IMG/VR virus record: IMGVR_UViG_3300034283_000433
Span: 1-64,000 of that record
Length of the DNA: 64,000 nt
Reading direction: 5' to 3' (one strand)
From: a virus
Made by a program: the position numbers and the translations under genes. Each line of letters opens with the position of its first letter. The first letter of the stretch is position 1. Shown one piece after another: positions 1 through 64,000 of the stretch. The notes under the pieces are model-generated. The model was not told the DNA's origin. It ran no database searches and worked only from the letters and a program-made list of their open reading frames with translations.

Positions 1-491
1 ATTCTTGTAACTACTGTTTCCTTGATACCATCCTTCACTCTGATTTCTTCATCTTCTGAAACAGAATAATCGTAGCATTCAATTTCTACGAAGTAGTGTG
101 CTAGTCTAATCTTTCCTCTTCCGTCCAGCTTATCTGCAGATATTCCAGCCTGTGAAGCTTGGAATTGCTTGACCATTCGGTTCTTAATCTCTGTCTTGTC
201 TTCTGTGAAAGTGAAACGATTGAGATTTTCAAGGTACTCCATAGAGATATTTGCGACCCCAAGTCCAACTCTTTTTTCTTTGAGTTCTGGGTATTGTTCA
301 TACATTTCATCTGATATTCCGCATTTAAGTATTTGAATAGGTATTGTAGGGCCATCGTAGTCCATATACTGACTGATGTCAATCTTAGTCTCAAAGCTAG
401 CCTTGTAGTTCTCTGTCTTAGTTGTCGCTACCTGTGAGATACCACTAACAGATAGCAACAACAATACAATAATATGAGTCAGTTTTTGCAT
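1..491 (-). CDS. Exported protein, CsgG-like features (partial, runs off left edge)
   Basis: About 163 codons are visible, reading from an ATG at 491-489 to the window edge with no stop. The N-terminus is a clear signal peptide (MQKLTHIIVLLLLSVSGISQ), so the product is exported. The mature part contains the stretch RVGLGVANISMEYLENLNRF followed by charged helices, which loosely recalls the CsgG curli-assembly fold, and a similar FGVANI stretch occurs in the exported protein at 3492-3980. The family assignment is weak. It is the last visible gene of a cluster of exported proteins downstream of the tail fibres. Confidence 0.75.
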   Translation of the reverse strand, partial: MQKLTHIIVLLLLSVSGISQVATTKTENYKASFETKIDISQYMDYDGPTIPIQILKCGISDEMYEQYPELKEKRVGLGVANISMEYLENLNRFTFTEDKTEIKNRMVKQFQASQAGISADKLDGRGKIRLAHYFVEIECYDYSVSEDEEIRVKDGIKETVVTR

Positions 492-507
492 TTTTTGACT
501 TATGTTT

Positions 508-1104
508 TTATTTATCTTTCAAAAGTCCACATTTCTGACACTCAAGTTCTCCATCTCCGTCAGAGTCTCCCCACACGTGCTCACATTGTCTGTGTGCGTG
601 ATATTCAAATTCTAACTTCTCCATTTCTTGCTTGTGCTCTTGCTGGTCAATCTCCATTACTTGTCTGTGTTCTTGCTCGTCTTTTGCAAGTTCAAACTTC
701 TGCTTGTTCTCTGTAACAGCTAAATCTCTTGCTGCTTCAGCACCTTTGATGAATGCATCAGGGATAATTGGCGTTGGAGTTTTATTTGTCTCCTTCATAT
801 CGTTTGTATGCGATAAACTAACACCATCTTCCTCGTCCATCTTCTGTACTAACATCTTGTCTTTGTCAGCATCAGAGTAGTAGTAGTCTATAATCTTACC
901 ATAGCTACCAATGAATGCACCTAATAATAACAATAACAGCTCCTTCCATTCTGCTGCCATTGCTGTACCTGTAGCGATTGCTGTGAATATCCCTAAAAGG
1001 ATTAATACGAATAGACCTAATACGATGGCTGTTACATACCATCTTTTCTCCATTAAACTATTTAAAAGGTCTTTAAAGCCTGATTGCTGTTTATTGTTTT
1101 CCAT
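508..1104 (-). CDS. Holin-like membrane protein with C-terminal zinc-binding motif
   Basis: 198 aa. Two hydrophobic segments (about residues 22-45 and 53-70) are followed by a motif GAFIGSYGKIIDYYYSD that resembles phage holins of the three-transmembrane type. After that comes a charged coiled coil (about 110-165) and a C-terminal CEHVW...CQKCG pattern that could bind zinc. Its 5' end overlaps the small basic gene 1062-1205. A holin or membrane anchor role is an inference from topology; no endolysin is obvious next to it. Confidence 0.6.
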   Translation of the reverse strand: MENNKQQSGFKDLLNSLMEKRWYVTAIVLGLFVLILLGIFTAIATGTAMAAEWKELLLLLLGAFIGSYGKIIDYYYSDADKDKMLVQKMDEEDGVSLSHTNDMKETNKTPTPIIPDAFIKGAEAARDLAVTENKQKFELAKDEQEHRQVMEIDQQEHKQEMEKLEFEYHAHRQCEHVWGDSDGDGELECQKCGLLKDK

Positions 1105-1205
1105 ATGCTTGCGATTGTTTCTTGATTACTTTTTACTAATTGAGCTTTCTTTACGCCTGAACGTACACTACGTTTTGCTCTAGGCTTTGGTGATTTGTTT
1201 GCCAT
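1062..1205 (-). CDS. Small basic protein (47 aa)
   Basis: Reading from ATG 1205-1203 gives a 47-aa basic protein starting MANKSPKPRAKRSVRSGVKK and ending at TAA 1064-1062. It fills the gap between two genes, its start lies directly after the stop of the upstream gene, and its last 43 nt overlap the next gene in another frame. Composition resembles the other small Lys/Arg-rich proteins of this phage (44591-44731, 45551-45676). Function unknown. Confidence 0.6.
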   Translation of the reverse strand: MANKSPKPRAKRSVRSGVKKAQLVKSNQETIASIWKTINSNQALKTF

Positions 1206-1206
1206 A

Positions 1207-1509
1207 TTACCAAGCTGCTGGTTTTTCTTTGAACTCATCCGCTTCTTTCTTAGGCTTTGCTGGCTTTTCTTTTTCTACTACCTTTTCTTTTAAGATAACA
1301 GTCTTGCCACCACCTCCTGCTGGAGCTGTTTGTGTTTGCGTATTCTGAATATTAATTACAGGTGCAGCTTGTACAGGTTGAGGTTTATCGTCTCCTCCAC
1401 CAAACAAAGTTGAAGCTAACCAAGCCCCACCAGCCGTTACAACTGTAGCTATAGTACCTAATATTGTTTTTTTTAGACTAGAGCCTGTGCTCTCTTGTTC
1501 TTCTGACAT
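1207..1509 (-). CDS. Single-pass membrane protein with K/E/P-rich tail
   Basis: 100 aa. A short N-terminal cytoplasmic part is followed by one transmembrane helix (about residues 16-36, TILGTIATVVTAGGAWLAST), a Gln/Thr/Gly-rich linker and a Lys/Glu/Pro-rich C-terminus. No family recognised. The position between a lipoprotein and a holin-like protein would suit a lysis or envelope function, but nothing in the sequence proves it. Confidence 0.6.
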   Translation of the reverse strand: MSEEQESTGSSLKKTILGTIATVVTAGGAWLASTLFGGGDDKPQPVQAAPVINIQNTQTQTAPAGGGGKTVILKEKVVEKEKPAKPKKEADEFKEKPAAW

Positions 1510-1513
1510 ATGT

Positions 1514-1864
1514 TTATTGTTTTAAGATTGGAGTACGTGTTTGCGTACCTTTAATATTCATCAAAATTAAGTCATAACTGCCACTTTGCAAATCCGACAA
1601 GTTTTCTTGCTTTATCAAAGTACCATCCATAGAACTGATGCCGTATGACTTATAGATTTTACCACCCATTCCCTGAATAGTCACATTGTATTGTGTATTA
1701 GGTTCTAGGTTAAATGTCATTGTAATAGGGCCAGTCGTAGGGGTAGGATAAACGTTAGCGTACCCTACCTTGTCTGGTTTAGTAAGTTGAGGCATAGGAG
1801 CATCGTAGACCTTTCTACAAGAGATTATAGAAACGATACAGCAAAGGATTATAGTTTTTCTCAT
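1514..1864 (-). CDS. Lipoprotein with T9SS type A-like C-terminal sorting domain
   Basis: 116 aa. The N-terminus is a lipoprotein signal (MRKTIILCCIVSIISC) with Cys16 as the likely lipidated residue. From about residue 37 the protein reads like a Bacteroidota T9SS type A sorting domain: NVYPTPTTGPITM, then a YNVTIQGMGGKIYKS strand, a LQSGSYDLILMN strand and a terminal TPILKQ. That family normally sits at the end of large proteins secreted across the outer membrane; here it is almost the whole mature protein. Start codon directly follows the upstream gene's stop region. It belongs to the exported-protein cluster at the end of the late operon. Confidence 0.75.
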   Translation of the reverse strand: MRKTIILCCIVSIISCRKVYDAPMPQLTKPDKVGYANVYPTPTTGPITMTFNLEPNTQYNVTIQGMGGKIYKSYGISSMDGTLIKQENLSDLQSGSYDLILMNIKGTQTRTPILKQ

Positions 1865-3520
1865 TTATTTGAAGTTGTTTGTGCCGATTAAACGAATATT
1901 GCTTGTTGTTAAATTGATTCCCACTTGGTTGCCCTTGTTGTCGGATGCATCCATATTATCAGTCACATTTAAGTATGTGTTGATATCTACGCCAGGCACG
2001 AGAGTTTTGAATTTAAGTACATATGGCGCACCCTTGCCTGTTAATGGTTCTTTCAATGTTTTATCTATACCACCAAAACGAATAACGCCATTCTTATCCG
2101 TAAAAAAGTTTAACCAAGAAGCATTTGTATTAGACTGTACCTCTAGCAACTGAAGTTTAGTTGCATCGTAAGATACCTCAAACTGCAATCCACAGATATT
2201 ATTTGTGCCTAAGTCTGTAATTATAGGAATATTGATATTGTCTGAATTTACGATTGTAGTCGCAATGTAAACACCTATAGGAGTCTTTGTAGGTAAAGGA
2301 GTATTTACAAAGCTAAATGACTTGATTGTACCATCACTAGCCACTACCTGAGAACTATGGCTTCTGTTCACATCACCTGCGATTAGATAGTTTAAATCTA
2401 GCGTCTTATTGGTAGTAGTTGTACGGAAATACACAAAGTCTTGAACAGGTAAGCTGTCTGCGCCAAATTGCTCACGATTGTAAGTATATACTTTTGGTTC
2501 TATGTAAGCTGTATTTGCTACCTGAGCTAATAACAGATAAGGGTCAGCACCATCAAACTTCCCGTTGTAGTTTACATCAGCAGCTAACCAACCAGCTCCT
2601 GTCTTTAAATTAGTCTTATTAAACGTACCATCTAGGTTTACATTACCAAACTCATTTAGGGCTGCTGTAGCATCTGATACAGTAATGGCACTTAGGAGCT
2701 TATTTTGGAGGCTATCTATATTAACTGATACTTTATATGTCGTATTAGCTTTTAGCTCGCTAGCAGCCTTAAAAACACCATTTACATCTGGAGCAAAAGA
2801 AACAGCTTGGTTGGTTGCACTATCTACGAATCTTATCGTAGTAGGTATAGCTGGGTTCTTATATAAGTTACCTGTTACTAAGGTATTTGCATTAGCATCT
2901 AAAGTAATGAATGCACTTCTAGGGTCAGGTAAGTTAGTCTGTATACCAGCTCCGTCTGAACGCCATCCAGCAACGAAGTTCATATACAAGCTATCGTAGG
3001 CTGTACCAGCAGGAACGTTATTTACCTTTATACGAATCTTAAGGTACTTCCCATCACGAAACCCATTATCTGAAGTAACTGTAGTGTAGATTCGTTGTAT
3101 AGCATTATCGCTGTTCTGTGACCAAGTATAATTAGCGTTATAATAGTTTTGTGTACCATTTCTAGTGTAGTTGTTTGAGTTTCTAAGGTATGTATAGCCA
3201 GGATGGAAGTTATTCTGAATACTAATATTAGCACCTTGAGGAAGCGTGCTACTATCCTGACCTGCAGGAAAGGCTGTTACATCTAGAATGGTAAACGTTT
3301 TGTAGTTGTACTGAAAGTCAAAATACAATGTCCTTGTATATGACATATTTTCTCTATACATAACAACCATATCTACAGTATCTCCCTTCTTAACGGAAGT
3401 ACCACCTATATTACTATTGATATTAGCCCTTTGTAGGTAGATATCAGGGACTTGGGCCTTTATTGTCAATATTCCAAATATTGCAATAAAGCTAAAGAGG
3501 CAATTTTTCCAACAATTCAT
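1865..3520 (-). CDS. Exported protein with cohesin-like domains and dockerin-like calcium repeat
   Basis: 551 aa from the ATG at 3520-3518, chosen because it gives a clean signal peptide (MNCWKNCLFSFIAIFG... cleaved after KAQ); an upstream in-frame ATG at 3583 would add 21 residues lying in the previous gene. The mature protein has a beta-rich N-terminal domain with GDTVDMVVMY, a dockerin-like calcium-binding stretch around residues 305-335 (ADVNYNGKFDGADPYLLLAQ), a second GDVNRSHSS motif, and a C-terminal cohesin-like domain (about 415-545, CGLQFEVSYDATKLQLLEV). Such modules normally mediate protein-protein attachment at bacterial surfaces. Unusual for a phage. It could be a decoration or adhesion protein. 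Confidence 0.7.
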   Translation of the reverse strand: MNCWKNCLFSFIAIFGILTIKAQVPDIYLQRANINSNIGGTSVKKGDTVDMVVMYRENMSYTRTLYFDFQYNYKTFTILDVTAFPAGQDSSTLPQGANISIQNNFHPGYTYLRNSNNYTRNGTQNYYNANYTWSQNSDNAIQRIYTTVTSDNGFRDGKYLKIRIKVNNVPAGTAYDSLYMNFVAGWRSDGAGIQTNLPDPRSAFITLDANANTLVTGNLYKNPAIPTTIRFVDSATNQAVSFAPDVNGVFKAASELKANTTYKVSVNIDSLQNKLLSAITVSDATAALNEFGNVNLDGTFNKTNLKTGAGWLAADVNYNGKFDGADPYLLLAQVANTAYIEPKVYTYNREQFGADSLPVQDFVYFRTTTTNKTLDLNYLIAGDVNRSHSSQVVASDGTIKSFSFVNTPLPTKTPIGVYIATTIVNSDNINIPIITDLGTNNICGLQFEVSYDATKLQLLEVQSNTNASWLNFFTDKNGVIRFGGIDKTLKEPLTGKGAPYVLKFKTLVPGVDINTYLNVTDNMDASDNKGNQVGINLTTSNIRLIGTNNFK

Positions 3521-3980
3521 AGCAAGTTTTTTTAAGTGCTGTGCTAAGGTTCTGCTGGTTAAATTTTCCGTCGGTTCCGACAAGAAGTGTTGAAGTTGAC
3601 ACCTCAGATGCGCTACCTTCAGCTAGGACTGCCTTGGATTTTTTACCATCCTTTTCTACGTAGCCCTTGATTCTGATAACGATATCTGTGTTGTCTTTAT
3701 GGAATATTGATAAATTGCTTTGAGTTTTCAATACGTCCATATAAATCAACTCGGCAAAGATAATGTTTTTGGAAGAAGGGTTCAAGCTGTAACCTTTGTC
3801 CTGTACGATTTCGCTGATGATGTTAGCTACGCCAAACTCTATTTTTCTGTTACCTGCTAGGTCTCCTAGCTTAATGCTGTTAGTTACAGACACATTGATG
3901 TCTTGTGCGTATATACTTGCTGAAAATAACAAAGCCCCTAATAATAAGAGGCTTCGTGTTTTAGTTGGGTTAGTTTTCAT
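3492..3980 (-). CDS. Exported protein of unknown function
   Basis: 162 aa with a signal peptide ending SASIYAQ, then a mature part with alternating strands and helices (KIEFGVANIISEIVQDKGY) that resembles the first gene of this window and, faintly, CsgG-like assembly proteins. Its 3' end overlaps the chosen start of the next gene by 29 nt, typical of translational coupling. A TAnnTTTG-type box lies at 3986-3993, six bases before its ATG. Function unknown. Confidence 0.65.
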   Translation of the reverse strand: MKTNPTKTRSLLLLGALLFSASIYAQDINVSVTNSIKLGDLAGNRKIEFGVANIISEIVQDKGYSLNPSSKNIIFAELIYMDVLKTQSNLSIFHKDNTDIVIRIKGYVEKDGKKSKAVLAEGSASEVSTSTLLVGTDGKFNQQNLSTALKKTCYELLEKLPL

Positions 3981-3982
3981 AC

Positions 3983-4438
3983 CTACAAAGGTACAACAGG
4001 AGCTTCAGATTTAACCTCCTCAGCTTCTACTACCTTTGCTTCAGGTTTAGCCAATAACTTGTCTAACAAGATTGGATAATAGTCTTCTGTTTCAATGTTG
4101 TATAATTCACCAGCATTGATTTTTGGAACTTCTACATTCTTCTCAATAGATTCTAATTCTTGAATCTTCTTGAACAGCTCGTCTTGCTTTTCAGGCTTTA
4201 CAATCCACATCTCGCCTTCTTGCTCACCTAATTCCTTGAAAATTTCTAAACGAGACTCTTCAAAGCCTTTTACATCTTCAGCAATCTTCTTGTTCAAGTC
4301 ATTGCTTAAAATGTGTTTAGCACGAATGCTTAATTTGTGGCTTAATAAGCCTTTAGAGCGTTCACCTGTTTGTTGGTTAATTACTCTTCCGTTTAATTCG
4401 TCGCTTAACGCTACGATTTCACCTAATGTCAACTTCAT
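3983..4438 (-). CDS. Small helical phage protein, possibly DUF1617-like
   Basis: 151 aa, highly charged, predicted mostly helical. The start MKLTLGEIVALSDELNGR and the middle FEESRLEIFKELGEQEG follow the pattern of the DUF1617 family of phage proteins, whose role is unknown. The C-terminus is a low-complexity Ala/Glu/Val/Pro tail. It sits downstream of the tail-fibre genes. Family match is by eye only. Confidence 0.6.
   Translation of the reverse strand: MKLTLGEIVALSDELNGRVINQQTGERSKGLLSHKLSIRAKHILSNDLNKKIAEDVKGFEESRLEIFKELGEQEGEMWIVKPEKQDELFKKIQELESIEKNVEVPKINAGELYNIETEDYYPILLDKLLAKPEAKVVEAEEVKSEAPVVPL
3986..3993 (-). promoter_or_regulatory. TAnnTTTG box before 3492-3980
   Basis: TACCTTTG on the minus strand, 6 nt before the start. 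No clear second box at the expected distance. Confidence 0.45.
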
Positions 4439-4439
4439 A

Positions 4440-4685
4440 TTATGATTGGTTTAAATGTTTTTCGTCTACTTCTGCCCAGCGATTGTCTGGACAAGCTCCT
4501 TTTACAGGGCTATATATCTTAGCTTTTAACGCGCAACCACACAGCCCACAATGGATAAAAGGAGTAGTGCGCTTATGCTCACATCCTTCGCATATCTGTA
4601 TTCTTTCTGCTGCTAATACTGATTGGGCATCGTCTGGATTAAACATTATAGCCCAAGCCTTAAAGATTTCCTCAATTTTAGTCAT
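4440..4685 (-). CDS. Zinc-ribbon protein
   Basis: 81 aa. It carries two cysteine clusters, CEGC at about residues 33-36 and CGLCGC at 46-51, plus a later CPDNRW, arranged like a rubredoxin-type or treble-clef zinc ribbon. Similar short zinc-ribbon proteins are widespread in tailed phages next to tail genes; their role is not established. A TATATTTG box on the minus strand lies at 4715-4708 just upstream. Confidence 0.65.
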   Translation of the reverse strand: MTKIEEIFKAWAIMFNPDDAQSVLAAERIQICEGCEHKRTTPFIHCGLCGCALKAKIYSPVKGACPDNRWAEVDEKHLNQS

Positions 4686-4707
4686 CGGTCTTTGCTTTGT
4701 TATAGAG

Positions 4708-4715
4708 CAAATATA
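4708..4715 (-). promoter_or_regulatory. TATATTTG box before the zinc-ribbon gene
   Basis: TATATTTG on the minus strand, about 23 nt before the ATG at 4685. No clear upstream TTTG. Confidence 0.45.
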
Positions 4716-4719
4716 AGAA

Positions 4720-5079
4720 TTATTCCGCTATAGGAGCAGGAGTTTCTTCAGTAATCCAAGGAGCTTTCTTAGTAACTACAAGAGGATTCTTTTGAGTCTC
4801 TATTTTAGCATCTAATGCGTTGTCAATAGCAGCCACATCTAAAGTAGCTTCTAACCATTCTACCATAGTAGCTTCTGTTAAGTCATTAAACTCAATGAAA
4901 GACTCAGGCTCAGGTAAAGTGATTGTACAAGCACCATATGTATCAGCTGTATAAGTCTTGTCATCTACTACTTCTGTAGCTTGTTTACGCCAATGAATTA
5001 CAGATACTACATCTGTCATTGCGTCAATTGAAGGTTTGCAATCTAGGGCTGCAATAACCCATTTTTTTGTATTTGCCAT
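4720..5079 (-). CDS. Phage structural protein, DUF7936-like
   Basis: 119 aa. The arrangement ALDCKPSIDAMTDVVSVIHWR, then EFIEFNDLTEATMVEWL and a short charged tail, resembles small virion-associated proteins (DUF7936-like) found near tail-fibre genes in many aquatic phages. It lies in the fibre region, which agrees with a minor structural or assembly role. The match is from memory of the pattern, not a search. Confidence 0.6.
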   Translation of the reverse strand: MANTKKWVIAALDCKPSIDAMTDVVSVIHWRKQATEVVDDKTYTADTYGACTITLPEPESFIEFNDLTEATMVEWLEATLDVAAIDNALDAKIETQKNPLVVTKKAPWITEETPAPIAE

Positions 5080-5088
5080 ATTATTTGT

Positions 5089-5160
5089 TTATTTTGTTAA
5101 AAGACCAATTAGTGTCCAAATTAAAATCATTGAAATAATTGATAATATTTTTGTCTTCAT
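5089..5160 (-). CDS. Possible 23-aa hydrophobic peptide
   Basis: An ATG at 5160-5158 opens a short frame (MKTKILSIISMILIWTLIGL...) ending at TAA 5091-5089, exactly filling the gap between two genes. It would encode a single membrane-spanning peptide. Tiny membrane peptides occur in phage late operons, but a chance ORF of this size cannot be excluded. Confidence 0.35.
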   Translation of the reverse strand: MKTKILSIISMILIWTLIGLLTK

Positions 5161-5161
5161 A

Positions 5162-6856
5162 TTATTTGTTCTTTAAAATATCTATTTCTGCTTTTAATTC
5201 TTTTACAACTTCTACTAATAATCCTACAACTCCATTATAGTTTAATGCTTTTGTTCCGTCATCATTTGGTCTAACTATTTCTGGTATTATTTGCTCAACC
5301 TCTTGAGCTATCAATCCAGCGTCTTCAAGTATATTAGATAAATGCATTCTTGCTGGCGCATTATCCTTCCAAGTGAAAGTATATCCATTTATTTTAGAAA
5401 TTTTATCTAATGGATTAGATATTTTTACTATGTTTTCTTTTAATGTCAAATCAGATAAAGAACCATTTTGTGTTAAAGAGCCATTTATAGTAAGGTTACC
5501 ACCTCCATACAAGCGCATTTTTTCATAACAGTTATTTAAATTAGTTGTACTAGAGTCGTGAACAAAAAATCTTAAATCTAATTCCCACCCAGCACCTGCA
5601 TTTGTTCTACCAGATGCAATTCCTGATTTATGAGGCCCTACAGAAAACCAATATCCGACTAAATTATCTGTAGTTCCAGAAATTGAATTATATAATTCAT
5701 ATCCCTTTGCTTGAGAATCAAAGGTAACACTACCACTTGTTATAGTAGAGCCTGTTACATAGTTAGTAATTTGTCCAATTCCATCAGAAGTTCCTACACA
5801 AAATTTACCAGCTATATTAATTCTTGCTCTTTCAGGAGCTCCACTTCCAGTGCTGAATACTAAATGGTTTGTTGCATTTATACCCATATTACCGATAGAG
5901 CCACTAGCCACAACTTGATTAGCCACACCGACATACCCAACAAGATTCCCAGAGTGTGCATATGCTACATATGTTCCATCACTTTTGTCAAAAAGAGCCG
6001 ACCCATTTACTTCTAAATTATATCCAGCAGCTGTAGTTTTGTTTATTAAAACTAATCCAGTACTAGTCAATCTTAATCTTTCTGTATTATCTGTATCAAA
6101 TGCTAAATAACCTGCTTGGTAGTTTGTAACTCTATAATTACCGCCAGCCGTTCCACCGAACTCTATATTTCCATTTAATCCTAATAATCCTCCGCCTAGC
6201 GTACTTGTAGTATTAATTCTAACTAACCCAGCATTTGTAATAGCAAATTTTTCAGCAAATGTAATAGCATTACCAGCTGTACCAGTTCCTGCCGTAGAAA
6301 AAGTAAGACCTCCATCTGCACTAACATTTAATTGAGATGCAGCTTTATTTGTTGTATGATATATATACCCAGTCCCATTAAAATAATTGTTAACGCCAAT
6401 TTTCATATCAGCATTATTAGTCTGAAACGCTATATGTTGACCATAACTACCACCTTGAATAGCTATAAATGGTGTCCCCCAAGAACTTGGAGTAGCTCCA
6501 ACGCCAATATGACCATTGTTTGTAATTCTCATTCTCTCTAAAGGAGAAGAGCTACCGCCTGGCAAAGTCCAAAAAGTAAGATTGCCATTACCTGTGCTAG
6601 TTGATTCATCCCAAGAACGAATTCTAGCCATTTCATAATCATTATATCCTCTAAATGATAAATCTAAATATAATGGAGAACCAGATGTTCCAGCTACTCT
6701 GTTTGATACAATGGATATGTTGCCTCCAGAACTTGTACCTATCGCTATGGCAGAACCCTGATTTGATGTTATATTGCTTGTACCTACGCCAACATTTCCG
6801 TTATCTAGAACAGTAAATCCATTTACAAGTTTACCAAGTTTAAAAGTATTACCCAT
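5162..6856 (-). CDS. Tail fibre with C-terminal S74 intramolecular chaperone
   Basis: 564 aa. The N-terminus (VLDNGNVGVGTSN) and repeated beta-strand segments of the NGHIGVG / ERLRLTSTG type are typical of Bacteroidota trimeric fibre and adhesin shafts. The last about 100 residues match the S74 (endosialidase-type) chaperone domain: SDLTLKENIVKI carries the expected Ser and Lys of the self-cleavage site, followed by the GLIAQEVEQIIPEIV signature and a coiled coil. In this family the chaperone trimerises the fibre and then cuts itself off. Probably a receptor-binding fibre. Confidence 0.85.
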   Translation of the reverse strand: MGNTFKLGKLVNGFTVLDNGNVGVGTSNITSNQGSAIAIGTSSGGNISIVSNRVAGTSGSPLYLDLSFRGYNDYEMARIRSWDESTSTGNGNLTFWTLPGGSSSPLERMRITNNGHIGVGATPSSWGTPFIAIQGGSYGQHIAFQTNNADMKIGVNNYFNGTGYIYHTTNKAASQLNVSADGGLTFSTAGTGTAGNAITFAEKFAITNAGLVRINTTSTLGGGLLGLNGNIEFGGTAGGNYRVTNYQAGYLAFDTDNTERLRLTSTGLVLINKTTAAGYNLEVNGSALFDKSDGTYVAYAHSGNLVGYVGVANQVVASGSIGNMGINATNHLVFSTGSGAPERARINIAGKFCVGTSDGIGQITNYVTGSTITSGSVTFDSQAKGYELYNSISGTTDNLVGYWFSVGPHKSGIASGRTNAGAGWELDLRFFVHDSSTTNLNNCYEKMRLYGGGNLTINGSLTQNGSLSDLTLKENIVKISNPLDKISKINGYTFTWKDNAPARMHLSNILEDAGLIAQEVEQIIPEIVRPNDDGTKALNYNGVVGLLVEVVKELKAEIDILKNK

Positions 6857-6865
6857 TTTATATTA

Positions 6866-7195
6866 TTAGCAGTCTACAATATTTTCAGCTCCATATAAAC
6901 CTATAAGTTTATCTTTTAGCTTTTCGTAGCCGTATGCAAAGATACTTACATTTTCTAAGGTTGCTATATCAATACTAGGTATGTATATAGTCTGTCCTAT
7001 AGCCTCACATTTAGCAATTACCTCACTAATTTCTGTAGCTGTAGTCTTATCTTCTAAATCAGACTGAGCATTGAATACCTCTAACATAAGCACTACATTG
7101 CTGTATTTGCTTACGATATATCCGCATATTCTTACATACGCTTCGGAGGTTACTCCTTTGTCAGTCTCTATTTCAGTTACAATTTTAAGTCCCAT
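6866..7195 (-). CDS. Small protein in tail-fibre cluster, unknown
   Basis: 109 aa using the ATG at 7195-7193; an in-frame ATG 42 nt further upstream would run into the preceding gene. The sequence (MGLKIVTEIETDKGVTSEAY) is mixed alpha/beta with no signal or membrane segment and no family I recognise. Similar short proteins accompany fibre genes in related phages and may be fibre assembly factors or baseplate-type adaptors; that is only an inference from position. Confidence 0.6.
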   Translation of the reverse strand: MGLKIVTEIETDKGVTSEAYVRICGYIVSKYSNVVLMLEVFNAQSDLEDKTTATEISEVIAKCEAIGQTIYIPSIDIATLENVSIFAYGYEKLKDKLIGLYGAENIVDC

Positions 7196-7211
7196 ATTCT
7201 TTATTTTAAAT

Positions 7212-7787
7212 TTATACGCTTCCGTACCATAAACCAAACTCTACAGTATATGTAGTTCCAGGGTCTACTGTAAAACTATATGATATAGCTGTATATCCTG
7301 CATTGGTATTTGTGTTAGCCCTTCTTACCCCATTCACATTGATATAAGAATAGATAGGTTGACAAGGAGATACACCATAACCATTACTAAAAGCTGTTAC
7401 TGTACAAGTACTTCTACCTCTAGCATAGATAGTTCCATTACCACCAAAGGTCAGGAATGTACCTGCGTTTGTACCTCTTTCTGAGTTAGTAATGTTATAA
7501 CCTGCGTTACCACCACCACCATAGGGGCCGTAATAGTATCCTCCTACATCTTGTCCCTCTAATTGACCATAAGTATCCATAGACATAGAACAGCCATCAT
7601 ATAGCTGCCCTGTATTCTGAGAATAGTTTATGACTGCAGGAGGCAAAGTATACCCATAGAACTCAGATAAAGAGTCTGGCGTAGACTTACCTAATGTTGA
7701 ACTCAATCCTCTTAAATTGGATGTAGACACATTCAGTTCGGTACGAACAGCATTTATACTTATTGCTCCACTAGAAGGTAATGCCAT
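7212..7787 (-). CDS. Tail fibre or tip protein, Gly/Tyr/Asn-rich
   Basis: 191 aa. It begins MALPSSGAISINAVRTELN and continues to SLSEFYGYTLP, a signature found at the start of many phage fibre-tip and structural proteins. The middle is a Gly/Tyr-rich loop region (GGYYYGPYGGGG) and the end is beta-rich (SYSFTVDPGTTYTVEFG). Likely a virion surface component near the fibre tips; the exact role is unknown. Confidence 0.65.
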   Translation of the reverse strand: MALPSSGAISINAVRTELNVSTSNLRGLSSTLGKSTPDSLSEFYGYTLPPAVINYSQNTGQLYDGCSMSMDTYGQLEGQDVGGYYYGPYGGGGNAGYNITNSERGTNAGTFLTFGGNGTIYARGRSTCTVTAFSNGYGVSPCQPIYSYINVNGVRRANTNTNAGYTAISYSFTVDPGTTYTVEFGLWYGSV

Positions 7788-7788
7788 A

Positions 7789-8064
7789 TTACGCTAATTC
7801 ATTTGTTCTAGTAGCTGCTTCTTCATTCATTTGAGCTGCTGTTTTTACCCACTCATTTGTGAACGCTGCTGCAACGATTTCATCTTTAGAACCTGGAATA
7901 GATTGACCAGCTGCTAAGAATTTCTCTACTGCAATCTTTACGATTTCATCTACAGCAATTCTTGCTCTTTCTTTCATAGCATTCTCTACCCAATCTTGAG
8001 GGTCTAATGCTACATACTCCATACCTTTTTTTTCTGTCTCTGTTAATGTTACTGTGTAATTCAT
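7789..8064 (-). CDS. Small helical protein in fibre cluster
   Basis: 91 aa, predicted almost fully helical (WVENAMKERARIAVDEIVKIAVEKFL). No signal or membrane segment. Comparable short helical proteins occur beside fibre genes in many T4-like and Bacteroidota phages and may be fibre chaperones or structural adaptors. Not recognised further. Confidence 0.6.
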   Translation of the reverse strand: MNYTVTLTETEKKGMEYVALDPQDWVENAMKERARIAVDEIVKIAVEKFLAAGQSIPGSKDEIVAAAFTNEWVKTAAQMNEEAATRTNELA

Positions 8065-8076
8065 ATATTTTATTTA

Positions 8077-9645
8077 TTATATTAAAAATCCGCTAAATTG
8101 ACTTTCAAATTGTATGCCAGTTGAACCTGATGCAATAATAGCACGAGCTTCAACATAATCCCCAGCATTTAAATTTAGAGTTGCACAAACTGTTAATGTA
8201 TGGTAATTTGAAGAATAACCACTAGGCCCTGCAATAGCGTGACCAAATGAAAAGTTTGTAGTACTACCAGTTGCACCATTTATTGTAAAGAATAATCTTA
8301 TATATGTTCCAGATGTTGAGCCATCAAATCTAGTTGTTGAAGAGAATTGATATCTTCCTGCAATAGGTGCAGTAAATCTACCATTAGATGTATTATAATG
8401 ACTTCCAGTATTATGATGAACATTCCCAAAAATAATAACAGTACCTGCCCCATCCCCTCCAGAAACGCTTTGATTATCTCCACTTCTAAATGCCTGAAAC
8501 GAAGGTTGTCCAGGTCTATCCATTCTACCAGCAAAATATGAAAGCCCTGCAGCTGAATCTATATACGCAACAAGGTCTCCTAAAGACCCATCCGCAGTTG
8601 GCTTTCTTACGCTTAATTTTCTATTACTTGCAGCATTGTCTCCCTGAAAAGAAAATCCATCTTGAATAAGAAATCCAAATCCAGTACTTAATCCTGTTCC
8701 TGTTGATTCGCAGAAAATACCAGCTGCTTTATTTGCTATAGTAGACGCTTGATATAAAGTCATAATTGCACCACCTACATCTAATCTTGCTCTTGGTGAT
8801 GCCATACCTACTCCTGTATTACTCCCAAATGGGTTTATTAAAAGTGGAGCAGCTGTTCCTTCATTGTAACAAGCTTGAATATATGTATAGTTAGCACCTG
8901 CATATCCTATTGATACTCCAACATTTGACTCTGTATATAGTTTTATTCTAAATCTTGAATAATCATATGCTTGTTGTGCATTAGTTGCAGCAATTGTAGA
9001 ACCTGTTGCTGGAAATGCTATAGTCAATGGCCCTACTGGAGAACTTGTACCAATTCCTAAAAATCCGCCTGCCGTTATTCTTGCTTTTTCTGTTGCAGTC
9101 AAAGATGCGTCTGCTGTACCTGAAGAACTATTTGAAAAAAGTATGTCACCATTTGCCGTGCTTATCATTGTAGATGGTTCTGCATACCTTGCCCTAAAAC
9201 CACTATTATAATAGAAATTTGAACCAAAGTATACATCATTACTAGAGCCAGAAAATAAAGAAAAATTTCTACCTACAAATAAATGAGCAAATGTTGTAGT
9301 AGTTGGAGAAGTGACTCCAATTGCAACATTCCCAGAAGATGTAACAGTTATTCTTCTTGTATTATCGGTTGCTATTGCTAAATCATTTGTACCCTGAGTT
9401 CCTATTGTCAATATATCTCCTAAAGCACCCCCTGTCATAGGACTTCCATTTCCATCCCAATATCTAATAATAGGCAAAACTGCAGAAGCACTAGACCTTT
9501 GCAAATAATATGCTCCTGTAATAGAGGCTATATCGCCATTAACAGATAATTTATACGATGGGTTAGTTGTGCCCATACCCACATTCCCATTATCTAGGAC
9601 TGTTATTGCGTTTGGAAATTTACTAAGGTCTCTATTTTTCGCCAT
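8077..9645 (-). CDS. Tail fibre with C-terminal C1q-like domain
   Basis: 522 aa. The N-terminus has the ITVLDNGNVGMGTTNPSYK motif shared with the neighbouring fibres, followed by repeated short strand motifs (RITVTSSGNVAIGV, KARITAGGFLGIGTSSP) of a trimeric shaft. The last about 140 residues (QPSFQAF ... GRFTAPIAGRYQFSST ... GDYVEARA) match the C1q/TNF-like jelly-roll fold, a trimeric ligand-binding head. Probably one of several receptor-binding fibres. Confidence 0.8.
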   Translation of the reverse strand: MAKNRDLSKFPNAITVLDNGNVGMGTTNPSYKLSVNGDIASITGAYYLQRSSASAVLPIIRYWDGNGSPMTGGALGDILTIGTQGTNDLAIATDNTRRITVTSSGNVAIGVTSPTTTTFAHLFVGRNFSLFSGSSNDVYFGSNFYYNSGFRARYAEPSTMISTANGDILFSNSSSGTADASLTATEKARITAGGFLGIGTSSPVGPLTIAFPATGSTIAATNAQQAYDYSRFRIKLYTESNVGVSIGYAGANYTYIQACYNEGTAAPLLINPFGSNTGVGMASPRARLDVGGAIMTLYQASTIANKAAGIFCESTGTGLSTGFGFLIQDGFSFQGDNAASNRKLSVRKPTADGSLGDLVAYIDSAAGLSYFAGRMDRPGQPSFQAFRSGDNQSVSGGDGAGTVIIFGNVHHNTGSHYNTSNGRFTAPIAGRYQFSSTTRFDGSTSGTYIRLFFTINGATGSTTNFSFGHAIAGPSGYSSNYHTLTVCATLNLNAGDYVEARAIIASGSTGIQFESQFSGFLI

Positions 9646-9655
9646 AAATTATTTT

Positions 9656-11908
9656 TTATCCTATTAAATATCCCATAAAGTTATGATATGGATTTGCTGT
9701 AGCTCCCATAGCATAGAATGTATTTGTATTATCTGTAATCATAAATATTCTAACAGAATCATTAGCTGATAAATTAATAATTACACTTCTATTACCATTT
9801 GTTCCATAGTTTGTTCCAGTAGCGGTAGTGTCAAGCCTTAAATGATAATCACCTAAGAAATTTGAGTTATTTATTCTTAGAAAAAATCTATATACATCAT
9901 CAGCACTACCTCCAATATCTGACCAAGAAAAATAATATACCCCAGCAATAGGAGCTGTAAATATACCATTTGATGCATTATAATGCCCACCTCTATTTAA
10001 GTGAACTGTAGGGAAAGTAAGATAAGAACCGCTTAATGTATTAAATGAATCACCATTCCCATAAGCTAAAAATGCTGGTTGATTTGGTTTTAAAACTTGA
10101 CCAGAAGACGTCAAAGATAATGCATCTACTGGTGTGCCATTAGTTTTTAATCTAAAATACATTCTACCATTAGCATCATTCCATCTACTATCAATATAAG
10201 AATTTCCATAGTAATTATCTGACCATAAATCTAATCCAGTCGTATTGTCCGTTTGTCTTAAAAATAAGCCAGTATTCCCATATCCGTCAGTTGAATTTAT
10301 TTGCAAAACTCTTGTTTTTGCTGGCTGAGATGTCCATCCAGTACCACTTGGCAAAGTAGCCCCTGGAGTTGAAGTATTAATTCCAATATATCCTCCAGGC
10401 TTTAAAAATAATCTAAAATCAGCGACTGATGATTCAACAAAATTTAAACCATCTGCGCTATTCCATTGAATATGCCATTTTTGAACATTACTATTATTTT
10501 GAAACCCTATAGCACCAGCATTAGCTAAAGTAAGTTTTTCATTTCCAGATGTTCCACCTATAATTACATTACCAGAAGAAGTAACAGCAATCCTTGTTGT
10601 ATTGGCTGTATAATCGTAAAGAACAAAATTATTGTTTACATTTTGCAATGCATATATTCTTGGATAAGTAGAATTTGTATTATTAAATACTAATCCTATA
10701 TTAACCGCTGACTGGTCTCCTATTAAATTCAACATATTACCATCTGTAATAGTTGTTCCGTTTATTGCAAATTTTACACCTGTTTGATATAAAGCACTAT
10801 CTCCTAAAGTCCCTGAAGCAGTCCACTTAGGGATATAGTTAGTTGTACCTGAACCACCTACTCCCGTAAATGCACCAACTGTATAGTTGTATGCAACTAC
10901 TTCCACAATATCATTCACCACACAAGCCGTGCCTAGAACTATAGAAGTTCCATTAGTCGCAGTAAACTCTGCAGCAGCTAATTTAGCACCATTGTAAAAC
11001 ACATCTACAAATCCTACAGAGTAGTTAACAGTAAATGTAGTCTGACCAGCAGTAGCTGTAAATGCAGTTGTTTGTCTTAAGCTATTATTAGCTATGAATT
11101 GTCCACCATATTTGTAAACTTCTACAACATCGTTTACAGCGGCAGCAGCTGTCAATACAACTGTTGACCCATTGCTAGCTGTAAACTCGGTAGCGTTGTC
11201 TAACTTAACACCATTTAAGAACACATCTACCATACCTACAGTGTAACCACCAGTAACAGTAAATGTAGTTTGTGATGCAGTAGCTGTAAACTTCTGAATT
11301 ACTCTTGTAGAAACAGAAGAAGCATCTACTACCCAAGTTCTATTCGCACTTAAGTCGTATGTAGTTCCGTTTATAGTTATTGTTCTAGCGTTAGTAACAG
11401 GAGTATATCCTAGTGCGCCAGTAACATCTGTATCTAATAATGTAATATCACCAGTACGTGTATTGAAGCTAGATATACCAGCTACAATTGTCCAGCTTCT
11501 ATTTGCTGATAAATCATATGTCGTACCATTAATAGTAAGTGTACGAGCATTTGTTACAGGCGTGTATCCTAAAGCTCCTGTTACATCTGTATCAGTTAAA
11601 GTTATCGCACCTGTTCTTGTATTAAAAGAAGATACACCTGATACGATAGACCAGCTTCTATCAGCAGACAAATCGTAAGATGTACCATTGATTGTAATTG
11701 TTCTTGTAGTAGGAACATAAGCACTTAATCCAGCAGGAGCTACGAAGTCTGTACCTGCAACAGCAGCTACTAACTTACCACTAGAGTCTGCCTTAAGCAT
11801 AGAACTTGTTACAGTCGTTTGCGTAAACGAAGCAGGAACAGTAATGTTTCCACTGCCATCGTAGGTTATCAAATAACTTAACTGACCTGTATTTCTAGTA
11901 TATCCCAT
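9656..11908 (-). CDS. Long tail fibre with internal repeats and C1q-like head
   Basis: 750 aa. The N-terminal half has a roughly 50-residue unit repeated three times (FNTRTGAITLTDTDVTGALG, TINGTTYDLSANRSW) and then a roughly 70-residue unit repeated twice (FTATASQTTFTV ... VDVFLNGVKL). The same second unit appears in the next fibre at 11908-13686. The C-terminus is a C1q-like head (NGIFTAPIAGVYYFSWSD). The DNA repeats lie at about 10.9-11.7 kb. Modular structure suggests fibre evolution by recombination between neighbouring genes. Confidence 0.82.
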   Translation of the reverse strand: MGYTRNTGQLSYLITYDGSGNITVPASFTQTTVTSSMLKADSSGKLVAAVAGTDFVAPAGLSAYVPTTRTITINGTSYDLSADRSWSIVSGVSSFNTRTGAITLTDTDVTGALGYTPVTNARTLTINGTTYDLSANRSWTIVAGISSFNTRTGDITLLDTDVTGALGYTPVTNARTITINGTTYDLSANRTWVVDASSVSTRVIQKFTATASQTTFTVTGGYTVGMVDVFLNGVKLDNATEFTASNGSTVVLTAAAAVNDVVEVYKYGGQFIANNSLRQTTAFTATAGQTTFTVNYSVGFVDVFYNGAKLAAAEFTATNGTSIVLGTACVVNDIVEVVAYNYTVGAFTGVGGSGTTNYIPKWTASGTLGDSALYQTGVKFAINGTTITDGNMLNLIGDQSAVNIGLVFNNTNSTYPRIYALQNVNNNFVLYDYTANTTRIAVTSSGNVIIGGTSGNEKLTLANAGAIGFQNNSNVQKWHIQWNSADGLNFVESSVADFRLFLKPGGYIGINTSTPGATLPSGTGWTSQPAKTRVLQINSTDGYGNTGLFLRQTDNTTGLDLWSDNYYGNSYIDSRWNDANGRMYFRLKTNGTPVDALSLTSSGQVLKPNQPAFLAYGNGDSFNTLSGSYLTFPTVHLNRGGHYNASNGIFTAPIAGVYYFSWSDIGGSADDVYRFFLRINNSNFLGDYHLRLDTTATGTNYGTNGNRSVIINLSANDSVRIFMITDNTNTFYAMGATANPYHNFMGYLIG
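11320..11710 (-). repeat. Three tandem repeats of about 150 bp in a tail fibre
   Basis: Three near copies of a unit of about 150 bp coding the TINGTTYDLSANRSW module of the fibre 9656-11908. They differ by scattered changes, as expected of old tandem duplications. Confidence 0.65.
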
Positions 11909-13686
11909 TAGATTAAATTATTTCGTTTTAATATGTCACGAAGTTCGTTATTTTCCTTCTTTAATTCTTTTATAGCCTCAATAAATAATCCACCCATATT
12001 TCCGTAAGCTACATTATACATACCATCTTCATCTTGATTTACAACTTCTGGTACTATAGGTAATGTTTCTTGCGCAATAACACCAATTTTCGTTTTACCA
12101 TCTTCAGAGCCTATTCTTGTGTAAGACACACCTCTTAATGCTAATACTTTATCAAGTGCGCCTTCAATAGTCTTTACATTTTCTTTTACTCTAGCATCTG
12201 AGTATGCTGTTACATCACCAACAGCTGTCCAGTTACCTGAGTCATCACAATAAGCTCCCCATCCACCAGCTTGAGTTAAAAATCCAATACGATTTGAGTT
12301 ACAATGAATTTCACGCTGCCCCTCATCACTATCTGACATATATATAGAACTGGATGAGCCAGCTCCTGTTACTGTTAAATATCCACCTATTGTAACACTA
12401 CCACTACTTGATAGTGGCGTATATCCTAAAGCACCTGTAACCTGACCTGATGTAATACCAGTCAAGTATGTACTGTTATCGTAAGATATAGTTGTACCTG
12501 AAATCTTCACAAAACCTGTACCATTCAATGCAGGCTGACCACCTAATCCAGCCAATGTATATGTAGGTATATTTAATGTTGCACCTGTTAAGGTTGCAGC
12601 ACCTGAACTACCTGTTACTGTTAAAGTAAGTGCGTTTTGTTTATTGTTAAATGTTGTCCAGTTAGCTGATGTCAAATATCCGTTCTGGCTACCTGTAGCA
12701 GCAGGCATAGAAAATACACCTGTGTTTGAATCGTAAGCCATAGGAGCTGTAGCAGAGAATGCAGCTTTACTTGCACCACCACCAATACCATTTGCAACAA
12801 CAGTTAAAATAGTTCCCTCTGGTATTCCTGAAGCTAATGTGATACTTGTACCATTCGTAGCTGTAAACTCAGCAGGAGCCATCTTAGAGCCATTATAGAA
12901 TACTTCTACGCTACCTACAGTATAGTTTACTGTGAATACACTTTGGTTAGCTGTAGCTGTAAATACAGTCTCTGTTCTTGTAGGAATATTAGCTGCATCA
13001 GCAGGAGTATATCCTAACCATCCAGCTATTGTTTTATTCACCCATAATGTTCCGTTATATCCTAAGATATGACCATTAACAGGAGTAGTTGTAATTAAAT
13101 CAACATCGTGAATTTCTCTAAGCTCAAAACCATTCTGCACCTTCACAAAAATCTCACCATTGTTAGCGTTTATTCTTGTAACGATACCTATAAAAACTAA
13201 GTGAGCAGGAGCATAAGGCTTGTTAGTCAAACCATATATTAAGTTACCATCAGTACCTAACCATACAGGGTCACCTGCATTAGTAGCTCCTGTAGTATTT
13301 AAGCCTGCCAATAACCCTTCTGTAATAACGTTCCCAATCCCATTGTTAGATAGGTTAGACTCTATAAGACCCATTGTCTTAGATGATGTAGCTTCAGATG
13401 CGTTAGAGGCCTTGCCAACTATCATATTTGTGCCATCCGCACTTGTAACATAAACAGCTTGTCCCTTTGTTAAAGCTACACCTGCCTTTACTTGATGTTT
13501 TACAGTAGATGTAAAACCAGCAGGCAAGGAACCTATACCCAAATCATTGTACAATTCTAAAGCAGTTCTGAAATCTACATTGCCAGAAGCATCAAGTACT
13601 AAAAACTTGTCAGTATTTGTACCAGCATTAGCTACAGAGTTAGCTGTAATTGTACCATTAAATATGGCATTACTTTGAAACTTCAT
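11908..13686 (-). CDS. Tail fibre with S74 intramolecular chaperone
   Basis: 592 aa. The N-terminal region resembles phage head-decoration or fibre-base domains (KHQVKAGVALTKGQAVYVTS), followed by one copy of the module shared with 9656-11908 (FTATANQSVFTVNYTVGSVE). The C-terminus is a second S74 chaperone in this window, with YSDARVKENVKTI carrying the Ser/Lys pair and IGVIAQETLPIVPEVV. The gene's ATG overlaps the downstream fibre gene at a single base. Confidence 0.85.
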   Translation of the reverse strand: MKFQSNAIFNGTITANSVANAGTNTDKFLVLDASGNVDFRTALELYNDLGIGSLPAGFTSTVKHQVKAGVALTKGQAVYVTSADGTNMIVGKASNASEATSSKTMGLIESNLSNNGIGNVITEGLLAGLNTTGATNAGDPVWLGTDGNLIYGLTNKPYAPAHLVFIGIVTRINANNGEIFVKVQNGFELREIHDVDLITTTPVNGHILGYNGTLWVNKTIAGWLGYTPADAANIPTRTETVFTATANQSVFTVNYTVGSVEVFYNGSKMAPAEFTATNGTSITLASGIPEGTILTVVANGIGGGASKAAFSATAPMAYDSNTGVFSMPAATGSQNGYLTSANWTTFNNKQNALTLTVTGSSGAATLTGATLNIPTYTLAGLGGQPALNGTGFVKISGTTISYDNSTYLTGITSGQVTGALGYTPLSSSGSVTIGGYLTVTGAGSSSSIYMSDSDEGQREIHCNSNRIGFLTQAGGWGAYCDDSGNWTAVGDVTAYSDARVKENVKTIEGALDKVLALRGVSYTRIGSEDGKTKIGVIAQETLPIVPEVVNQDEDGMYNVAYGNMGGLFIEAIKELKKENNELRDILKRNNLI

Positions 13687-13689
13687 TTA

Positions 13690-14784
13690 TTATTTTTTAA
13701 TAACTACACGATATGCATTTAATGCAGGAGCTGTTGCAAAACTAACTGTTACTACCGAAGTAGAAGTCATTACAACATCTGCATATACTTGTTCATATGT
13801 AGAGTTATCATATATTAAAACTATTACATCTCTTGTTCCCAAGTTATGTGTTAGAGTAAAACTTGTAGCACTTGCGTTACCTACGTTTGCAGCATACCCA
13901 CCAACAGCATTAGCTAAATATGTAACTAACTTAAGTGGAGTAACTATTCTTTGGTCATCTGTACCTGCATTTACTTCAGCTTGAGTAGCAATCTCTGCTA
14001 AACCTAAAGTAGTCTCTGTAGCTTGGTCTCTATTTACTTCTAACTGAATCCAATCACTTGCACTAGATGTAGAAGCAGAATCAATCTTAGCGATGATTAC
14101 ATCACCTACGTTGAACGCTACACCACCTGTTGTACCTGCTACAGATACATACCAGTAATCACCTTTCTTAGTTCCTGCTACAGGAGTAGAACCTACAGGG
14201 AAAGAACCACTAGATGCATCCCAAGCTCCTTCTAGGTTACCTAAAGTTCCTACATTAGTATCTATGTAAGATTTAATTGCAGAAGAAGTAGCTAATGTAG
14301 TTGAGCTAGCAGAAGCTAAATCAGTTATAACAGTAACTTCAGCAACATTTGCTGTACCGCCTGAAACGTTACCTAAAACTTTAAGATTAGCTATTTGTGC
14401 AATCTTAGCCAAAGTAACTTGGTTATCGCCTAACTTAATTGTAGTTACAGCTCCGTCATTCAACTTAGCTGTAGTGATACCTAAATCTTTAACACGAACT
14501 ATATCGTTATTAACTTCAATGGTAGCATTATCTACATTCACATCTAACGTAACATCTCCTGTCGTTCCACCACCAGTTAAACCAGCTCCTGCAACTACAG
14601 AAGTGATATCACCTGTAAGGTCTAACCAAGTAGTTCCATTGTATAAGAATAGTTTTTTAACACCAGTTGTGGTATCAAAATAAATCTGGCCTTGTACAGG
14701 GCTAGATGGATTACCAGCGTTGTTATGTACCGCGACATTTACTATCTGGTTTTTGTTCAAGTCAATGTTAGTAAGAAATTTCAT
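13690..14784 (-). CDS. Tail fibre protein
   Basis: 364 aa. The start (MKFLTNIDLNKNQIVNVAV) and the GQIYFDTTTGVKKLFLYNGTTW stretch are common fibre-base motifs; the segment TETTLGLAEIATQAEVNAG with IVTPLKL is a widespread phage fibre linker. The C-terminal about 65 residues (SFTLTHNLGTRDVIVLIYDN) resemble the end of the next protein at 14791-15405, so the two share a terminal domain. Confidence 0.8.
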   Translation of the reverse strand: MKFLTNIDLNKNQIVNVAVHNNAGNPSSPVQGQIYFDTTTGVKKLFLYNGTTWLDLTGDITSVVAGAGLTGGGTTGDVTLDVNVDNATIEVNNDIVRVKDLGITTAKLNDGAVTTIKLGDNQVTLAKIAQIANLKVLGNVSGGTANVAEVTVITDLASASSTTLATSSAIKSYIDTNVGTLGNLEGAWDASSGSFPVGSTPVAGTKKGDYWYVSVAGTTGGVAFNVGDVIIAKIDSASTSSASDWIQLEVNRDQATETTLGLAEIATQAEVNAGTDDQRIVTPLKLVTYLANAVGGYAANVGNASATSFTLTHNLGTRDVIVLIYDNSTYEQVYADVVMTSTSVVTVSFATAPALNAYRVVIKK

Positions 14785-14790
14785 CTTGTT

Positions 14791-15405
14791 TTAGTTTAAG
14801 TAGGCTTTACCACTAATTGCAGCAGTAAAAGTTATTGTTAGTTGATTTAGTGAATTATATTTTACTTCTCCCATAATGATATCGTTAGACGTATCCACGA
14901 TATTTATGGCAGCATATTTATTTAAATTATGTACTACTGTCCAAGTAGCACTTGCAACTTGTTGGTCGTGCACATAGTTTTCTCTTGTCTGTGTTTGGAT
15001 ATAACTAAGGTCAAGATTAACATTTACGCTAGTGCCTGTAAAGTCCGTTGAGCCAGTTAATCCAAGCCCTAAATTCAATGGTGTAACTTTGAATACGTAT
15101 GGAGATACTGTATTAATGCTAGAAACCACCACTATGTCGCTATATATTGGGCTTAACTTACCATAGTCATATAGATTCACCTTTGCACTTAACCTCTCTA
15201 CAACCTTGTCTAGTTTACTATTACCTACATAGTAATTATCAGCCCACTCAACAGCTTTCTTGTATAAAAAGATTATATCTCTCTCATAATCAAGCAGTTC
15301 GCTGTCTTCAGCAAACATATCGTCATAAGCTACTGAGCCTAGTCTATAAAGGGTTTTATCCGCCTTTAAGAGAATATCTGATATTTCGGTTATAGTATAA
15401 CCCAT
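14791..15405 (-). CDS. Fibre-attachment or tail structural protein
   Basis: 204 aa. The N-terminal half is helical, and the C-terminus (ATWTVVHNLNKYAAINIVD) is a beta domain related to the C-terminus of the neighbouring fibre at 13690-14784. A helical base plus shared head suggests an adaptor joining fibres to the tail; this is an inference. ATG overlaps the upstream gene's last base region, as expected for coupled translation. Confidence 0.6.
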   Translation of the reverse strand: MGYTITEISDILLKADKTLYRLGSVAYDDMFAEDSELLDYERDIIFLYKKAVEWADNYYVGNSKLDKVVERLSAKVNLYDYGKLSPIYSDIVVVSSINTVSPYVFKVTPLNLGLGLTGSTDFTGTSVNVNLDLSYIQTQTRENYVHDQQVASATWTVVHNLNKYAAINIVDTSNDIIMGEVKYNSLNQLTITFTAAISGKAYLN

Positions 15406-15959
15406 TAGTAACCTATTTTAAGAGCATCAGAAATATACTTACCTCTATCAAGGCAAGACTGAGAAGCACCAATGTCTCCGTCAATACCAGCCTTCTTAGC
15501 TGATTCTTGCTCTATGAATAATCTCTGTAAGTCCTTTACGAATTTGTAGTCTTTCTCAAGACCTGTGCTAATAGCCATCTTATTGGCATTAGAGAAGAAC
15601 GCACTCATAATGTAGCAAATCAATACTACAAGTTCTGTCTTAGTATATACGCTACCTGTCTGAGGTGAGCTAGAAGTAAGTGCTAATGTTATATTAAAAG
15701 CATAATCCTTGTCTATAAAGGGCACATTCTTGTCGTCTACGCCACTCAATGTAATGCTGTTTCCTGAAGCAAAAGGCCATACGTATTGGTTATATGTAAC
15801 ACCATTTACCTTTAGATATGTACCATCTGATTTAACGATTGTAAGCTTTCTAGAAGAGAATGTATTTGTAGCCTCTACATTATAGGTAGACGTATCAGTC
15901 ACAATGAACTGACTGCAGTCTGCTCCTTGGGTAATGCTAATTGAGGTGATAAAAGGCAT
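15405..15959 (-). CDS. Virion-associated protein, N-terminal beta domain
   Basis: 184 aa with the ATG at 15959-15957. An ATG 18 nt upstream is in frame but lies inside a TATATTTG box (15982-15975), so the shorter start is preferred. The protein begins MPFITSISITQGADCSQFIV followed by DTSTYN, a pattern I associate with structural proteins next to fibres in Bacteroidota phages. The C-terminal half is helical with a hydrophobic stretch (ELVVLICYIMSAFF). Function not known. Confidence 0.6.
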   Translation of the reverse strand: MPFITSISITQGADCSQFIVTDTSTYNVEATNTFSSRKLTIVKSDGTYLKVNGVTYNQYVWPFASGNSITLSGVDDKNVPFIDKDYAFNITLALTSSSPQTGSVYTKTELVVLICYIMSAFFSNANKMAISTGLEKDYKFVKDLQRLFIEQESAKKAGIDGDIGASQSCLDRGKYISDALKIGY

Positions 15960-15974
15960 ATTAAAACGTTTACG

Positions 15975-15982
15975 CAAATATA
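15975..15982 (-). promoter_or_regulatory. TATATTTG box deciding the start of 15405-15959
   Basis: TATATTTG on the minus strand; it includes the upstream in-frame ATG at 15977, which supports the later start at 15959. Confidence 0.5.
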
Positions 15983-15993
15983 CCTAAAAACTC

Positions 15994-18900
15994 CTATTTA
16001 TTCTTTGGCTGTGCTAGCTTCATATATTCTATACCAGTAGGATTGTCTGCATTCATTAACCCTAGATTGTACAATAAGCCGAAATAGTTGCTTTTCTCTT
16101 TAGCGTCCATATCTGAAGCCTGGTCAAATATATACTTTGCTCTAATCTTAGCGTCATTGATAATATAGGCTTGGTATACATTTTGGTCATAGTTTTTTTG
16201 AATATACTTTCTTTTCATATCTGCAGAAACAGACTTAGATATATTTCCAGCTATTCCACCACGCTTATCTGAGCTAAGTGTAACCAATTTGCTGTATAAA
16301 GAAGGATAATCCTTTTTAACAGGTTCAAGCGTTTTTATTATTTCCGCAAACTTGTTTTCTATCTGCTTATTATAGTTGTCATACTCCTCTTGAGAACCTT
16401 TTTTATTTGCAAGTAATGCGCCAAATGCTTTTGAACGCAAGTGCTCAATCTCCAATAAATCGCCCTCAATCAAAGACTTATAATAGTTTGGCGTGCCAGA
16501 GAACATTCTTTTCTGTAAAGACAATCCATTAAATATAGCACCTTTCCAGTCTTTCTCAATGTCATTCTTTATGCTTACAGGAGCTCCAGATGCTAATTCA
16601 ATTGCAGTTTCAAATGCAATCTTTGGAATATATATAAGAGGGTTTCTTTCTGGCTGTCCGTATATCTTTTGACCTGCAGCTTGCATTCTAGCTGGAGACA
16701 AACCAGTTGCACTACCTACTTTTTTATAGAAAGTACTTACAGCTTCATCAGTAGCTCCTTCTATGCTATCTGGTATATCAGCCTCGTCTTTTACTAGTTG
16801 TCTCTTAGTAAACAAGTCTAAGTTATTGTATGCCATCATAGCTGCAGCGCCTGGAGGTAACTTTGCAGGAATCTCTGTAATATCTCCAAATGGATTAGCA
16901 TTAGCAATAGCACCAACATAATCAGCCTTGCTGTATATAGCATTGTTAACCTTGCTTTCAAATCCCATCATACCAGCTACCCAGAAATTTTTATATACTG
17001 GAGGTAAAGGAACCTTTACAAACGCTCTTTCTGGGACATTACCACCTACGTATATGTTAAGGTAGTTTAGCTTTTGGTATTCAGATAATGCATCCCAAGC
17101 AGCTTTTTTCTTCTTTTTTTCTTCTTCGTCTTCCCAAGCCATATTCAATACACCTGCACTATAAGCTGTTAACATACCGCCTATAGATAGCATTTCCGCT
17201 AATTGATAAGCTGCTCTACCTGGATTCTTTTTAATCTGGTCTGTAACAGAAACCCCTGTTCTAACTGTAGAGTTTAAATAGATAATTAATCTTGACGCTG
17301 GCTTAATAATACTACCTCCTCTAGCAAAGTCAGAACTTCTTCTAGCTTCGTGAGCAGCCTTGGCATATATATCATTCATCTCGGAAGTATTTGGTTGTCT
17401 TCCGTTTTCTTTTGCAAACTTTTCTGTAAATACAACTCTTGCTCTATCAAATATAATAAGTCTTGTAGCCTTCTCTGTTACGTCTGATACTTTACCTAAA
17501 CCTGTCGCATCTATTAATTTATCTATAAATTCAACTGGCTTAGAACTATATTTGCTAGCATTATTGATTAACTTTTCATAATTATCTCCATCTACAACGT
17601 CTTTTGATAATAAAGAAGATTCTAATTCTTTACCAGCGTTCATTTCAGTAAATGCACCCCACTTTGCAGCTAATCTATATTTATCTCCTCTTTTGATAAC
17701 TTGTTGTATAGAACCTCTCCATCCTACTTTATCAACTCCACCAAGTGCAATCTGTGCATATGCAACAGGAACAGATGGAGCAAATACATTAGTAGCAACT
17801 GCAGCTGTTATAGGGTCTAATGCAATCATCTGAAATATACCAAATCCAGGGTTCTTACCAGTAAATATTTTTTGAGCTAAACTAGCAAATGTTATATTGG
17901 CTAATGTATTAATTTCATCAGATTGACGATATTTTGCATTCCATTGTTTTGTTATTTCATTGTCTGCAAGTAATGCCTTTTTTTGTCCATCTTCATAGTA
18001 GAATATGTAAGACTTCCCTTCTGGTGCTTTTGGATAAACAGGATTACCTTCCATATCAAGTCTAACCTCACCTTCGTCATCTACTAATGGATTAACGATT
18101 TGAATCATACCATTATCAGGAATACTTTCAGCAAACTTAACCAATCCTAATGCAGCCCTATTATTAGATATACTCTTATAATGACCAGCAGCAAATACTT
18201 GGAATACATTTTCGTAGTCAGTAAGAATATCTCCTTCAGCACCGCCAGTTAAAACAGCCTTTCTTAGTTGATTAGGGTTTTTTGATACTACTCTAGCATA
18301 CTCTGGATTTTCTTCTTGTAATATCTTCTCTATGTATGTAATTGGAACGTAATCGTATTTAGTATAGAATTCGTGCTGCTCTTTAGACGCTATGCCATTT
18401 TCCAACTTTTCATCCATAAGCTTCTTAAATGTATTAAACATTTTATCTGCTCTATTATTTAAATCTTCAAATGTAGCACCATCAAACATTGCAACATTAT
18501 CAATTTCTTTTTGCAATAATTCTATTCTCTTTTTAGCAAATCCTGCATTATCTGCTACCTTTTTACCTGTAGCATCTACAGTAGAACCTACTTGGTAGTT
18601 TTGCAAATATTCTGTAGTAGTCTGCGTCTGTGGATTATATTTTCTTCCTAATACTTTTCTACCTTGTAAATATTCTACAGTAGCGTCTATTCTAACTTGA
18701 AGTGCTTCTTTTTTAGCCTTACTTCTAAGTTTTTTCATCTGAGCGCGCATTGCTTGAAGTTCATTGAATTTGTCTTCAATCATATTTTGTATAGCTACAA
18801 TTCTTCTTGCACTAATAATTTGATTAAGTAATTCAACTTCGCTAGTCTTACTTCCTAATATTTCAATATCGTTTTTGTCAGATAATCCACCGTAAACAGC

Positions 18901-21900
18901 TTCTGTTAAGTCTTCTGATATTAAAGCAGATTGAGCACCAAAACCTCTTGAAGTTGTAAGCAATGATTCTGCAACAGTTCCTGCTTCACCTTTATTTCTA
19001 AGCAAGTTTATTAATGTAGTCTGATTTTCTATTCCACCAAGCTTAATATTTTTATATTTATTTTTAATATTACTAATTAAACCAGTTTTTTCAATAGACT
19101 CTTGTGCTCTTTTCTTTGCATTTATATTATACGCAAATGAAGCAGCCGCATCAGCTTCCGTTCTAGCGTTTTCTTTAGCTGTTTGTTTTGCTGATTTTCT
19201 AGTACCACCTTCTTGTTGTAATGCAAGTTGTTTTCTTACAGCAATAATAGGCTGTGCTCCCATAGCTGATTTAGCAGCCTGTGGTTTACCTCTTTGTCCA
19301 AGTGGTGTTTGATTGGCTTCTTTTGAAGCAGGTATAAAGCTAGGAGCAATATCTCTAACGTCGTAAAACTTATTAAATATACCTATAGGAGTACCTGTAA
19401 CTACAAATGGATAAGAAGGGTGATTCTTAAATCTATTGTCTGTTCTAGTATCTACAATAGGACTATTTTTATCAATTTGTATAGCAGCTACAATATCACC
19501 ATATTCTGCACTTTTAACAAGAGGGTCATTGGATATATCAAGCGCTGTCTCTAATCTTGGAATACCAAAGTTCTTTTCTGTAAATGCACTAAATACTTTT
19601 TTAGTAAAACCACCTCTTTGGTCGTAGCTAAATTTAGAAGGGCCTTCTATAGGCATTAAATTTTCTAAATCTGCAATAGACTCTATACTTGTCTTCTTAC
19701 CTTTGCTTGCTAATAATTGTCTAAATGTTTGACCTTTCTTAACATTAGTATCTAACTTGCTGTCAAGATACTTTGCTAAATCTTTTTCTGCAACACCTTT
19801 ATCTATTGCATTGTAAAATTCGCCAATCATATATCCGTAGAAGTCATAACTTCCAGTAATACCTTCTTCTTTTTGTGACATTATAAGCCCTACGCCATCA
19901 CTTGCTTTTGCTCTGTTTAAAAACTTCTGAGCTGCAGCTTTTGTAGTAAATGCCCATACACCTGTACCATCTTGATATGAATAACCAACGCCTCCGTTAA
20001 ACTCGTGAACATATCCACTAGGTGATTTAACAAAAGCAGAAACAGCTTTATCTGCAGCGAATATAAATGCGTTAGCACCATCAATATCACTTATATCTAT
20101 AAACTTAAGATTCTTTTCGTCAAAGTTTCTTTCAGCTATTTCTAAATTTAATCCTTCTTTGTTAGGGCCTCTTTCAGTAGGCTTTATGTTACCAGCATTA
20201 ATTACAATAGTATCAGAAGTAATACCAGCCTCTGTTGCAGAACCTGAAGTTTCACTAACTATTATAATTTCTTTTCCTGTTTGGAATGCTTCTTTAATCT
20301 TTGCAGCTATAGACTTGATATCGTCTAAAGAATTAATATCTGTGCCTAATCCTATAATATCTAAGAATCCTCTAATTACGTCTAAGATATTCTGCATTAC
20401 AGTAGGCTGGTCTACAGGTAGTTCAATTTGTCCGTCTGCAACTCTAGCTATAAATTCTACAATAGCTTCTGACTTTACAGTATCGTCTCCGTAGATAGAA
20501 TAGCCATCGCCAAAAGCTAATACACCATTTACACCATCAAGAGTTTCACTAAGGTCTCTCAATTGATTGTACAACGTACCAACAGCTTCTGAGTTTTGCT
20601 CTGCTATAATATTGATAATAGGATGAGCTCCTTCGTGGAATATTGTAGATGTTTTAGCCTTTTTAGCAATATTCTCCGCATTAAGATATATAATATCATT
20701 CTCTGGGTCAAATGCTCCATTAGAGCCTCTTAAGTCCCTTTCTCTTTGTTTACTTACTGTTTCTCCATTGTCCAACTCTTGTTGTAACAAAGTATTACCA
20801 TACTCTTGAACCGTAGGTATAACAGCTATTTTAAGATTTGGCTTGATACTTTTTAATGCAGATACGACATTCGCTGCTCTATTGATAACGCCATCTATTA
20901 AAGACCTAGGTCTATCTATGGTTGATGTTGCTGCATTTTGAGCGTCAATAACTATTTTTTGTTGTTGCGTCTTGCTGCCGAAAGCGCTATAGCGATTATC
21001 TGTTTCATTGGACGCTTGGTTTTGGATGCCTTGAGTTCCCTGATATTGGCTGATACTGCTTGTTGCTGTGCTTTCTTGCCCTTCGCTGATTGTAGTGGCA
21101 TATTGTTTATTTTTAATATTTAATCCTGTCTTATCATCAACCTCTTCTGTAAGAGGGTCGTCAGATGCTTGCGCTCTGCTGATTCTCTCGTTTACTTGCT
21201 CTAACTCAGTATTTAATGCATTTAACGCACTAATGTTAGTTTCTGGCGTATTCTTTATTTGCTCTTGTAAGGCTTCTGCCTTCATAGTCAAACCAGCTAC
21301 TGTAGGTACAGCATCTTGGTTAGACACCATAACCTTAGCCTTTGTGTCTCTAAACTTATTTACATCGTCTACTGCCTTTTTAGCTGTACCTTCTGGAACT
21401 AAGCCTGTTTGTTCCATAGCTACCATATTATTGTAGATAGTCTGATTATCTAAGTTTGATATAGCATTGTAAGCATATGACTTAACGTACTTAGGTACTG
21501 ATACAGCACCACCAATAGCAGCAAATCCAAGTTGAGTTAAAAACTCCGCCTTGAACTGCTCCTCAGCTGAATCATCCGAACCTCCTCTAACCTTTTCCAT
21601 AGAGTATGCAACAGCACCATCTAAAAAGCCAGATAAGGCCAATTCCTTGCCATTTGAAGCTGCATCTTTTAAGAATGCCTTAGTAGCTTGCCCAAAAGAT
21701 TTAAGGTCTCTAGCAGGCGCTAAATCAGCAAATTTGTTTAATACCTTGTTACCCAAGTATTGACTCACTGCTCCCTCTGCAGCACCAGTTAATAATGGCA
21801 CTTTGCTATTCCAAAAATTAGTAGCTACTTCGTATGCATCGTCGTCTGAAAGTCCACTCTGTTTAGCTTTTTGGAATGCCTGATTCATACTGTCAAATTG

Positions 21901-22833
21901 CTGTCTCTTACCTTGCACAGCACCGACAACAGCAGGTGATAACATTTGGCCTAATCCAGGGATTGCGCCTACAGTTATACCCGTAGCAATGTCTGGCATA
22001 ACGCCACCCATCATAGAAGCTGTTTCTGCGAATGCTCCACGTCTTTCCATACCAACAGTGCCTAAATCTTTATCCATTGGTCTGTCAATATATCTTGTCT
22101 TATTAGGCTTTCCAGCCTCTCCTATAGTAGGTATTTGAACTCTCTTGCTACCTTTCATAAACGAAATCTGCTCGTCTTTGTCCATCATATCAAAGTCAGC
22201 TACCTGAGAATTTGCATTTAGTGTATTTTGTACACCATCTATAAAGTTGGCAATAGTGCCATCTATAACATTCTTAAGTACAGGGAATCCTTTGTCATCT
22301 TTAGCAATACGTAATTCTCCTTTCTTAAATCTAGATAAAAAATCCTCTTTCTTTTGAGCTACGAATACGTCTCTCATTGGCATATCAGCAGGAAGCTGAT
22401 TAGCATATAATTTAGCCTGATTGTCTATAGCTATCAATGCATTTTCGTATGTATTAATATTAGCCTTAGACTTCTCAAGTACGATTCCTTTTGGCTTTTC
22501 TCCTGTAACCTCTTTAGCTTTTACAACAGGCTTAACAGCTTCTACTCTAGGCTTCATTTCAGCCATAGCAGCAGCTTCTACATCTTTCATTGAAAATGCA
22601 GGTTTAGCCTCTTGTTTAGCTTGTTCTTTTTGTACGGGAAGTTGACCAGCCCTTGCAGCTTTAAATAATGGCTGTACAGATGGAGCACCCTTCTTTAAGG
22701 TATTCAAATAGTTTGCTCTAAGTAATTCGCTTACACTAGAGTATCCAGTTCTTCTATCTTTTGGATTAGTAGGGCCTTGACTATTGCCTTCGCTATTGTA
22801 ATCAACGGTTTCGTCTGTAGTATTTTCAGCCAT
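15994..22833 (-). CDS. Giant polyvalent virion protein with metallopeptidase-like and LPD38-like regions
   Basis: 2279 aa. Order of regions: a low-complexity K/A/P N-terminus; a hydrophobic segment (about 280-320, MPDIATGITVGAIPGLGQML); a zinc-protease-like motif HEGAH near residue 733; a mid domain (about 900-1030); a helical region; and near residue 1830 a stretch ARRSSDFARGGSIIKPASRL like the LPD38 domain of large phage polyvalent proteins, followed by a membrane-like segment. Such proteins are packed in the capsid and ejected with the DNA to protect or remodel. No RNA polymerase motif is seen. A TAGATTTG box is at 22863-22856. Confidence 0.75.
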   Translation of the reverse strand: MAENTTDETVDYNSEGNSQGPTNPKDRRTGYSSVSELLRANYLNTLKKGAPSVQPLFKAARAGQLPVQKEQAKQEAKPAFSMKDVEAAAMAEMKPRVEAVKPVVKAKEVTGEKPKGIVLEKSKANINTYENALIAIDNQAKLYANQLPADMPMRDVFVAQKKEDFLSRFKKGELRIAKDDKGFPVLKNVIDGTIANFIDGVQNTLNANSQVADFDMMDKDEQISFMKGSKRVQIPTIGEAGKPNKTRYIDRPMDKDLGTVGMERRGAFAETASMMGGVMPDIATGITVGAIPGLGQMLSPAVVGAVQGKRQQFDSMNQAFQKAKQSGLSDDDAYEVATNFWNSKVPLLTGAAEGAVSQYLGNKVLNKFADLAPARDLKSFGQATKAFLKDAASNGKELALSGFLDGAVAYSMEKVRGGSDDSAEEQFKAEFLTQLGFAAIGGAVSVPKYVKSYAYNAISNLDNQTIYNNMVAMEQTGLVPEGTAKKAVDDVNKFRDTKAKVMVSNQDAVPTVAGLTMKAEALQEQIKNTPETNISALNALNTELEQVNERISRAQASDDPLTEEVDDKTGLNIKNKQYATTISEGQESTATSSISQYQGTQGIQNQASNETDNRYSAFGSKTQQQKIVIDAQNAATSTIDRPRSLIDGVINRAANVVSALKSIKPNLKIAVIPTVQEYGNTLLQQELDNGETVSKQRERDLRGSNGAFDPENDIIYLNAENIAKKAKTSTIFHEGAHPIINIIAEQNSEAVGTLYNQLRDLSETLDGVNGVLAFGDGYSIYGDDTVKSEAIVEFIARVADGQIELPVDQPTVMQNILDVIRGFLDIIGLGTDINSLDDIKSIAAKIKEAFQTGKEIIIVSETSGSATEAGITSDTIVINAGNIKPTERGPNKEGLNLEIAERNFDEKNLKFIDISDIDGANAFIFAADKAVSAFVKSPSGYVHEFNGGVGYSYQDGTGVWAFTTKAAAQKFLNRAKASDGVGLIMSQKEEGITGSYDFYGYMIGEFYNAIDKGVAEKDLAKYLDSKLDTNVKKGQTFRQLLASKGKKTSIESIADLENLMPIEGPSKFSYDQRGGFTKKVFSAFTEKNFGIPRLETALDISNDPLVKSAEYGDIVAAIQIDKNSPIVDTRTDNRFKNHPSYPFVVTGTPIGIFNKFYDVRDIAPSFIPASKEANQTPLGQRGKPQAAKSAMGAQPIIAVRKQLALQQEGGTRKSAKQTAKENARTEADAAASFAYNINAKKRAQESIEKTGLISNIKNKYKNIKLGGIENQTTLINLLRNKGEAGTVAESLLTTSRGFGAQSALISEDLTEAVYGGLSDKNDIEILGSKTSEVELLNQIISARRIVAIQNMIEDKFNELQAMRAQMKKLRSKAKKEALQVRIDATVEYLQGRKVLGRKYNPQTQTTTEYLQNYQVGSTVDATGKKVADNAGFAKKRIELLQKEIDNVAMFDGATFEDLNNRADKMFNTFKKLMDEKLENGIASKEQHEFYTKYDYVPITYIEKILQEENPEYARVVSKNPNQLRKAVLTGGAEGDILTDYENVFQVFAAGHYKSISNNRAALGLVKFAESIPDNGMIQIVNPLVDDEGEVRLDMEGNPVYPKAPEGKSYIFYYEDGQKKALLADNEITKQWNAKYRQSDEINTLANITFASLAQKIFTGKNPGFGIFQMIALDPITAAVATNVFAPSVPVAYAQIALGGVDKVGWRGSIQQVIKRGDKYRLAAKWGAFTEMNAGKELESSLLSKDVVDGDNYEKLINNASKYSSKPVEFIDKLIDATGLGKVSDVTEKATRLIIFDRARVVFTEKFAKENGRQPNTSEMNDIYAKAAHEARRSSDFARGGSIIKPASRLIIYLNSTVRTGVSVTDQIKKNPGRAAYQLAEMLSIGGMLTAYSAGVLNMAWEDEEEKKKKKAAWDALSEYQKLNYLNIYVGGNVPERAFVKVPLPPVYKNFWVAGMMGFESKVNNAIYSKADYVGAIANANPFGDITEIPAKLPPGAAAMMAYNNLDLFTKRQLVKDEADIPDSIEGATDEAVSTFYKKVGSATGLSPARMQAAGQKIYGQPERNPLIYIPKIAFETAIELASGAPVSIKNDIEKDWKGAIFNGLSLQKRMFSGTPNYYKSLIEGDLLEIEHLRSKAFGALLANKKGSQEEYDNYNKQIENKFAEIIKTLEPVKKDYPSLYSKLVTLSSDKRGGIAGNISKSVSADMKRKYIQKNYDQNVYQAYIINDAKIRAKYIFDQASDMDAKEKSNYFGLLYNLGLMNADNPTGIEYMKLAQPKNK

Positions 22834-22855
22834 ATTTACGTATGAATTATATACG

Positions 22856-22863
22856 CAAATCTA
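22856..22863 (-). promoter_or_regulatory. TAGATTTG box before the polyvalent protein gene
   Basis: TAGATTTG on the minus strand, about 23 nt before the ATG of the 2279-aa protein. Confidence 0.45.
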
Positions 22864-22884
22864 AGATTTTTTGCCTAGATATTA

Positions 22885-24111
22885 CTATTGTGGGATGGAA
22901 CCTGGCTTATATCCTCTTTGTGCTGCAAGTTGTATATAAGATGCTCTAGCCTTATCAATCATATCTTGAGTGATACCCATATCTTCTAAATCTTCTGTAC
23001 TATATAGGTTACCTCCAGTTTCCAAAATAAGTCTCAATGTAGATGCATTAGCACCAGAATTCTTTCCTAATATCTTATCTCTAGCCATCTTTAATCTCGC
23101 TTGAGTTGCCTTATCATTCATATTCAACTTTAATGCAGCAAGTTTAGCATTAAACTCTTTCATTGAAACAGAAGTACCTAAAGTATTTCTATCTAAGTAA
23201 CCTCTATTTGCAGCTATTACCATTGCAGGAGAAGCTTTTGTAATATCACCTTGTAACTCAGGATATGCTGTAAGTATTTTGTCAGCTGTTTTCTTAGCTA
23301 ATTGTTTAGCTATCAAAGAGTCTGTATCTGTAGCAGCAGAACCTAAAGAAGCCTGAAGTGCGGCCTTTTGGTCTACAGCAGCATTTTTAATTAATGCGTC
23401 TGCATTTAATGCATCGGTAACTCTACCTAAAACAGCGTATTGGTCTTTTATTGTAAATTGCTCCTTCTCTGGTACACTAACAACTTGATATCCTTTCTCT
23501 CCCTTTGTGCCTATTTCAATATCAAAACTCTTTCCTGGAACATCTACGCTTCCTTTATTTTCCTTAATACCCTTTAAAGCACCATCTAAAGTAGTAAAGT
23601 CTCTTTCATTAGCCTTAAAGTTATATGCAGTAGGAGCTTTTATTTCATCAAAATTAATCTGGTCAATAGGCTTTGTTTTAAGCAACATCATAGTTTGATT
23701 CATATCGTCTGGTAAAGCATATCCAGAATTAGTCATTCTATCTGCATATTTTACCATATCTCCAAGTATACTAGCGCCTTTTGCAGAGTCTGTGTATACC
23801 TTATTCAACTTACCTCTAACAGCATCTAATTCAGCTTGTTTAGCTGATATTTTTTCTGTATTAGCACCGCCTCTATTTAACTTATTAAACTCAATAGCTT
23901 TTTTTCTGTACTCGTCAAAAGCAGTTGCAAACAAAGGAATATCCTTTGGCATCATTTTGCCAGTGTCATAAGTACTTTTAAAATCGTCAATTTCTCTTCT
24001 TACGATAGCCTCTCTTTGCATTCTAAATTGAGCCGCTTGTTGCAAACCTTGGGCAATACTTTGCCCTATTCCCGAAAAATCTACTGGTGCTACTCTAAAA
24101 TCAATTGCCAT
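22885..24111 (-). CDS. Internal virion protein, helical
   Basis: 408 aa, predicted mostly alpha-helical, starting MAIDFRVAPVDFSGIGQSIA and rich in Lys/Ala/Asp. It lies between the giant polyvalent protein and a Gln/Met/Ala-rich protein, the position occupied by ejection (internal core) proteins in podoviruses. No enzyme motif seen. Role inferred from position and composition. Confidence 0.6.
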   Translation of the reverse strand: MAIDFRVAPVDFSGIGQSIAQGLQQAAQFRMQREAIVRREIDDFKSTYDTGKMMPKDIPLFATAFDEYRKKAIEFNKLNRGGANTEKISAKQAELDAVRGKLNKVYTDSAKGASILGDMVKYADRMTNSGYALPDDMNQTMMLLKTKPIDQINFDEIKAPTAYNFKANERDFTTLDGALKGIKENKGSVDVPGKSFDIEIGTKGEKGYQVVSVPEKEQFTIKDQYAVLGRVTDALNADALIKNAAVDQKAALQASLGSAATDTDSLIAKQLAKKTADKILTAYPELQGDITKASPAMVIAANRGYLDRNTLGTSVSMKEFNAKLAALKLNMNDKATQARLKMARDKILGKNSGANASTLRLILETGGNLYSTEDLEDMGITQDMIDKARASYIQLAAQRGYKPGSIPQ

Positions 24112-24130
24112 TTATGTTATATTTTATATT

Positions 24131-24823
24131 TTAAGCTCCTGGAGGTTTTCCTAAAAATGCACCTGCTACTTGAGCCGCGCCTTGTATAGCTGTACTTAAT
24201 GTTTGATTTAATCTACTTCTTTCCGCTACACCTTTATTAATCAACGCTTCATTCTTCATTTGTTGAAGACCAAGAACGTCTCTACCATATTGCATTTTAA
24301 CGCCAATATTTGACATCTGATTTTCTCTTTTCATCATAGCATTTTGAGCAGCTAATCTTAATGCAAAATCACTTGAACTAGCAGCTAAACCTGGAATACC
24401 AGCTAATGCAGAGCGTCTAGTTCCTAATGCTCTAAGAGCAGTGCTCATACCTCTAGATTGCTCTTGCATAGCTAATTGTTGAGACGCTGCATCCATCCCC
24501 TGATTTGCCATAGCATTAGACTGAGCTAAAGCTTGTTGCTGTTCAGGAGTCATATCCATATTCATTAAATTCTGCATACCTTGCTCTTCCATTTGTTTAG
24601 CTCTCTTAACTTTTTGAATATGTCTTTGGCCAGCTCCTATTAAAGCTCCAAGTCCACCAGTAAGCGCAACTCCACCAGCTGTCTGAAAAAAGGTTTTTTT
24701 GTATTTTTCTGGCGAAACAGAGTAATTCTGATTAGCACTTGTGTTTACTCCTGCAATACCTGGCGTGCCCATTGTATTTGTTACACTTGATGAAGGGACA
24801 CCCAAATTATATTTTTCAGCCAT
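24131..24823 (-). CDS. Internal virion protein with membrane-like segment
   Basis: 230 aa. A glycine-rich hydrophobic segment (about 49-68, TAGGVALTGGLGALIGAG) is followed by a long Met/Gln/Ala-rich helical region (MDMTPEQQQALAQSNAMANQ). This layout resembles the small ejection proteins of podoviruses (T7 gp14-like), which enter the host envelope during DNA delivery. The comparison is structural only. Confidence 0.6.
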   Translation of the reverse strand: MAEKYNLGVPSSSVTNTMGTPGIAGVNTSANQNYSVSPEKYKKTFFQTAGGVALTGGLGALIGAGQRHIQKVKRAKQMEEQGMQNLMNMDMTPEQQQALAQSNAMANQGMDAASQQLAMQEQSRGMSTALRALGTRRSALAGIPGLAASSSDFALRLAAQNAMMKRENQMSNIGVKMQYGRDVLGLQQMKNEALINKGVAERSRLNQTLSTAIQGAAQVAGAFLGKPPGA

Positions 24824-24824
24824 T

Positions 24825-27800
24825 TTATCTATTATTTAAAGGTTGTTGTATTCCTAATTCTACGTAGTACAAATCTACTAAACTTTGCGGATTTACTGGC
24901 TTTAAGTTTAATTCAACCCAGCTACCTTTCAAAGGCCTTCCGTTTAGTAATCCTCCTGGGCTTAACATATCTCTCTTAAATGCAGCGTGATACTTGTCGT
25001 CTTTAATTCTAAAGTCAGACTGTACAAGCTGTGATTGTTGAGCCATATTAGTATTTACATCCCCTTGCGTAGGAGCAACCCAAGTAGTATTGCCTAATGT
25101 AGTTATAGTATTGTAATGCTTTTTGATGCTTTGACCATCATTGAAAATAATCTTTATACTAGGGCTTTTCTGTTCTTCATAGAAGTTAGCATAGTTAGTA
25201 GTATTGTTATGCACCCATAGCTCCCCATTTTTCCAAGTAATAATCAAATTACCAACAGAGTCTATCCACTCTGGGAAGTAGTCATAAAACGCACTATATG
25301 CGTTTCTAGTCTCAGAGAATCCAAATGTATAGTCTGGCAGTACAGTTGAGCTACCTTGCATAGCTGTAATGTACTCCTCTTCAAATAAGTCATACACTCC
25401 TAAAATCTTTGCATACCCTCCGTTACCAAACTTATCTGGGTAGTCTGTTTTTTGATATTTAGCTATCTTATCTGTAAAGAAAAAGTGTGCTTTATATAAT
25501 TCAGTTATAGAAGTAATTCCATCATTAGACAGTCTAATCTGAGCACCTAAAACAGGGTCTATAAAATAGTCAGCAATAGGCGAAGAAGCTAAAGAACAAT
25601 ACTGCTCTCCTATGCCATACTCACCTTTATAGTACTGAATCTTATTTACGATTTCTGAGCTTTGAGAAACAACGCTATTACCATCTGCTGTTTGTAGCAT
25701 ATTTTGAAGGATAGGTACTACTCCACACGCTCTATTTTGGAATACTCTTAGTTGATTATCCCTTAATTTAAATCTTTGTATATCACCCTTTTGTCTGTCG
25801 TACTCATCAAGATTTTCTGGTAAAAACTTATTTGTATTGTTTATACTTGTACTACTTTGATACTCAAGAGAATATCTTATAGTCGTTGGAAAATATGTTT
25901 CTCTTGCATACTCATCTTCTACAAATGTTCTTCCATTACCATCTAGCTTAGACTCATACTTATCAGATATAGACATATCTATAATTGAATGTCCGTTACT
26001 TCTTAGTCTTGAATAAACATCGCCTTTATACAAATAGTATTGAGCAGCCTGTGCAGGTGTAGCTTGACCAGGGTTCTGTATTACTTGATTTTTAAGAGAA
26101 CCTTCGTGTACTAAATTTCCGTTAGCATCTGTTATGATATTGTAATTTTCTCCAAACTCATAATAAACTTGGTCGCTATAAGACGAATTGGTAAATGGCT
26201 TATACGCTTCAATATAGTATATAACAGAGTTGTTTGGGTTTGTAGGCCAAGTACTCATAAATGCACTTGTATTATCGTACTGAATCTTAATCCAATAACC
26301 TGGTGTTTTAGTTCCGTCTGTACTCTCTGTTAATACTTCAATAATTGGAACTTCATAGCCATTATAGGTAGATTGTCCAAAAGCTCCGTGTATGATGACT
26401 CTATCCCCTTTTGTATATTCATAAATAGGGAATCCAGCATTATTCTGATTATAAGCCAATATGTTCATATAAGCATAAGTAGAATCCTTATAAACGAAAT
26501 TTGTAGTAGCCCACACAAAATTGCTATTTGTCAAGTTCTTTGTTCTTACAAATGAAAATGATTTAGCCCAAGATGGTGGCTTATGAGAAATATTAAATTT
26601 AATTCTAGGGTATGGTATTATTGGGTCTGTACCTAAGCCTAAAGTTGTAACAGATAAGCTAGGTGTCATAAACCTCATTTCTGTATTTGTAACAACTCCG
26701 TTTGTAACACCAAACTCATCAAAGTATACTAAGCCAAACTTGTATAAAGAAGAATGCTTGTAAATTGAAATATTGGTATCTGGTATAGCATCAGGATTAA
26801 TCAACGTTACAGTAGCTGTACCTGTTACAGACCATTGTAATGTATTGGCTGTAAATGGATAAACTATAGTAAATCCATTTGTTATAGCATCTGTATTTAA
26901 TTCCGACTCGTTGCCTATTATACCAGAAAAATAAGTAATAACATCATTTATTGTTTTCCCAGTCGTTACTGTATAAGAATAAGAATAGTTCTTAGTAGTA
27001 GCAACAGGGATTCCTCCAGTACCTGTTAAATAAAACAATCTAACTGTCATCGCTATTATGTCACCAACGGCAGGTATACCAGTGAATGTAAATGACCACG
27101 CTGAACCATTACTTTTACCTGTAACAACTAAAGGATTAGAAGGCTTTACAGTATCTATAGTCTTAGATATAGAAAGTGTTTCACTAAAAGTATTACCCTC
27201 TGTAATTCCTCCGTAAGCTAAAACATTACCATTTAATAACTCCTGTGTATTTGCTTTTTTAGGCACATAATCAAACAGCTGTGTGCTATCAGATAATCCG
27301 ACAATAGAATACAATTGGTCGTTATAGAAATTATAAACGCTAGTTGAATTATCTGGAATAGAGTTCTTTGCCTTGTCTATAACAGTAGCAAGCATTCTAT
27401 CAGAGAATACAGATGCTACACTCTCTCTTACAGATATTTCAATCTTAGTTACATCTCTCTGCCCTGTCTTGTAAAATACGTTTATTGCGTTGTTTACCGC
27501 AGCTGTAGATAGCGTTATATCCGTAACTCCTGGAGGAGGCACAAGCGCACTCCAAGGGCCCCAAGTAGATTTTGTATCATCTCTATAAACCCATCTATAA
27601 CTAAATTGGAATAACTTACTAGCTAGGTTATTTGAAGTAGAACTAGGCTCTGTAGCATAGTTGCATACAGGAGCTAATCCAGGTACTTTTCTACTAACAG
27701 TCAGGTATTCTTTTTTCCAGTTACTTCCGTATACATTAGCAGCTATTCTATTAGTTCCTGCTGGTCTATCTAAACCAGTATCCTTTATGTTTATTTTCAT

Positions 27801-28070
27801 TGGTCTATTCTTCCTGTCTGTCCAATGAAGCACATCTCCGTCTTGTTCTGTTCTATATAATATATTTACTGAGGCTACTGGGAACTTTGGGTCAAACTCA
27901 AATAAGTCCTCTTGGCTGTCTATAAAAGAAATAAGCAAAGGCTCAATAACGTTTGTCTTAAGATTGTATACATATATGCCATTATAACCAGCAGAGTTGT
28001 AATTAAAATAAAACACCCTGTGCTTTAATTCGTCATAATGAGACCCTATGCATTGATTGGTAGAAGCCAT
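24825..28070 (-). CDS. Muzzle/tail stabilisation-like protein, lacks the usual N-terminal segment
   Basis: 1081 aa. It starts MASTNQCIGSHYDELKHRVF and continues FNYNSAGYNGIYVYN and GDVLHWTDRKNRPMKINI, matching what I recall of the large stabilisation (muzzle) protein of crAss-like phages, which forms the distal tail plug. In that family a short segment with an MNxDxxxxxxPxxxxxxAxN pattern precedes this point; here the segment is missing, but an isolated 63-aa protein at 32484-32675 matches it. The rest is beta-rich without enzyme motifs. The gene follows the adhesin cassette at 28-32 kb. Confidence 0.7.
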   Translation of the reverse strand: MASTNQCIGSHYDELKHRVFYFNYNSAGYNGIYVYNLKTNVIEPLLISFIDSQEDLFEFDPKFPVASVNILYRTEQDGDVLHWTDRKNRPMKINIKDTGLDRPAGTNRIAANVYGSNWKKEYLTVSRKVPGLAPVCNYATEPSSTSNNLASKLFQFSYRWVYRDDTKSTWGPWSALVPPPGVTDITLSTAAVNNAINVFYKTGQRDVTKIEISVRESVASVFSDRMLATVIDKAKNSIPDNSTSVYNFYNDQLYSIVGLSDSTQLFDYVPKKANTQELLNGNVLAYGGITEGNTFSETLSISKTIDTVKPSNPLVVTGKSNGSAWSFTFTGIPAVGDIIAMTVRLFYLTGTGGIPVATTKNYSYSYTVTTGKTINDVITYFSGIIGNESELNTDAITNGFTIVYPFTANTLQWSVTGTATVTLINPDAIPDTNISIYKHSSLYKFGLVYFDEFGVTNGVVTNTEMRFMTPSLSVTTLGLGTDPIIPYPRIKFNISHKPPSWAKSFSFVRTKNLTNSNFVWATTNFVYKDSTYAYMNILAYNQNNAGFPIYEYTKGDRVIIHGAFGQSTYNGYEVPIIEVLTESTDGTKTPGYWIKIQYDNTSAFMSTWPTNPNNSVIYYIEAYKPFTNSSYSDQVYYEFGENYNIITDANGNLVHEGSLKNQVIQNPGQATPAQAAQYYLYKGDVYSRLRSNGHSIIDMSISDKYESKLDGNGRTFVEDEYARETYFPTTIRYSLEYQSSTSINNTNKFLPENLDEYDRQKGDIQRFKLRDNQLRVFQNRACGVVPILQNMLQTADGNSVVSQSSEIVNKIQYYKGEYGIGEQYCSLASSPIADYFIDPVLGAQIRLSNDGITSITELYKAHFFFTDKIAKYQKTDYPDKFGNGGYAKILGVYDLFEEEYITAMQGSSTVLPDYTFGFSETRNAYSAFYDYFPEWIDSVGNLIITWKNGELWVHNNTTNYANFYEEQKSPSIKIIFNDGQSIKKHYNTITTLGNTTWVAPTQGDVNTNMAQQSQLVQSDFRIKDDKYHAAFKRDMLSPGGLLNGRPLKGSWVELNLKPVNPQSLVDLYYVELGIQQPLNNR

Positions 28071-28073
28071 TTA

Positions 28074-28313
28074 TTAAACTGTTTTAAATCTTAATGTTAT
28101 AAAGTTAGAACAATATTGCGTAAGTGATTGAATCTTAATCTGATATGCAGTATCTGGAACGTCAGTATATTGTTTTGGAGTCCCTGTAACGAATGCTTGA
28201 GCAGTCTTTTCCCACCCAGAAACTAATGCACCAGCATTGTCTAACGCAGTAAGTGTAAAGTTACCTGTATCTAGACCCTGAGTTGTTATTGTAATGCTGA
28301 CTGTTTGTGCCAT
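28074..28313 (-). CDS. Small beta-rich structural protein
   Basis: 79 aa, starting MAQTVSITITTQGLDTGNFT, apparently an all-beta fold. A TATCTTTG box (minus strand, 28345-28338) stands 25 nt before the ATG after a gap of about 80 nt, so transcription of the muzzle-like gene may restart here. No family recognised. Confidence 0.6.
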   Translation of the reverse strand: MAQTVSITITTQGLDTGNFTLTALDNAGALVSGWEKTAQAFVTGTPKQYTDVPDTAYQIKIQSLTQYCSNFITLRFKTV

Positions 28314-28337
28314 ATTTTCTACCGAATTTTAATTGCT

Positions 28338-28345
28338 CAAAGATA
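28338..28345 (-). promoter_or_regulatory. TATCTTTG box before 28074-28313
   Basis: TATCTTTG on the minus strand, about 25 nt before the ATG, at the end of the glycosylation cassette. Confidence 0.5.
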
Positions 28346-28395
28346 CGATTTTATGATATTAGATAAATTGCAAGGAATATACTGAAAATGCCTAA

Positions 28396-28995
28396 TTAAT
28401 CATTCATTTTAAACAGAATCATACACTTATCATTATAATGGGGATATCCTTCTTGGCAATTTTCATTAATCAAATATATTGGGTTTAAATAAAACGGCTC
28501 AATCATAAGATTTATACATTTCCATCCCCCATCCTGTATGTCTGGATTCATATTCCAACGTGTAAATGATGTAGCTAAAAGATACTTGCTACCACTATTT
28601 CTTATGTTAGCTATTGCTTTATGTACATTTTCATTTGTTAAATGTCCTAGACAATCTCTAACAAAAACTAAGTCAACTTTAGGTAATTCATCAGTTGTTA
28701 AATCTAATGTTCTAAAATCTATATTTGGATAAGATTGCTTATTAGATATTATTAATTTTTCTACTATATCTGCACCTATATAAGAAACACTGGATAAATC
28801 AACTTTTTTCATCCAATTCCAGTCTCCGCAAGGTATGTCTAGCATAGATTTTATATCAAATTTTTGAAACAAATAAGGTAGTTCATTCCTTATTAATTCT
28901 GTATTCTTTAACTCAGAACCAATTCCACTTGAACTTTCAGAAGAAGTCCATAAATTATTTTCATAAATATCTGTAAATGTTTCTTTTATACTCAT
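28396..28995 (-). CDS. Class I SAM-dependent methyltransferase
   Basis: 199 aa from ATG 28995-28993, which overlaps the TGA of the upstream glycosyltransferase gene in an ATGA arrangement; the longer frame would lie inside that gene. The S-adenosylmethionine-binding motif I is SMLDIPCGDWNWM at about residues 48-60, followed by YIGADIV and VDLVFVRDCLGHL. The substrate is not visible. Neighbours (glycosyltransferase and Thr-rich adhesin) suggest a small molecule, sugar or glycoprotein target rather than DNA. Confidence 0.8.
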   Translation of the reverse strand: MSIKETFTDIYENNLWTSSESSSGIGSELKNTELIRNELPYLFQKFDIKSMLDIPCGDWNWMKKVDLSSVSYIGADIVEKLIISNKQSYPNIDFRTLDLTTDELPKVDLVFVRDCLGHLTNENVHKAIANIRNSGSKYLLATSFTRWNMNPDIQDGGWKCINLMIEPFYLNPIYLINENCQEGYPHYNDKCMILFKMND

Positions 28996-29918
28996 ATTAA
29001 TATTGTTTTTTTGGCTGTTTCTTGTACTTGCATCCAATAGTAGTAGGATGCTCTATTTTGGTCTATGTGTAAATCATCCCAATATGGAAGTTTATTTGCG
29101 TAAGAAGACTTGAAGAATAATCCGCTATTGCTATTGGTTACTCCTGCATTATGTAATATCCAATACTTGTCAATAACCTCAATACTATCCGTACTCCATC
29201 CAAACCCAAGTCTTTTATCAACCTCTGTAGGATGGCCAAATAACCAAGCATTCCAAAGTAAAGCCCACATACCAGCAGTCCATTTTTGTATGGGGTAGTC
29301 ATTTGGGAATTTCTCTATATAACTACCTTCTACAGCGCAAAAGTATTGATATAACTTTATAGAATCTTTTTCTACTTTGTCCCAAAAATCAGCACCTTCT
29401 CCTTTAACTATATATTGAGCCCCTCCAGAGTGGTTTTTCATTAACTTAGGTATTTGCTTGTCTATACCTATTATTTCGCACATAGCTTCATATATATCAT
29501 TACCCTTGTGTTGTATGTAGTCATAATTTATATATGAATTAGTATCACTCATATACCAAGTGCCAGGTGTCATATACCAGTCTAATTCTGGAGGCCTAGT
29601 AAATACTATATCACAATCGTGTAAGAATAAGTATTTATTTTTTAATTCAGGGAATGCAGTTAGATGATGTTTCATTAAATTGAAGTATACAGATGGAATA
29701 TAGCTATTAGGCTGTCTAGTATCTTCATAGAAATAAAAACCTACAGGAGCATAATGATTTTTTAGTTTTACCCAATCTTCTGGTATATATCCTCCATTAA
29801 TTGAGCATAAAATATCTATTTGATTTGGGTCAATACCATTTTTTATAAAATTATTTATAAGTACTTCTATCTGCCATCTATAATAGTCGTTGGCAGGCTG
29901 TGCGCATATATATCTCAT
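28992..29918 (-). CDS. Glycosyltransferase, GT-A type
   Basis: 308 aa. The sequence starts MRYICAQPANDYYRWQIEVL and has a metal-binding DxD in LFLHDCDIVFTRP (about residue 100), with later HSGGAQYIV and the acidic FCAVEGSY region, all typical of GT-A glycosyltransferases that use a nucleotide sugar. It directly follows the Thr-rich adhesin gene 29942-32482, so the adhesin's Thr linkers are a plausible acceptor. Host surface glycans are the alternative. Confidence 0.78.
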   Translation of the reverse strand: MRYICAQPANDYYRWQIEVLINNFIKNGIDPNQIDILCSINGGYIPEDWVKLKNHYAPVGFYFYEDTRQPNSYIPSVYFNLMKHHLTAFPELKNKYLFLHDCDIVFTRPPELDWYMTPGTWYMSDTNSYINYDYIQHKGNDIYEAMCEIIGIDKQIPKLMKNHSGGAQYIVKGEGADFWDKVEKDSIKLYQYFCAVEGSYIEKFPNDYPIQKWTAGMWALLWNAWLFGHPTEVDKRLGFGWSTDSIEVIDKYWILHNAGVTNSNSGLFFKSSYANKLPYWDDLHIDQNRASYYYWMQVQETAKKTILI

Positions 29919-29941
29919 ATTATTGGTTTACTTTTTAACAA

Positions 29942-32482
29942 TTAACATCCTGCTGCTGTTGCGCAAGATATAAAAGAAGTAGAACTCATTATTATTGCTG
30001 GGCTACCACTTTGGAATCTACTTCCAACTGTATAAGCAAAACCTGTAGGAGTAGCTGGTCTATAGTATCTTATAGGATTTGCACTAAAACCTACTGGAAA
30101 TGCACCATATTTTTGCTCTCCAGTTGCAACACAAGAGCCATTATCACACATATATTCTGTCATAAAAAATATATCATAAGGAGCAGCCGTTGTGGTGGTA
30201 GTTGTAGTAGTGGTAGTAGTTGTGGTACATCCAGCATTTATAGACCTTATTTTAGACCTTCCTTCTGTATCTTTTACTACAACAAATCTTGTAGAATTTC
30301 CAGGTTGATTATTATAAAATTTACTACCAGAAACAGCTTCAAATGAACCACTAATTGCAGCAGACTCTGAATCGTATGTAGTTGTACTAGCTAAGTAACT
30401 TCCATTACCACCTGTAAATCCACTTATTGTAATATCTTGGAATGAACCATCACAAACAGAACTAATACTGCAATTAACAGGAGCCAATGTGGTAGTAGTT
30501 GTTGTATATCCACAATCAGGTGAATTAGATGAATAAAATCCTCCAGCCTGAAACGCATTATAAGTTGTAGAACAAGGATTTGTATCTATTTGTTCGTAAT
30601 GTTTATTTACATCTACGCATCTCCAATAAGTATTTATATCTCTATTTACCCAAACAGGGTCTGTATTAGGTGCTGTTTGTGAAGGGTTTGTAGCATACGT
30701 CGTAGTTCCTGCAATCCATTGATTACCAAAGAAACAAGTATTCGTATTTTTATAAACAGGCGTAGATGTTACACCTGAATTACAAGTATAAATATATCCA
30801 ACAAGTTCAGTATAGCTTGCATTAAAGTTAAATGTTTGTCCTATTTGTTTAGGAGTACTTATACTACCAGAAACTATTTTTATATATCTAGTTCCATTTG
30901 GTTGGTTATTATAATTATAAGTACTAGCTGGAGTTGTAGAAACAGCACCAGCCATAGCAGCTCCTGCATCAGCATAAGTTGTTAAAGAAGCATAATAATT
31001 AGTACCATCACCTCCAGCAAAGTTATTCACTGTGATATTCTGCGTTCCTGAACTAGTACAAACAGAACTAGTGCTAGCTGTTATTGGAGGAAGAGTAGTT
31101 GTTGTAGTAGTAGGGCAAACTCCAACAGTAAATGATTTTGCAATCTTATTAAATGTATTAGCCCTATCTCTTACAGCAACCCAATATGTACCTGCAGCTA
31201 ATCCAGTATATGTTCTAGTAAATTCTACATTAGTAAAACTTCCGTCTCTTGCAGCTTGCTCTGTAGAATATGTAATATTACTAGGAGTTGCATCATACGT
31301 ACCTAATCCACCAGTAAATGATAATATAGTAATTTGGCCATCTGATTCACCACTATTAGCACATCCAGCACTTCCACCAAAATTAACAGGAGCTGGAGTT
31401 GTTGTACTCGTAGTTGTTGTCGTAGTTGTAGTAGTTGTTCCGCAACTTATATTAGGATATTTAGTACTTCCATAACTTAATGAAGTTCCAATACCTACTG
31501 TTAATATATAATTAGAATCAGGTAAGTTAGAGAATGTAACTCCACTTCCTTGATTAAATGGCCCTAATGTAGTTCTTTGGCCATTAGATATATTTATAAT
31601 TGTAGCATAGTAATTTAAATACGTTCCACCATCTGCATTTGCAACAATTATCTGACCAGACCCAGGGCCTGCAAGACAAGCTGTCGTAAATGTATACGTT
31701 ACCATAGGTATTGTAGTAGTCGTAGTTATTGTTTGACATCCAGTTCCACCTATGCTTTGTATAGGATAATTAGGTGAAGGAAGTGCTGTAGGAGATATAC
31801 TCTGTATATAATAATTTCTTTGTGTAACAGGACTATAAACACTCTGATTAACAGTGAATGTATCTTGGAAATAGTTAGTTGATGTAACTATAGAATTGCT
31901 TGTACAATCGTATATATAATACCACTCTTGTGGAGGAGCAGTTGTTGTGCTAGTAGTACTTGTTGTAGTACAATTAGAATTAACTGATTTAACTACTGGA
32001 GTAGTGCCACTTCCATCTCTTACTGCTACAAATCTAGCTGTAGTGCCAGCTTGATTATCATAAACCTTTGCACCATTACTAACAGCTACAAATGTGCCGT
32101 TTAAGGCAGCAAATTCTGTATCATAAGTAGTTGTGCTAGCTTGATAATTACCATCTCCACCTGTAATGCTATTTATAGTGACATCCTGATATATGCCATC
32201 ACAAACAGAAAGAATATTAAAATTAACTGCAGTTGTTAAAGCTATTGTACCACTTAAAGCACAGTTAGGCGTAAATACTATATTACCAGAAAAATTACAA
32301 TCGTTTTTAATTAAACTTGAGTTTGTAACCATTGAATTACCTCTGATAGCTGTAAAGTGCATATCAGGAGCATTACCCTTAAAAACGCCATTTCTAGCCT
32401 CTTTATGATGAGTGCTAGGGAATATATCATTGGAATCATCCAAGTTCATAATCCCCTGAAATGTCTTTCTTTGTGTACTCAT
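29942..32482 (-). CDS. Thr-rich modular virion adhesin
   Basis: 846 aa. Residues 1-60 (MNLDDSNDIFPSTHHKEARN) are about 60% identical to the 63-aa neighbour at 32484-32675 and look like a virion docking segment. The rest consists of about five Ig-like modules of 80-100 aa with Cys (for example SSVCDGIYQDVTIN) joined by runs of 6 to 14 Thr. DNA of the linkers is an ACN-type triplet repeat on the coding strand, for example at 30183-30227 and 31393-31437. Probably a surface or receptor-binding fibre; the Thr runs look like mucin-type O-glycosylation targets. Confidence 0.78.
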   Translation of the reverse strand: MSTQRKTFQGIMNLDDSNDIFPSTHHKEARNGVFKGNAPDMHFTAIRGNSMVTNSSLIKNDCNFSGNIVFTPNCALSGTIALTTAVNFNILSVCDGIYQDVTINSITGGDGNYQASTTTYDTEFAALNGTFVAVSNGAKVYDNQAGTTARFVAVRDGSGTTPVVKSVNSNCTTTSTTSTTTAPPQEWYYIYDCTSNSIVTSTNYFQDTFTVNQSVYSPVTQRNYYIQSISPTALPSPNYPIQSIGGTGCQTITTTTTIPMVTYTFTTACLAGPGSGQIIVANADGGTYLNYYATIINISNGQRTTLGPFNQGSGVTFSNLPDSNYILTVGIGTSLSYGSTKYPNISCGTTTTTTTTTTSTTTPAPVNFGGSAGCANSGESDGQITILSFTGGLGTYDATPSNITYSTEQAARDGSFTNVEFTRTYTGLAAGTYWVAVRDRANTFNKIAKSFTVGVCPTTTTTTLPPITASTSSVCTSSGTQNITVNNFAGGDGTNYYASLTTYADAGAAMAGAVSTTPASTYNYNNQPNGTRYIKIVSGSISTPKQIGQTFNFNASYTELVGYIYTCNSGVTSTPVYKNTNTCFFGNQWIAGTTTYATNPSQTAPNTDPVWVNRDINTYWRCVDVNKHYEQIDTNPCSTTYNAFQAGGFYSSNSPDCGYTTTTTTLAPVNCSISSVCDGSFQDITISGFTGGNGSYLASTTTYDSESAAISGSFEAVSGSKFYNNQPGNSTRFVVVKDTEGRSKIRSINAGCTTTTTTTTTTTTTAAPYDIFFMTEYMCDNGSCVATGEQKYGAFPVGFSANPIRYYRPATPTGFAYTVGSRFQSGSPAIIMSSTSFISCATAAGC
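30183..30227 (-). repeat. ACN triplet repeat coding a Thr linker
   Basis: Long run of ACN codons inside the Thr-rich adhesin. Similar runs at about 30486-30506, 31086-31110, 31393-31437, 31706-31732 and 31939-31970 separate the modules; recombination between them could change module number. Confidence 0.65.
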
Positions 32483-32483
32483 C

Positions 32484-32675
32484 TTAAGGTCTGTCTATGG
32501 TTTTTAAATTGCTATTGGTTACTTTGCTATTTCCTTTTACTGACTGAAATTTAATAAGACCGCCATTGCCTCTAAAAACACCATTTCTAGCCTCTTTGTG
32601 GTGAAAGCTAGGCATCGTGTCTTTTGGGTCATCTAAGTTCATAAAGCCACTTATTGTCTTCTTTTCAGTTCTCAT
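32484..32675 (-). CDS. Stand-alone N-terminal segment of muzzle/adhesin proteins
   Basis: 63 aa. The whole protein equals the N-terminal segment of the adhesin downstream: both contain MNLDD, then HHKEARNGVF, then GNS and VTNS. In full-length muzzle proteins of crAss-like phages I recall a comparable segment fused in front of the part that here forms the separate 24825-28070 gene. It may be the separated N-terminus of that protein. It ends cleanly with a stop after TIDRP, 1 nt before the adhesin gene. Confidence 0.7.
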   Translation of the reverse strand: MRTEKKTISGFMNLDDPKDTMPSFHHKEARNGVFRGNGGLIKFQSVKGNSKVTNSNLKTIDRP

Positions 32676-32676
32676 A

Positions 32677-33447
32677 TTATGCTCTTACTACCAATTTTTG
32701 ACCAAGTCTAATTACTTCGTTTGCCTCTGGCAAAGAGAATGTATTCTCACGAAGGTTAGCTAATCTTTTTTGGTTGTAGTATTCTTTTCTACGTAATTGC
32801 TTATCTCCTAAACTTGCACGTCTACCCAAAGGTAAATGCTCAATATCTTTCCAAGCTATAAAAGCTAAAACAGCTTCTCTAATTTGAACTGGTATTTTGT
32901 AGTCTACATCGTCAGCAGGAGAAGACAAGTATTCTAATACCACATAGTCGTGGCTATATTCGTTATCAAGATATAATATACCTTGCTCCTCGTCAATATC
33001 AAAAGAACCTGCGCCATTTAAAACAGCACCTGCTCCAAATATATTTACATATCTAGCTCCGTCAAAATAGTTTACAAAAGCTAAGTCTTGTAGTCTATAG
33101 GTATTACCTGTTGTATTATCTGTATTGCTGTCAGTTCTATCTGCTTGGTTGATTTTATAAGAAGATAGGTTTCTGTTTCTTTTCAAGGTAGCAACTTCTC
33201 CGTCTGCGTTAAATACGCCTACTTTAGAAAAGCCAATATAATCAGAAGGCAATGTAACAGTCTTGTTTGCATTAACTACCAACTTAGCTGTTTTAGGTGT
33301 GGAATATACATCCATCCCCATTTCTTCTACGCCACGAACTCCTACAGTCCATAATCTACGATACTCAGCATTAGTCTGTTTAGACTGGTCTAAGTATTGG
33401 TAAATTACTTCTGATAAAGGAACCCATTTTGCTGTATCTTTTGCCAT
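32677..33447 (-). CDS. Putative tail ring/connector protein
   Basis: 256 aa. Contains WVPLSEVIYQYLDQSKQTNAE near the N-terminus, beta-rich middle with VTLPSDYIGFSKVGVF, and a basic helical end. Structural proteins with this layout lie between the connector genes and the muzzle gene of crAss-like phages, where they form rings of the short tail. Assigned by position and general pattern, not by a specific motif. Confidence 0.6.
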   Translation of the reverse strand: MAKDTAKWVPLSEVIYQYLDQSKQTNAEYRRLWTVGVRGVEEMGMDVYSTPKTAKLVVNANKTVTLPSDYIGFSKVGVFNADGEVATLKRNRNLSSYKINQADRTDSNTDNTTGNTYRLQDLAFVNYFDGARYVNIFGAGAVLNGAGSFDIDEEQGILYLDNEYSHDYVVLEYLSSPADDVDYKIPVQIREAVLAFIAWKDIEHLPLGRRASLGDKQLRRKEYYNQKRLANLRENTFSLPEANEVIRLGQKLVVRA

Positions 33448-33453
33448 TTTTTA

Positions 33454-34077
33454 TTATATTTTATCTAGTGCATCATTTGTTGAATCTTGAGGCGTAGCCT
33501 TTCTAGGTCTAAGCTGATTCATTACTAAATTGATGATGTCTGTAATATATTCTTGAGGTACGTTAATTTCTGCATCTAAATCAGAAGTCTCTGTACTTAC
33601 CATTCTTACTATTGCAAATCTACCAACTAAATTGGTATAACTCTTAAACCAAAGCTTTTTTCCTTCTACCCAATAAAATATTTTACTAGGAGGCTGCTTT
33701 AAATTATCCATATAGTCTAACTCTCTTGGAGAAACAGGTATTGGTGATTTAGCCAAGCCTGTACTAGTAGGGAATGTAACTGTAGATATACCATATCCTC
33801 TAGATAATCCAAGTGGAACTTGAGGTAAATCTAAAGAGTAGTATCCTGTATCGTTATCTTTTGTAATAGCTAAGTTTTTAAATGTCGCATAAAAAGAATC
33901 TGCAACAGTCTCTATACCATCTAGCTTAATAGCATCAGTATAGTTTACTTTAGCCATATAAGCTATAGCTTCGTTAATATATAGATTAATTTCTTTCTCT
34001 GTTATATTAGCATCGTCAGTAGGTATGCCTCCGTAAAGCATACGTCTTATTTGCTCTATCAAAACTCTTCTAGTCAT
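33454..34077 (-). CDS. Putative head-tail connector or ring protein
   Basis: 207 aa. Starts MTRRVLIEQIRRMLYGGIPT, helical at the N-terminus and strand-rich later (KIFYWVEGKKLWFKSY). The gene overlaps the last base of the upstream gene. Layout resembles head-tail connector proteins of crAss-like and P22-like phages. Role inferred from order in the morphogenesis block. Confidence 0.58.
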   Translation of the reverse strand: MTRRVLIEQIRRMLYGGIPTDDANITEKEINLYINEAIAYMAKVNYTDAIKLDGIETVADSFYATFKNLAITKDNDTGYYSLDLPQVPLGLSRGYGISTVTFPTSTGLAKSPIPVSPRELDYMDNLKQPPSKIFYWVEGKKLWFKSYTNLVGRFAIVRMVSTETSDLDAEINVPQEYITDIINLVMNQLRPRKATPQDSTNDALDKI

Positions 34078-34757
34078 TATTGGCCTTCGTTTTTAATTGT
34101 TTGAGATACTCTAAGCAAATCACCATCTTTTAAATTAATACCTATAATTCCAATTGCTCTGTAGATAATTTCATTCATATCTGCATCACCCCACTCTGGT
34201 TGAACAGAACCTGTAGTAGGAACTACAGAAGGCCCACCAGCAGCAGAATAAACCAAGTTACCAGTATAAGCCCAAACCATTGTATTTGGATTTCTAATGT
34301 ATCCAAGTATAGGAGCTGCTACATTTGATGGGTAAAATTTAAAATTATCACCAAACTCCATATAAATAGCATCTGTAGTTGTAGGTGCATCTATTGGGTT
34401 AATTAAGTGGTTTGCAAGATTATCATCAAATACCTTCTTTATAGGTCTATTAGTAGATGTTCTTAAAGATGTAGCCGTATTCATATTTGCAGGCTTAGGT
34501 GCAACCCCAGATGTAACAGTTAGGCCTGTTTCTGTATAAAACTTTGATAATCTATCAGATATAGCAGAATTTACAATAAGGCCTGCTGGACTTTTTCTGT
34601 TATTACTATTAACGTTACCAGTACCATCAACAAGTGATTCTAAATACTGCGATTGCGCCATATTTATAATACTATTGAAATCTTCTGGAGACAAATACGT
34701 ACCCTGATATTTATCAACAAGGTAGGTTACTATTTTATATACTTCATCTATAGTCAT
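34077..34757 (-). CDS. Putative head-tail connector protein
   Basis: 226 aa. Begins MTIDEVYKIVTYLVDKYQGT with SPEDFNSIINMAQSQYLE, a helical pattern seen in phage head-completion/ring proteins. A TATATTTG box (34769-34762) lies 4 nt before the start codon and a terminator (34773-34798) lies just upstream of it, so a new transcript probably begins near here. Confidence 0.6.
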   Translation of the reverse strand: MTIDEVYKIVTYLVDKYQGTYLSPEDFNSIINMAQSQYLESLVDGTGNVNSNNRKSPAGLIVNSAISDRLSKFYTETGLTVTSGVAPKPANMNTATSLRTSTNRPIKKVFDDNLANHLINPIDAPTTTDAIYMEFGDNFKFYPSNVAAPILGYIRNPNTMVWAYTGNLVYSAAGGPSVVPTTGSVQPEWGDADMNEIIYRAIGIIGINLKDGDLLRVSQTIKNEGQ

Positions 34758-34761
34758 ATTG

Positions 34762-34769
34762 CAAATATA
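34762..34769 (-). promoter_or_regulatory. TATATTTG box before 34077-34757
   Basis: TATATTTG on the minus strand just before the ATG, directly after the terminator at 34773-34798, so transcription probably restarts here. Confidence 0.55.
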
Positions 34770-34772
34770 AAC

Positions 34773-34798
34773 AAAAAAGCCCCTATAGAAATAGGGGC
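34773..34798 (-). terminator. Intrinsic terminator after the head-associated gene
   Basis: Stem ATAGGGGC (34791-34798) with GCCCCTAT (34779-34786), loop of 4 nt, with a T-run on the minus strand (34773-34778). Sits between the gene ending at 34835 and the start at 34757. Confidence 0.8.
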
Positions 34799-34834
34799 GA
34801 TTTAACCAATGAAACCATATAACACAAAGCGCAT

Positions 34835-35755
34835 TTAGGCTTTCACCATACTCTTTAATTCAATATAGAAGTCTCTGCCCTTTTCTGTTAAACAGAACTC
34901 TGAAACAAACTCAGCTGGCTTTTTGCCGTCTGGGATTTGTACAATAAAGGTCTTGGTTTCACTCCATACTGCTTGACCCTTCACGTGGGTAAAGTTAATT
35001 AAGTTCTTTTCAACTGCTCTATCTACGATAAACTTAGATAATACAGTTGGGTTATTATAAGTCTTAATAAACGTATCTGACATCTTATTAGCAATATTGT
35101 AGTATAATGGTCGTAATGCCATTTCTGATACAAAGTTACCTTCCTTGTCTTTTACGTTGATTCCTAAGAATTTAGCGTGAGGTAACATAATGTCGTAAGG
35201 AGCTGTCTTAGCTAACTCTGTAGCGTTCATTTCACTCTCAAACTTCTTATAGTTAGCTTGCTCAATAGCCTCTTCGTCAACCAATTTAAAGATACCTCTT
35301 GATTCAGGTAATCTGTGAGGATTAGCCTTATTCATATTAGTAACGTTTAAAAAGTGTACTAAAGCTGTCTTTTGAGCTGGCACTCTTAGTCTACCCCAAA
35401 CAAATCTAATCTCAGGTCTTTGTCTTTTCTTAGCGTCTGATAGCTTTTCTTGTTCATCTACCCAAATAGTGTTTACACCCTCTAGGTATCTGATTTCTCT
35501 TTCTGTACCTGTTACGTGGTCAAAAATTACATCTGAGTTTCTAATAATGTAGTTTTCTGGGAATGGAGGTCTAGTACTGTTAACTGTGTTTACTTGAAAC
35601 TTCTCAGTAAGTTCGTACTCGTACCACTGCTTTTCCTTCTTTTTCTTAACTGGTTCTGGGATAAATGTTGCAGCTTCTTGTGATTGTTCCGTGGCGATTT
35701 CCACTTCTACAATATTACCATCTGCATCAATGGTTTGTTTTTTTGCTTTTGCCAT
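34835..35755 (-). CDS. Head-associated structural protein
   Basis: 306 aa, starting MAKAKKQTIDADGNIVEVEI, with a Lys-rich linker and a compact C-terminal half (MALRPLYYNIANKMSDTFIK). It directly follows the capsid gene and is isolated by strong terminators on both sides (35791-35820 and 34773-34798), so it has its own transcription unit. Probably a capsid-associated or auxiliary head protein; no specific family recognised. Confidence 0.6.
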   Translation of the reverse strand: MAKAKKQTIDADGNIVEVEIATEQSQEAATFIPEPVKKKKEKQWYEYELTEKFQVNTVNSTRPPFPENYIIRNSDVIFDHVTGTEREIRYLEGVNTIWVDEQEKLSDAKKRQRPEIRFVWGRLRVPAQKTALVHFLNVTNMNKANPHRLPESRGIFKLVDEEAIEQANYKKFESEMNATELAKTAPYDIMLPHAKFLGINVKDKEGNFVSEMALRPLYYNIANKMSDTFIKTYNNPTVLSKFIVDRAVEKNLINFTHVKGQAVWSETKTFIVQIPDGKKPAEFVSEFCLTEKGRDFYIELKSMVKA

Positions 35756-35778
35756 ATTGGTTTAATTTATATGTGTCA

Positions 35779-35786
35779 CAAATATA
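35779..35786 (-). promoter_or_regulatory. TATATTTG box before 34835-35755
   Basis: TATATTTG on the minus strand, immediately after the capsid terminator, giving the head-associated gene its own start. Confidence 0.55.
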
Positions 35787-35790
35787 CATA

Positions 35791-35820
35791 AAAAAGAAAA
35801 CCCCACCATAAGGTGGGGCT
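35791..35820 (-). terminator. Intrinsic terminator after the major capsid gene
   Basis: CCCCACC (35802-35808) with GGTGGGG (35813-35819), then a T-rich run on the minus strand (35791-35801). Placed to limit transcription after the abundant capsid message. Confidence 0.82.
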
Positions 35821-35840
35821 CTCTATATAATCTGTAAAGA

Positions 35841-37178
35841 TTAGTAAGTAACGCTGATGTATTGATTTGCAGCGAACACTTGGATACCGCAGTATGCCAT
35901 ATGATGCACATTCAATTCCATCTTGTCTGAAGTTGGAGTCTTAGCTAATGCACCAGTCTCCCAAACTTTCACTTCTTTACCTGGCTCAACTTCGTTGTAA
36001 ACCATACGTAATGAAGGTAATTTGTCTCCAGTTTGAGCATCTCTTCCCTCTTTCATTGGGATTAAGATACCGCTATTCTTGTACAAGCTTGTAGAAGGAG
36101 CAACTCCGTATACAGCTTCAGCATTGAATGGTAAGTACTTCTTCAAGTGGAAAGTTGTACCATCAATCTTTAATGAATCAAAACCGTACTTAACAGCTAC
36201 GTCTTGAGAACCACCTGCGTTAGCCCAAACAATAGCACCGTTTTGGTACTTAGTGAATAAAGCGTCATCAACAGCTGTTCTTAAGTAGCTATCCATTAAG
36301 AAGTGATACTCTTGAGCACCACCGTTAAAGTCAGCTAAACGAGCTAAAGCGTGGAAATCTTCAATTGTGAAAGCTGAGTCACCACCCCATTGGTAGTTTT
36401 GACCACCAGCTTTGATTTGAGGAATCAAACCAGTTGTACCTACAGTTCCAGTGATGTTTGTAGCAGCACTACCGAACATTAACTTGAACTCTTTGTTGTT
36501 CATAAAACGACGTACAGCTTCATCTAAACCTTTGTAAGTGTAGTAAGCTTGTCCGTTTACTTCAAAGTATAATTCTTCAATCTTAGCACGGTCAGTGATA
36601 GAGAAATCTTCACGAATTTCAGTTGTGTAGAAAGTCTTTCTTTCAGTCAAACCAGTTAAAGAATTGAATTTAGTAGAAGCTTCACCAGCTTCAGTAATAC
36701 CTCTGAATAATAAGAATGCAGTTGAAGTAGCACCTAAATCATCGTTAGCATCAATTGTAGCGATTAAAGGCTTAATAGTACAAGTTGCAGCAGTTGGTAC
36801 AGTCATAATCTTGTACTGAACACCAGTTGCAGCGTTCTCTACAACTTCACCTACACGTAATGGAGATTTACCACCATCAATGTAGCCTGCAGCGATTTCT
36901 ACTGCAATTGCGTCACCAGCAGCTACAGTAGCTAAAGCACCACCGTTTAATTGTACAGCTGAATGTAATTTTCCTTTAGATTCAAAGTGGAAGAATTCAC
37001 GAGAAGGAACTGTAGCCTTCATACCTAAAGCTTCCAATAATTGTGTATAGTTTTGAGAACCATACTTCTCAATAAACTTATCGTAGTATTGAGGTTTTAA
37101 GATAGATAAGTCAGAAACGAACTGGCGACCTACTTGGCCTGCAGTTGGTTGAACATTACCTGGTTGTAATACTGGCAT
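35841..37178 (-). CDS. Major capsid protein
   Basis: 445 aa. The N-terminus (QVGRQFVSDLSILKPQYYDK) and motifs such as SREFFHFESKGK, RKTFYTTEIREDFSITDRAK and the C-terminal MELNVHHMAYCGIQVF agree with HK97-fold capsid proteins of crAss-like phages. Position supports it: after portal and scaffold-like genes and before connector genes, followed by a strong terminator. Codon use is noticeably cleaner and GC slightly higher than in neighbours, as expected for a highly expressed gene. Confidence 0.8.
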   Translation of the reverse strand: MPVLQPGNVQPTAGQVGRQFVSDLSILKPQYYDKFIEKYGSQNYTQLLEALGMKATVPSREFFHFESKGKLHSAVQLNGGALATVAAGDAIAVEIAAGYIDGGKSPLRVGEVVENAATGVQYKIMTVPTAATCTIKPLIATIDANDDLGATSTAFLLFRGITEAGEASTKFNSLTGLTERKTFYTTEIREDFSITDRAKIEELYFEVNGQAYYTYKGLDEAVRRFMNNKEFKLMFGSAATNITGTVGTTGLIPQIKAGGQNYQWGGDSAFTIEDFHALARLADFNGGAQEYHFLMDSYLRTAVDDALFTKYQNGAIVWANAGGSQDVAVKYGFDSLKIDGTTFHLKKYLPFNAEAVYGVAPSTSLYKNSGILIPMKEGRDAQTGDKLPSLRMVYNEVEPGKEVKVWETGALAKTPTSDKMELNVHHMAYCGIQVFAANQYISVTY

Positions 37179-37207
37179 TGTAATTAATTTTTATTTTTAA
37201 TAATTGT

Positions 37208-38338
37208 TTATATACTGAACATTTTGCCAACCATCTTATCATAGTCACTCATATCGCTCACAGCTGCTGTCCTTGGAGTATTGCTGTAATCAATATTTTT
37301 CATACCCTTCAACAAGTCTGCCTTTGCTTTGCTTACCGCTTGGGTAACCATAGAATTGACAATCTTGTCTCTGTTTTGTAAGAAGTAGACGTCTTCTGCT
37401 AATTGCTTGGTATCGTACTTACCATCCTTGTAGTAACGAGGCCCGTAAAAAGACTCTAAATCAAAATCCTTCAAGTCGTTTTGAAGTTGTGCTTTCTCCT
37501 CTGGTGACAGAGCATACTTGCCGTCAAATTGGACTTCCTCGTCCTTGTAATTAACGTTAAATCCTTCAAAAGCGTTCAAACCAGACTCAATACTTTGCTC
37601 ATACATTTGTCTAGCCTGCTCGTAGGCTTTTGCTTGTTCTTCTTCCTGAGTTTTCAAATACTGACTCACGACTTCCTCTGTGTTTACAGAAGGTTGTGAT
37701 TGTTCTTGAAATTGACTCAAGATATCTGGAAAGCTAATGTCCTGTTTTAATGTCTGCAAGTAGTCTTTCGCTTCACGTACATCCTTCTTCAACTCTCTTG
37801 CTAGTGCTTTTTCTTGCTTCTCAATTTGCTTGCGTTTAGCAGCAATTTCTTCTTCTGACATTAAAGACTCGTCAAAGTCTTTATCTACAGCGTATTTAGA
37901 AGCAAACTCTTCCTCAATTTCCTCTGGACTTAAATCTGGATAATCGTAAGCTATCTTAAGCTTTAAAATATCAGACTCGTCCATCTTGTCTAATTCTGAA
38001 AGAACTTTTTGTTCATATAAGATATCCGCTACTTCACTAATGTTTCCAGTAGTCAAACTATCGTATATGTTTTTTGCTACTTCGTTTTCCCACTCAAATT
38101 GAATTTTAGTAGGTTCACTAGGTTCGCTTTGCGCAGGCTCTACTTTTGCTGGTTCAGTTTGAGTAGGTTCTACTGTTGTTTGAGTTGGTTCAGTCTGAGT
38201 TGCCGTTGGTTCTACTTGCGTAGGTTCTGCAGGTGTTGGTTCAGTCTGAGTTGGCTCTGTTTGTGTTGGTTCTACTGATGTGTTTGGGTCACTTGAGTAA
38301 CTTGACACATCAAATGGATTGATGTCTTGCTCTGCCAT
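37208..38338 (-). CDS. Scaffolding-like protein with EPTQ repeats
   Basis: 376 aa, strongly acidic. Residues about 18-75 form a low-complexity run of EPTQTEPTQ units; the rest is a long charged coiled coil (MSEEEIAAKRKQIEKQEKAL) with a short conserved-looking end (DYDKMVGKMFSI). Acidic helical proteins between portal and capsid genes usually act as head scaffolds. A TATATTTG box does not precede it, so it is probably co-transcribed with the portal. Confidence 0.68.
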   Translation of the reverse strand: MAEQDINPFDVSSYSSDPNTSVEPTQTEPTQTEPTPAEPTQVEPTATQTEPTQTTVEPTQTEPAKVEPAQSEPSEPTKIQFEWENEVAKNIYDSLTTGNISEVADILYEQKVLSELDKMDESDILKLKIAYDYPDLSPEEIEEEFASKYAVDKDFDESLMSEEEIAAKRKQIEKQEKALARELKKDVREAKDYLQTLKQDISFPDILSQFQEQSQPSVNTEEVVSQYLKTQEEEQAKAYEQARQMYEQSIESGLNAFEGFNVNYKDEEVQFDGKYALSPEEKAQLQNDLKDFDLESFYGPRYYKDGKYDTKQLAEDVYFLQNRDKIVNSMVTQAVSKAKADLLKGMKNIDYSNTPRTAAVSDMSDYDKMVGKMFSI

Positions 38339-38357
38339 ATTGGTTTATTTTGTTATG

Positions 38358-38365
38358 CAAATATA
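38358..38365 (-). promoter_or_regulatory. TATATTTG box before the scaffold-like gene
   Basis: TATATTTG on the minus strand about 20 nt before the ATG at 38338. Confidence 0.45.
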
Positions 38366-38369
38366 TAAA

Positions 38370-40679
38370 TTATTCTGCTTCAGTTTCTTGCGCCTCTTGT
38401 TCTTGCGCTGCTTGTTGCTGTTGCATCATCATTTCTTCCATTTCTTTTTGCTGCTTCTTAGCAAAGAATGCATCAACTACTGCTTTCATTTCTGGACTAA
38501 GTGGTCTACCTAGTTCATAAGATTTAAGTAAAGCTAATTGTACAAACTCTTGCTCAGATAACTCTTGCTTCATCTTCATCTCTGTACTAACAACAGCTAG
38601 TTTACCTTGAGCTTCTATTTGTTGTAATTGAGCATCTGCCTGAGCTTTAGCTTGAATAGACTGCTGTTGAGCTTGCGCATTCATTTCTGAATTACGTTGC
38701 GCCTTCTCCATCTCAGCTTTTTCTTTATTCTTCTTAGCCTTTGTAAGATACATTTCTGCAAGCTTAGTGTTCTTAATACTACGGATTCTAAATGCATCTT
38801 CAAATTCCATCATACCTGCAGATAATGCTGTTTGAATCATACCTTCTAAGAATTGTCTTTCTTTCTCGTCTGGCATTACTTCAATCTTTACATCAAAGTG
38901 TCTTCCTTTTACCTTATCTGGAGTTAAATAGTCTTCGTATTGTTTACCACCATAAGAAACAGAATCATATAACAATAATGAAATCTTGAATGCAGTTTGT
39001 TGGTATAAGCTTAAATAAGCATCGTATATGAAATCTGTAGCATTGTTAGATGCTTGAATTTGCGCTTGTTGTACACCTAAACCTAATTTAGGGTTTACGC
39101 CAGAACCTTCTCTATATTCATTAACTCCGATTTCATCACGTAAGCGCTCAAGATAGTGGTTGTAAACCATAATCAATTGTTGGATTTGACTTACGCTACC
39201 AGTATTAGGAGCTTCTTGAATAGGCACTCCGTTTTGGCTATCTCCATCTTCAGTTCTACGCTTGTAGTAGATGTTACCTGTTTGGTCGTAAACAGCTTGT
39301 AACTCCAACGGACTCAATGCTTTAGCTTGTCCAATATTAATATCAGACAATGAGTCAATATCTATAATTAAACCTGAAGGTCTAAGTTTTGCGATTAACT
39401 GCTGAATCTTCAAGTGAGCTAAAGTCATCTGGCGAATAGAAGTCTCCATTCTCTCAGGAATAGCCATATTCTCTAAATCCAAGTTCTCGTGCATATACAC
39501 GCTATAGCTAAAGTATGCGTCAGCAATTTCTTTTGTACTAGAAGGCTTAATCATATTCTTAGCAACACCCCACTCTAGCATAGTGTCTGTATTCAATACA
39601 TATACACCACGATAGATAACGTACATATCCTTGGTAATCAATTCTTTATTATCACCTAGTCTTTGAGGAGCTTTGTCCTTTTTATCAACAGCTGTAAGAT
39701 TGCCATACTTGTTAGTCTTGGCTTGATACATCATACTGTCTATAGTCTTGATTTCGTAGTCTAATACGTCTACAGTCCAATCGTCATATGGTCTATCAAT
39801 AGAATATCTAAATCTATCGTCCCACTTAACAGACTGGCTATATTGTTTAGCCTGTTTAGCTAACTGCCAAATCTTTTCTTCTGGCATATTAGGATATTGG
39901 TTTCTAATGTCTACTAATTTCATAGACAATACCTCACCTATAAAAGAAACGTCACGAAAATCATCGTAGTTAGAAAAACCATAAAAGCTATTCTCTGGAA
40001 CAACACGTCTAACGTTTATTTTACCATTAGCTCCTGTACTTACTTTTGTAGCTCCTAAGCCTGTTTCTGATACATCTTCTAAAATCTTACGCTTGATTAC
40101 AGGCCATCCATTTTCATAGAATACGTAATCACAGCCTTTTTCAAATAATATTTCCTCTGGCAATTGATATTCAAGGCCAAAGTATAATTCTAATTCATCA
40201 TAGTCTTGAGGAGTAAACTGACCATCAGCAATTAACTTTACGCCAGTTTGAGCTTCCATACCCTTAATCTCTTCACCAAAGTTCATTCTAAACTCAGCGT
40301 CGTCTCTATCGTATTTCTTTCTCTCAACAGATACTGGGTCAATCGCTGTAGCACGAACTTTCTCGTCACGCTTCATAAATCCACCGATAATAACCTGCAT
40401 AAACTTAGGAGCAATTGCAGGCGCTTTCATATCTAGGTTTACAAACGCTTCTTTACCATCTACGTTCAATAAGTCTAAGAACTCCTGCATAGGCTGTTTA
40501 CCTCTAGAGAACTTCCTGTTCTTTTCAAACTTTTTATTACGTCTGGTGAAATAACCACTATTGTAGGCTTTTTGTAAGAATTTAGATATCTTTAAGCCTT
40601 CGTCAGTATCTCTCTTTAATTTAGAGTTACCTAGGTGGAAATTTAATATTTCCTTTGTTGTTTCTTTATTATCGCTCAT
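38370..40679 (-). CDS. Portal protein
   Basis: 769 aa. Features of the crAss-like portal family: MAIPERMETSIRQMTLAHLK followed by IQQLIAKLRPSGLIIDIDSL in the middle, the GVNEYREGSGV motif, and a long Gln/Lys/Glu-rich C-terminal coiled coil (barrel/crown region). It forms the dodecameric ring through which DNA enters and leaves. It follows the terminase gene. A TACTTTTG box lies at 40695-40688, right before the start. Confidence 0.85.
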   Translation of the reverse strand: MSDNKETTKEILNFHLGNSKLKRDTDEGLKISKFLQKAYNSGYFTRRNKKFEKNRKFSRGKQPMQEFLDLLNVDGKEAFVNLDMKAPAIAPKFMQVIIGGFMKRDEKVRATAIDPVSVERKKYDRDDAEFRMNFGEEIKGMEAQTGVKLIADGQFTPQDYDELELYFGLEYQLPEEILFEKGCDYVFYENGWPVIKRKILEDVSETGLGATKVSTGANGKINVRRVVPENSFYGFSNYDDFRDVSFIGEVLSMKLVDIRNQYPNMPEEKIWQLAKQAKQYSQSVKWDDRFRYSIDRPYDDWTVDVLDYEIKTIDSMMYQAKTNKYGNLTAVDKKDKAPQRLGDNKELITKDMYVIYRGVYVLNTDTMLEWGVAKNMIKPSSTKEIADAYFSYSVYMHENLDLENMAIPERMETSIRQMTLAHLKIQQLIAKLRPSGLIIDIDSLSDINIGQAKALSPLELQAVYDQTGNIYYKRRTEDGDSQNGVPIQEAPNTGSVSQIQQLIMVYNHYLERLRDEIGVNEYREGSGVNPKLGLGVQQAQIQASNNATDFIYDAYLSLYQQTAFKISLLLYDSVSYGGKQYEDYLTPDKVKGRHFDVKIEVMPDEKERQFLEGMIQTALSAGMMEFEDAFRIRSIKNTKLAEMYLTKAKKNKEKAEMEKAQRNSEMNAQAQQQSIQAKAQADAQLQQIEAQGKLAVVSTEMKMKQELSEQEFVQLALLKSYELGRPLSPEMKAVVDAFFAKKQQKEMEEMMMQQQQAAQEQEAQETEAE

Positions 40680-40687
40680 AAGTATAG

Positions 40688-40695
40688 CAAAAGTA
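40688..40695 (-). promoter_or_regulatory. TACTTTTG box before the portal gene
   Basis: TACTTTTG on the minus strand, 9 nt before the portal ATG. Confidence 0.45.
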
Positions 40696-40705
40696 CAAAA
40701 TTACA

Positions 40706-42724
40706 TTACACAGTAATCTTGTATGTTTTTAATGGTAAAGAAGAGAGTTTTACTTCCTCTTTGTGACTTTCCAAAGATACACCAGAAAGTAGACTAATCA
40801 TAAAGGCGATACTTCGGTCAAATGGAGTTCGGTTCTCGTGGTCGTACGCCAGCAACTCTTCCAGCAAGTCAACGAAATATATTTTATGACTATGGTTCTC
40901 TACGTAAGATATTGCTGTGTCTAATTGCCTAGCCATAGCAAATGCATCCGCAGAAGCTACCCCGTACTTTCCAGGGCCACCTTGTCTTCTCTTGAATCTG
41001 TCTACAGCTGCCTGTGGTGTCTTCAAAAGAAATGCCCTAAATCCTTTATTCTGGAAATAGTCTACGAAGTCATCACCTACGTCATTCTCGTAACAAGCCT
41101 TGTATCCATAGAATACAGCCGCTTTTAACATCTCGTCGTGAAACATACTTTTCAGTCTAGGTCTTCCCACATACTCGGCAATAGGCATCCCTGTATTCTC
41201 AGGGTCTTTCATATCTAGCTTCTCAAATATGTAGCAAGCTCCCATAGAACCCTTTCCACTAATAACAGAAGATTTGAATGGGTCAATACCACTTGAGTAG
41301 ATATGGTTATTAGCAGGAGTTTTAACGCCACCTACTTCTGTCCACTTGTTTTGCATTTCCTTTGGCGGAAACTTATGTATTAGCCAGTTGCCTTCTTTAT
41401 CGTCAGACCAGTCTACGGTCTTGTCATCTTTCCAATAAAAACGTACTCTACGCATAGCAAGTCTTTCTTCTTTTAAGAAGTCTAACTGGTTGTATATTTT
41501 CTCTGCGTTGAAGTAACACTTCTTAGCATCAATCATAAAGGCTTCGTTTTCGTCAAATGGATTCATACGAATCTCTTCCGACAACTGCTCTTTATCTGTA
41601 ATTAACTTACGCTGATTGATAAGGTAGTCTCTACTACCCATTTCTATTTTGATGCCAAATCTTTCGTAGATATATTTCTTTTGTCTTTCTGTAGGTGCTT
41701 CTATAATAGACTTGCCATACTCGTCTATAAAACCTTCGTATCCATCGTATGCAGGACAGAAGTATCTGTATAGTCCAGATGCAGTCATTGCATTTTCAAA
41801 TTGATTAGACGCATCGTATAGTTTCTTGTAAGGTTCACCACCAGACTTTGCATCATTCGCTGTAGATGGTATCAAACAGAATCCTACCTTTATTGCACCA
41901 CGACCCATCGTCTTTTTTACGATAGGCCAGTATTGGTTTACGGAAACTTCTTTAGGCCACTTACCAGCCTCATCCATTAGTAAAGCCGTAACACGGCCTG
42001 AATCGTACGAGTTAAGGGCAGTATTCTTAAAATTGATTTTTGACTCCAAGCCAATGTCATCATCAAATACCTTTCCCTTCTCGCGGCCCTTCGCCTTACG
42101 TTTATCTTTCTTCTTCTTGAATACCAATTCTGTCTTAGTCTCTTCATCTTCTGCTCTCGGTTTTAAAAATATAGGTAAGTTACGATATCCGTTCATTACC
42201 ATATATACAAACGCATCACTGGCATCCTTACCTGTCTTAGATATGATACCACAGAATGATTTACGTTTAGTGATTGATTTCCATACCAAGTATGCTGTAG
42301 CTTGTGAGGTAGCACCTTCACGACGCTTCTTAATCCTTACTATACCAAAACAGTAGGGTAATGATTCAGCGTGGTCTTGGAAATAAAAATATTTTCTGTC
42401 TACATCTCTGTAGTCTGGATTAGAGCCATCCTCTAGTGTCCAGTAGTTTAAATAGAAATAGTGTAACCCTGTAAGATATGTAGCTTCACCGTCATTCATA
42501 AACCAGTACCCATTGTTTATGCGGCCCCACTCCTGAATAACGAAGTCTCTTTGTTCATCCGTGTATATAGGATTACCATCTTCATCAAACTCTAGTTCTT
42601 CAAAGAAGTCAGGTATATCTGCGCGGTAAAACTTTTGGTCTTCCTGCTCTAACTCCTGATTATCTATAACAGATGGTTTCTCAGGTAATTTGTACTTAAT
42701 TCCGTACACTTCTACACTACTCAT
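40706..42724 (-). CDS. terL: Terminase large subunit
   Basis: 672 aa from ATG 42724-42722, which overlaps the upstream stop by 8 nt; a longer in-frame start lies inside the upstream gene. The ATPase part has a deviant Walker A (KKRREGATSQ, about 131-140) and Walker B (ALLMDEAGKW, about 245-253). The RNase H-like nuclease part has an acidic residue in SSGIDPFKSS (about 478) and later acidic residues (NDVGDDFVDYF). This motor packages DNA into the head. Its small subunit is not certain; 42717-43334 or 43331-43624 are candidates. Confidence 0.9.
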   Translation of the reverse strand: MSSVEVYGIKYKLPEKPSVIDNQELEQEDQKFYRADIPDFFEELEFDEDGNPIYTDEQRDFVIQEWGRINNGYWFMNDGEATYLTGLHYFYLNYWTLEDGSNPDYRDVDRKYFYFQDHAESLPYCFGIVRIKKRREGATSQATAYLVWKSITKRKSFCGIISKTGKDASDAFVYMVMNGYRNLPIFLKPRAEDEETKTELVFKKKKDKRKAKGREKGKVFDDDIGLESKINFKNTALNSYDSGRVTALLMDEAGKWPKEVSVNQYWPIVKKTMGRGAIKVGFCLIPSTANDAKSGGEPYKKLYDASNQFENAMTASGLYRYFCPAYDGYEGFIDEYGKSIIEAPTERQKKYIYERFGIKIEMGSRDYLINQRKLITDKEQLSEEIRMNPFDENEAFMIDAKKCYFNAEKIYNQLDFLKEERLAMRRVRFYWKDDKTVDWSDDKEGNWLIHKFPPKEMQNKWTEVGGVKTPANNHIYSSGIDPFKSSVISGKGSMGACYIFEKLDMKDPENTGMPIAEYVGRPRLKSMFHDEMLKAAVFYGYKACYENDVGDDFVDYFQNKGFRAFLLKTPQAAVDRFKRRQGGPGKYGVASADAFAMARQLDTAISYVENHSHKIYFVDLLEELLAYDHENRTPFDRSIAFMISLLSGVSLESHKEEVKLSSLPLKTYKITV

Positions 42725-43334
42725 CTTCAAAATGTTTTTTAGTGAATTTATCAATCTTGGTAAACATAGTTATACCTGTGCCTGTTAAGGCAAACAGCTT
42801 TCTAGTTCCTTGCGTTGATGGTACGTTTACAACGTATCCTTTTTTAACCATACGATTGTTCATAGCGTAGAATGTTAAAGTCATTCCTTCCCAGTCTCTT
42901 TTAAAGTCGTTAGTTCCGTAAAAGTTATACGTACCTGCCCACAATAAAAAAGCACACTCATTCAAAGATAAACCTATAATATCTGTTACAACATTAATCT
43001 TGTTTAGGAATGTATACATATCTATGATACGACCATCCCTCTCTTTTATCTGTACTATAGCTTCTTGGTATCCTGCTTTTTTAGCCTGAACCACCTTTGA
43101 ACGTATGTGTCTTTGTAGGTTATTAATATGCTTCTCCTTTCCATATACGCGCTGCTTCTCCTTGAACAGCTTATAACTTAGTTTGCCGTAACGCTCGTTT
43201 TTATGCTTAATAACCTTAGCTTTCTTTTCTTTAGAATTTTTATGCAGCCTATTGAGTCTTTTAATTTCTTCTTGAGACTCTCTGTAGGCTTCGTATAATT
43301 CTGAATGAGGACTGTTCTTGGTTATATACTTCAT
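42717..43334 (-). CDS. Coiled-coil winged-helix protein, terminase-small-subunit candidate
   Basis: 205 aa. The N-terminal half is a Lys-rich coiled coil; the C-terminal half reads like a winged-helix domain (LSLNECAFLLWAGTYNFYGT ... MVKKGYVVNVPSTQGTRKLF). ATGA overlap with the upstream gene and an 8-nt overlap with terL show tight coupling. DNA-binding plus position just before terL would suit a terminase small subunit, but a transcription regulator is also possible. Confidence 0.6.
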   Translation of the reverse strand: MKYITKNSPHSELYEAYRESQEEIKRLNRLHKNSKEKKAKVIKHKNERYGKLSYKLFKEKQRVYGKEKHINNLQRHIRSKVVQAKKAGYQEAIVQIKERDGRIIDMYTFLNKINVVTDIIGLSLNECAFLLWAGTYNFYGTNDFKRDWEGMTLTFYAMNNRMVKKGYVVNVPSTQGTRKLFALTGTGITMFTKIDKFTKKHFEDE

Positions 43335-43624
43335 CGTACCAATTGTTCAATTAAAGGTTTTTGACGCGTCTTGTCTTTTTCTTCGTCACCAGTTAACGCA
43401 TTGTCAATCTTTAGCTTTTTCATAACGTCGTTGATTTCTCCAACACTAGCAAACAGCTTAAGTACACGCTCCCAGGAGCTATCTTGTCTATCTGACAAGT
43501 CTAGCCTAGATAAGTTGCTGTTGTTTAACAGAATGGTGATTTCGTTTAGTTTACGATTGAGTGCGTAGTATGCACCAACAATGCCGTCTTCTTCGTACAG
43601 CTTTAGTTTTTCTTTATCAGTCAT
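43331..43624 (-). CDS. Small helical protein upstream of terminase genes
   Basis: 97 aa, helical and charged (MTDKEKLKLYEEDGIVGAYY ... NDVMKKLKIDNALTG). It overlaps both neighbours at start and stop. No family recognised. Possible terminase small subunit or packaging accessory by position only. Confidence 0.55.
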   Translation of the reverse strand: MTDKEKLKLYEEDGIVGAYYALNRKLNEITILLNNSNLSRLDLSDRQDSSWERVLKLFASVGEINDVMKKLKIDNALTGDEEKDKTRQKPLIEQLVR

Positions 43625-44250
43625 TAGTATCCTCTTTTATCAAAGTCGTGGTCAATAGCTAAACAGTCAATATACTTAAGACGTATAATGCTTTCTTGTT
43701 TGCCGTTTAGATTATGGGTCATTTCGTAGTCAGCGTACTTGTACGTAATTACGACATCCCCTTCGTTGAAATCTGTTGTAGATTCTGGCTTGGCTTTGAT
43801 GCGTAGCTTGTTGTGTATCTTGATGGGTTCTGTATTTAGTATGATACCACCTTTTGTGATATTGTCTGGTTCATATAGCCTTTCAGCTAATAGGTAGCCA
43901 TCAATAGGAATTACCTTGCCATCCTTAAATCCAAAATAAATAAATTGTTCTTCTACTGAGAAGAGTTTATAACCGTCAGGGATGTTGTCGTATACCAATT
44001 CGCATTCGTTCCCCATACTGCTGTGGTGTGCCAATACATAAGTTCCTGCTTTTAAGTTTTTGTAATCTGTAAGTAAAATGCCTTGAGTGATGTTTGTTAC
44101 CCTGCTATCCCAAGAGTAGTCAGTAGCAATTTCTAGATTAACAGATTTTCCGTCTCCTAGATTTAGTTTGTGATTTTTTTTGTCCTCTGGCTTTGAAAGT
44201 ACGATAACACGTTTGCCAACAGGCTTAATCTTGTTAAATAGATGTTTCAT
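43624..44250 (-). CDS. Tandem GroES-like co-chaperonin protein
   Basis: 208 aa. Two successive halves each look like a GroES fold: first IKPVGKRVIVLSKPED ... LKAGTYVLAHH ... EEQFIYFGF; second DGYLLAERLYEPDNITKGGI ... FNEGDVVITYKYADYEM ... IIRLKYIDCLAID. The order strand, GGI turn, GD-V strand and final D-LAI is the GroES pattern. Phage co-chaperonins (T4 gp31, CocO) replace host GroES for capsid folding; this one is unusual in being duplicated. A TATATTTG box lies at 44274-44267. Confidence 0.65.
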   Translation of the reverse strand: MKHLFNKIKPVGKRVIVLSKPEDKKNHKLNLGDGKSVNLEIATDYSWDSRVTNITQGILLTDYKNLKAGTYVLAHHSSMGNECELVYDNIPDGYKLFSVEEQFIYFGFKDGKVIPIDGYLLAERLYEPDNITKGGIILNTEPIKIHNKLRIKAKPESTTDFNEGDVVITYKYADYEMTHNLNGKQESIIRLKYIDCLAIDHDFDKRGY

Positions 44251-44266
44251 TTGCTTTGGTTATACG

Positions 44267-44274
44267 CAAATATA
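44267..44274 (-). promoter_or_regulatory. TATATTTG box before the GroES-like gene
   Basis: TATATTTG on the minus strand, about 17 nt before the ATG at 44250. Confidence 0.5.
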
Positions 44275-44291
44275 CGATAAGATTCGTATTA

Positions 44292-44597
44292 CTATCTGAA
44301 ACGTTCTCCTCTTCCTGAAGTTCTACCAGAGCGGTATACTTGTGAACCAGGAGACCATAGGTGATGGTATGCCCACCATCCTGCTGTTAATCTAGATGCG
44401 TTTGCTGATTTAGCGTGACGCTTTCTATAATTTCTTCTAGCCTCTGCACTATAGTTAGAAGAGTATCCTTTAGCACCAAATCTAATAATGCGAACTCTGT
44501 CGCCTTCCTTAGCTAGTACTACTTTTTTGTGAACGCCATCATTAGCGTTTTTAGGTTTATTATAACCTGCAAATCTTTCACCGCGATACTCTACCAT
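44292..44597 (-). CDS. Small basic phage protein, DUF6321-like
   Basis: 101 aa. VHKKVVLAKEGDRVRIIRFG followed by ARRNYRKRHAKSAN and GWWAYHHLWSPG follows the pattern of small basic proteins (DUF6321-like) found in many aquatic phages and in algal viruses; role unknown, perhaps nucleic-acid binding. Its start overlaps the stop of the small gene upstream. Confidence 0.62.
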   Translation of the reverse strand: MVEYRGERFAGYNKPKNANDGVHKKVVLAKEGDRVRIIRFGAKGYSSNYSAEARRNYRKRHAKSANASRLTAGWWAYHHLWSPGSQVYRSGRTSGRGERFR

Positions 44598-44731
44598 TTG
44601 TTAGACTTTAATTTTGAATATTGTTTTGGAGGAATAGTAGATTTAGACTTAGGTCTTGAAATACCCATAGCCTTTCTAGCATTGATATTGTTTACCAAAC
44701 TATTCTTTACTCCAAGTTTATTTGTTTTCAT
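44591..44731 (-). CDS. Small basic protein (46 aa)
   Basis: ATG at 44731-44729 opens a 46-aa Lys-rich frame (MKTNKLGVKNSLVNNINARK) ending at TAG 44593-44591, which overlaps the next gene's start by 7 nt. It fills the gap between two genes exactly. Function unknown. Confidence 0.6.
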   Translation of the reverse strand: MKTNKLGVKNSLVNNINARKAMGISRPKSKSTIPPKQYSKLKSNKW

Positions 44732-44732
44732 T

Positions 44733-45548
44733 TTATGCCTGATTAGAAGGTTCAGTTGCTGTTTTAGCAATAGTATTGTTTAATTCAATAATATCTTTGT
44801 CGCTAAAGTTTTTTCTCATACGTTGAAATACCTTAGTTTTATTTATCTCTTTATTATTCAAAGCTTTCTTAAATGTCTCCTCGTCTATTTTTTGACCGTA
44901 TTTTTTTGTAATACCTTGCTCTTTTAATAAATATCTTACAGCATCTAAATCAGCCTTTGATTCAAACGCCCCTACATCGTGTACATCGTAACCTTGTCTT
45001 TGCATTGTTTGATATGCTGGGTCTGTAGAATATAAGTTCCATCTTGTATTTGACATATATTCCTTTCCTATTTCTTTTCTTTGCTTGTCTGTTATATTCT
45101 TGTTTTTAGCAATAAACTGCCAAGCTTCAGCTGGAGATTGGTATAGGCCTCCTCCTTGTGTAGGTGACTTAGAAAATGTTTTAAGTCCAGATGTTACGTG
45201 ACCTATTTCGTGAGCTAATATAGATTTATCTGAACCTTGTGCTAATTGCACAGTAGGATTACCAGCATAATATATTGCAGCAGAAGAGCCTTTAGGGCCA
45301 GCAAAAAATTCTATATTTTTAAGTGCTTCTTGTCTTTCACTAACAACATTAGATATATTTTTTTCTCCTTGCATTGCAAGTCTATCTGCATATTCCTTAG
45401 ATTGCATATATCCTAACTTATCTTGTATAAGATTTTCTGCCATCTTTCTAACAGCCATATCTGCGCCACTTGGCTTCCATCCTCCTCTAGAAGTCCATCC
45501 TTTGTTATATTTTGAAGGATTTATTTTTTTAGGTTGCTTATCTGCCAT
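44733..45548 (-). CDS. Putative zinc metallopeptidase
   Basis: 271 aa. A zinc-protease motif AHEIGHV stands at about residues 110-116, and a downstream acidic stretch GAFESKADLDAVRYLL (about 200) could supply the third ligand. The rest is helical and Lys-rich. The gene lies in the head-assembly half of the genome, where a maturation or virion-associated protease would fit, but the substrate is unknown. Confidence 0.65.
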   Translation of the reverse strand: MADKQPKKINPSKYNKGWTSRGGWKPSGADMAVRKMAENLIQDKLGYMQSKEYADRLAMQGEKNISNVVSERQEALKNIEFFAGPKGSSAAIYYAGNPTVQLAQGSDKSILAHEIGHVTSGLKTFSKSPTQGGGLYQSPAEAWQFIAKNKNITDKQRKEIGKEYMSNTRWNLYSTDPAYQTMQRQGYDVHDVGAFESKADLDAVRYLLKEQGITKKYGQKIDEETFKKALNNKEINKTKVFQRMRKNFSDKDIIELNNTIAKTATEPSNQA

Positions 45549-45550
45549 AA

Positions 45551-45676
45551 TTATCTTCCTTGACCGCGGTAAGCTTTTGGCTTAGGCGTGTGTTTGTTAA
45601 AAGATTTTTGCGCACTACCTTGTTTGCGTTTGCCAAAGGAAACTTTTTGACTACTATTTTTAGTTGCTTTTGCCAT
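45551..45676 (-). CDS. Small basic protein (41 aa)
   Basis: ATG at 45676-45674 opens a 41-aa frame rich in Lys, Gln and Ser (MAKATKNSSQKVSFGKRKQG), ending at TAA 45553-45551, 2 nt before the next ATG. It precisely fills the intergenic space. Function unknown; may bind nucleic acid by charge. Confidence 0.6.
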   Translation of the reverse strand: MAKATKNSSQKVSFGKRKQGSAQKSFNKHTPKPKAYRGQGR

Positions 45677-45677
45677 T

Positions 45678-46091
45678 TTATTTCTTACTTAGACCTTCGC
45701 CTATTTTTTGATATTCTGTATATTTTTTGTTTGCGATAGCTTCGTTAGACGCTTTTTCAATAAAACCTTTAAACAATGCTGCAGATACTGGGTCTAATGC
45801 ATAGCTAGATAAAGGCTTGTTATCTCTCTTAGCTTGTAGCATCTTGTCTCTAAGTTCCATAGCAGCTAGATGCTTTTTACTATCTGATAAATAGTTTTCG
45901 TCTTCAGCTTCCATATCCATTTCCTTCATAGCCTCTTCAGGCTTTCTAGACATAATCTTCTTGCCAAGCATTTCAGCATAGTTGTGTACTAAACCTAAGT
46001 TAACATTCAAGCTGTCTCTGCCTGTCATAGGATTTTGAGGCGCTTGTGCTGCCCTTTCGTTAATTATCTTTATAAGTTTTTTAGCTGACAT
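45678..46091 (-). CDS. Helical protein of unknown function
   Basis: 137 aa, charged and helical (KPEEAMKEMDMEAEDENYLS), ending in IANKKYTEYQKIGEGLSKK. No motif recognised. Tight spacing on both sides shows it belongs to the same transcript as the metallopeptidase-like gene. Confidence 0.58.
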   Translation of the reverse strand: MSAKKLIKIINERAAQAPQNPMTGRDSLNVNLGLVHNYAEMLGKKIMSRKPEEAMKEMDMEAEDENYLSDSKKHLAAMELRDKMLQAKRDNKPLSSYALDPVSAALFKGFIEKASNEAIANKKYTEYQKIGEGLSKK

Positions 46092-46095
46092 ATTG

Positions 46096-46266
46096 TTATC
46101 TGTTTATTTTTGCACGCTTTGCAGCATCTGCTAATTTACCTTTTACAGCTGGTTTAGCCACATCACCTGGCTTACGGCTTTCCCATTGCTTTTGCATTGC
46201 CTCTTCAAACTTTTCTTTGTTAGAAGCATATCCCATTTCTCCAACTTTCTTTTTCTTAGGTTCCAT
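46096..46266 (-). CDS. Small basic protein (56 aa)
   Basis: ATG at 46266-46264 opens a 56-aa frame beginning MEPKKKKVGEMGYASNKEKF and rich in Lys/Ala, ending at TAA 46098-46096. It fills the gap between two genes, 4 nt from each. Function unknown. Confidence 0.6.
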   Translation of the reverse strand: MEPKKKKVGEMGYASNKEKFEEAMQKQWESRKPGDVAKPAVKGKLADAAKRAKINR

Positions 46267-46269
46267 AGT

Positions 46270-46458
46270 TTATTTAATTTTCTTTTTAGCGTTTTTCTTA
46301 GCTGTCTTCTTAGCTACAGGTTTTTTAGCTGCAGGCTTTTTCTTTACAGCTTCTTTCTTTGCCTCAACCAATTGTTCAATAGGAGATGCATACTCTGATG
46401 GTACGTATTCCCATTTCTTTCCAAATAGGTTGTTGAAGAATTCTATTATCTTTTTCAT
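46270..46458 (-). CDS. Histone H1-like Lys/Ala/Pro-tail protein
   Basis: 62 aa. A hydrophobic N-terminus (MKKIIEFFNNLFGKKWEYVP) is followed by a lysine/alanine/proline tail (KKPAAKKPVAKKTAKK) like the DNA-binding tail of histone H1 and of bacterial Hc1-type proteins. Probably binds nucleic acid non-specifically. A TATTTTTG box is at 46471-46464, just before the start. Confidence 0.62.
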   Translation of the reverse strand: MKKIIEFFNNLFGKKWEYVPSEYASPIEQLVEAKKEAVKKKPAAKKPVAKKTAKKNAKKKIK

Positions 46459-46463
46459 AGATA

Positions 46464-46471
46464 CAAAAATA
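46464..46471 (-). promoter_or_regulatory. TATTTTTG box before the Lys-rich gene
   Basis: TATTTTTG on the minus strand, 6 nt before the ATG at 46458. Confidence 0.4.
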
Positions 46472-46473
46472 GC

Positions 46474-47094
46474 TTATTTAGCTTTATATTTATTCACCAT
46501 ATACTTTGCCATATCATCTGGCACTTTTCTATAGGATTTCTTGAATGTTTTAGGAGCCATCTCTACAAGCGTAGGGTCAGTGTGTACACCAGTAGGGAAC
46601 TGTTTTATAGTAGGTAGCATATGGTAGCTGTACAAATACACGTTAGCTTTCTTTACGTATTGCGTTATGTTTACAGGTAACTCCCACTTGCGTATCTTAT
46701 CTACAGCACGCATCTCGCAATCCTTCTCTAGTTCAACCATATCATCAAGTACATTACGAAGCTGTGTATTGTTCATTATAACGCCACCACCCATCCAGTC
46801 CCAAGTTTTACCGCAAGCGTCTGTCCACTTCTCCCATCTAGGGTCTGTTTTCCATTGCTCTAAATGACAGAATTCGTGGATGAGTATTTCAAACCATTCT
46901 TTAAAAGGTTTACCACAGGCAACAGCCAATACCTTGTCTCTATCGCAGAAGTATCCACTGCAATCCTGTGAGAAATCATCTGTTAAGACAACGGTCTTTG
47001 AAGGAGCAAGCATCAACTCTATGCCGTATGTTTTACACTGTCTTTTTACTGAGGCTATGAAAGGTTTGTATTCTTGTGGGATATCGTACTTCAT
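46474..47094 (-). CDS. Zinc metallopeptidase-like protein
   Basis: 206 aa. The motif LIHEFCHLEQW (about 72-82) is a HExxH zinc site and the later VELEKDCEMRAV (about 120-131) could provide the third ligand, as in SprT-like and related small metalloproteins. A TAAATTTG box (47106-47099) directly precedes the ATG. Similar proteins occur in Bacteroidota phages near the switch between arms; the target is unknown. Confidence 0.68.
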   Translation of the reverse strand: MKYDIPQEYKPFIASVKRQCKTYGIELMLAPSKTVVLTDDFSQDCSGYFCDRDKVLAVACGKPFKEWFEILIHEFCHLEQWKTDPRWEKWTDACGKTWDWMGGGVIMNNTQLRNVLDDMVELEKDCEMRAVDKIRKWELPVNITQYVKKANVYLYSYHMLPTIKQFPTGVHTDPTLVEMAPKTFKKSYRKVPDDMAKYMVNKYKAK

Positions 47095-47098
47095 ACCC

Positions 47099-47106
47099 CA
47101 AATTTA
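47099..47106 (-). promoter_or_regulatory. TAAATTTG box before the metallopeptidase-like gene
   Basis: TAAATTTG on the minus strand, 5 nt before the ATG at 47094. Confidence 0.42.
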
Positions 47107-47107
47107 C

Positions 47108-47566
47108 CTAAATTAAGCGTAGCCTGTTTCCGTTGAAGAATACGTTAGGATTTACCCAGTACTCTATATTAGACCCTAACTTCTGGGCTATAATCTTAGC
47201 TTCTATTAATTCACTAACAGCTGTTCGTATAGTATTAGCAGATGATATACCTGTAGCCACCTGTATATCGGGTATATGGTATACTACGGTCTGACTGAGG
47301 GGGCGTATGGTGCAGGCCCCGTAAACCAGTAGCCTCAACCCAGTACCCGACAATTTCATTAAGTCTTTAAGATTATCTGTAAACAGCTTTGTATAGGCAG
47401 AGGTATCTGTCAGCGACATCTTGTTCTTGGGTATCTTGCGTACAGCGTATAGGTCATCACCATCCTTTAGCTGCCATACCTCCTCGTTCTGTTTAGTTAG
47501 GAAATGCTTTTCTTCTAGCCCTATAATTCTAAAGGGGCTATGTAGGTACGATTCGTACTTTTTCAT
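47108..47566 (-). CDS. Winged-helix protein, RepL-like
   Basis: 152 aa. The C-terminal half (VVYHIPDIQVATGISSANTI, AVSELIEAKIIAQK, YWVNPNVFFNGN) follows the RepL/plasmid-initiator winged-helix pattern: recognition helix, wing, then the NPN-F-G ending. It is the first gene of the minus-strand arm and borders the 1.25-kb divergent region, so a replication-initiation or switch-regulator role is likely. A palindrome and a TATCTTCG box lie just upstream, pointing to autoregulation. Confidence 0.65.
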   Translation of the reverse strand: MKKYESYLHSPFRIIGLEEKHFLTKQNEEVWQLKDGDDLYAVRKIPKNKMSLTDTSAYTKLFTDNLKDLMKLSGTGLRLLVYGACTIRPLSQTVVYHIPDIQVATGISSANTIRTAVSELIEAKIIAQKLGSNIEYWVNPNVFFNGNRLRLI

Positions 47567-47596
47567 ATCTTCGTATTGACTTATTTAAAATGAAAA

Positions 47597-47604
47597 CGAA
47601 GATA
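47597..47604 (-). promoter_or_regulatory. TATCTTCG box of the RepL-like gene
   Basis: TATCTTCG on the minus strand, 31 nt before the ATG at 47566 and overlapping the left arm of the palindrome 47602-47639. Confidence 0.5.
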
Positions 47605-47639
47605 CGTCATTTTGCAGCCTAAAACTCAATTTGACGTAT
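47602..47639. promoter_or_regulatory. Operator-like palindrome at the minus-arm promoter
   Basis: Perfect 8-bp inverted repeat ATACGTCA (47602-47609) and TGACGTAT (47632-47639), centres 30 bp apart. The left arm overlaps the TATCTTCG box (47604-47597, minus strand) upstream of the RepL-like gene. A T-run follows the right arm, so on the + strand it could also act as a terminator. Most likely a regulator-binding site. Confidence 0.5.
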
Positions 47640-47951
47640 TTTTTTTACAAAAAATTGAAAAACACATATTGATTTACAACGTGTTACAAGGTTTCCTTCT
47701 TATATATATTATATAGAATTCTATAGTCTGTTTATAGTCCACTTATTTATATAAAATACTGGACAATCTATAGGAGCCTGGAGGCTCTTGTTTATGTAAG
47801 GAATGTAACCGTGCAAGGGAACTATATAGTAATACTGCGCATAGTGCCTAGGTGAAAGTCAAATCCTGCAACCGAGTACCCCTAGATTCAAATTGATTAT
47901 CAAGCAAGTAATATAGGAAAGTAACCTAGATAGAAAGGTAAATAGATATGC

Positions 47952-47973
47952 TAATGTGTATATTATACACTAA
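47952..47973. repeat. Iteron/operator copy 1: TAATGTGTA-N5-TACACTAA
   Basis: First of three copies with an identical 5-nt spacer length; palindromic core GTGTA-N5-TACAC. Starts 23 bp before copy 2, about two helical turns. Confidence 0.65.
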
Positions 47974-47974
47974 G

Positions 47975-47996
47975 TAATGTGTAATAAATACACTAA
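47975..47996. repeat. Iteron/operator copy 2
   Basis: Same TAATGTGTA-N5-TACACTAA element as copy 1 with a different spacer sequence, so the arms rather than the spacer are conserved. Confidence 0.65.
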
Positions 47997-48081
47997 CGAG
48001 CGTAAGCGATAACCCCTACGAAAGAAATCGTAAATCCTAAACTCTAATCCCTACTAAACTAATAGACTAATGCTTTATAAC

Positions 48082-48103
48082 TAATGTGTAAAATGTACAC
48101 TAA
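48082..48103. repeat. Iteron/operator copy 3
   Basis: Third copy of TAATGTGTA-N5-TACACTAA, 107 bp after copy 2, again with a 5-nt spacer of different sequence. Confidence 0.65.
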
Positions 48104-48266
48104 CTATAACTCCGAAATGCTTCGTAATCAAGGGTAAATGTTAAAATTCCTTTAACACATTTCCTGCCATTTAGGGGCGATTTTAGCCCGTCTCCATCGT
48201 TTTGGATGTCTACCCTTGGACACTCCGAGAAGTGCCAAATTTGGGGAAATGCGCCTTACCTCTAAT

Positions 48267-48325
48267 TGCGCGCGCGTATGTACGCGTGTGTATGTGTGCG
48301 CGTGTACGTGTATGCGCACGTATGC
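48267..48325. other. 59-nt perfect pyrimidine/purine alternating tract (Z-DNA-prone)
   Basis: Every step from 48267 to 48325 alternates pyrimidine and purine, mostly CG and TG/CA steps with some TA, while surrounding DNA is AT-rich and non-alternating. Such tracts favour left-handed Z-DNA under negative supercoiling. It also contains a GTGCGC/GCGCAC hairpin. Confidence 0.7.
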
Positions 48326-48521
48326 CTGCGCGCTATATCCTTATACCACAGCTGTAAAAAATCTTTTAACAAAACCTTAACTAGGCTGTTGATTGCGGTA
48401 TCAAAACTATTTTGCAGTTTTACAATGTCAACGGGGACGACCTAATGACACAGCTCTTTTAACGTTTCTTTAACACTCTTGCATACCTGACCTCAATAAG
48501 TCACTTAGTCACTGCAAGTAT

Positions 48522-48758
48522 GGTCTCGCTAGGCTTTCCGCTGTAAAGCGTTGTAGCAATCACGAAGAGTGAGAGAGACCCATCCGATGGTTATGATGGT
48601 GCATAAACTCAACCCTGCTTTTGGTTTCCCTAGGACTATAGGCAGTAAAACTAGGCGACGAAATGGTTCAGTTCCATAGTAGTTGAAGATGGCGCGTTTA
48701 AAAACGTTAGCTGTTCGGAGCGTTGGGTGACAGCAATGCCCTCTAAAATAACGATGTC
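48522..48758 (+). ncRNA. Candidate structured leader RNA ending at the ribozyme cleavage site
   Basis: Possible stems: GGTCTC (48522-48527) with GAGACC (48575-48580) enclosing CGCT-GTAA-AGCG (GNRA-type loop, 48539-48550) and TCAC/GTGA (48560-48572); CCAT/ATGG at 48580-48590; and an H-type pseudoknot from AACG 48703-48706 with CGTT 48721-48724 and GCTGT 48710-48714 with ACAGC 48730-48734. There is no coding frame. Hammerhead cleavage after C48758 would give it a defined 3' end. The 5' end and promoter are unknown. Confidence 0.4.
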
Positions 48759-48806
48759 CGCGGATAAATTACTCCGCGCTGATGAGCTGCAGAACAGCGA
48801 AACATT
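48753..48806 (+). ncRNA. Type III hammerhead ribozyme
   Basis: All conserved parts are present in order: cleavage triplet GTC (48756-48758); stem I CGCGGA/TCCGCG (48759-48764 and 48773-48778, 8-nt loop); CTGATGA core (48779-48785); stem II GCTG/CAGC (48786-48789 and 48795-48798, loop CAGAA); GAAA (48799-48802); stem III closing with five pairs (48753-48757 with 48802-48806, one G-U). Cleavage is expected after C48758, leaving the downstream mRNA a 5'-hydroxyl end 62 nt before the first ATG. An apparent ATG at 48782 lies inside the catalytic core and is not a start. Confidence 0.93.
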
Positions 48807-48820
48807 TAAACCTAAATACT

Positions 48821-49087
48821 ATGAAAGCTACAATTAACGGCACAATGCTAAACGAAGACAGATTTGTTATTGAATTAAACGCTGAACAAATGGAAGACCT
48901 AGCTGTCTACTACTTGCTAGAGTCTTGCAAGTGGGACGCTAAGAATATCAAGTACGATGGCAATGATATGAGACAAAGAGATACCTACAATAGATTAGCT
49001 GACAAGTACTACACAATGTACAAATCAATCAAGGCTATACAAGGTAAGGAAGAACCAATAGGTGTTGAATATATCCTAGAAAATTAA
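48821..49087 (+). CDS. First protein of the right arm, unknown
   Basis: 88 aa from ATG 48821; the longer frame from 48782 starts inside the ribozyme. MKATINGTMLNEDRFVIELN is followed by a helical part with paired Tyr and acidic residues. No family recognised. Being first after the ribozyme, it is probably among the earliest expressed proteins. Confidence 0.7.
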   Translation: MKATINGTMLNEDRFVIELNAEQMEDLAVYYLLESCKWDAKNIKYDGNDMRQRDTYNRLADKYYTMYKSIKAIQGKEEPIGVEYILEN

Positions 49088-49095
49088 TTAACCAC

Positions 49096-49112
49096 GGGGG
49101 TTAACAGCCCCC
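49096..49112 (+). promoter_or_regulatory. Leader hairpin before DUF932 gene
   Basis: GGGGG (49096-49100) pairs with CCCCC (49108-49112), extended inward by U-G and U-A pairs, loop AAC. Same hairpin style recurs at 50075-50094, immediately after the DUF932 gene. Confidence 0.55.
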
Positions 49113-49140
49113 ACATTTTAACCTAAAAAAATATACAATT

Positions 49141-50064
49141 ATGAGACAACAAACAGCACAACAAATGATGAACGATGCATCTAGATTCAGCGCACGCACA
49201 ACCGCAGACGCGGAGCGCAAGATTGACAACATCCTAGAGAACAGCAGACAAGACAATGTCTTCGTTGAGTCCTCTATTATTAGCTTATCTGAAATCACGG
49301 GAATGGACACGCGCAAAGGCCTAGAGCAGGCAGTTATTTGTGAGGGTCAAATCGTTAACGTGGTATCTTCTAGCTATGGCCACCTAGATAACCGCAAGTT
49401 CTACTACGAAGCAGAGTCCAAGCTAATTGATTCTGACATCTACTACAAACAGCGCTCTATCAACAAAGATAACCGCTCATTCGCTGTAGATTATGTACTT
49501 GCTGATGACCGCTACAAGATATGCGTAAAGGGTGAAGAGGATGTACTACGTCCGATGTTACGATTCGTAAACTCTTACGATGGTAGCTGTAAGACTAGCG
49601 GCTCCTTTGGATTTTGGCGCAAAGTATGTGACAATGGACTACACGTTGCACATACTGAGATTGGATTCAGCGTTAAGCACCGCGGTAATATAGCAGACGT
49701 GGTAATGCCTAAGATGGACGAGATTGTATCTAAGTTTATGGACAACGAGTTCTATACATTAAAACGCAAGTTTGAAGTATTGGCAGAGCGCCCCGTATAC
49801 AACCTAGACGGATATGTAAAAGCTACAGCTAAATCATTAGGGCTGTTCAAGTACGAAGCTAGTGACAAGAACCCCGAGCCTAGCGCTAACGCTCGTTTTG
49901 TTCTAGATGTAATCAACCGCGAGACTAGACAATTGAATACACAACCTAACCAATGGATTGTATACAACGCGTTCAACGAATTGTTACACGGCAAGTTAAA
50001 GAAGACCTTTGACCAACAGCGTAACATTGACGAGCAATTGTTTGAGACTATCTATAATTCATAA
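49141..50064 (+). CDS. DUF932 family protein
   Basis: 307 aa. EGQIVNVVSSSYGHLDNRKF, then SFGFWRKVCDNGLHVAHTEI and SVKHRGNIADVVMPKMDEIV, are the hallmarks of DUF932, a family common on phages and plasmids with no proven biochemical role; a link to DNA recombination or plasmid maintenance has been proposed. The longest gene of the early block and bracketed by two similar GC hairpins, so it may be controlled separately. Codons are GC-richer than in the tiny neighbours. Confidence 0.85.
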   Translation: MRQQTAQQMMNDASRFSARTTADAERKIDNILENSRQDNVFVESSIISLSEITGMDTRKGLEQAVICEGQIVNVVSSSYGHLDNRKFYYEAESKLIDSDIYYKQRSINKDNRSFAVDYVLADDRYKICVKGEEDVLRPMLRFVNSYDGSCKTSGSFGFWRKVCDNGLHVAHTEIGFSVKHRGNIADVVMPKMDEIVSKFMDNEFYTLKRKFEVLAERPVYNLDGYVKATAKSLGLFKYEASDKNPEPSANARFVLDVINRETRQLNTQPNQWIVYNAFNELLHGKLKKTFDQQRNIDEQLFETIYNS

Positions 50065-50074
50065 TCATAACCAC

Positions 50075-50094
50075 GGGGGCGGGCAACTGCCCCC
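50075..50094 (+). promoter_or_regulatory. Leader hairpin after DUF932 gene
   Basis: GGGGGC (50075-50080) pairs with GCCCCC (50089-50094) around an 8-nt loop, preceded by CCAC as in the hairpin at 49096. No T-run follows, so it is an mRNA-processing or stabilising hairpin rather than a terminator. Confidence 0.55.
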
Positions 50095-50110
50095 ACAAAA
50101 ACTATCATCA

Positions 50111-50332
50111 ATGGCAAAAGAATTCAAAATCGGTGAGTACGCTGTAGGCGGTATCATCAAGGTAGATAAGGGTGCTAAATTAGTACGCATCCAAGCCCTA
50201 GATTGGGACGATAAGGATGTATTAAGAAACAAAGTATTCCCCGTAGATTATACGGACGCTATGGACGAGTTCTTAAACGACTTGACCACTAGCTACTACG
50301 CAGACAAAATATTAGACTACATTAAAAACTAA
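50111..50332 (+). CDS. Small early protein, unknown
   Basis: 73 aa from ATG 50111, after the leader AAAACTATCATCA which recurs before the gene at 52094. MAKEFKIGEYAVGGIIKVDK suggests a small beta-barrel-like protein with an acidic end. No family recognised. Confidence 0.65.
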   Translation: MAKEFKIGEYAVGGIIKVDKGAKLVRIQALDWDDKDVLRNKVFPVDYTDAMDEFLNDLTTSYYADKILDYIKN

Positions 50333-50336
50333 AGCT

Positions 50337-50504
50337 ATGAAACCAAAAAATCACCAAGAGCAAATTATTATCCCCGTTTATTATTACGAAGACGAAGATG
50401 GACAATTAGTCTACGACTTTGAAGAAATGGCGGACTATTTTGCAAAAGAATTATCTAAACTTGATGAATCAAATAAAATTTTATGTAATCTAGAATATAA
50501 ATAA
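50337..50504 (+). CDS. Small early protein (55 aa)
   Basis: 55 aa, starting MKPKNHQEQIIIPVYYYEDE, with a strand then an acidic helix (FEEMADYFAKELSKL). It starts 4 nt after the previous stop and shares the AAAACTAAAGCT leader with the next gene. Resembles small phage proteins with a 'VP-x-x-D' strand-helix pattern; unknown role. Confidence 0.65.
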   Translation: MKPKNHQEQIIIPVYYYEDEDGQLVYDFEEMADYFAKELSKLDESNKILCNLEYK

Positions 50505-50515
50505 AAACTAAAGCT

Positions 50516-50863
50516 ATGAAACAAAAATTAGTATGGCCAAACATTTACAAGATGGAGCAACCTATTATTGAAAAACCTAAAACCTATGCAACTATGATAC
50601 ACGATGAACCTATTATTTTATCTGACCTATTAGATAGCGTATATGTACACGACTATAGTTATATGATGTCAGACGACAAGCGAGTGTGGGAGCGTGGCAA
50701 AAACAATGAGCGCCACATCAAGGATTTGATTGACATACTAATTACTGAGCTGTATGTTAAGCCAATTGACCTATTGAAACAGCTGTTAGAATGCAGAAGC
50801 GAGCAACATACCGACGGGTTAACGCACCGCGTAATCAAGGGGTGGTTCGCTATTTATATGTAA
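50516..50863 (+). CDS. Small early protein, unknown
   Basis: 115 aa (MKQKLVWPNIYKMEQPIIEK), mixed helix with several Tyr and His residues (VYVHDYSYMMSDDKRVWERG). An internal Met at codon 13 is a possible alternative start. No family recognised. Confidence 0.62.
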   Translation: MKQKLVWPNIYKMEQPIIEKPKTYATMIHDEPIILSDLLDSVYVHDYSYMMSDDKRVWERGKNNERHIKDLIDILITELYVKPIDLLKQLLECRSEQHTDGLTHRVIKGWFAIYM

Positions 50864-50895
50864 ACAATTATTATTTTATCTAAACTATTAACACA

Positions 50896-51102
50896 ATGAA
50901 AGAGTTATTTAACATTTATGTAGTATATAATCCTAAAAAAGAATATGTAATCAGATGGGAATCCGACAATAGTATAGTGTTGTATGGTAGCGAGCTTGAC
51001 GCTACATATGACTGCAACGAAGACGAGATTGTTATTACTGCAGATAAACTAAATAAAAAATATCAAGACGAAATATTATTGGAACTTAAACAATTAAACT
51101 AA
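50896..51102 (+). CDS. Small acidic early protein
   Basis: 68 aa (MKELFNIYVVYNPKKEYVIR) with a beta-rich start and an acidic helical end. It is preceded by the recurrent leader TATCTAAACTATTAA. Function unknown. Confidence 0.62.
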   Translation: MKELFNIYVVYNPKKEYVIRWESDNSIVLYGSELDATYDCNEDEIVITADKLNKKYQDEILLELKQLN

Positions 51103-51109
51103 TAACACA

Positions 51110-51526
51110 ATGAACTATTCATTTTATCTATTCGTAAACTTACGAAATGCCATACTTGGCGAAGGTGTTGAGTACGATTGTCAGTATGGTATTGACCAAA
51201 CAATATTTGCAATGTACGAGAAATCAAAGTACAATGAAGATAACACACCCGAGTACGAGTGTATGGTCAACTTCTTAAACGCATACAAGGACAATAAGAT
51301 TGACATCATTATGGACAGCTTTAACAACTACCTAAACAAACACGATTGGGTAGTATTGCTTGATGAAAGCGGTATCAGTCACGACTTTCTTAAGCCTAGA
51401 AGAGGCGATGTATTGCAGTTTATTAGAATCAATGACAACGACTCTACTATAGGTGAGTTCTTGCACTTACCCAGCAATCAACCGCTAAACATATTCGCTG
51501 ACCGCACACTTAAACTAAATAAATAA
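51110..51526 (+). CDS. Early protein, unknown
   Basis: 138 aa (MNYSFYLFVNLRNAILGEGV), acidic, mixed helix and strand, with HDWVVLLDESGISHDFLKPR in the second half. Preceded by the recurrent AAACTAATAACACA leader and followed after 2 nt by the next gene. No family recognised. Confidence 0.6.
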   Translation: MNYSFYLFVNLRNAILGEGVEYDCQYGIDQTIFAMYEKSKYNEDNTPEYECMVNFLNAYKDNKIDIIMDSFNNYLNKHDWVVLLDESGISHDFLKPRRGDVLQFIRINDNDSTIGEFLHLPSNQPLNIFADRTLKLNK

Positions 51527-51528
51527 CT

Positions 51529-51747
51529 ATGAAAAAACAATTAACAGCAAAATGGTTATTAACCGAGTTGCAAAATATGGAAGCGCTAGGAACCGACCTT
51601 TCTAAGGTAGAACTTAGCTACCGATTTGACCCCGACTCAGACGTAGAGCCAATTACATATGTAAGCGAGGGTATATACGATGCTGAGACTAATAATATTC
51701 TAGAAGAACTAATATTCTTGACCGATGCGTCGGAGTATGAAGATTAA
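51529..51747 (+). CDS. Small acidic early protein
   Basis: 72 aa (MKKQLTAKWLLTELQNMEAL), strongly acidic, with SYRFDPDSDVEPITYVSEGI. Tight spacing to both neighbours. Acidic small early phage proteins sometimes mimic DNA or bind host enzymes; no evidence for that here beyond charge. Confidence 0.6.
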   Translation: MKKQLTAKWLLTELQNMEALGTDLSKVELSYRFDPDSDVEPITYVSEGIYDAETNNILEELIFLTDASEYED

Positions 51748-51768
51748 ATTATCTAAACTAATAATACA

Positions 51769-51945
51769 ATGGAAAAATTATCAACACGCGCCATCCTAGT
51801 TACTGCATTGATAGACCTAGCAGGCGACGAATACGAAACAACGGAAGACTTTATTGATATGGCAAAGAAGTCTGAACTAGAGTTAATCCAAGACTTAATT
51901 CATACAGCTAGATACTATAAAAACTTAAACGATGAAGCAAGCTAA
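51769..51945 (+). CDS. Small early protein (58 aa)
   Basis: 58 aa (MEKLSTRAILVTALIDLAGD), helical and acidic. Preceded by the TATCTAAACTAATAA leader; its 3' end overlaps the next start by 14 nt. Function unknown. Confidence 0.6.
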   Translation: MEKLSTRAILVTALIDLAGDEYETTEDFIDMAKKSELELIQDLIHTARYYKNLNDEAS

Positions 51946-52081
51946 AAAATATTACCACAGCCACCATTGGATATACGAAATCCAAACGGAGAACGGCATC
52001 CGCTATACACCCGACATAGATTGGTCGGAGTGGACAACTATAGAAGGTGCTAAAGCGCACATAGATAATCTACAACGATAA
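51932..52081 (+). CDS. Small early protein (49 aa)
   Basis: 49 aa (MKQAKKYYHSHHWIYEIQTE), aromatic- and His-rich, overlapping the previous gene by 14 nt and followed by the AAAACTATCATCA leader of the next gene. Function unknown. Confidence 0.58.
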   Translation: MKQAKKYYHSHHWIYEIQTENGIRYTPDIDWSEWTTIEGAKAHIDNLQR

Positions 52082-52093
52082 AAACTATCATCA

Positions 52094-52216
52094 ATGCCAC
52101 GCAAGAAAAAATACCGCCTTACAGCATACGGCTACCAACAAATGCCATTCTTAACCGAGGGTACAATCGTTGAGCTGTCTTGGACACCTAACCTGCTGTA
52201 TTGGGAAGAAATTTAG
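52094..52216 (+). CDS. Small basic early protein (40 aa)
   Basis: 40 aa (MPRKKKYRLTAYGYQQMPFL), basic N-terminus and aromatic C-terminus, with the same leader as 50111-50332. Function unknown. Confidence 0.55.
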   Translation: MPRKKKYRLTAYGYQQMPFLTEGTIVELSWTPNLLYWEEI

Positions 52217-52224
52217 GTTAACGT

Positions 52225-52255
52225 GGGGAGCGTCACGTACAACGCTCACCTTTTT
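52225..52255 (+). terminator. Intergenic hairpin with T-run
   Basis: GAGCGT (52228-52233) pairs with ACGCTC (52242-52247), with outer GG/CC pairs, followed by five T. Possible weak terminator or attenuator between two early genes. Confidence 0.45.
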
Positions 52256-52276
52256 AAATTATCTAAACTAATAATT

Positions 52277-52531
52277 ATGTTAACACTAGAACAAGACAAA
52301 CAATTAGAACAATTATGCGATGACAATTCACCATATGTCATTATGAATGTAGTCAAAGAAGTATACAGCTCAGATAGAAAGCGCGACTTAATAGACGAGT
52401 GTATTGAGTTCCTACAAGACGAAGGATACCTTACTATTAAGCCATCTAATCTATTAGAACAGCAAAAGGTAGAAGACTTCATTGTAGAGTTGAAGCCACA
52501 CTACAACGAGCGTCAATATCTATTTATCTAA
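52277..52531 (+). CDS. Small early protein, unknown
   Basis: 84 aa from ATG 52277; the longer frame from 52223 would read through the hairpin upstream. MLTLEQDKQLEQLCDDNSPY is followed by acidic helices. Its stop lies inside the recurrent TATCTAAACTATTAA leader of the next gene. Function unknown. Confidence 0.6.
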   Translation: MLTLEQDKQLEQLCDDNSPYVIMNVVKEVYSSDRKRDLIDECIEFLQDEGYLTIKPSNLLEQQKVEDFIVELKPHYNERQYLFI

Positions 52532-52543
52532 ACTATTAATATT

Positions 52544-52786
52544 ATGACAACAAGAGAAAAGATTGCACTATACAACCAAGAGGCTGTTATGTGGGATAAC
52601 CTAGATGAAGCTATTATCGGCATCACGGACGACGGCAAGGTAGTCTACGATATAGACAAAATGGTAGATATATTCTCAAAGGATATGAGTACCGATGATG
52701 CTATAGAATGGATAGACTACAATATTCTAGGCGCACACGTAGGAGACTACACTCCCGTACACATTCATAAAATAAATGCAATATAA
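52544..52786 (+). CDS. Small acidic early protein
   Basis: 80 aa (MTTREKIALYNQEAVMWDNL), helical and very acidic, ending HVGDYTPVHIHKINAI. Function unknown. Confidence 0.58.
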   Translation: MTTREKIALYNQEAVMWDNLDEAIIGITDDGKVVYDIDKMVDIFSKDMSTDDAIEWIDYNILGAHVGDYTPVHIHKINAI

Positions 52787-52834
52787 TTTGCAGTTATGCA
52801 AACATTATTTTAACTTTACACAAAACATACACAT

Positions 52835-53086
52835 ATGACACAAGACCAATGGAATTCTCTATTAGTTGAGCGTGCATCTGAGATGGCGCATCACCGCACT
52901 ATTATTGACTTTATTATCAATGCCCCGTTTGACAAGGAATTTAAGGAAGACGACTTATGGGTATCTGATGGTGGAGAAGATGATGATTCACTTGTATACA
53001 CGGACGAGGCTCAAGACGTATTTAACTTTTACTACGATGAGTACTACGACCAATTAGTTAACACCTATGAAATGCCAATACAATGA
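52835..53086 (+). CDS. Small acidic early protein
   Basis: 83 aa (MTQDQWNSLLVERASEMAHH), strongly acidic C-terminal half (WVSDGGEDDDSLVYTDEAQD). The stop TGA overlaps the next ATG in an ATGA arrangement. Function unknown. Confidence 0.58.
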   Translation: MTQDQWNSLLVERASEMAHHRTIIDFIINAPFDKEFKEDDLWVSDGGEDDDSLVYTDEAQDVFNFYYDEYYDQLVNTYEMPIQ

Positions 53087-53199
53087 GTGACTTTGAATTC
53101 TTAAGATACCTACACCTAGCTATATTCACAGCTTGGGTCGTAGCATTAGTATCACTCGTAGTCGTAGTATTACGAGATAAACTAAACAAACATAAATGA
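53083..53199 (+). CDS. Small membrane protein (38 aa)
   Basis: 38 aa with one strong transmembrane helix (LAIFTAWVVALVSLVVVVL), coupled by ATGA to the gene before and, at its own end, to the gene after. Probably an inner-membrane peptide. Confidence 0.6.
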   Translation: MSDFEFLRYLHLAIFTAWVVALVSLVVVVLRDKLNKHK

Positions 53200-53276
53200 T
53201 TGACAATATTATATTAGCTGTGATAATATATTTACTTGCAGTAATATTCTTATCCAAAAAACACAAGACCAAATGA
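53196..53276 (+). CDS. Small membrane protein (26 aa)
   Basis: 26 aa, a single hydrophobic helix (MIDNIILAVIIYLLAVIFLS) with a basic tail, linked by ATGA overlaps on both sides. The back-to-back pair of membrane peptides suggests they may act together. Confidence 0.55.
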   Translation: MIDNIILAVIIYLLAVIFLSKKHKTK

Positions 53277-53524
53277 AACACTATGTATTTGCTAATACGC
53301 TAGATAACTACACATCTGAACGTGTAGAACATATTGAAGAGTTCAATGACTACAATACAGCTATGGATTATTATAGAAACACATTCAAGAATCAATCCGA
53401 GCAACTAGTAGACCACGGAGGTGACCATACTATTATGCTGTATACTAAAGAGAACCACTATGTACGCGTATTGAAGAGACACACTATTTCTACAACCTTT
53501 AATAAAATAGAAGACAATGACTAA
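53273..53524 (+). CDS. Small early protein, unknown
   Basis: 83 aa (MKHYVFANTLDNYTSERVEH), His/Tyr/Asn-rich, overlapping the next gene by 8 nt. Function unknown. Confidence 0.57.
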   Translation: MKHYVFANTLDNYTSERVEHIEEFNDYNTAMDYYRNTFKNQSEQLVDHGGDHTIMLYTKENHYVRVLKRHTISTTFNKIEDND

Positions 53525-53753
53525 CGTAAAGAAACTACAAATAGCTTTGGATATTATATACGATTTGCCATTCTTAGAGAATGCCAAGATGATTGCAGTT
53601 ACTGAACGCACTGCACTTCCAGAGTCTTACACATTAGTAAGAAGATATGTAATCAAGCATCAGACTATGGAGCTGTATGATATGAATATGGTAGGGCCTA
53701 AAACATACTATGCTGTAGTACGCAACCTAGGCGAGTTTCAGATAATGTTATAA
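53517..53753 (+). CDS. Small early protein, unknown
   Basis: 78 aa (MTNVKKLQIALDIIYDLPFL), mixed alpha/beta, overlapping the previous gene. Function unknown. Confidence 0.57.
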   Translation: MTNVKKLQIALDIIYDLPFLENAKMIAVTERTALPESYTLVRRYVIKHQTMELYDMNMVGPKTYYAVVRNLGEFQIML

Positions 53754-53762
53754 ATAAAAAAT

Positions 53763-54182
53763 ATGAGAAGAACGAAAAACGGAAGAGGGGTTACTGCTAT
53801 AAGCCCATATGTTTATGTAGGTATAAGGCCAAATGACTTGCCTAAAAACATAAGGGTTAGATTAAAGTTTTTGAAGAGAAGCTACACGATAGATATCATT
53901 ACATCTGCTATAAAAAAGGTTACAAAAATAACGCACCAGCAGATTGGCAGACAAAATAGGCAAAGAGATGTAAGTGAGGCAAGAAAGATGTACTGCTATT
54001 TCGTAAAACAAAAGATGAATCTGTCATTGAAAGAAATAGGCAATAGTATTGGTAGAGACCATACCACCGTGATTCATAACATTGAAGTATTTAAAGACTT
54101 GTACGAAACAGACCTTCACTTTAAATCTAAGGCTGATAAGATATCTGACTTGATTGAAAACAATAGCCTAGATAATCTATAA
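53763..54182 (+). CDS. DnaA domain IV-like DNA-binding protein
   Basis: 139 aa. The C-terminal half matches the DNA-binding domain of DnaA: SEARKMYCYFVKQKMNLSLK then IGNSIGRDHTTVIHNIE, with the GRDHTTV signature at about residues 97-103. There is no AAA+ ATPase part. The N-terminal about 55 residues are basic and unfamiliar. It could bind DnaA-box-like sites at the phage origin or interfere with host DnaA. Confidence 0.75.
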   Translation: MRRTKNGRGVTAISPYVYVGIRPNDLPKNIRVRLKFLKRSYTIDIITSAIKKVTKITHQQIGRQNRQRDVSEARKMYCYFVKQKMNLSLKEIGNSIGRDHTTVIHNIEVFKDLYETDLHFKSKADKISDLIENNSLDNL

Positions 54183-54183
54183 A

Positions 54184-54402
54184 ATGTATTACTATTTAGA
54201 AAACGGGAAGGTAGTGTTTACGGAGAAGTTCCACCTTGAGCGTGGATACTGCTGTAATAATAATTGTAGACACTGCCCCTATAAAACACAACACAATGGA
54301 AGTATTGAAGAAACTATTCACAACCCCAAGAGCGGAGAAACCAACGATGAGCTACGACAAGGCTGTCCTCACAGCAGAATTGAGGACGACCCTATTGAAT
54401 GA
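54184..54402 (+). CDS. DUF5522-like cysteine protein, overlapping the next gene
   Basis: 72 aa. NGKVVFTEKFHLERGYCCNN followed by CRHCPY is the DUF5522 signature (two clustered Cys pairs, likely metal binding), a small cellular family found in Bacteroidota and eukaryotes. About 107 nt of the end overlap the next gene in another frame, so the tail beyond the motif may be a by-product. Function unknown. Confidence 0.6.
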   Translation: MYYYLENGKVVFTEKFHLERGYCCNNNCRHCPYKTQHNGSIEETIHNPKSGETNDELRQGCPHSRIEDDPIE

Positions 54403-54682
54403 GCTGTTTGAAATACAGCGTGGCATCCTAGACAAAAAAGGCTACGACTATGCAGGCGAGGACGTGCTGTCTAATTTCAGATTAGCAGGTATGATTGTCA
54501 ATCAAGGCAGTACACATCCCGATGCTGTCAATTGTCTTAACCTAATAGGCACTAAGGTCGCAAGGCTAGGTCAATTACTATCATCAAACAAATCTGCGCA
54601 GAACGAAAGCGTACAAGATTCTATCGTAGACCTATGTAACTACAGCGCATTACTTTATCTAATCCTTAAAATGGAGAAATAA
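54296..54682 (+). CDS. DUF1599/Nmad1-like protein
   Basis: 128 aa from ATG 54296 (an ATG at 54347 is an alternative). ILDKKGYDYAGEDVLSNFRL with GTKVARLGQLLSS and ESVQDSIVDLCNYSALL follows the DUF1599 or 'nucleotide modification associated domain 1' pattern, seen in phages near base-modification or nucleotide-metabolism genes. A role in altering the nucleotide pool or DNA bases is possible; no modification enzyme is visible nearby. Confidence 0.65.
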   Translation: MEVLKKLFTTPRAEKPTMSYDKAVLTAELRTTLLNELFEIQRGILDKKGYDYAGEDVLSNFRLAGMIVNQGSTHPDAVNCLNLIGTKVARLGQLLSSNKSAQNESVQDSIVDLCNYSALLYLILKMEK

Positions 54683-54685
54683 TAT

Positions 54686-54874
54686 ATGAACGAAAAAGAA
54701 AAAATAATCAATTCCTTTCCCGAAAATAGCATTTACTTTACCTTAAAGGATGAATCTAATCCTATAATGGTAATAAGTAACGGAAAATTTTATTGGAAAG
54801 ATAAAGAGATAGACGATATATACAATATTTATGAAAGATTTAATGAATGGCTTACAAAAGCTCAAAACAAATAA
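54686..54874 (+). CDS. Small acidic early protein
   Basis: 62 aa (MNEKEKIINSFPENSIYFTL), acidic, helix-strand-helix, 3 nt after the previous stop. No family recognised. Confidence 0.57.
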   Translation: MNEKEKIINSFPENSIYFTLKDESNPIMVISNGKFYWKDKEIDDIYNIYERFNEWLTKAQNK

Positions 54875-54877
54875 CCT

Positions 54878-55081
54878 ATGAAACTGCTGAATAACTTTAG
54901 GGTAACTAACAGCAACAAAACCACAGGCTCTGAGATATCCATTGAAGACATTAACAGAGACGAAGTAATACGCATACACGCTGTATTCTTCAAGAAGTCT
55001 GGTCGCAAACAGCGTCAGACACTTAGTCTACTAATTTGGTGGGCTATTAAACACTATTTTAAAATCATATGTAAACGATAG
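54878..55081 (+). CDS. Small basic early protein
   Basis: 67 aa (MKLLNNFRVTNSNKTTGSEI), basic and hydrophobic toward the end (QTLSLLIWWAIKHYFKIICK), 3 nt after the previous stop. Function unknown. Confidence 0.55.
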   Translation: MKLLNNFRVTNSNKTTGSEISIEDINRDEVIRIHAVFFKKSGRKQRQTLSLLIWWAIKHYFKIICKR

Positions 55082-55083
55082 CT

Positions 55084-55305
55084 ATGGATAACAGATTACT
55101 TAGCTTTTTTGCCGCAATAGGCGTATTTGTATGTATATGCTGTATAGCTTACTTGACACTGCATACAATATCTGGATTTCAAGAAAAACAACAACAGAAG
55201 TATGTTATAGATAGCCTAGAACAAGAGATACTACTTAGAGATAACCTTATTAAACAATCTAAAGACACAACCTATGGCGAAGAAACACCAACAAGCATTA
55301 AATAG
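55084..55305 (+). CDS. Membrane-anchored coiled-coil protein
   Basis: 73 aa. One N-terminal transmembrane helix (LLSFFAAIGVFVCICCIAYL) followed by a short coiled coil (EKQQQKYVIDSLEQEILLRD). The layout resembles an inner-membrane spanin subunit, but the early position and lack of a partner argue against that. Its end overlaps the next gene by 32 nt. Confidence 0.58.
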   Translation: MDNRLLSFFAAIGVFVCICCIAYLTLHTISGFQEKQQQKYVIDSLEQEILLRDNLIKQSKDTTYGEETPTSIK

Positions 55306-55618
55306 TACGCACTTAGGTAGCGTATTCGTAAAAGAAGAAGATAATTTCGTACACAGCTACGAGTTATACCACCAAGAAACACTTGACACTACGATTATAA
55401 AGTACGCAGAAGGTAAGCTGTGGGACAGAGAGGTTCAAGGGACTGCAGCAGGGTCTGTCTTTGACAACGGGGACATTGTGACCATCAGTATAGGTCTCAC
55501 TATGTTTCAGTTAGACTATTCTGAGATGGAAGTCCTAACAGCCCTTATAATGGCCTGCAATGACACTGAGATGGAGTTTAGAAAGTATATTGTTTCCTCA
55601 TCTATAAAACCAATCTAA
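55274..55618 (+). CDS. Early protein, unknown
   Basis: 114 aa (MAKKHQQALNSTHLGSVFVK), beta-rich, with FDNGDIVTISIGLTMFQLDY. The stop overlaps the next ATG (TAATG). No family recognised. Confidence 0.57.
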   Translation: MAKKHQQALNSTHLGSVFVKEEDNFVHSYELYHQETLDTTIIKYAEGKLWDREVQGTAAGSVFDNGDIVTISIGLTMFQLDYSEMEVLTALIMACNDTEMEFRKYIVSSSIKPI

Positions 55619-55737
55619 TGAAAGGACTAATACTTCTGATGCTACCAATGGCTGTAGCCATTTTCACAGCGTTCTACCTATTTGAAAAGGACGCAAACAA
55701 GCCAGACAGCTTTGACGAGCGAGATATCTACAAATAG
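55618..55737 (+). CDS. Small membrane protein (39 aa)
   Basis: 39 aa with a single transmembrane helix (LILLMLPMAVAIFTAFYLFE) and an acidic tail. The TAATG overlap with the previous stop shows coupling. It ends just before a strong promoter (55739-55769). Confidence 0.58.
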   Translation: MKGLILLMLPMAVAIFTAFYLFEKDANKPDSFDERDIYK

Positions 55738-55738
55738 A

Positions 55739-55769
55739 TTTGGTAATTTAAAAACTATTTATATCTTTG
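55739..55769 (+). promoter_or_regulatory. Bacteroidota-type promoter of the small RNA
   Basis: TTTG at 55739-55742 and TATCTTTG at 55762-55769, separated by exactly 19 nt: an essentially perfect match to the TTTG-N19-TAnnTTTG consensus. Transcription should start near 55776. Confidence 0.85.
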
Positions 55770-55775
55770 CTGTAC

Positions 55776-55872
55776 AAATCCGATAAGGTAGGGGATGACT
55801 TTATCGGGTATGTTTCAAGAACTAACCCTTCTTAAGATATGCCCATTAGAATCCCCTCTAGTGGGCTTTTTT
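55776..55872 (+). ncRNA. Small structured RNA with complementary loops and intrinsic terminator
   Basis: About 97 nt, bounded by a strong promoter and an intrinsic terminator. Stem 1: CCGATAA (55780-55786) with TTATCGG (55801-55807). Stem 2: AAGAA/TTCTT near 55817-55833. Stem 3 is the terminator: GCCCATTAGA (55841-55850) with TCTAGTGGGC (55857-55866), then six T. The 6-nt loop of stem 3 (ATCCCC) is complementary to GGGGAT (55791-55796) in loop 1, allowing a kissing interaction. A 70-codon frame here crosses the terminator and is not considered real. No known RNA family recognised. Confidence 0.7.
55841..55872 (+). terminator. Intrinsic terminator of the small RNA
   Basis: Ten-base-pair stem (one G-U) closing a 6-nt loop ATCCCC, followed by TTTTTT. 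Same element as stem 3 of the small RNA. Confidence 0.85.
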
Positions 55873-56155
55873 ATTCCACTTACCTACGGATATGAAGGAT
55901 GCAGAAGCATCCCACTCATAGTTCCGAGTACAAGGAAGCTAGTAGCTAACGCCTGCAAAGATTCCGTTAACTACGAATATTCTTTTAAATGTATAGTATT
56001 GTTCTAGACTTCCGTAACTATACAGCCTCACGTAACGACAACTCATTAACTCATTAGTATGTATGGTAAGATAGACAGGTCGTATCTCCTTTGGGGGTAG
56101 GGGGTATGACTTGCGTTTTTCTTACCTACGTTCACCAATCTATTAATCTATTAGT
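55873..56155 (+). other. Intergenic stretch after the small RNA
   Basis: No gene supported. Contains a GGATGC/GCATCC hairpin at 55893-55908, a pair of similar TTCCGTTAACTA and TTCCGTAACTAT stretches near 55967 and 56010, and a G-rich run GGGGGTAGGGGGT near 56090. None could be assigned a function. Confidence 0.5.
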
Positions 56156-56290
56156 ATGAATAAACATATAAGCACTACGCTCGGATTCGCGAAGTTTTTC
56201 GTAGTCTCCGTACCAATAGCTTGCGTAATATATACGTGCGCTATGTTGATAAGTTTTTGTAAAAAAACTATAGAAATATTTGGCAAGTAG
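56156..56290 (+). CDS. Small membrane protein (44 aa)
   Basis: 44 aa with one strong transmembrane helix (VVSVPIACVIYTCAMLISF) and a basic end. The promoter box at 56279-56282 lies inside its last codons, so it belongs to a different transcript from the ERF gene that follows. Confidence 0.55.
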   Translation: MNKHISTTLGFAKFFVVSVPIACVIYTCAMLISFCKKTIEIFGK

Positions 56291-56310
56291 TATAACTATT
56301 TGTAGTTTCG
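56279..56310 (+). promoter_or_regulatory. Promoter of the recombination block
   Basis: TTTG at 56279-56282 and TAGTTTCG at 56303-56310, spacing 20 nt. A one-base variant of the Bacteroidota pattern, about 20 nt before the ERF start codon. Confidence 0.72.
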
Positions 56311-56332
56311 CAAACAATAAAATATAAACAAT

Positions 56333-56953
56333 ATGAGTATCGTAAAAATCCAAGAGGAGCTAAAAGCTCCAAAGAACCAACGTAATAACTTTGGTGGCTA
56401 CAACTATCGTAGCGCAGAAGACATCATTGAAGCTGTTAAACCTATAGCACACAGGTATGGTTACTACCTTATTATCTCAGATGAAATAGTAGAGGTAGGT
56501 GGACGTATCTACGTAAAAGCTACAGCTAGATTACAGCCTAACGAAGCGGGTAATATATACTCCGCTACGGGATGGGCTAGAGAAGAAGAAACAAAGAAAG
56601 GTATGGATGGCGCGCAAATCACAGGTGCTGCTAGTTCATACGCACGTAAGTATGCATTGAATGGCCTATTGGCTATTGATGATACAAAGGATGCAGACGC
56701 AACCAATACGCACGGCAAGGAAGAAGTTAGTAATGTAGCTGTACCACAAACAGCTCCAGCTGTTAGAGTATACCCTGCGAAGAATAGCTCAGATAAACCA
56801 GAAGACGATAAGGCTTGGTTAAATAAGAATAACCCTAAATGGTCACTTATTGTACAGCAATTCAAGACAGGTGAAAACAATATCAATAACCTACGCAAGG
56901 AATTTAAGGTATCTAAGGCTGTAGAAGCTGAGTTAACAGCACTAAGCGTATAG
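56333..56953 (+). CDS. erf: ERF family single-strand annealing protein
   Basis: 206 aa. NNFGGYNYRSAEDIIEAVKP (about 17-37) and MDGAQITGAASSYARKYALN (about 88-108), followed by DDTKDAD, are the signature of the ERF superfamily of phage recombinases, which anneal complementary single strands. The C-terminal half is a Pro/Ala linker plus a small helical end (about 165-206). It works with the RecE-like nuclease two genes downstream. Confidence 0.9.
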   Translation: MSIVKIQEELKAPKNQRNNFGGYNYRSAEDIIEAVKPIAHRYGYYLIISDEIVEVGGRIYVKATARLQPNEAGNIYSATGWAREEETKKGMDGAQITGAASSYARKYALNGLLAIDDTKDADATNTHGKEEVSNVAVPQTAPAVRVYPAKNSSDKPEDDKAWLNKNNPKWSLIVQQFKTGENNINNLRKEFKVSKAVEAELTALSV

Positions 56954-56954
56954 T

Positions 56955-57197
56955 ATGGCTGACTATCCTACGGGCAAATGGTATCGTTCATACATAGAAA
57001 AGTATGAGGAGAACATATTTAAAAAATTTGAAGAAGATATTATGGCAGGTAAAATAACAGAATCAAAAAACATACAGCTTAAGCTAGAAGAAATTATAGA
57101 TGCGCTACGCAACGCTATAGAGAAAGGCAACGACCTACACTTAGGTATAGTAATTGGACAGACTCTTAAACAGCTAGAAGATATCGCATACAAGTAA
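56955..57197 (+). CDS. Small helical protein in recombination block
   Basis: 80 aa (MADYPTGKWYRSYIEKYEEN), predicted helical, starting within 2 nt of the ERF stop. No family recognised. Probably an accessory of the recombination pathway by position. Confidence 0.6.
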   Translation: MADYPTGKWYRSYIEKYEENIFKKFEEDIMAGKITESKNIQLKLEEIIDALRNAIEKGNDLHLGIVIGQTLKQLEDIAYK

Positions 57198-57205
57198 ACG
57201 TATTG

Positions 57206-57264
57206 CCCTCCCACTTAAATTTATTATTAATTAACAGGGGTGTTGGTTATGTAAATTGGGAGGG
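57206..57264 (+). promoter_or_regulatory. Long-range hairpin in the leader of the RecE-like gene
   Basis: CCCTCCCA (57206-57213) and TGGGAGGG (57257-57264) form a perfect 8-bp stem around a 43-nt AT-rich region. Only a poor T-run follows. Purpose unclear. Confidence 0.45.
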
Positions 57265-57297
57265 TAACCTTGTTTTATTTTAAATTGAAAAATCAAT

Positions 57298-57333
57298 GGC
57301 CTGCGGTGTTTCTACATTGGAGGCCGCTTTTTT
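57298..57333 (+). promoter_or_regulatory. GC hairpin with T-run before the RecE-like gene
   Basis: GGCCT (57298-57302) pairs with AGGCC (57321-57325); an alternative GCGG (57303-57306) with CCGC (57324-57327) directly precedes a T-run and looks like a terminator. The two pairings exclude each other, as in an attenuator. The loop motif GTTTCTAC is shared with the hairpin at 58847. Confidence 0.5.
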
Positions 57334-57348
57334 AAAAACAATTAACCA

Positions 57349-58104
57349 ATGATAACATTAGAACAACTACAAGAGCGACCACTTAGCTACAGCTCACTAA
57401 AAGAATTCGCTAAGAGTCCTCGTCACTACCTAGACTATCTAAACAGAAAGAAGGAGACTACAGCTCCTATGCTGTTTGGTAGTATGGTACACTGCCTATT
57501 GCTTGAACCATCTAAGTTTAACGAAGAGTTTGCTGTGATGGGTACAATAGATAGACGCACATCTGCAGGAAAAGAAGCATACGCAAAGTTTGTAGAAGAG
57601 TCTGCAGGTAAAGAAGTAGTTATGGAAAATGATTACAACGAGGCGAAAGGTTTAGCTGATAATGTTTTATCTAATCCTAAGTTAGCTCCGTGGATACATA
57701 ACTGTCATCAATACGAGCAGGAGTTTCGCGCTGAAATGTGGGGTCTACCCGTACGTGGTTTCTTTGATGGTATAGCAGAAGACTATATACTTGAAGTTAA
57801 GACTACGATGGATGCGTCACCAGAAAATTTAATGCGTGACTTTTATAACAGACAATACCATATGCAGGCTGGATTGTATAATCTAGTTTCAAATAAACCT
57901 ATCAAGTATCTTATCATAGAAACGAAAGGCCCTTACGATGCGTACATTGCAGATGCAACAGAAAACTATATCAAGAAAGGTCAGGAGCTGTTTTCAGATA
58001 CTATTGTTAAGTTTAACAAATGTATGGAAGACAATGCGTGGACTAAAGGATACGAATACCATAATAACAATATTACGATAGACCTGCCATCGTGGGTAAA
58101 ATAA
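57349..58104 (+). CDS. RecE-like PD-(D/E)XK exonuclease
   Basis: 251 aa. LSYSSLKEFAKSPRHYLDYL at the start, GFFDGI (about 137) with LEVKTT (about 148) for the Asp, Glu and Lys of the catalytic site, and YHMQAGLYN (about 175) match the exodeoxyribonuclease VIII/DUF3799 family. It resects double-stranded ends to give substrate for the ERF annealing protein. Confidence 0.85.
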   Translation: MITLEQLQERPLSYSSLKEFAKSPRHYLDYLNRKKETTAPMLFGSMVHCLLLEPSKFNEEFAVMGTIDRRTSAGKEAYAKFVEESAGKEVVMENDYNEAKGLADNVLSNPKLAPWIHNCHQYEQEFRAEMWGLPVRGFFDGIAEDYILEVKTTMDASPENLMRDFYNRQYHMQAGLYNLVSNKPIKYLIIETKGPYDAYIADATENYIKKGQELFSDTIVKFNKCMEDNAWTKGYEYHNNNITIDLPSWVK

Positions 58105-58105
58105 A

Positions 58106-58136
58106 TTTGGCAGTTTCGCAAAAGTTTGTATATTCG
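58106..58136 (+). promoter_or_regulatory. Promoter, TTTG / TATATTCG
   Basis: TTTG at 58106-58109 and TATATTCG at 58129-58136, 19 nt apart. Same TTTGGCA and TTCGCA context as the promoter at 56279. Confidence 0.75.
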
Positions 58137-58168
58137 CAATGGGTTTTCTCATCATTGTGTTAAATATA

Positions 58169-58196
58169 GGGGGTGCTAGGCATAGATAGTACCCCC
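58169..58196 (+). promoter_or_regulatory. Strong leader hairpin
   Basis: GGGGGTGCTA (58169-58178) pairs with TAGTACCCCC (58187-58196), ten pairs with one G-U, loop GGCATAGA. It lies in the leader between the promoter at 58106 and the next ATG at 58212. Confidence 0.65.
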
Positions 58197-58211
58197 AAAC
58201 TTTAGAAACTT

Positions 58212-58574
58212 ATGGGTAGATTTGATACCTTAAAAATAAATACGAGATTCCTGCCTATATCAGATGCGCAGGAGCTTGAAGACCTTTCGGATTTGGAATT
58301 CCAAACGAAAGACCTAGAAAAACAATTCTTAGAATATGAAGTAGGCGAAGATGGTTATTTGTATTTTGAAGACTACGAATACGAAATGATACCATCCGAC
58401 AATCCTGAAGGACTATTTAATATTAACCTAAGAAAGATTAACCAAACCATTAAAAAAAGCTACCACACAGGTGACGTTGAGTTTTACGGGAAACCTTGGG
58501 AGTATATGTATACATTCAAGGCACACTTCCAAGACGGGAAACTAGAAAGGGTAGACTTGATAAACAAAGAATAG
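58212..58574 (+). CDS. Phage protein of unknown function
   Basis: 120 aa (MGRFDTLKINTRFLPISDAQ), acidic and beta-rich, with DVEFYGKPWEYMYTFKAHFQ toward the end. A pattern seen in small proteins of many Bacteroidota phages; function unknown. It follows its own promoter and leader hairpin. Confidence 0.62.
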   Translation: MGRFDTLKINTRFLPISDAQELEDLSDLEFQTKDLEKQFLEYEVGEDGYLYFEDYEYEMIPSDNPEGLFNINLRKINQTIKKSYHTGDVEFYGKPWEYMYTFKAHFQDGKLERVDLINKE

Positions 58575-58588
58575 ACCACTGAAACCAT

Positions 58589-58822
58589 ATGACGACAAAG
58601 AACAAGGGTATAAACAAAGCAAAATTAACCAAACAATACCCACAAGTAGCAAAGATTGTAGATGCCATCCTTGAAGAAAACAAGAATGATAACTATTGGT
58701 TTTATGTAAACTATTGTGGTAAATATAAGGACAAGAATGGAGCTGCTAGAGCAGTTTCTATGGGCTCTATTTTTGACCTTCTAACTAACTACGGATATAA
58801 GATTGATATAATAGTAAAATAG
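58589..58822 (+). CDS. Small protein, unknown
   Basis: 77 aa (MTTKNKGINKAKLTKQYPQV), Lys-rich start then aromatic residues (NYWFYVNYCGKYKDKNGAAR). Possibly nucleic-acid related by charge; no family recognised. Confidence 0.6.
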   Translation: MTTKNKGINKAKLTKQYPQVAKIVDAILEENKNDNYWFYVNYCGKYKDKNGAARAVSMGSIFDLLTNYGYKIDIIVK

Positions 58823-58846
58823 TTTAATACGGACATACAATCACAC

Positions 58847-58868
58847 GCCCTGCGTTTCTACGTGGGGC
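58847..58868 (+). promoter_or_regulatory. Leader hairpin homologous to the one at 57298
   Basis: GCCCTGCG (58847-58854) pairs with CGTGGGGC (58861-58868) with two wobble pairs around loop TTTCTA; a T-rich stretch follows. Shares the CCTGCG and TTTCTAC core with 57298-57333. Confidence 0.55.
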
Positions 58869-58906
58869 TCATTTTGAAAATTTTTAACCAATAAAACATA
58901 GACACA

Positions 58907-59233
58907 ATGTCACAAGAACAAACACAAAGAAGCTCAATAGGAGCTTGGAAAAGACAAACACCAAGAGGTGAAGTAATTAACTTTACAATCAACGGCCAGA
59001 AATATAATATGTGGCCTAACACGAAGAAGTCTAACGAAAAACAACCTGACTTCAACATCTTGGAAGACAACTACGTTCCTCAACCAAAAGTAGCTGTTCA
59101 ACAGCCACAGCAACAATATGTTGCACAGCAACCTCAGTACGTACAACCTCAACAGCAGTATGTACAACAACAGCCGCAGCCACAACAACCTCAACAAGGT
59201 TATGTTCCTGCTGGCAACGGATTGAATTTCTAG
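58907..59233 (+). CDS. Small beta protein with Pro/Gln-rich tail
   Basis: 108 aa. IGAWKRQTPRGEVINFTING ... NEKQPDFNILEDN resembles small single-strand-binding-like beta proteins (DUF736-type pattern). After about residue 65 the sequence is a low-complexity Gln/Pro/Tyr/Val repeat (QPQQQYVAQQPQYVQPQQQY). Its position between recombination and primase genes makes a DNA-binding role plausible. Confidence 0.6.
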   Translation: MSQEQTQRSSIGAWKRQTPRGEVINFTINGQKYNMWPNTKKSNEKQPDFNILEDNYVPQPKVAVQQPQQQYVAQQPQYVQPQQQYVQQQPQPQQPQQGYVPAGNGLNF

Positions 59234-59266
59234 TTTTTCTTTTTTTGATTCATAATTATAATTTGT

Positions 59267-59298
59267 CCCTCACGGCCTAAAAATCGTGAGGGTTTTTT
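59267..59298 (+). terminator. Intrinsic terminator 7 nt before the primase-helicase ATG
   Basis: CCCTCACG (59267-59274) with CGTGAGGG (59285-59292), perfect 8 bp, then TTTTTT (59293-59298), only 6 nt before ATG 59305. Placed this close to a start codon it may work as an attenuator of the following gene as well as a terminator of the gene before. Confidence 0.8.
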
Positions 59299-59304
59299 AC
59301 CACT

Positions 59305-61125
59305 ATGCAATACACGGTAACAGTATTTAACAACATTAGAAACGTAACAGACCCTATTGAAAAGGACTTACGTGATGTTCTTATGGCCATCAGAGATGGT
59401 GCATACAAAGAACAAGTAGAAGCAATACGTAATTGCACAGACTCCTATAAAATCCCTTCCCTCAAACAAAATCTTCCGTGTGTACTTTACGCTGGGCTGT
59501 TTAAAAAGCCTGTAGAAAAAGTATACGACAACGGACAAAAATATATATCGTATAGAGACGATAAATCATTAACCATACATAGTGGCTTTGTACCTATAGA
59601 TATGGATGGTATAACAGATATACCTGCTAAGAAAGAAGAACTAAAACAGAACCCATACATCTTTGCGCTGTGGACATCCGCTAGTGGCAAGGGTATACAC
59701 GGCCTTATAAAGATTGGTGATACCAATAAACATACGGAGCACTACAAGGCTATCTTGGAATTGATTCCAGACCTTGACCCTACAGCTAGAAATCCTTCAC
59801 GTGTGCTGTATATGTCTTACGACCCTGATATGTATGTTAATAGTTCAGCTAGCATATTCTACAATATTGTAAAAGAAGAAGAATTAAAGGCTGCTAATAT
59901 CGTATATGGTGATGGATATACTGACTATAGAAAGTTGGATATCGCATCTAGGATGATTAGACTCGCTAAGGAAGGCGAGAAACACCACGTTCTATTGAAA
60001 GCTGCACACCTTATGGGTGGATACGTAGCAACTAAACATATAGAGTATGACATTGCTTTTAATATACTTGTTCACGAAATTTCTAAAAAAGATGTGCAAG
60101 ACTTAAATCTTGCGAAGAAAACTATAGAGGATGGTATGCGTCACGGTATGACGATGCCTATATCTGAAATAGAAACTCAGTTCAGAGAAGCTGCACGTAT
60201 CATTGGAGTACAAGAAGAGGACTTAGCTTTCCTCTCATCTAATCCTAAAGACGATGACTTTATTTATAAATTCAGGTCTGGTCTTATCCCTATGGGATTA
60301 CCGTTTGGATATACTGAGATGGACGAGCATTTAAGGCTCAAGGAAGGCGAATTCTACGCATCCCTAGCGCATAGTCACATTGGTAAAACAACCGTGAATC
60401 TGTGGCTTATATTCCTATCTGCGATACACTACGATTGGAATTGGATGATGTATATGGGTGAGAATCAGTCTGCTTCTATCAAGATGAAGCTAATGGAATT
60501 CTTTATCGGTAAGAAGATTAAGGATATGAACGACCACGAACACAACGTATCACTACGTTTCGTAGAGGAGCACTTCTTTATTCTGTCTACAGATAATATG
60601 TATACATACGGAGAAATCTTAGATAACGCTAAGGTTCTAATGCAATACAAATCTTTGAAGGGTGTATTTATAGACCCATACAATAGCCTTAAGATGGAGC
60701 TGACAACAGCTAAGAACAAATACATCTATGACTACGAGGCGTACAGTGAAATGTTAAACTTCACTAAGAAATACAACACAACTATATTCTTATCTGTTCA
60801 TACTACGACAGCATCACAAAGAGAACGTGACAGCGAAGGCAACCAGAAGATGCCACACGCAGCTGATACAGAGGGTGGCGCAGCATTGTATAATAGGGTA
60901 GATAACTTTATAACTTTGCATAGAAAGATTAAGAGTCAGGACGAGTGGATGTATACGCAAGTATCAATAGACAAGGTTAGAAACGGAGAGACGGGTGGTA
61001 TGCCTACGCGTGTTGGTAATCCTTGTATCATCAAGATGAATAGAGGTATAGAGTTTACTGATATGAATGGTGCACTACCATTTAATAGAGACCAATTATT
61101 ACTTAAATATAAATGTAAATTTTAG
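59305..61125 (+). CDS. Primase-helicase
   Basis: 606 aa. N-terminal primase-like region of the BT4734/VirE_N type (HSGFVPIDMDGITDIPAKKE, TSASGKGIHGLIKIG, NPSRVLYMSYDPDM, about 90-185). The C-terminal RecA-like helicase has Walker A AHSHIGKTT (about 355-363), Walker B GVFIDPYNSL (about 451-460) and SVHTTTASQ (about 498). This primer-making and unwinding enzyme drives phage DNA replication. A terminator lies just upstream of its start. Confidence 0.88.
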   Translation: MQYTVTVFNNIRNVTDPIEKDLRDVLMAIRDGAYKEQVEAIRNCTDSYKIPSLKQNLPCVLYAGLFKKPVEKVYDNGQKYISYRDDKSLTIHSGFVPIDMDGITDIPAKKEELKQNPYIFALWTSASGKGIHGLIKIGDTNKHTEHYKAILELIPDLDPTARNPSRVLYMSYDPDMYVNSSASIFYNIVKEEELKAANIVYGDGYTDYRKLDIASRMIRLAKEGEKHHVLLKAAHLMGGYVATKHIEYDIAFNILVHEISKKDVQDLNLAKKTIEDGMRHGMTMPISEIETQFREAARIIGVQEEDLAFLSSNPKDDDFIYKFRSGLIPMGLPFGYTEMDEHLRLKEGEFYASLAHSHIGKTTVNLWLIFLSAIHYDWNWMMYMGENQSASIKMKLMEFFIGKKIKDMNDHEHNVSLRFVEEHFFILSTDNMYTYGEILDNAKVLMQYKSLKGVFIDPYNSLKMELTTAKNKYIYDYEAYSEMLNFTKKYNTTIFLSVHTTTASQRERDSEGNQKMPHAADTEGGAALYNRVDNFITLHRKIKSQDEWMYTQVSIDKVRNGETGGMPTRVGNPCIIKMNRGIEFTDMNGALPFNRDQLLLKYKCKF

Positions 61126-61126
61126 G

Positions 61127-61363
61127 ATGGCATACGCTTTTATAGATGAACAGAGAGTCTCTATATTGGCCTACGATGTGACGATAGCTAATATAGAAGA
61201 GAGAAAGAAGAAAGCAATAGAATTTAAAACATTGAAACTAGCAGAACAAAAGCTGGGTGTAGGACAACACGTGCTGAAGAACGCCCTAAAGAATAGGGGT
61301 CGTGTATTTTCTACACTATACCAAAAAGAGTTTGCTGTTAGACTTAAACCACTGAAGAAATGA
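61127..61363 (+). CDS. Small helical protein with NUMOD-like repeat motif
   Basis: 78 aa from ATG 61127, 1 nt after the helicase stop (a longer frame overlaps the helicase end). IEFKTLKLAEQKLGVGQHVL with NRGRVFSTLYQ resembles the small helix-turn-helix repeats (NUMOD/IENR1) that accompany homing nucleases; here it stands alone next to a nuclease-like gene. Tentative. Confidence 0.58.
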   Translation: MAYAFIDEQRVSILAYDVTIANIEERKKKAIEFKTLKLAEQKLGVGQHVLKNALKNRGRVFSTLYQKEFAVRLKPLKK

Positions 61364-61722
61364 AATACTCCTCTAGCTTTACACACGACCTAGCCTTTGG
61401 AGAAAAGGCAGAGGATTGGGTAAACGATATTTTTAAAAATGGAAAGAAGGTTGAAGTTAAGTATGACAGGATTGCTCACAAGACAGGGAACATATTCATA
61501 GAGTATGAGTCAAGAGGCAAGCCTAGTGGTATAGCTACAACAGACGCAGACTATTGGATTTATAAATTAGAAAAGACAGAATGCGCTATAATTCTACCTG
61601 TAGAATACCTAAAAGAAAAACTTCGTTCTTATTACCACGAAGGAATATATTTAATCAATGGAGGAGATAACAATACGTCAAAAGGATTTTTAGTACCAAT
61701 AAATAAAATAATAACACAATGA
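61360..61722 (+). CDS. PD-(D/E)XK-like nuclease
   Basis: 120 aa, coupled by ATGA to the previous gene. FGEKAEDWVNDIFKNGKKVE then KYDRIAHKTGNIFIEYESRG and GIATTDADYWIYKLE follow the small PD-(D/E)XK nuclease pattern (Glu, then Asp with Glu-x-Lys-type spacing, then the GIATTDAD stretch) seen in Bacteroidota phage replication modules. Likely resolves or trims DNA intermediates. Confidence 0.65.
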   Translation: MKYSSSFTHDLAFGEKAEDWVNDIFKNGKKVEVKYDRIAHKTGNIFIEYESRGKPSGIATTDADYWIYKLEKTECAIILPVEYLKEKLRSYYHEGIYLINGGDNNTSKGFLVPINKIITQ

Positions 61723-62129
61723 AACCCGTAAATGTAAGTTTTAACGTAGGCTCTTTTGAAGAGAAACAATTCAACGAATGCAAAGTTATGTATGCAAAGT
61801 TCCAAGAGTCTGTATCTAAACAGATAGACTGCTCTGACCCTAATCAAATCATAGAGCATATGACAGAGTTAACATCTATGCTAAGTATGGGTGCTGTTTG
61901 TAAAGCTACCCTTGAATATCTAACAGATAAGTTATCCGTAAAGGCTTTGATGAACCTGAGAGATATTGATGGTAGTGCTAATGAGCGAAAGGTAATGTTA
62001 GCCTTTGCTATTGGAGATTGTAGCTTCTATAACAATGTAGTAGAGTTATTAATCAAAGAAGCACACTATAAGATAGAAATACTTAGAAGTTCTTTATCTT
62101 ACTGCAAATCAGAATTAAACATTCAGTAG
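61719..62129 (+). CDS. Small helical protein, unknown
   Basis: 136 aa (MKPVNVSFNVGSFEEKQFNE), predicted helical with several Cys, overlapping the previous gene by one codon. No family recognised. It lies in the replication block. Confidence 0.6.
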   Translation: MKPVNVSFNVGSFEEKQFNECKVMYAKFQESVSKQIDCSDPNQIIEHMTELTSMLSMGAVCKATLEYLTDKLSVKALMNLRDIDGSANERKVMLAFAIGDCSFYNNVVELLIKEAHYKIEILRSSLSYCKSELNIQ

Positions 62130-62130
62130 T

Positions 62131-62355
62131 ATGGCAATACACGAACTAAGAAATACTATAGACGTAGAGACACCGCTTGGTTATGGCAAGGCTATAGCTT
62201 GGATTGACTATGGTTCTCAGATGAACACAGTCTGGAAGGTCGTACTTTATGCTGATGGAAAAGTTCGTAACTTTTACGATGACGATATATACGTTTACCC
62301 TAATAAAATGGATGGCGGTGCAATTCATACAAGCTATAATAATCAAGTCAAGTAA
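62131..62355 (+). CDS. Small beta protein, unknown
   Basis: 74 aa (MAIHELRNTIDVETPLGYGK), a compact strand-rich sequence with two Gly turns and an acidic DDDIYVYPNK motif, resembling small phage proteins that pair a 'TPLGxG' start with a 'GKVxxFYDDDI' middle. Function unknown. Confidence 0.6.
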   Translation: MAIHELRNTIDVETPLGYGKAIAWIDYGSQMNTVWKVVLYADGKVRNFYDDDIYVYPNKMDGGAIHTSYNNQVK

Positions 62356-62435
62356 GCTCCCTATTGAACTACAGGAAGGATGCCATTTAAAAAAGATAAA
62401 GGGTAAATATTATTTAATAAAAACAACGATAGTAT

Positions 62436-62657
62436 ATGGAAGAGGATTTAAATTTAGATAGGGCTGTACTTAAGATAGTTGAGTATTGTTGGTATAATAG
62501 ACAAAGATTTCCAACCTTAACTGATATAGCTTCGGTTACAAAATGTTCTAGCAGAACACTAACTAGAATAGCTAGGGACAATAATTTACCGCCTAGATAT
62601 AATATAAGTAGATATGCGACAGATAAAGAAAGTGCAAAAGCACGGACAAAAGTTTGA
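62436..62657 (+). CDS. Helix-turn-helix DNA-binding protein
   Basis: 73 aa. CWYNRQRFPTLTDIASVTKC followed by SSRTLTRIARDNNLPPRYNI reads as a helix-turn-helix of the AraC/resolvase-like kind. Its 3' end overlaps the next gene by 44 nt. Possible regulator of the right arm. Confidence 0.6.
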   Translation: MEEDLNLDRAVLKIVEYCWYNRQRFPTLTDIASVTKCSSRTLTRIARDNNLPPRYNISRYATDKESAKARTKV

Positions 62658-62973
62658 TTCTAGACTAGAATTATTCTTCTATGAGTTATTAGTAGATGCT
62701 AAGATACCTTTTGAGTTTCAGGTATGTTACGAGATGGTGCCCTCGTTTAAGTACGATGGTAAAGCTGTACGGCCTATGACACTCACAGTAGACTTTGACT
62801 TTACAGACCACGGAAAGAATGTTATTGTAGACACCAAAGGCTTTTGGCGTAACGATAATAAGCTCAAGTGGAAGTACTTTCAATGGGGTATGTCTGATGT
62901 ACAACCTAAATTATTTTTTCCAAAATCGCAAAAAGAATGCAAAGAAGTTTTGGAATTAATAAAAAAATTGTAA
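62614..62973 (+). CDS. DUF1064-like nuclease
   Basis: 119 aa. KFDSRLELFFYELLVDAKIP, with LTVDFDF and IVDTKGFWRNDNKLKWKY, follows the DUF1064/PD-(D/E)XK pattern (early Glu, then Asp-x-Asp and Asp-x-Lys) of small phage nucleases. Overlaps the preceding gene by 44 nt. Confidence 0.65.
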   Translation: MRQIKKVQKHGQKFDSRLELFFYELLVDAKIPFEFQVCYEMVPSFKYDGKAVRPMTLTVDFDFTDHGKNVIVDTKGFWRNDNKLKWKYFQWGMSDVQPKLFFPKSQKECKEVLELIKKL

Positions 62974-62978
62974 TTTAG
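62949..62978 (+). promoter_or_regulatory. Promoter-like sequence before the phosphoesterase gene
   Basis: TTTG at 62949-62952 and TAATTTAG at 62971-62978, 18 nt apart, 22 nt before the start codon. One base off the consensus in the second box. Confidence 0.55.
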
Positions 62979-62999
62979 CAAATAACCTAACCATATCTA

Positions 63000-64000
63000 A
63001 TGAGCAAAAAAGATTTTCGTCCTCGCCTTACAGCTGACGAATACACCATCCTACAAGACATACGCAATAAACACGCAGCCTTAGAAGCAGAATGCTTTGC
63101 ACAAGGATTACCTGTAGAATCAGTAAAACAATATTGGTATAAAGGAGAACACTTCTCCATTAACCTACGAGGCGAAGGGGGTAAATCATATGAACAAATT
63201 AAAGACGATATTATTAAGGAGATGCAAGGGCACGCTCCAAAATACCAAAAGATAAAGCGTGACAAAGAAAATCTTAAATTAGATGGTCATCTGTTGGTGA
63301 TAGACCCTGCTGACATCCACATTGGGAAGCTAGCTAAGGCTATAGAAACAGGTGAAGAGTATAATAATAAGATAGCTGTTGAGCGTGTAATGATGGGAGT
63401 ATATGGCATTGTAGAAAAGGCTTCAGCTTTTAAGACTGATAGAATTTTATATATAATAGGCAATGATATATTACATATTGATACACCTAAACGCCAAACA
63501 ACTTCTGGCACTCCACAGGATACAGATGGTATGTGGTATGATAATTTCACTATAGCTCGTAGATTACACGTAGAGGTAATTGAAATGCTTAGAGAGATTG
63601 CAGATGTGCACGTACAATACGACCCATCTAACCACGACTATACCAATGGATTCTTTTTAGCAGATACACTAGCGTCTTGGTTTCACAATGACCAACACGT
63701 TACGTTTAATGTCACACCTGCACACAGAAAGTATTTCCACTACCACAATAACCTTATAGGTACAACACACGGAGACGGAGCAAAGCAAGCAGACTTACCA
63801 TTGTTGATGGCACACGAAGCCAAACAAGAGTGGGCTATATCTGACCATAAATATTTTTACATACACCACATACACCACAAGCAGTCTAAGGATATTATGG
63901 GAGTTACCATAGAAGCATTAAGAAGCCCTTCAGGAGCAGATAGTTGGCATCACCGAAATGGTTACCAGCATTCACCAAAGGCTGTTGAAGGTTTTATGCA
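63000..64000 (+). CDS. Metallophosphoesterase (partial, runs off right edge)
   Basis: About 333 codons visible from ATG 63000. Calcineurin-like phosphoesterase motifs appear in order: DPADIHIGKL (about 101), IIGNDILHID (about 153), NHD (about 211), THGDG (about 258) and HHIHH (about 289). This fold includes DNA nucleases of the SbcD/Mre11 type and other phosphatases; in the replication block a nuclease or repair role is likely. The gene starts after a promoter-like sequence and has no stop before the window ends. Confidence 0.82.
   Translation, partial: MSKKDFRPRLTADEYTILQDIRNKHAALEAECFAQGLPVESVKQYWYKGEHFSINLRGEGGKSYEQIKDDIIKEMQGHAPKYQKIKRDKENLKLDGHLLVIDPADIHIGKLAKAIETGEEYNNKIAVERVMMGVYGIVEKASAFKTDRILYIIGNDILHIDTPKRQTTSGTPQDTDGMWYDNFTIARRLHVEVIEMLREIADVHVQYDPSNHDYTNGFFLADTLASWFHNDQHVTFNVTPAHRKYFHYHNNLIGTTHGDGAKQADLPLLMAHEAKQEWAISDHKYFYIHHIHHKQSKDIMGVTIEALRSPSGADSWHHRNGYQHSPKAVEGFM

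Follow-up and report, generated by a model that had tools for sequence, protein, structure and literature searches.

Hammerhead ribozymes (HHRs) were reported at the head of the first early transcript of haloviruses HF1 and HF2, where the mapped 5' end of the RNA and the cut are no more than 3 nt apart (Perreault et al. 2011, PMC3088659). The same study described HHRs flanking prophage genes, demonstrated the cleavage of several of them and suggested processing into single-gene mRNAs; in the prophage clusters, cleavage was observed in vitro for three and in E. coli for one (PMC3088659). A 2026 preprint described hammerhead-interspersed VIPR vrRNA guide-RNA arrays in phages, a phage RNA interspersed with hammerheads as in the Bacteroidota phages considered here (PMC13142463). 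The products of VIPR are guide RNAs, however, whereas those of the Bacteroidota-phage HHRs would be mRNAs. In rRNA leaders, promoter, hairpin (boxB) and boxA follow each other, and the leader is then processed by RNases. The phage leader described below resembles them in its promoter, hairpin, boxA-like motif and predicted processing, but is predicted to be cut by a ribozyme and not by an RNase.

The HHR of this work lies in a window of 64,000 nt, the whole stretch of DNA that was analysed and part of a 68,322-base virus record. An earlier note on this DNA had claimed a complete type III hammerhead at a divergent region, placed to cut a leader off a 5'-hydroxyl mRNA, and had considered such use of a phage HHR as leader processor unknown so far. 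It is right on the object and its likely action and overstates the novelty, HF1/HF2 being a precedent (PMC3088659). The HHphage ribozyme there directly precedes the first ORF in a polycistronic early phage transcript (PMC3088659), and the one in the window is placed likewise. In contrast to the window, HF1/HF2 are archaeal viruses, and their hammerhead is a core variant separated by 13 nt from the start codon. Intercistronic ribozymes were not described for them. The prophage clusters (C. scindens, A. caulinodans, A. tumefaciens ardA; PMC3088659) are alike in that several HHRs flank genes or short blocks; no type-position rule was stated for them, whereas the Bacteroidota phages show a type III/type I rule with fixed distances. 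Our search, mostly of non-subscription literature, retrieved no paper on this rule or on HHRs in Bacteroidota phages of this kind.

The hammerhead ahead of the right arm

The ribozyme and its parts were assigned as follows.

48753-48806, plus strand: type III hammerhead ribozyme, from Rfam RF00008 match, motif scan and covariation
48753-48757, plus strand: 5' strand of stem III, GAUGU, read from the sequence
48758, plus strand: C17, which ends the cleavage triplet GUC (NUH type)
Between C48758 and C48759, plus strand: predicted cut, from the motif parts in order
48759-48764 and 48773-48778, plus strand: stem I, CGCGGA with UCCGCG, 6 bp
48779-48802, plus strand: catalytic core CUGAUGA, stem II with the conserved CAGAA loop, and GAAA
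48779-48785, plus strand: the core stretch CUGAUGA, which fits CUGANGA
48786-48789 and 48795-48798, plus strand: stem II, GCUG with CAGC, 4 bp, loop CAGAA
48799-48802, plus strand: GAAA of the core, read from the sequence
48802-48806, plus strand: 3' strand of stem III, ACAUU, read from the sequence

All parts of the hammerhead claimed in the earlier note were found in order, and its three stems pair. The structure is open at stem III and has the A15.1-U16.1 and G10.1-C11.1 pairs. Stem III is weak, its 5 bp consisting of four Watson-Crick pairs and one G-U. The key bases named in that note, C48758 at the cleavage site and G48799 (G12), hold. It was also correct in dismissing the ATG at 48782 as a piece of the core: the frame stops at once in L002, and L004 and L005 have no equivalent ATG since their core reads CTGACGA.

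The window HHR shares core, three stems and type III topology with RF00008 (Hammerhead_3), and this model aligned with 48753-48806 over its full length (1-54) at 38.6 bits, with E = 4.7e-7 on 361 nt and 8.4e-5 for the whole window against 4227 families. It differs from RF00008 in a short stem II with fixed CAGAA loop, a weak stem III and a score under the curated gathering score of 48.5 bits, which is a database cut-off and not a property of ribozymes. The Rfam check proposed in the earlier note thus produced the match, at a score that stays below the gathering score, as do the copies in the relatives and in Elemovirus (36.3 bits in the latter). Probably the low score is due to stem III having only 5 bp including one G-U, and a gathering-threshold Rfam scan consequently misses the window HHR. 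When both strands of the window were searched with a scanner for type I, II and III motifs, this was the single site, and 20 dinucleotide-shuffled windows gave none. Neither the motif scan nor Rfam at E up to 1 detected a further HHR in the window or elsewhere in the record; with its one HHR, the window does not hold a cluster of two or more. A plain folding program, which cannot score the hammerhead core, gave −14.4 kcal/mol for a slightly different pairing at the cut site versus −13.6 kcal/mol for the HHR fold.

With the DUF932 gene, the second of the right arm, as query, we obtained 18 loci in viral contigs; the first-gene protein as search key yielded no relative in viral contigs. A type III HHR at the leader end before the first right-arm gene was present in L002/L076, L003, L004, L005, L007 and L088. 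DUF932 homologues in Flavobacteriaceae and Chitinophagales genomes had no HHR nearby, with the one exception of L215, which also carries a type III HHR at the leader end. This contig (CAIMDI010000011.1) is filed under Candidatus Taylorbacteria, has three hammerheads in all and encodes a DUF932 protein 76% identical to the homologues here; it is probably a mis-binned phage of Bacteroidota.

Among the relatives the stems of the type III HHR vary while core and CAGAA loop are constant; this loop II is kept in the homologues although stem II changes. Loops I and II may form a tertiary contact between stems I and II. In an alignment of six diverse type III members, cultured Elemovirus included, 96.9% of pair cells held standard pairs and 10 of 16 pairs showed compensatory double changes, with compensatory changes in all HHR stems. 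None of 500 shuffled controls matched the observed covariation, and pairing fell to 25-46% when partners were slid by 1-3 columns. At the level of sequence, 48753-48806 is confirmed as a genuine, complete type III HHR. We consider it likely that the element is active and cuts the early right-arm transcript during its synthesis.

Right-arm genes and the position of hammerheads in related phages

Downstream of the ribozyme, the right arm begins as follows.

48821-49087, plus strand: 88-aa gene that opens the right (early) arm, with its ATG 62 nt past the predicted cut
49096-49112, plus strand: hairpin GGGGGTTAACAGCCCCC in the spacer separating gene 1 from the DUF932 gene; L002/L076 have a type I hammerhead here
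49141-50064, plus strand: DUF932 gene, second of the arm, Pfam PF06067 at E 1.8e-14
50075-50094, plus strand: second similar hairpin, 3' of the DUF932 gene; L006/L007/L088 have a type I hammerhead here

No PHROG match was found for the 88-aa first gene. The right arm encodes an ERF recombinase, a PD-(D/E)XK nuclease, a DnaA C-terminal domain and a BT4734-like protein and is therefore the early/replication arm. The HHR precedes the first ORF of this arm in sense direction, a placement of the HF1/HF2 kind. Terminase and portal were nearest to those of Elemovirus, Cellulophaga phi38:1 and Maribacter phage Panino (27-32% identity), and a left-arm protein (window 24825-28070, minus strand) matched the crAss-phage muzzle families PF25731 and PF25729. 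Together with the right-arm matches, this identifies a podovirus-like phage of Bacteroidota. Its virion is probably partly crAss-like and its hosts are probably Flavobacteriia.

Cultured phages share the layout. BLAST with a 44-nt type III HHR returned 68 Elemovirus records, phages isolated on Flavobacterium sp. BAL314. Of these, MT497017 (vB_FspP_elemoA_7-9A; L313) was read completely. Its type III HHR is situated at the divergent region, about 190 nt past a TATATTTG element and 62 nt ahead of right-arm gene 1, with the predicted cut at L313 5000/5001; further along, two genes flank a type I HHR predicted to cut near L313 6836. The non-coding leader region of this genome also has four tiny annotated minus-strand ORFs (L313:4064-4917), which are probably gene-caller artefacts. 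The predicted site of leader removal claimed in the earlier note recurs: a position about 60 nt 5' of the start codon, at the end of a long leader, was seen in dozens of viral contigs as well as in cultured Elemovirus.

At least one HHR was present in 17 of the 18 DUF932 loci, and most relatives of the window had two to five. Between the following genes, relatives carry elements of the form GGTTAA-CTGANGA-stem II-CGAAA-hairpin-TH-TTAACC, which are type I HHRs, up to five per locus. In each of eight whole related records, every core match (22 in total) was on the same strand as the right arm. Two pattern scans extended these observations. The type III scan, in which only core and loop were fixed and stem pairing was not demanded (CTGANGAGNNNCAGAANNNCGAAAC), gave sites in which the NNN/NNN of stem II paired in 77 of 78 cases and which formed a complete type III in 73. 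The type I scan, fixed only in GGTTAACTGANGA...CGAAA, gave sites with, among the matches listed, a stem II of 4 bp or more in 121 (chance 2.3%) and, again among those listed, the matching TTAAYC strand then present in 129 of 136. Both site sets were picked by sequence pattern and many of the contigs are related, so that the counts, 78 distinct type III and at least 136 distinct type I sites, are not independent and describe these subfamilies only. An extra base after A9, nearly always U, occurred in 13 of 121 type I sites among the matches listed; such an extra-U core (CUGANGA-U-GG..CC-GAAA), with the base between A9 and stem II, is found at L080:4096, L083:2525, L215:1742, L076:5927 and others. 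Mixed type III/I/II hammerhead arrays around small genes were further noticed in aquatic phage contigs L013, L017, L022, L026, L051, L060 and L069.

The two types differ in their surroundings, as measured with a simple ORF caller on 60 type III and 173 type I sites. Type III sites had a median gap of 643 nt to the upstream ORF, at least 100 nt in 56/60, and lay between divergent genes in 28/60. In the type III pattern scan, the next ATG followed 58-72 nt past the cut in 44 of the 45 sites for which a downstream ORF was found, the typical start codon in viral contigs being about 61 nt past it. For type I, a same-strand ORF lay upstream in 153/173, with a median gap over all sites of −1 nt; the upstream stop codon frequently coincided with the TAA in stem I or with the core TGA, and the next ATG came at a median of 24 nt past the cut. 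In these subfamilies, the scans show a positional rule by which predicted type III HHRs end leaders and predicted type I HHRs sit on stop codons between genes. The full array of type III and type I was seen only in relatives, the window having no type I HHR. At 49096-49112 and 50075-50094, G/C hairpins AACCACGGGGG-loop-CCCCCACA stand in place of the relatives' type I HHRs. These hairpins after the first two right-arm genes are possibly a substitute 3'-end element.

Leader RNA and alternative readings

Upstream of the cut, the following features were recognized.

48389-48414, plus strand: probable host-type (Bacteroidota) promoter, TTGATTGC ... TATTTTG, predicted for the window from its sequence
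48420-48758, plus strand: leader RNA of about 340 nt to be released by the cut, with a predicted 5' end
48453-48475, plus strand: boxA-like GCTCTTTTAACG and TTTCTTTAACA, a putative assignment

The promoter element of Bacteroidota is TAnnTTTG. The window element is slightly off this consensus; at the same place it is intact in L002, L004, L005 and L007. Ahead of type III HHRs, the 9-mer with the strongest enrichment was TATGTTTGC, which was present in 13 of 44 leaders versus 0.2 in shuffles and fits TAnnTTTG. At 48268-48336, 5' of the right-arm promoter, the window has an alternating purine-pyrimidine tract (GCGCGCGTATGTACGCGTGTG...), also found in L002, L003 and L004; weak microRNA and snoRNA matches of this tract in Rfam are probably spurious.

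The leader itself might be the main product, the HHR then setting the 3' end of a functional phage non-coding RNA with only a secondary effect on the mRNA. This is a possible, if doubtful, reading. The leaders of window and L076 are 100% identical over 48451-48800, whereas identity is 80-86% on the promoter side and 28-60% in gene 1. A second leader, class A, is unlike that of the window and takes the same place in ten related contigs, some of which have a type III HHR and some none (L003:3067-3357, L004:3072-3364, L080:3564-3845, L083:1916-2200 and others). It is about 280 nt long, has a TAnnTTTG promoter on one side and right-arm gene 1 on the other, and contains the blocks GTAGC..AAAG and GAGGGTATATAAAGA. 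With compensatory changes in 21 of its 57 predicted pairs, class A is a covarying structured RNA. On the other hand, the leaders split into several dissimilar sequence classes, and L080, L083 and L084 have class A but no type III HHR where it ends. Fold z-scores were near 0 for most leaders and about −2 for L004/L005 only, so that the claim of a structured leader is founded on covariation and not on energy. No Rfam family matched class A in the loci scanned, or the window leader. We also considered the leader as a VIPR guide array and rejected this, as no alternating GGY/NN repeats were seen by eye.

Alternatively, hairpin and boxA would make the leader a nut-like antitermination site that loads the polymerase for the long early operon, to be removed later by the ribozyme as RNases remove rRNA leaders; we judge this unlikely. 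The boxA-like G[TC]TCTTT was found in 34% of 44 leaders, compared with 5% for shuffled sequences and 0% for the opposite strand, and in several relatives a hairpin lies ahead of it; the motif is short, however, and missing from most leaders. A boxA pattern had no match in three flavobacterial genomes, and the 16S gene was not located in the one searched. The boxA identity of the leader motif is a guess.

The earlier note spoke of a divergent switch region, and the location at a divergent control region would fit a gene switch, in which cleavage would be regulated by a metabolite, a protein or polymerase pausing instead of being constitutive. Such a role is unproven and appears improbable to us: no conserved sensor element was seen beside the ribozyme, and loop I and the CAGAA loop II, both conserved, look like a loop-loop contact of the constitutive kind. 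It is more improbable still that the HHR is a relic or a selfish repeat without function for the phage. The genomes of Cellulophaga phi38:1, Maribacter Panino and MW202828 do lack an HHR core and the window has no type I copies, but the compensatory stem changes, the invariant core and loop, the fixed distance to the start codon and the strand bias all speak against it. A chance match, suggested by the score under the curated Rfam cut-off, was rejected on the basis of the E-value over window and all families, the 20 shuffled windows, the covariation and the conservation in relatives.

Proposed processing of the early transcript

Our preferred reading, an active HHR that cuts the early right-arm transcript while it is made, starts from the observed sequence, structure, covariation and position, with promoter and mRNA ends predicted. 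Against it speak the short stem III, the slightly different pairing favoured by the folding program at the cut site, the absence of type I HHRs from the window, the imperfect promoter element and the class A leaders of L080, L083 and L084 that end in no type III HHR. The Bacteroidota-type promoter near 48390-48414 would start the leader of about 340 nt, and once the polymerase has passed 48806 the RNA would fold and be cut after C48758. The leader would be released with a 2',3'-cyclic phosphate end. The ribozyme body would stay with the mRNA and form its 5' UTR; the 5'-hydroxyl would sit directly at the stem I hairpin, and the start codon would follow 62 nt further on. Besides parting it from the leader, the cut would probably stabilise the mRNA, since 5'-end-dependent decay acts poorly on a 5'-hydroxyl that is part of a terminal hairpin.

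The type I HHRs at the stop codons of the relatives would have the complementary role. Their body would remain on the upstream mRNA in the form of 3'-terminal hairpins, and the next mRNA would start with a short, open 5' UTR. The circular permutation of the hammerhead sets which product retains the ribozyme, and this would account for type III at the head of operons and type I between genes. As judged from sequence, these phages probably cut their own messages in this way without enzymes.

A more general proposal, to which we give even chances, is that Bacteroidota phages possess a widespread two-part ribozyme code for mRNA ends, which cuts operons into single-gene messages. Type III would provide the first mRNA with a 5'-hydroxyl hairpin end and type I the upstream mRNA with a 3' hairpin end, the stop codon often being contained in stem I or the core of type I and the next gene receiving a short, clean 5' UTR. 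Early operons would be split without RNases or terminators. Such a system would have gone unseen because its members score below Rfam's cut-off.

The role of hammerheads in phages has been a question since their discovery there. With a positional rule, fixed distances and cultured Flavobacterium phages of the same layout, this role becomes directly testable. The related phages in addition point to a structured leader RNA without Rfam match. If true, the proposed code would amount to operon-scale mRNA processing by built-in ribozymes in bacteria.
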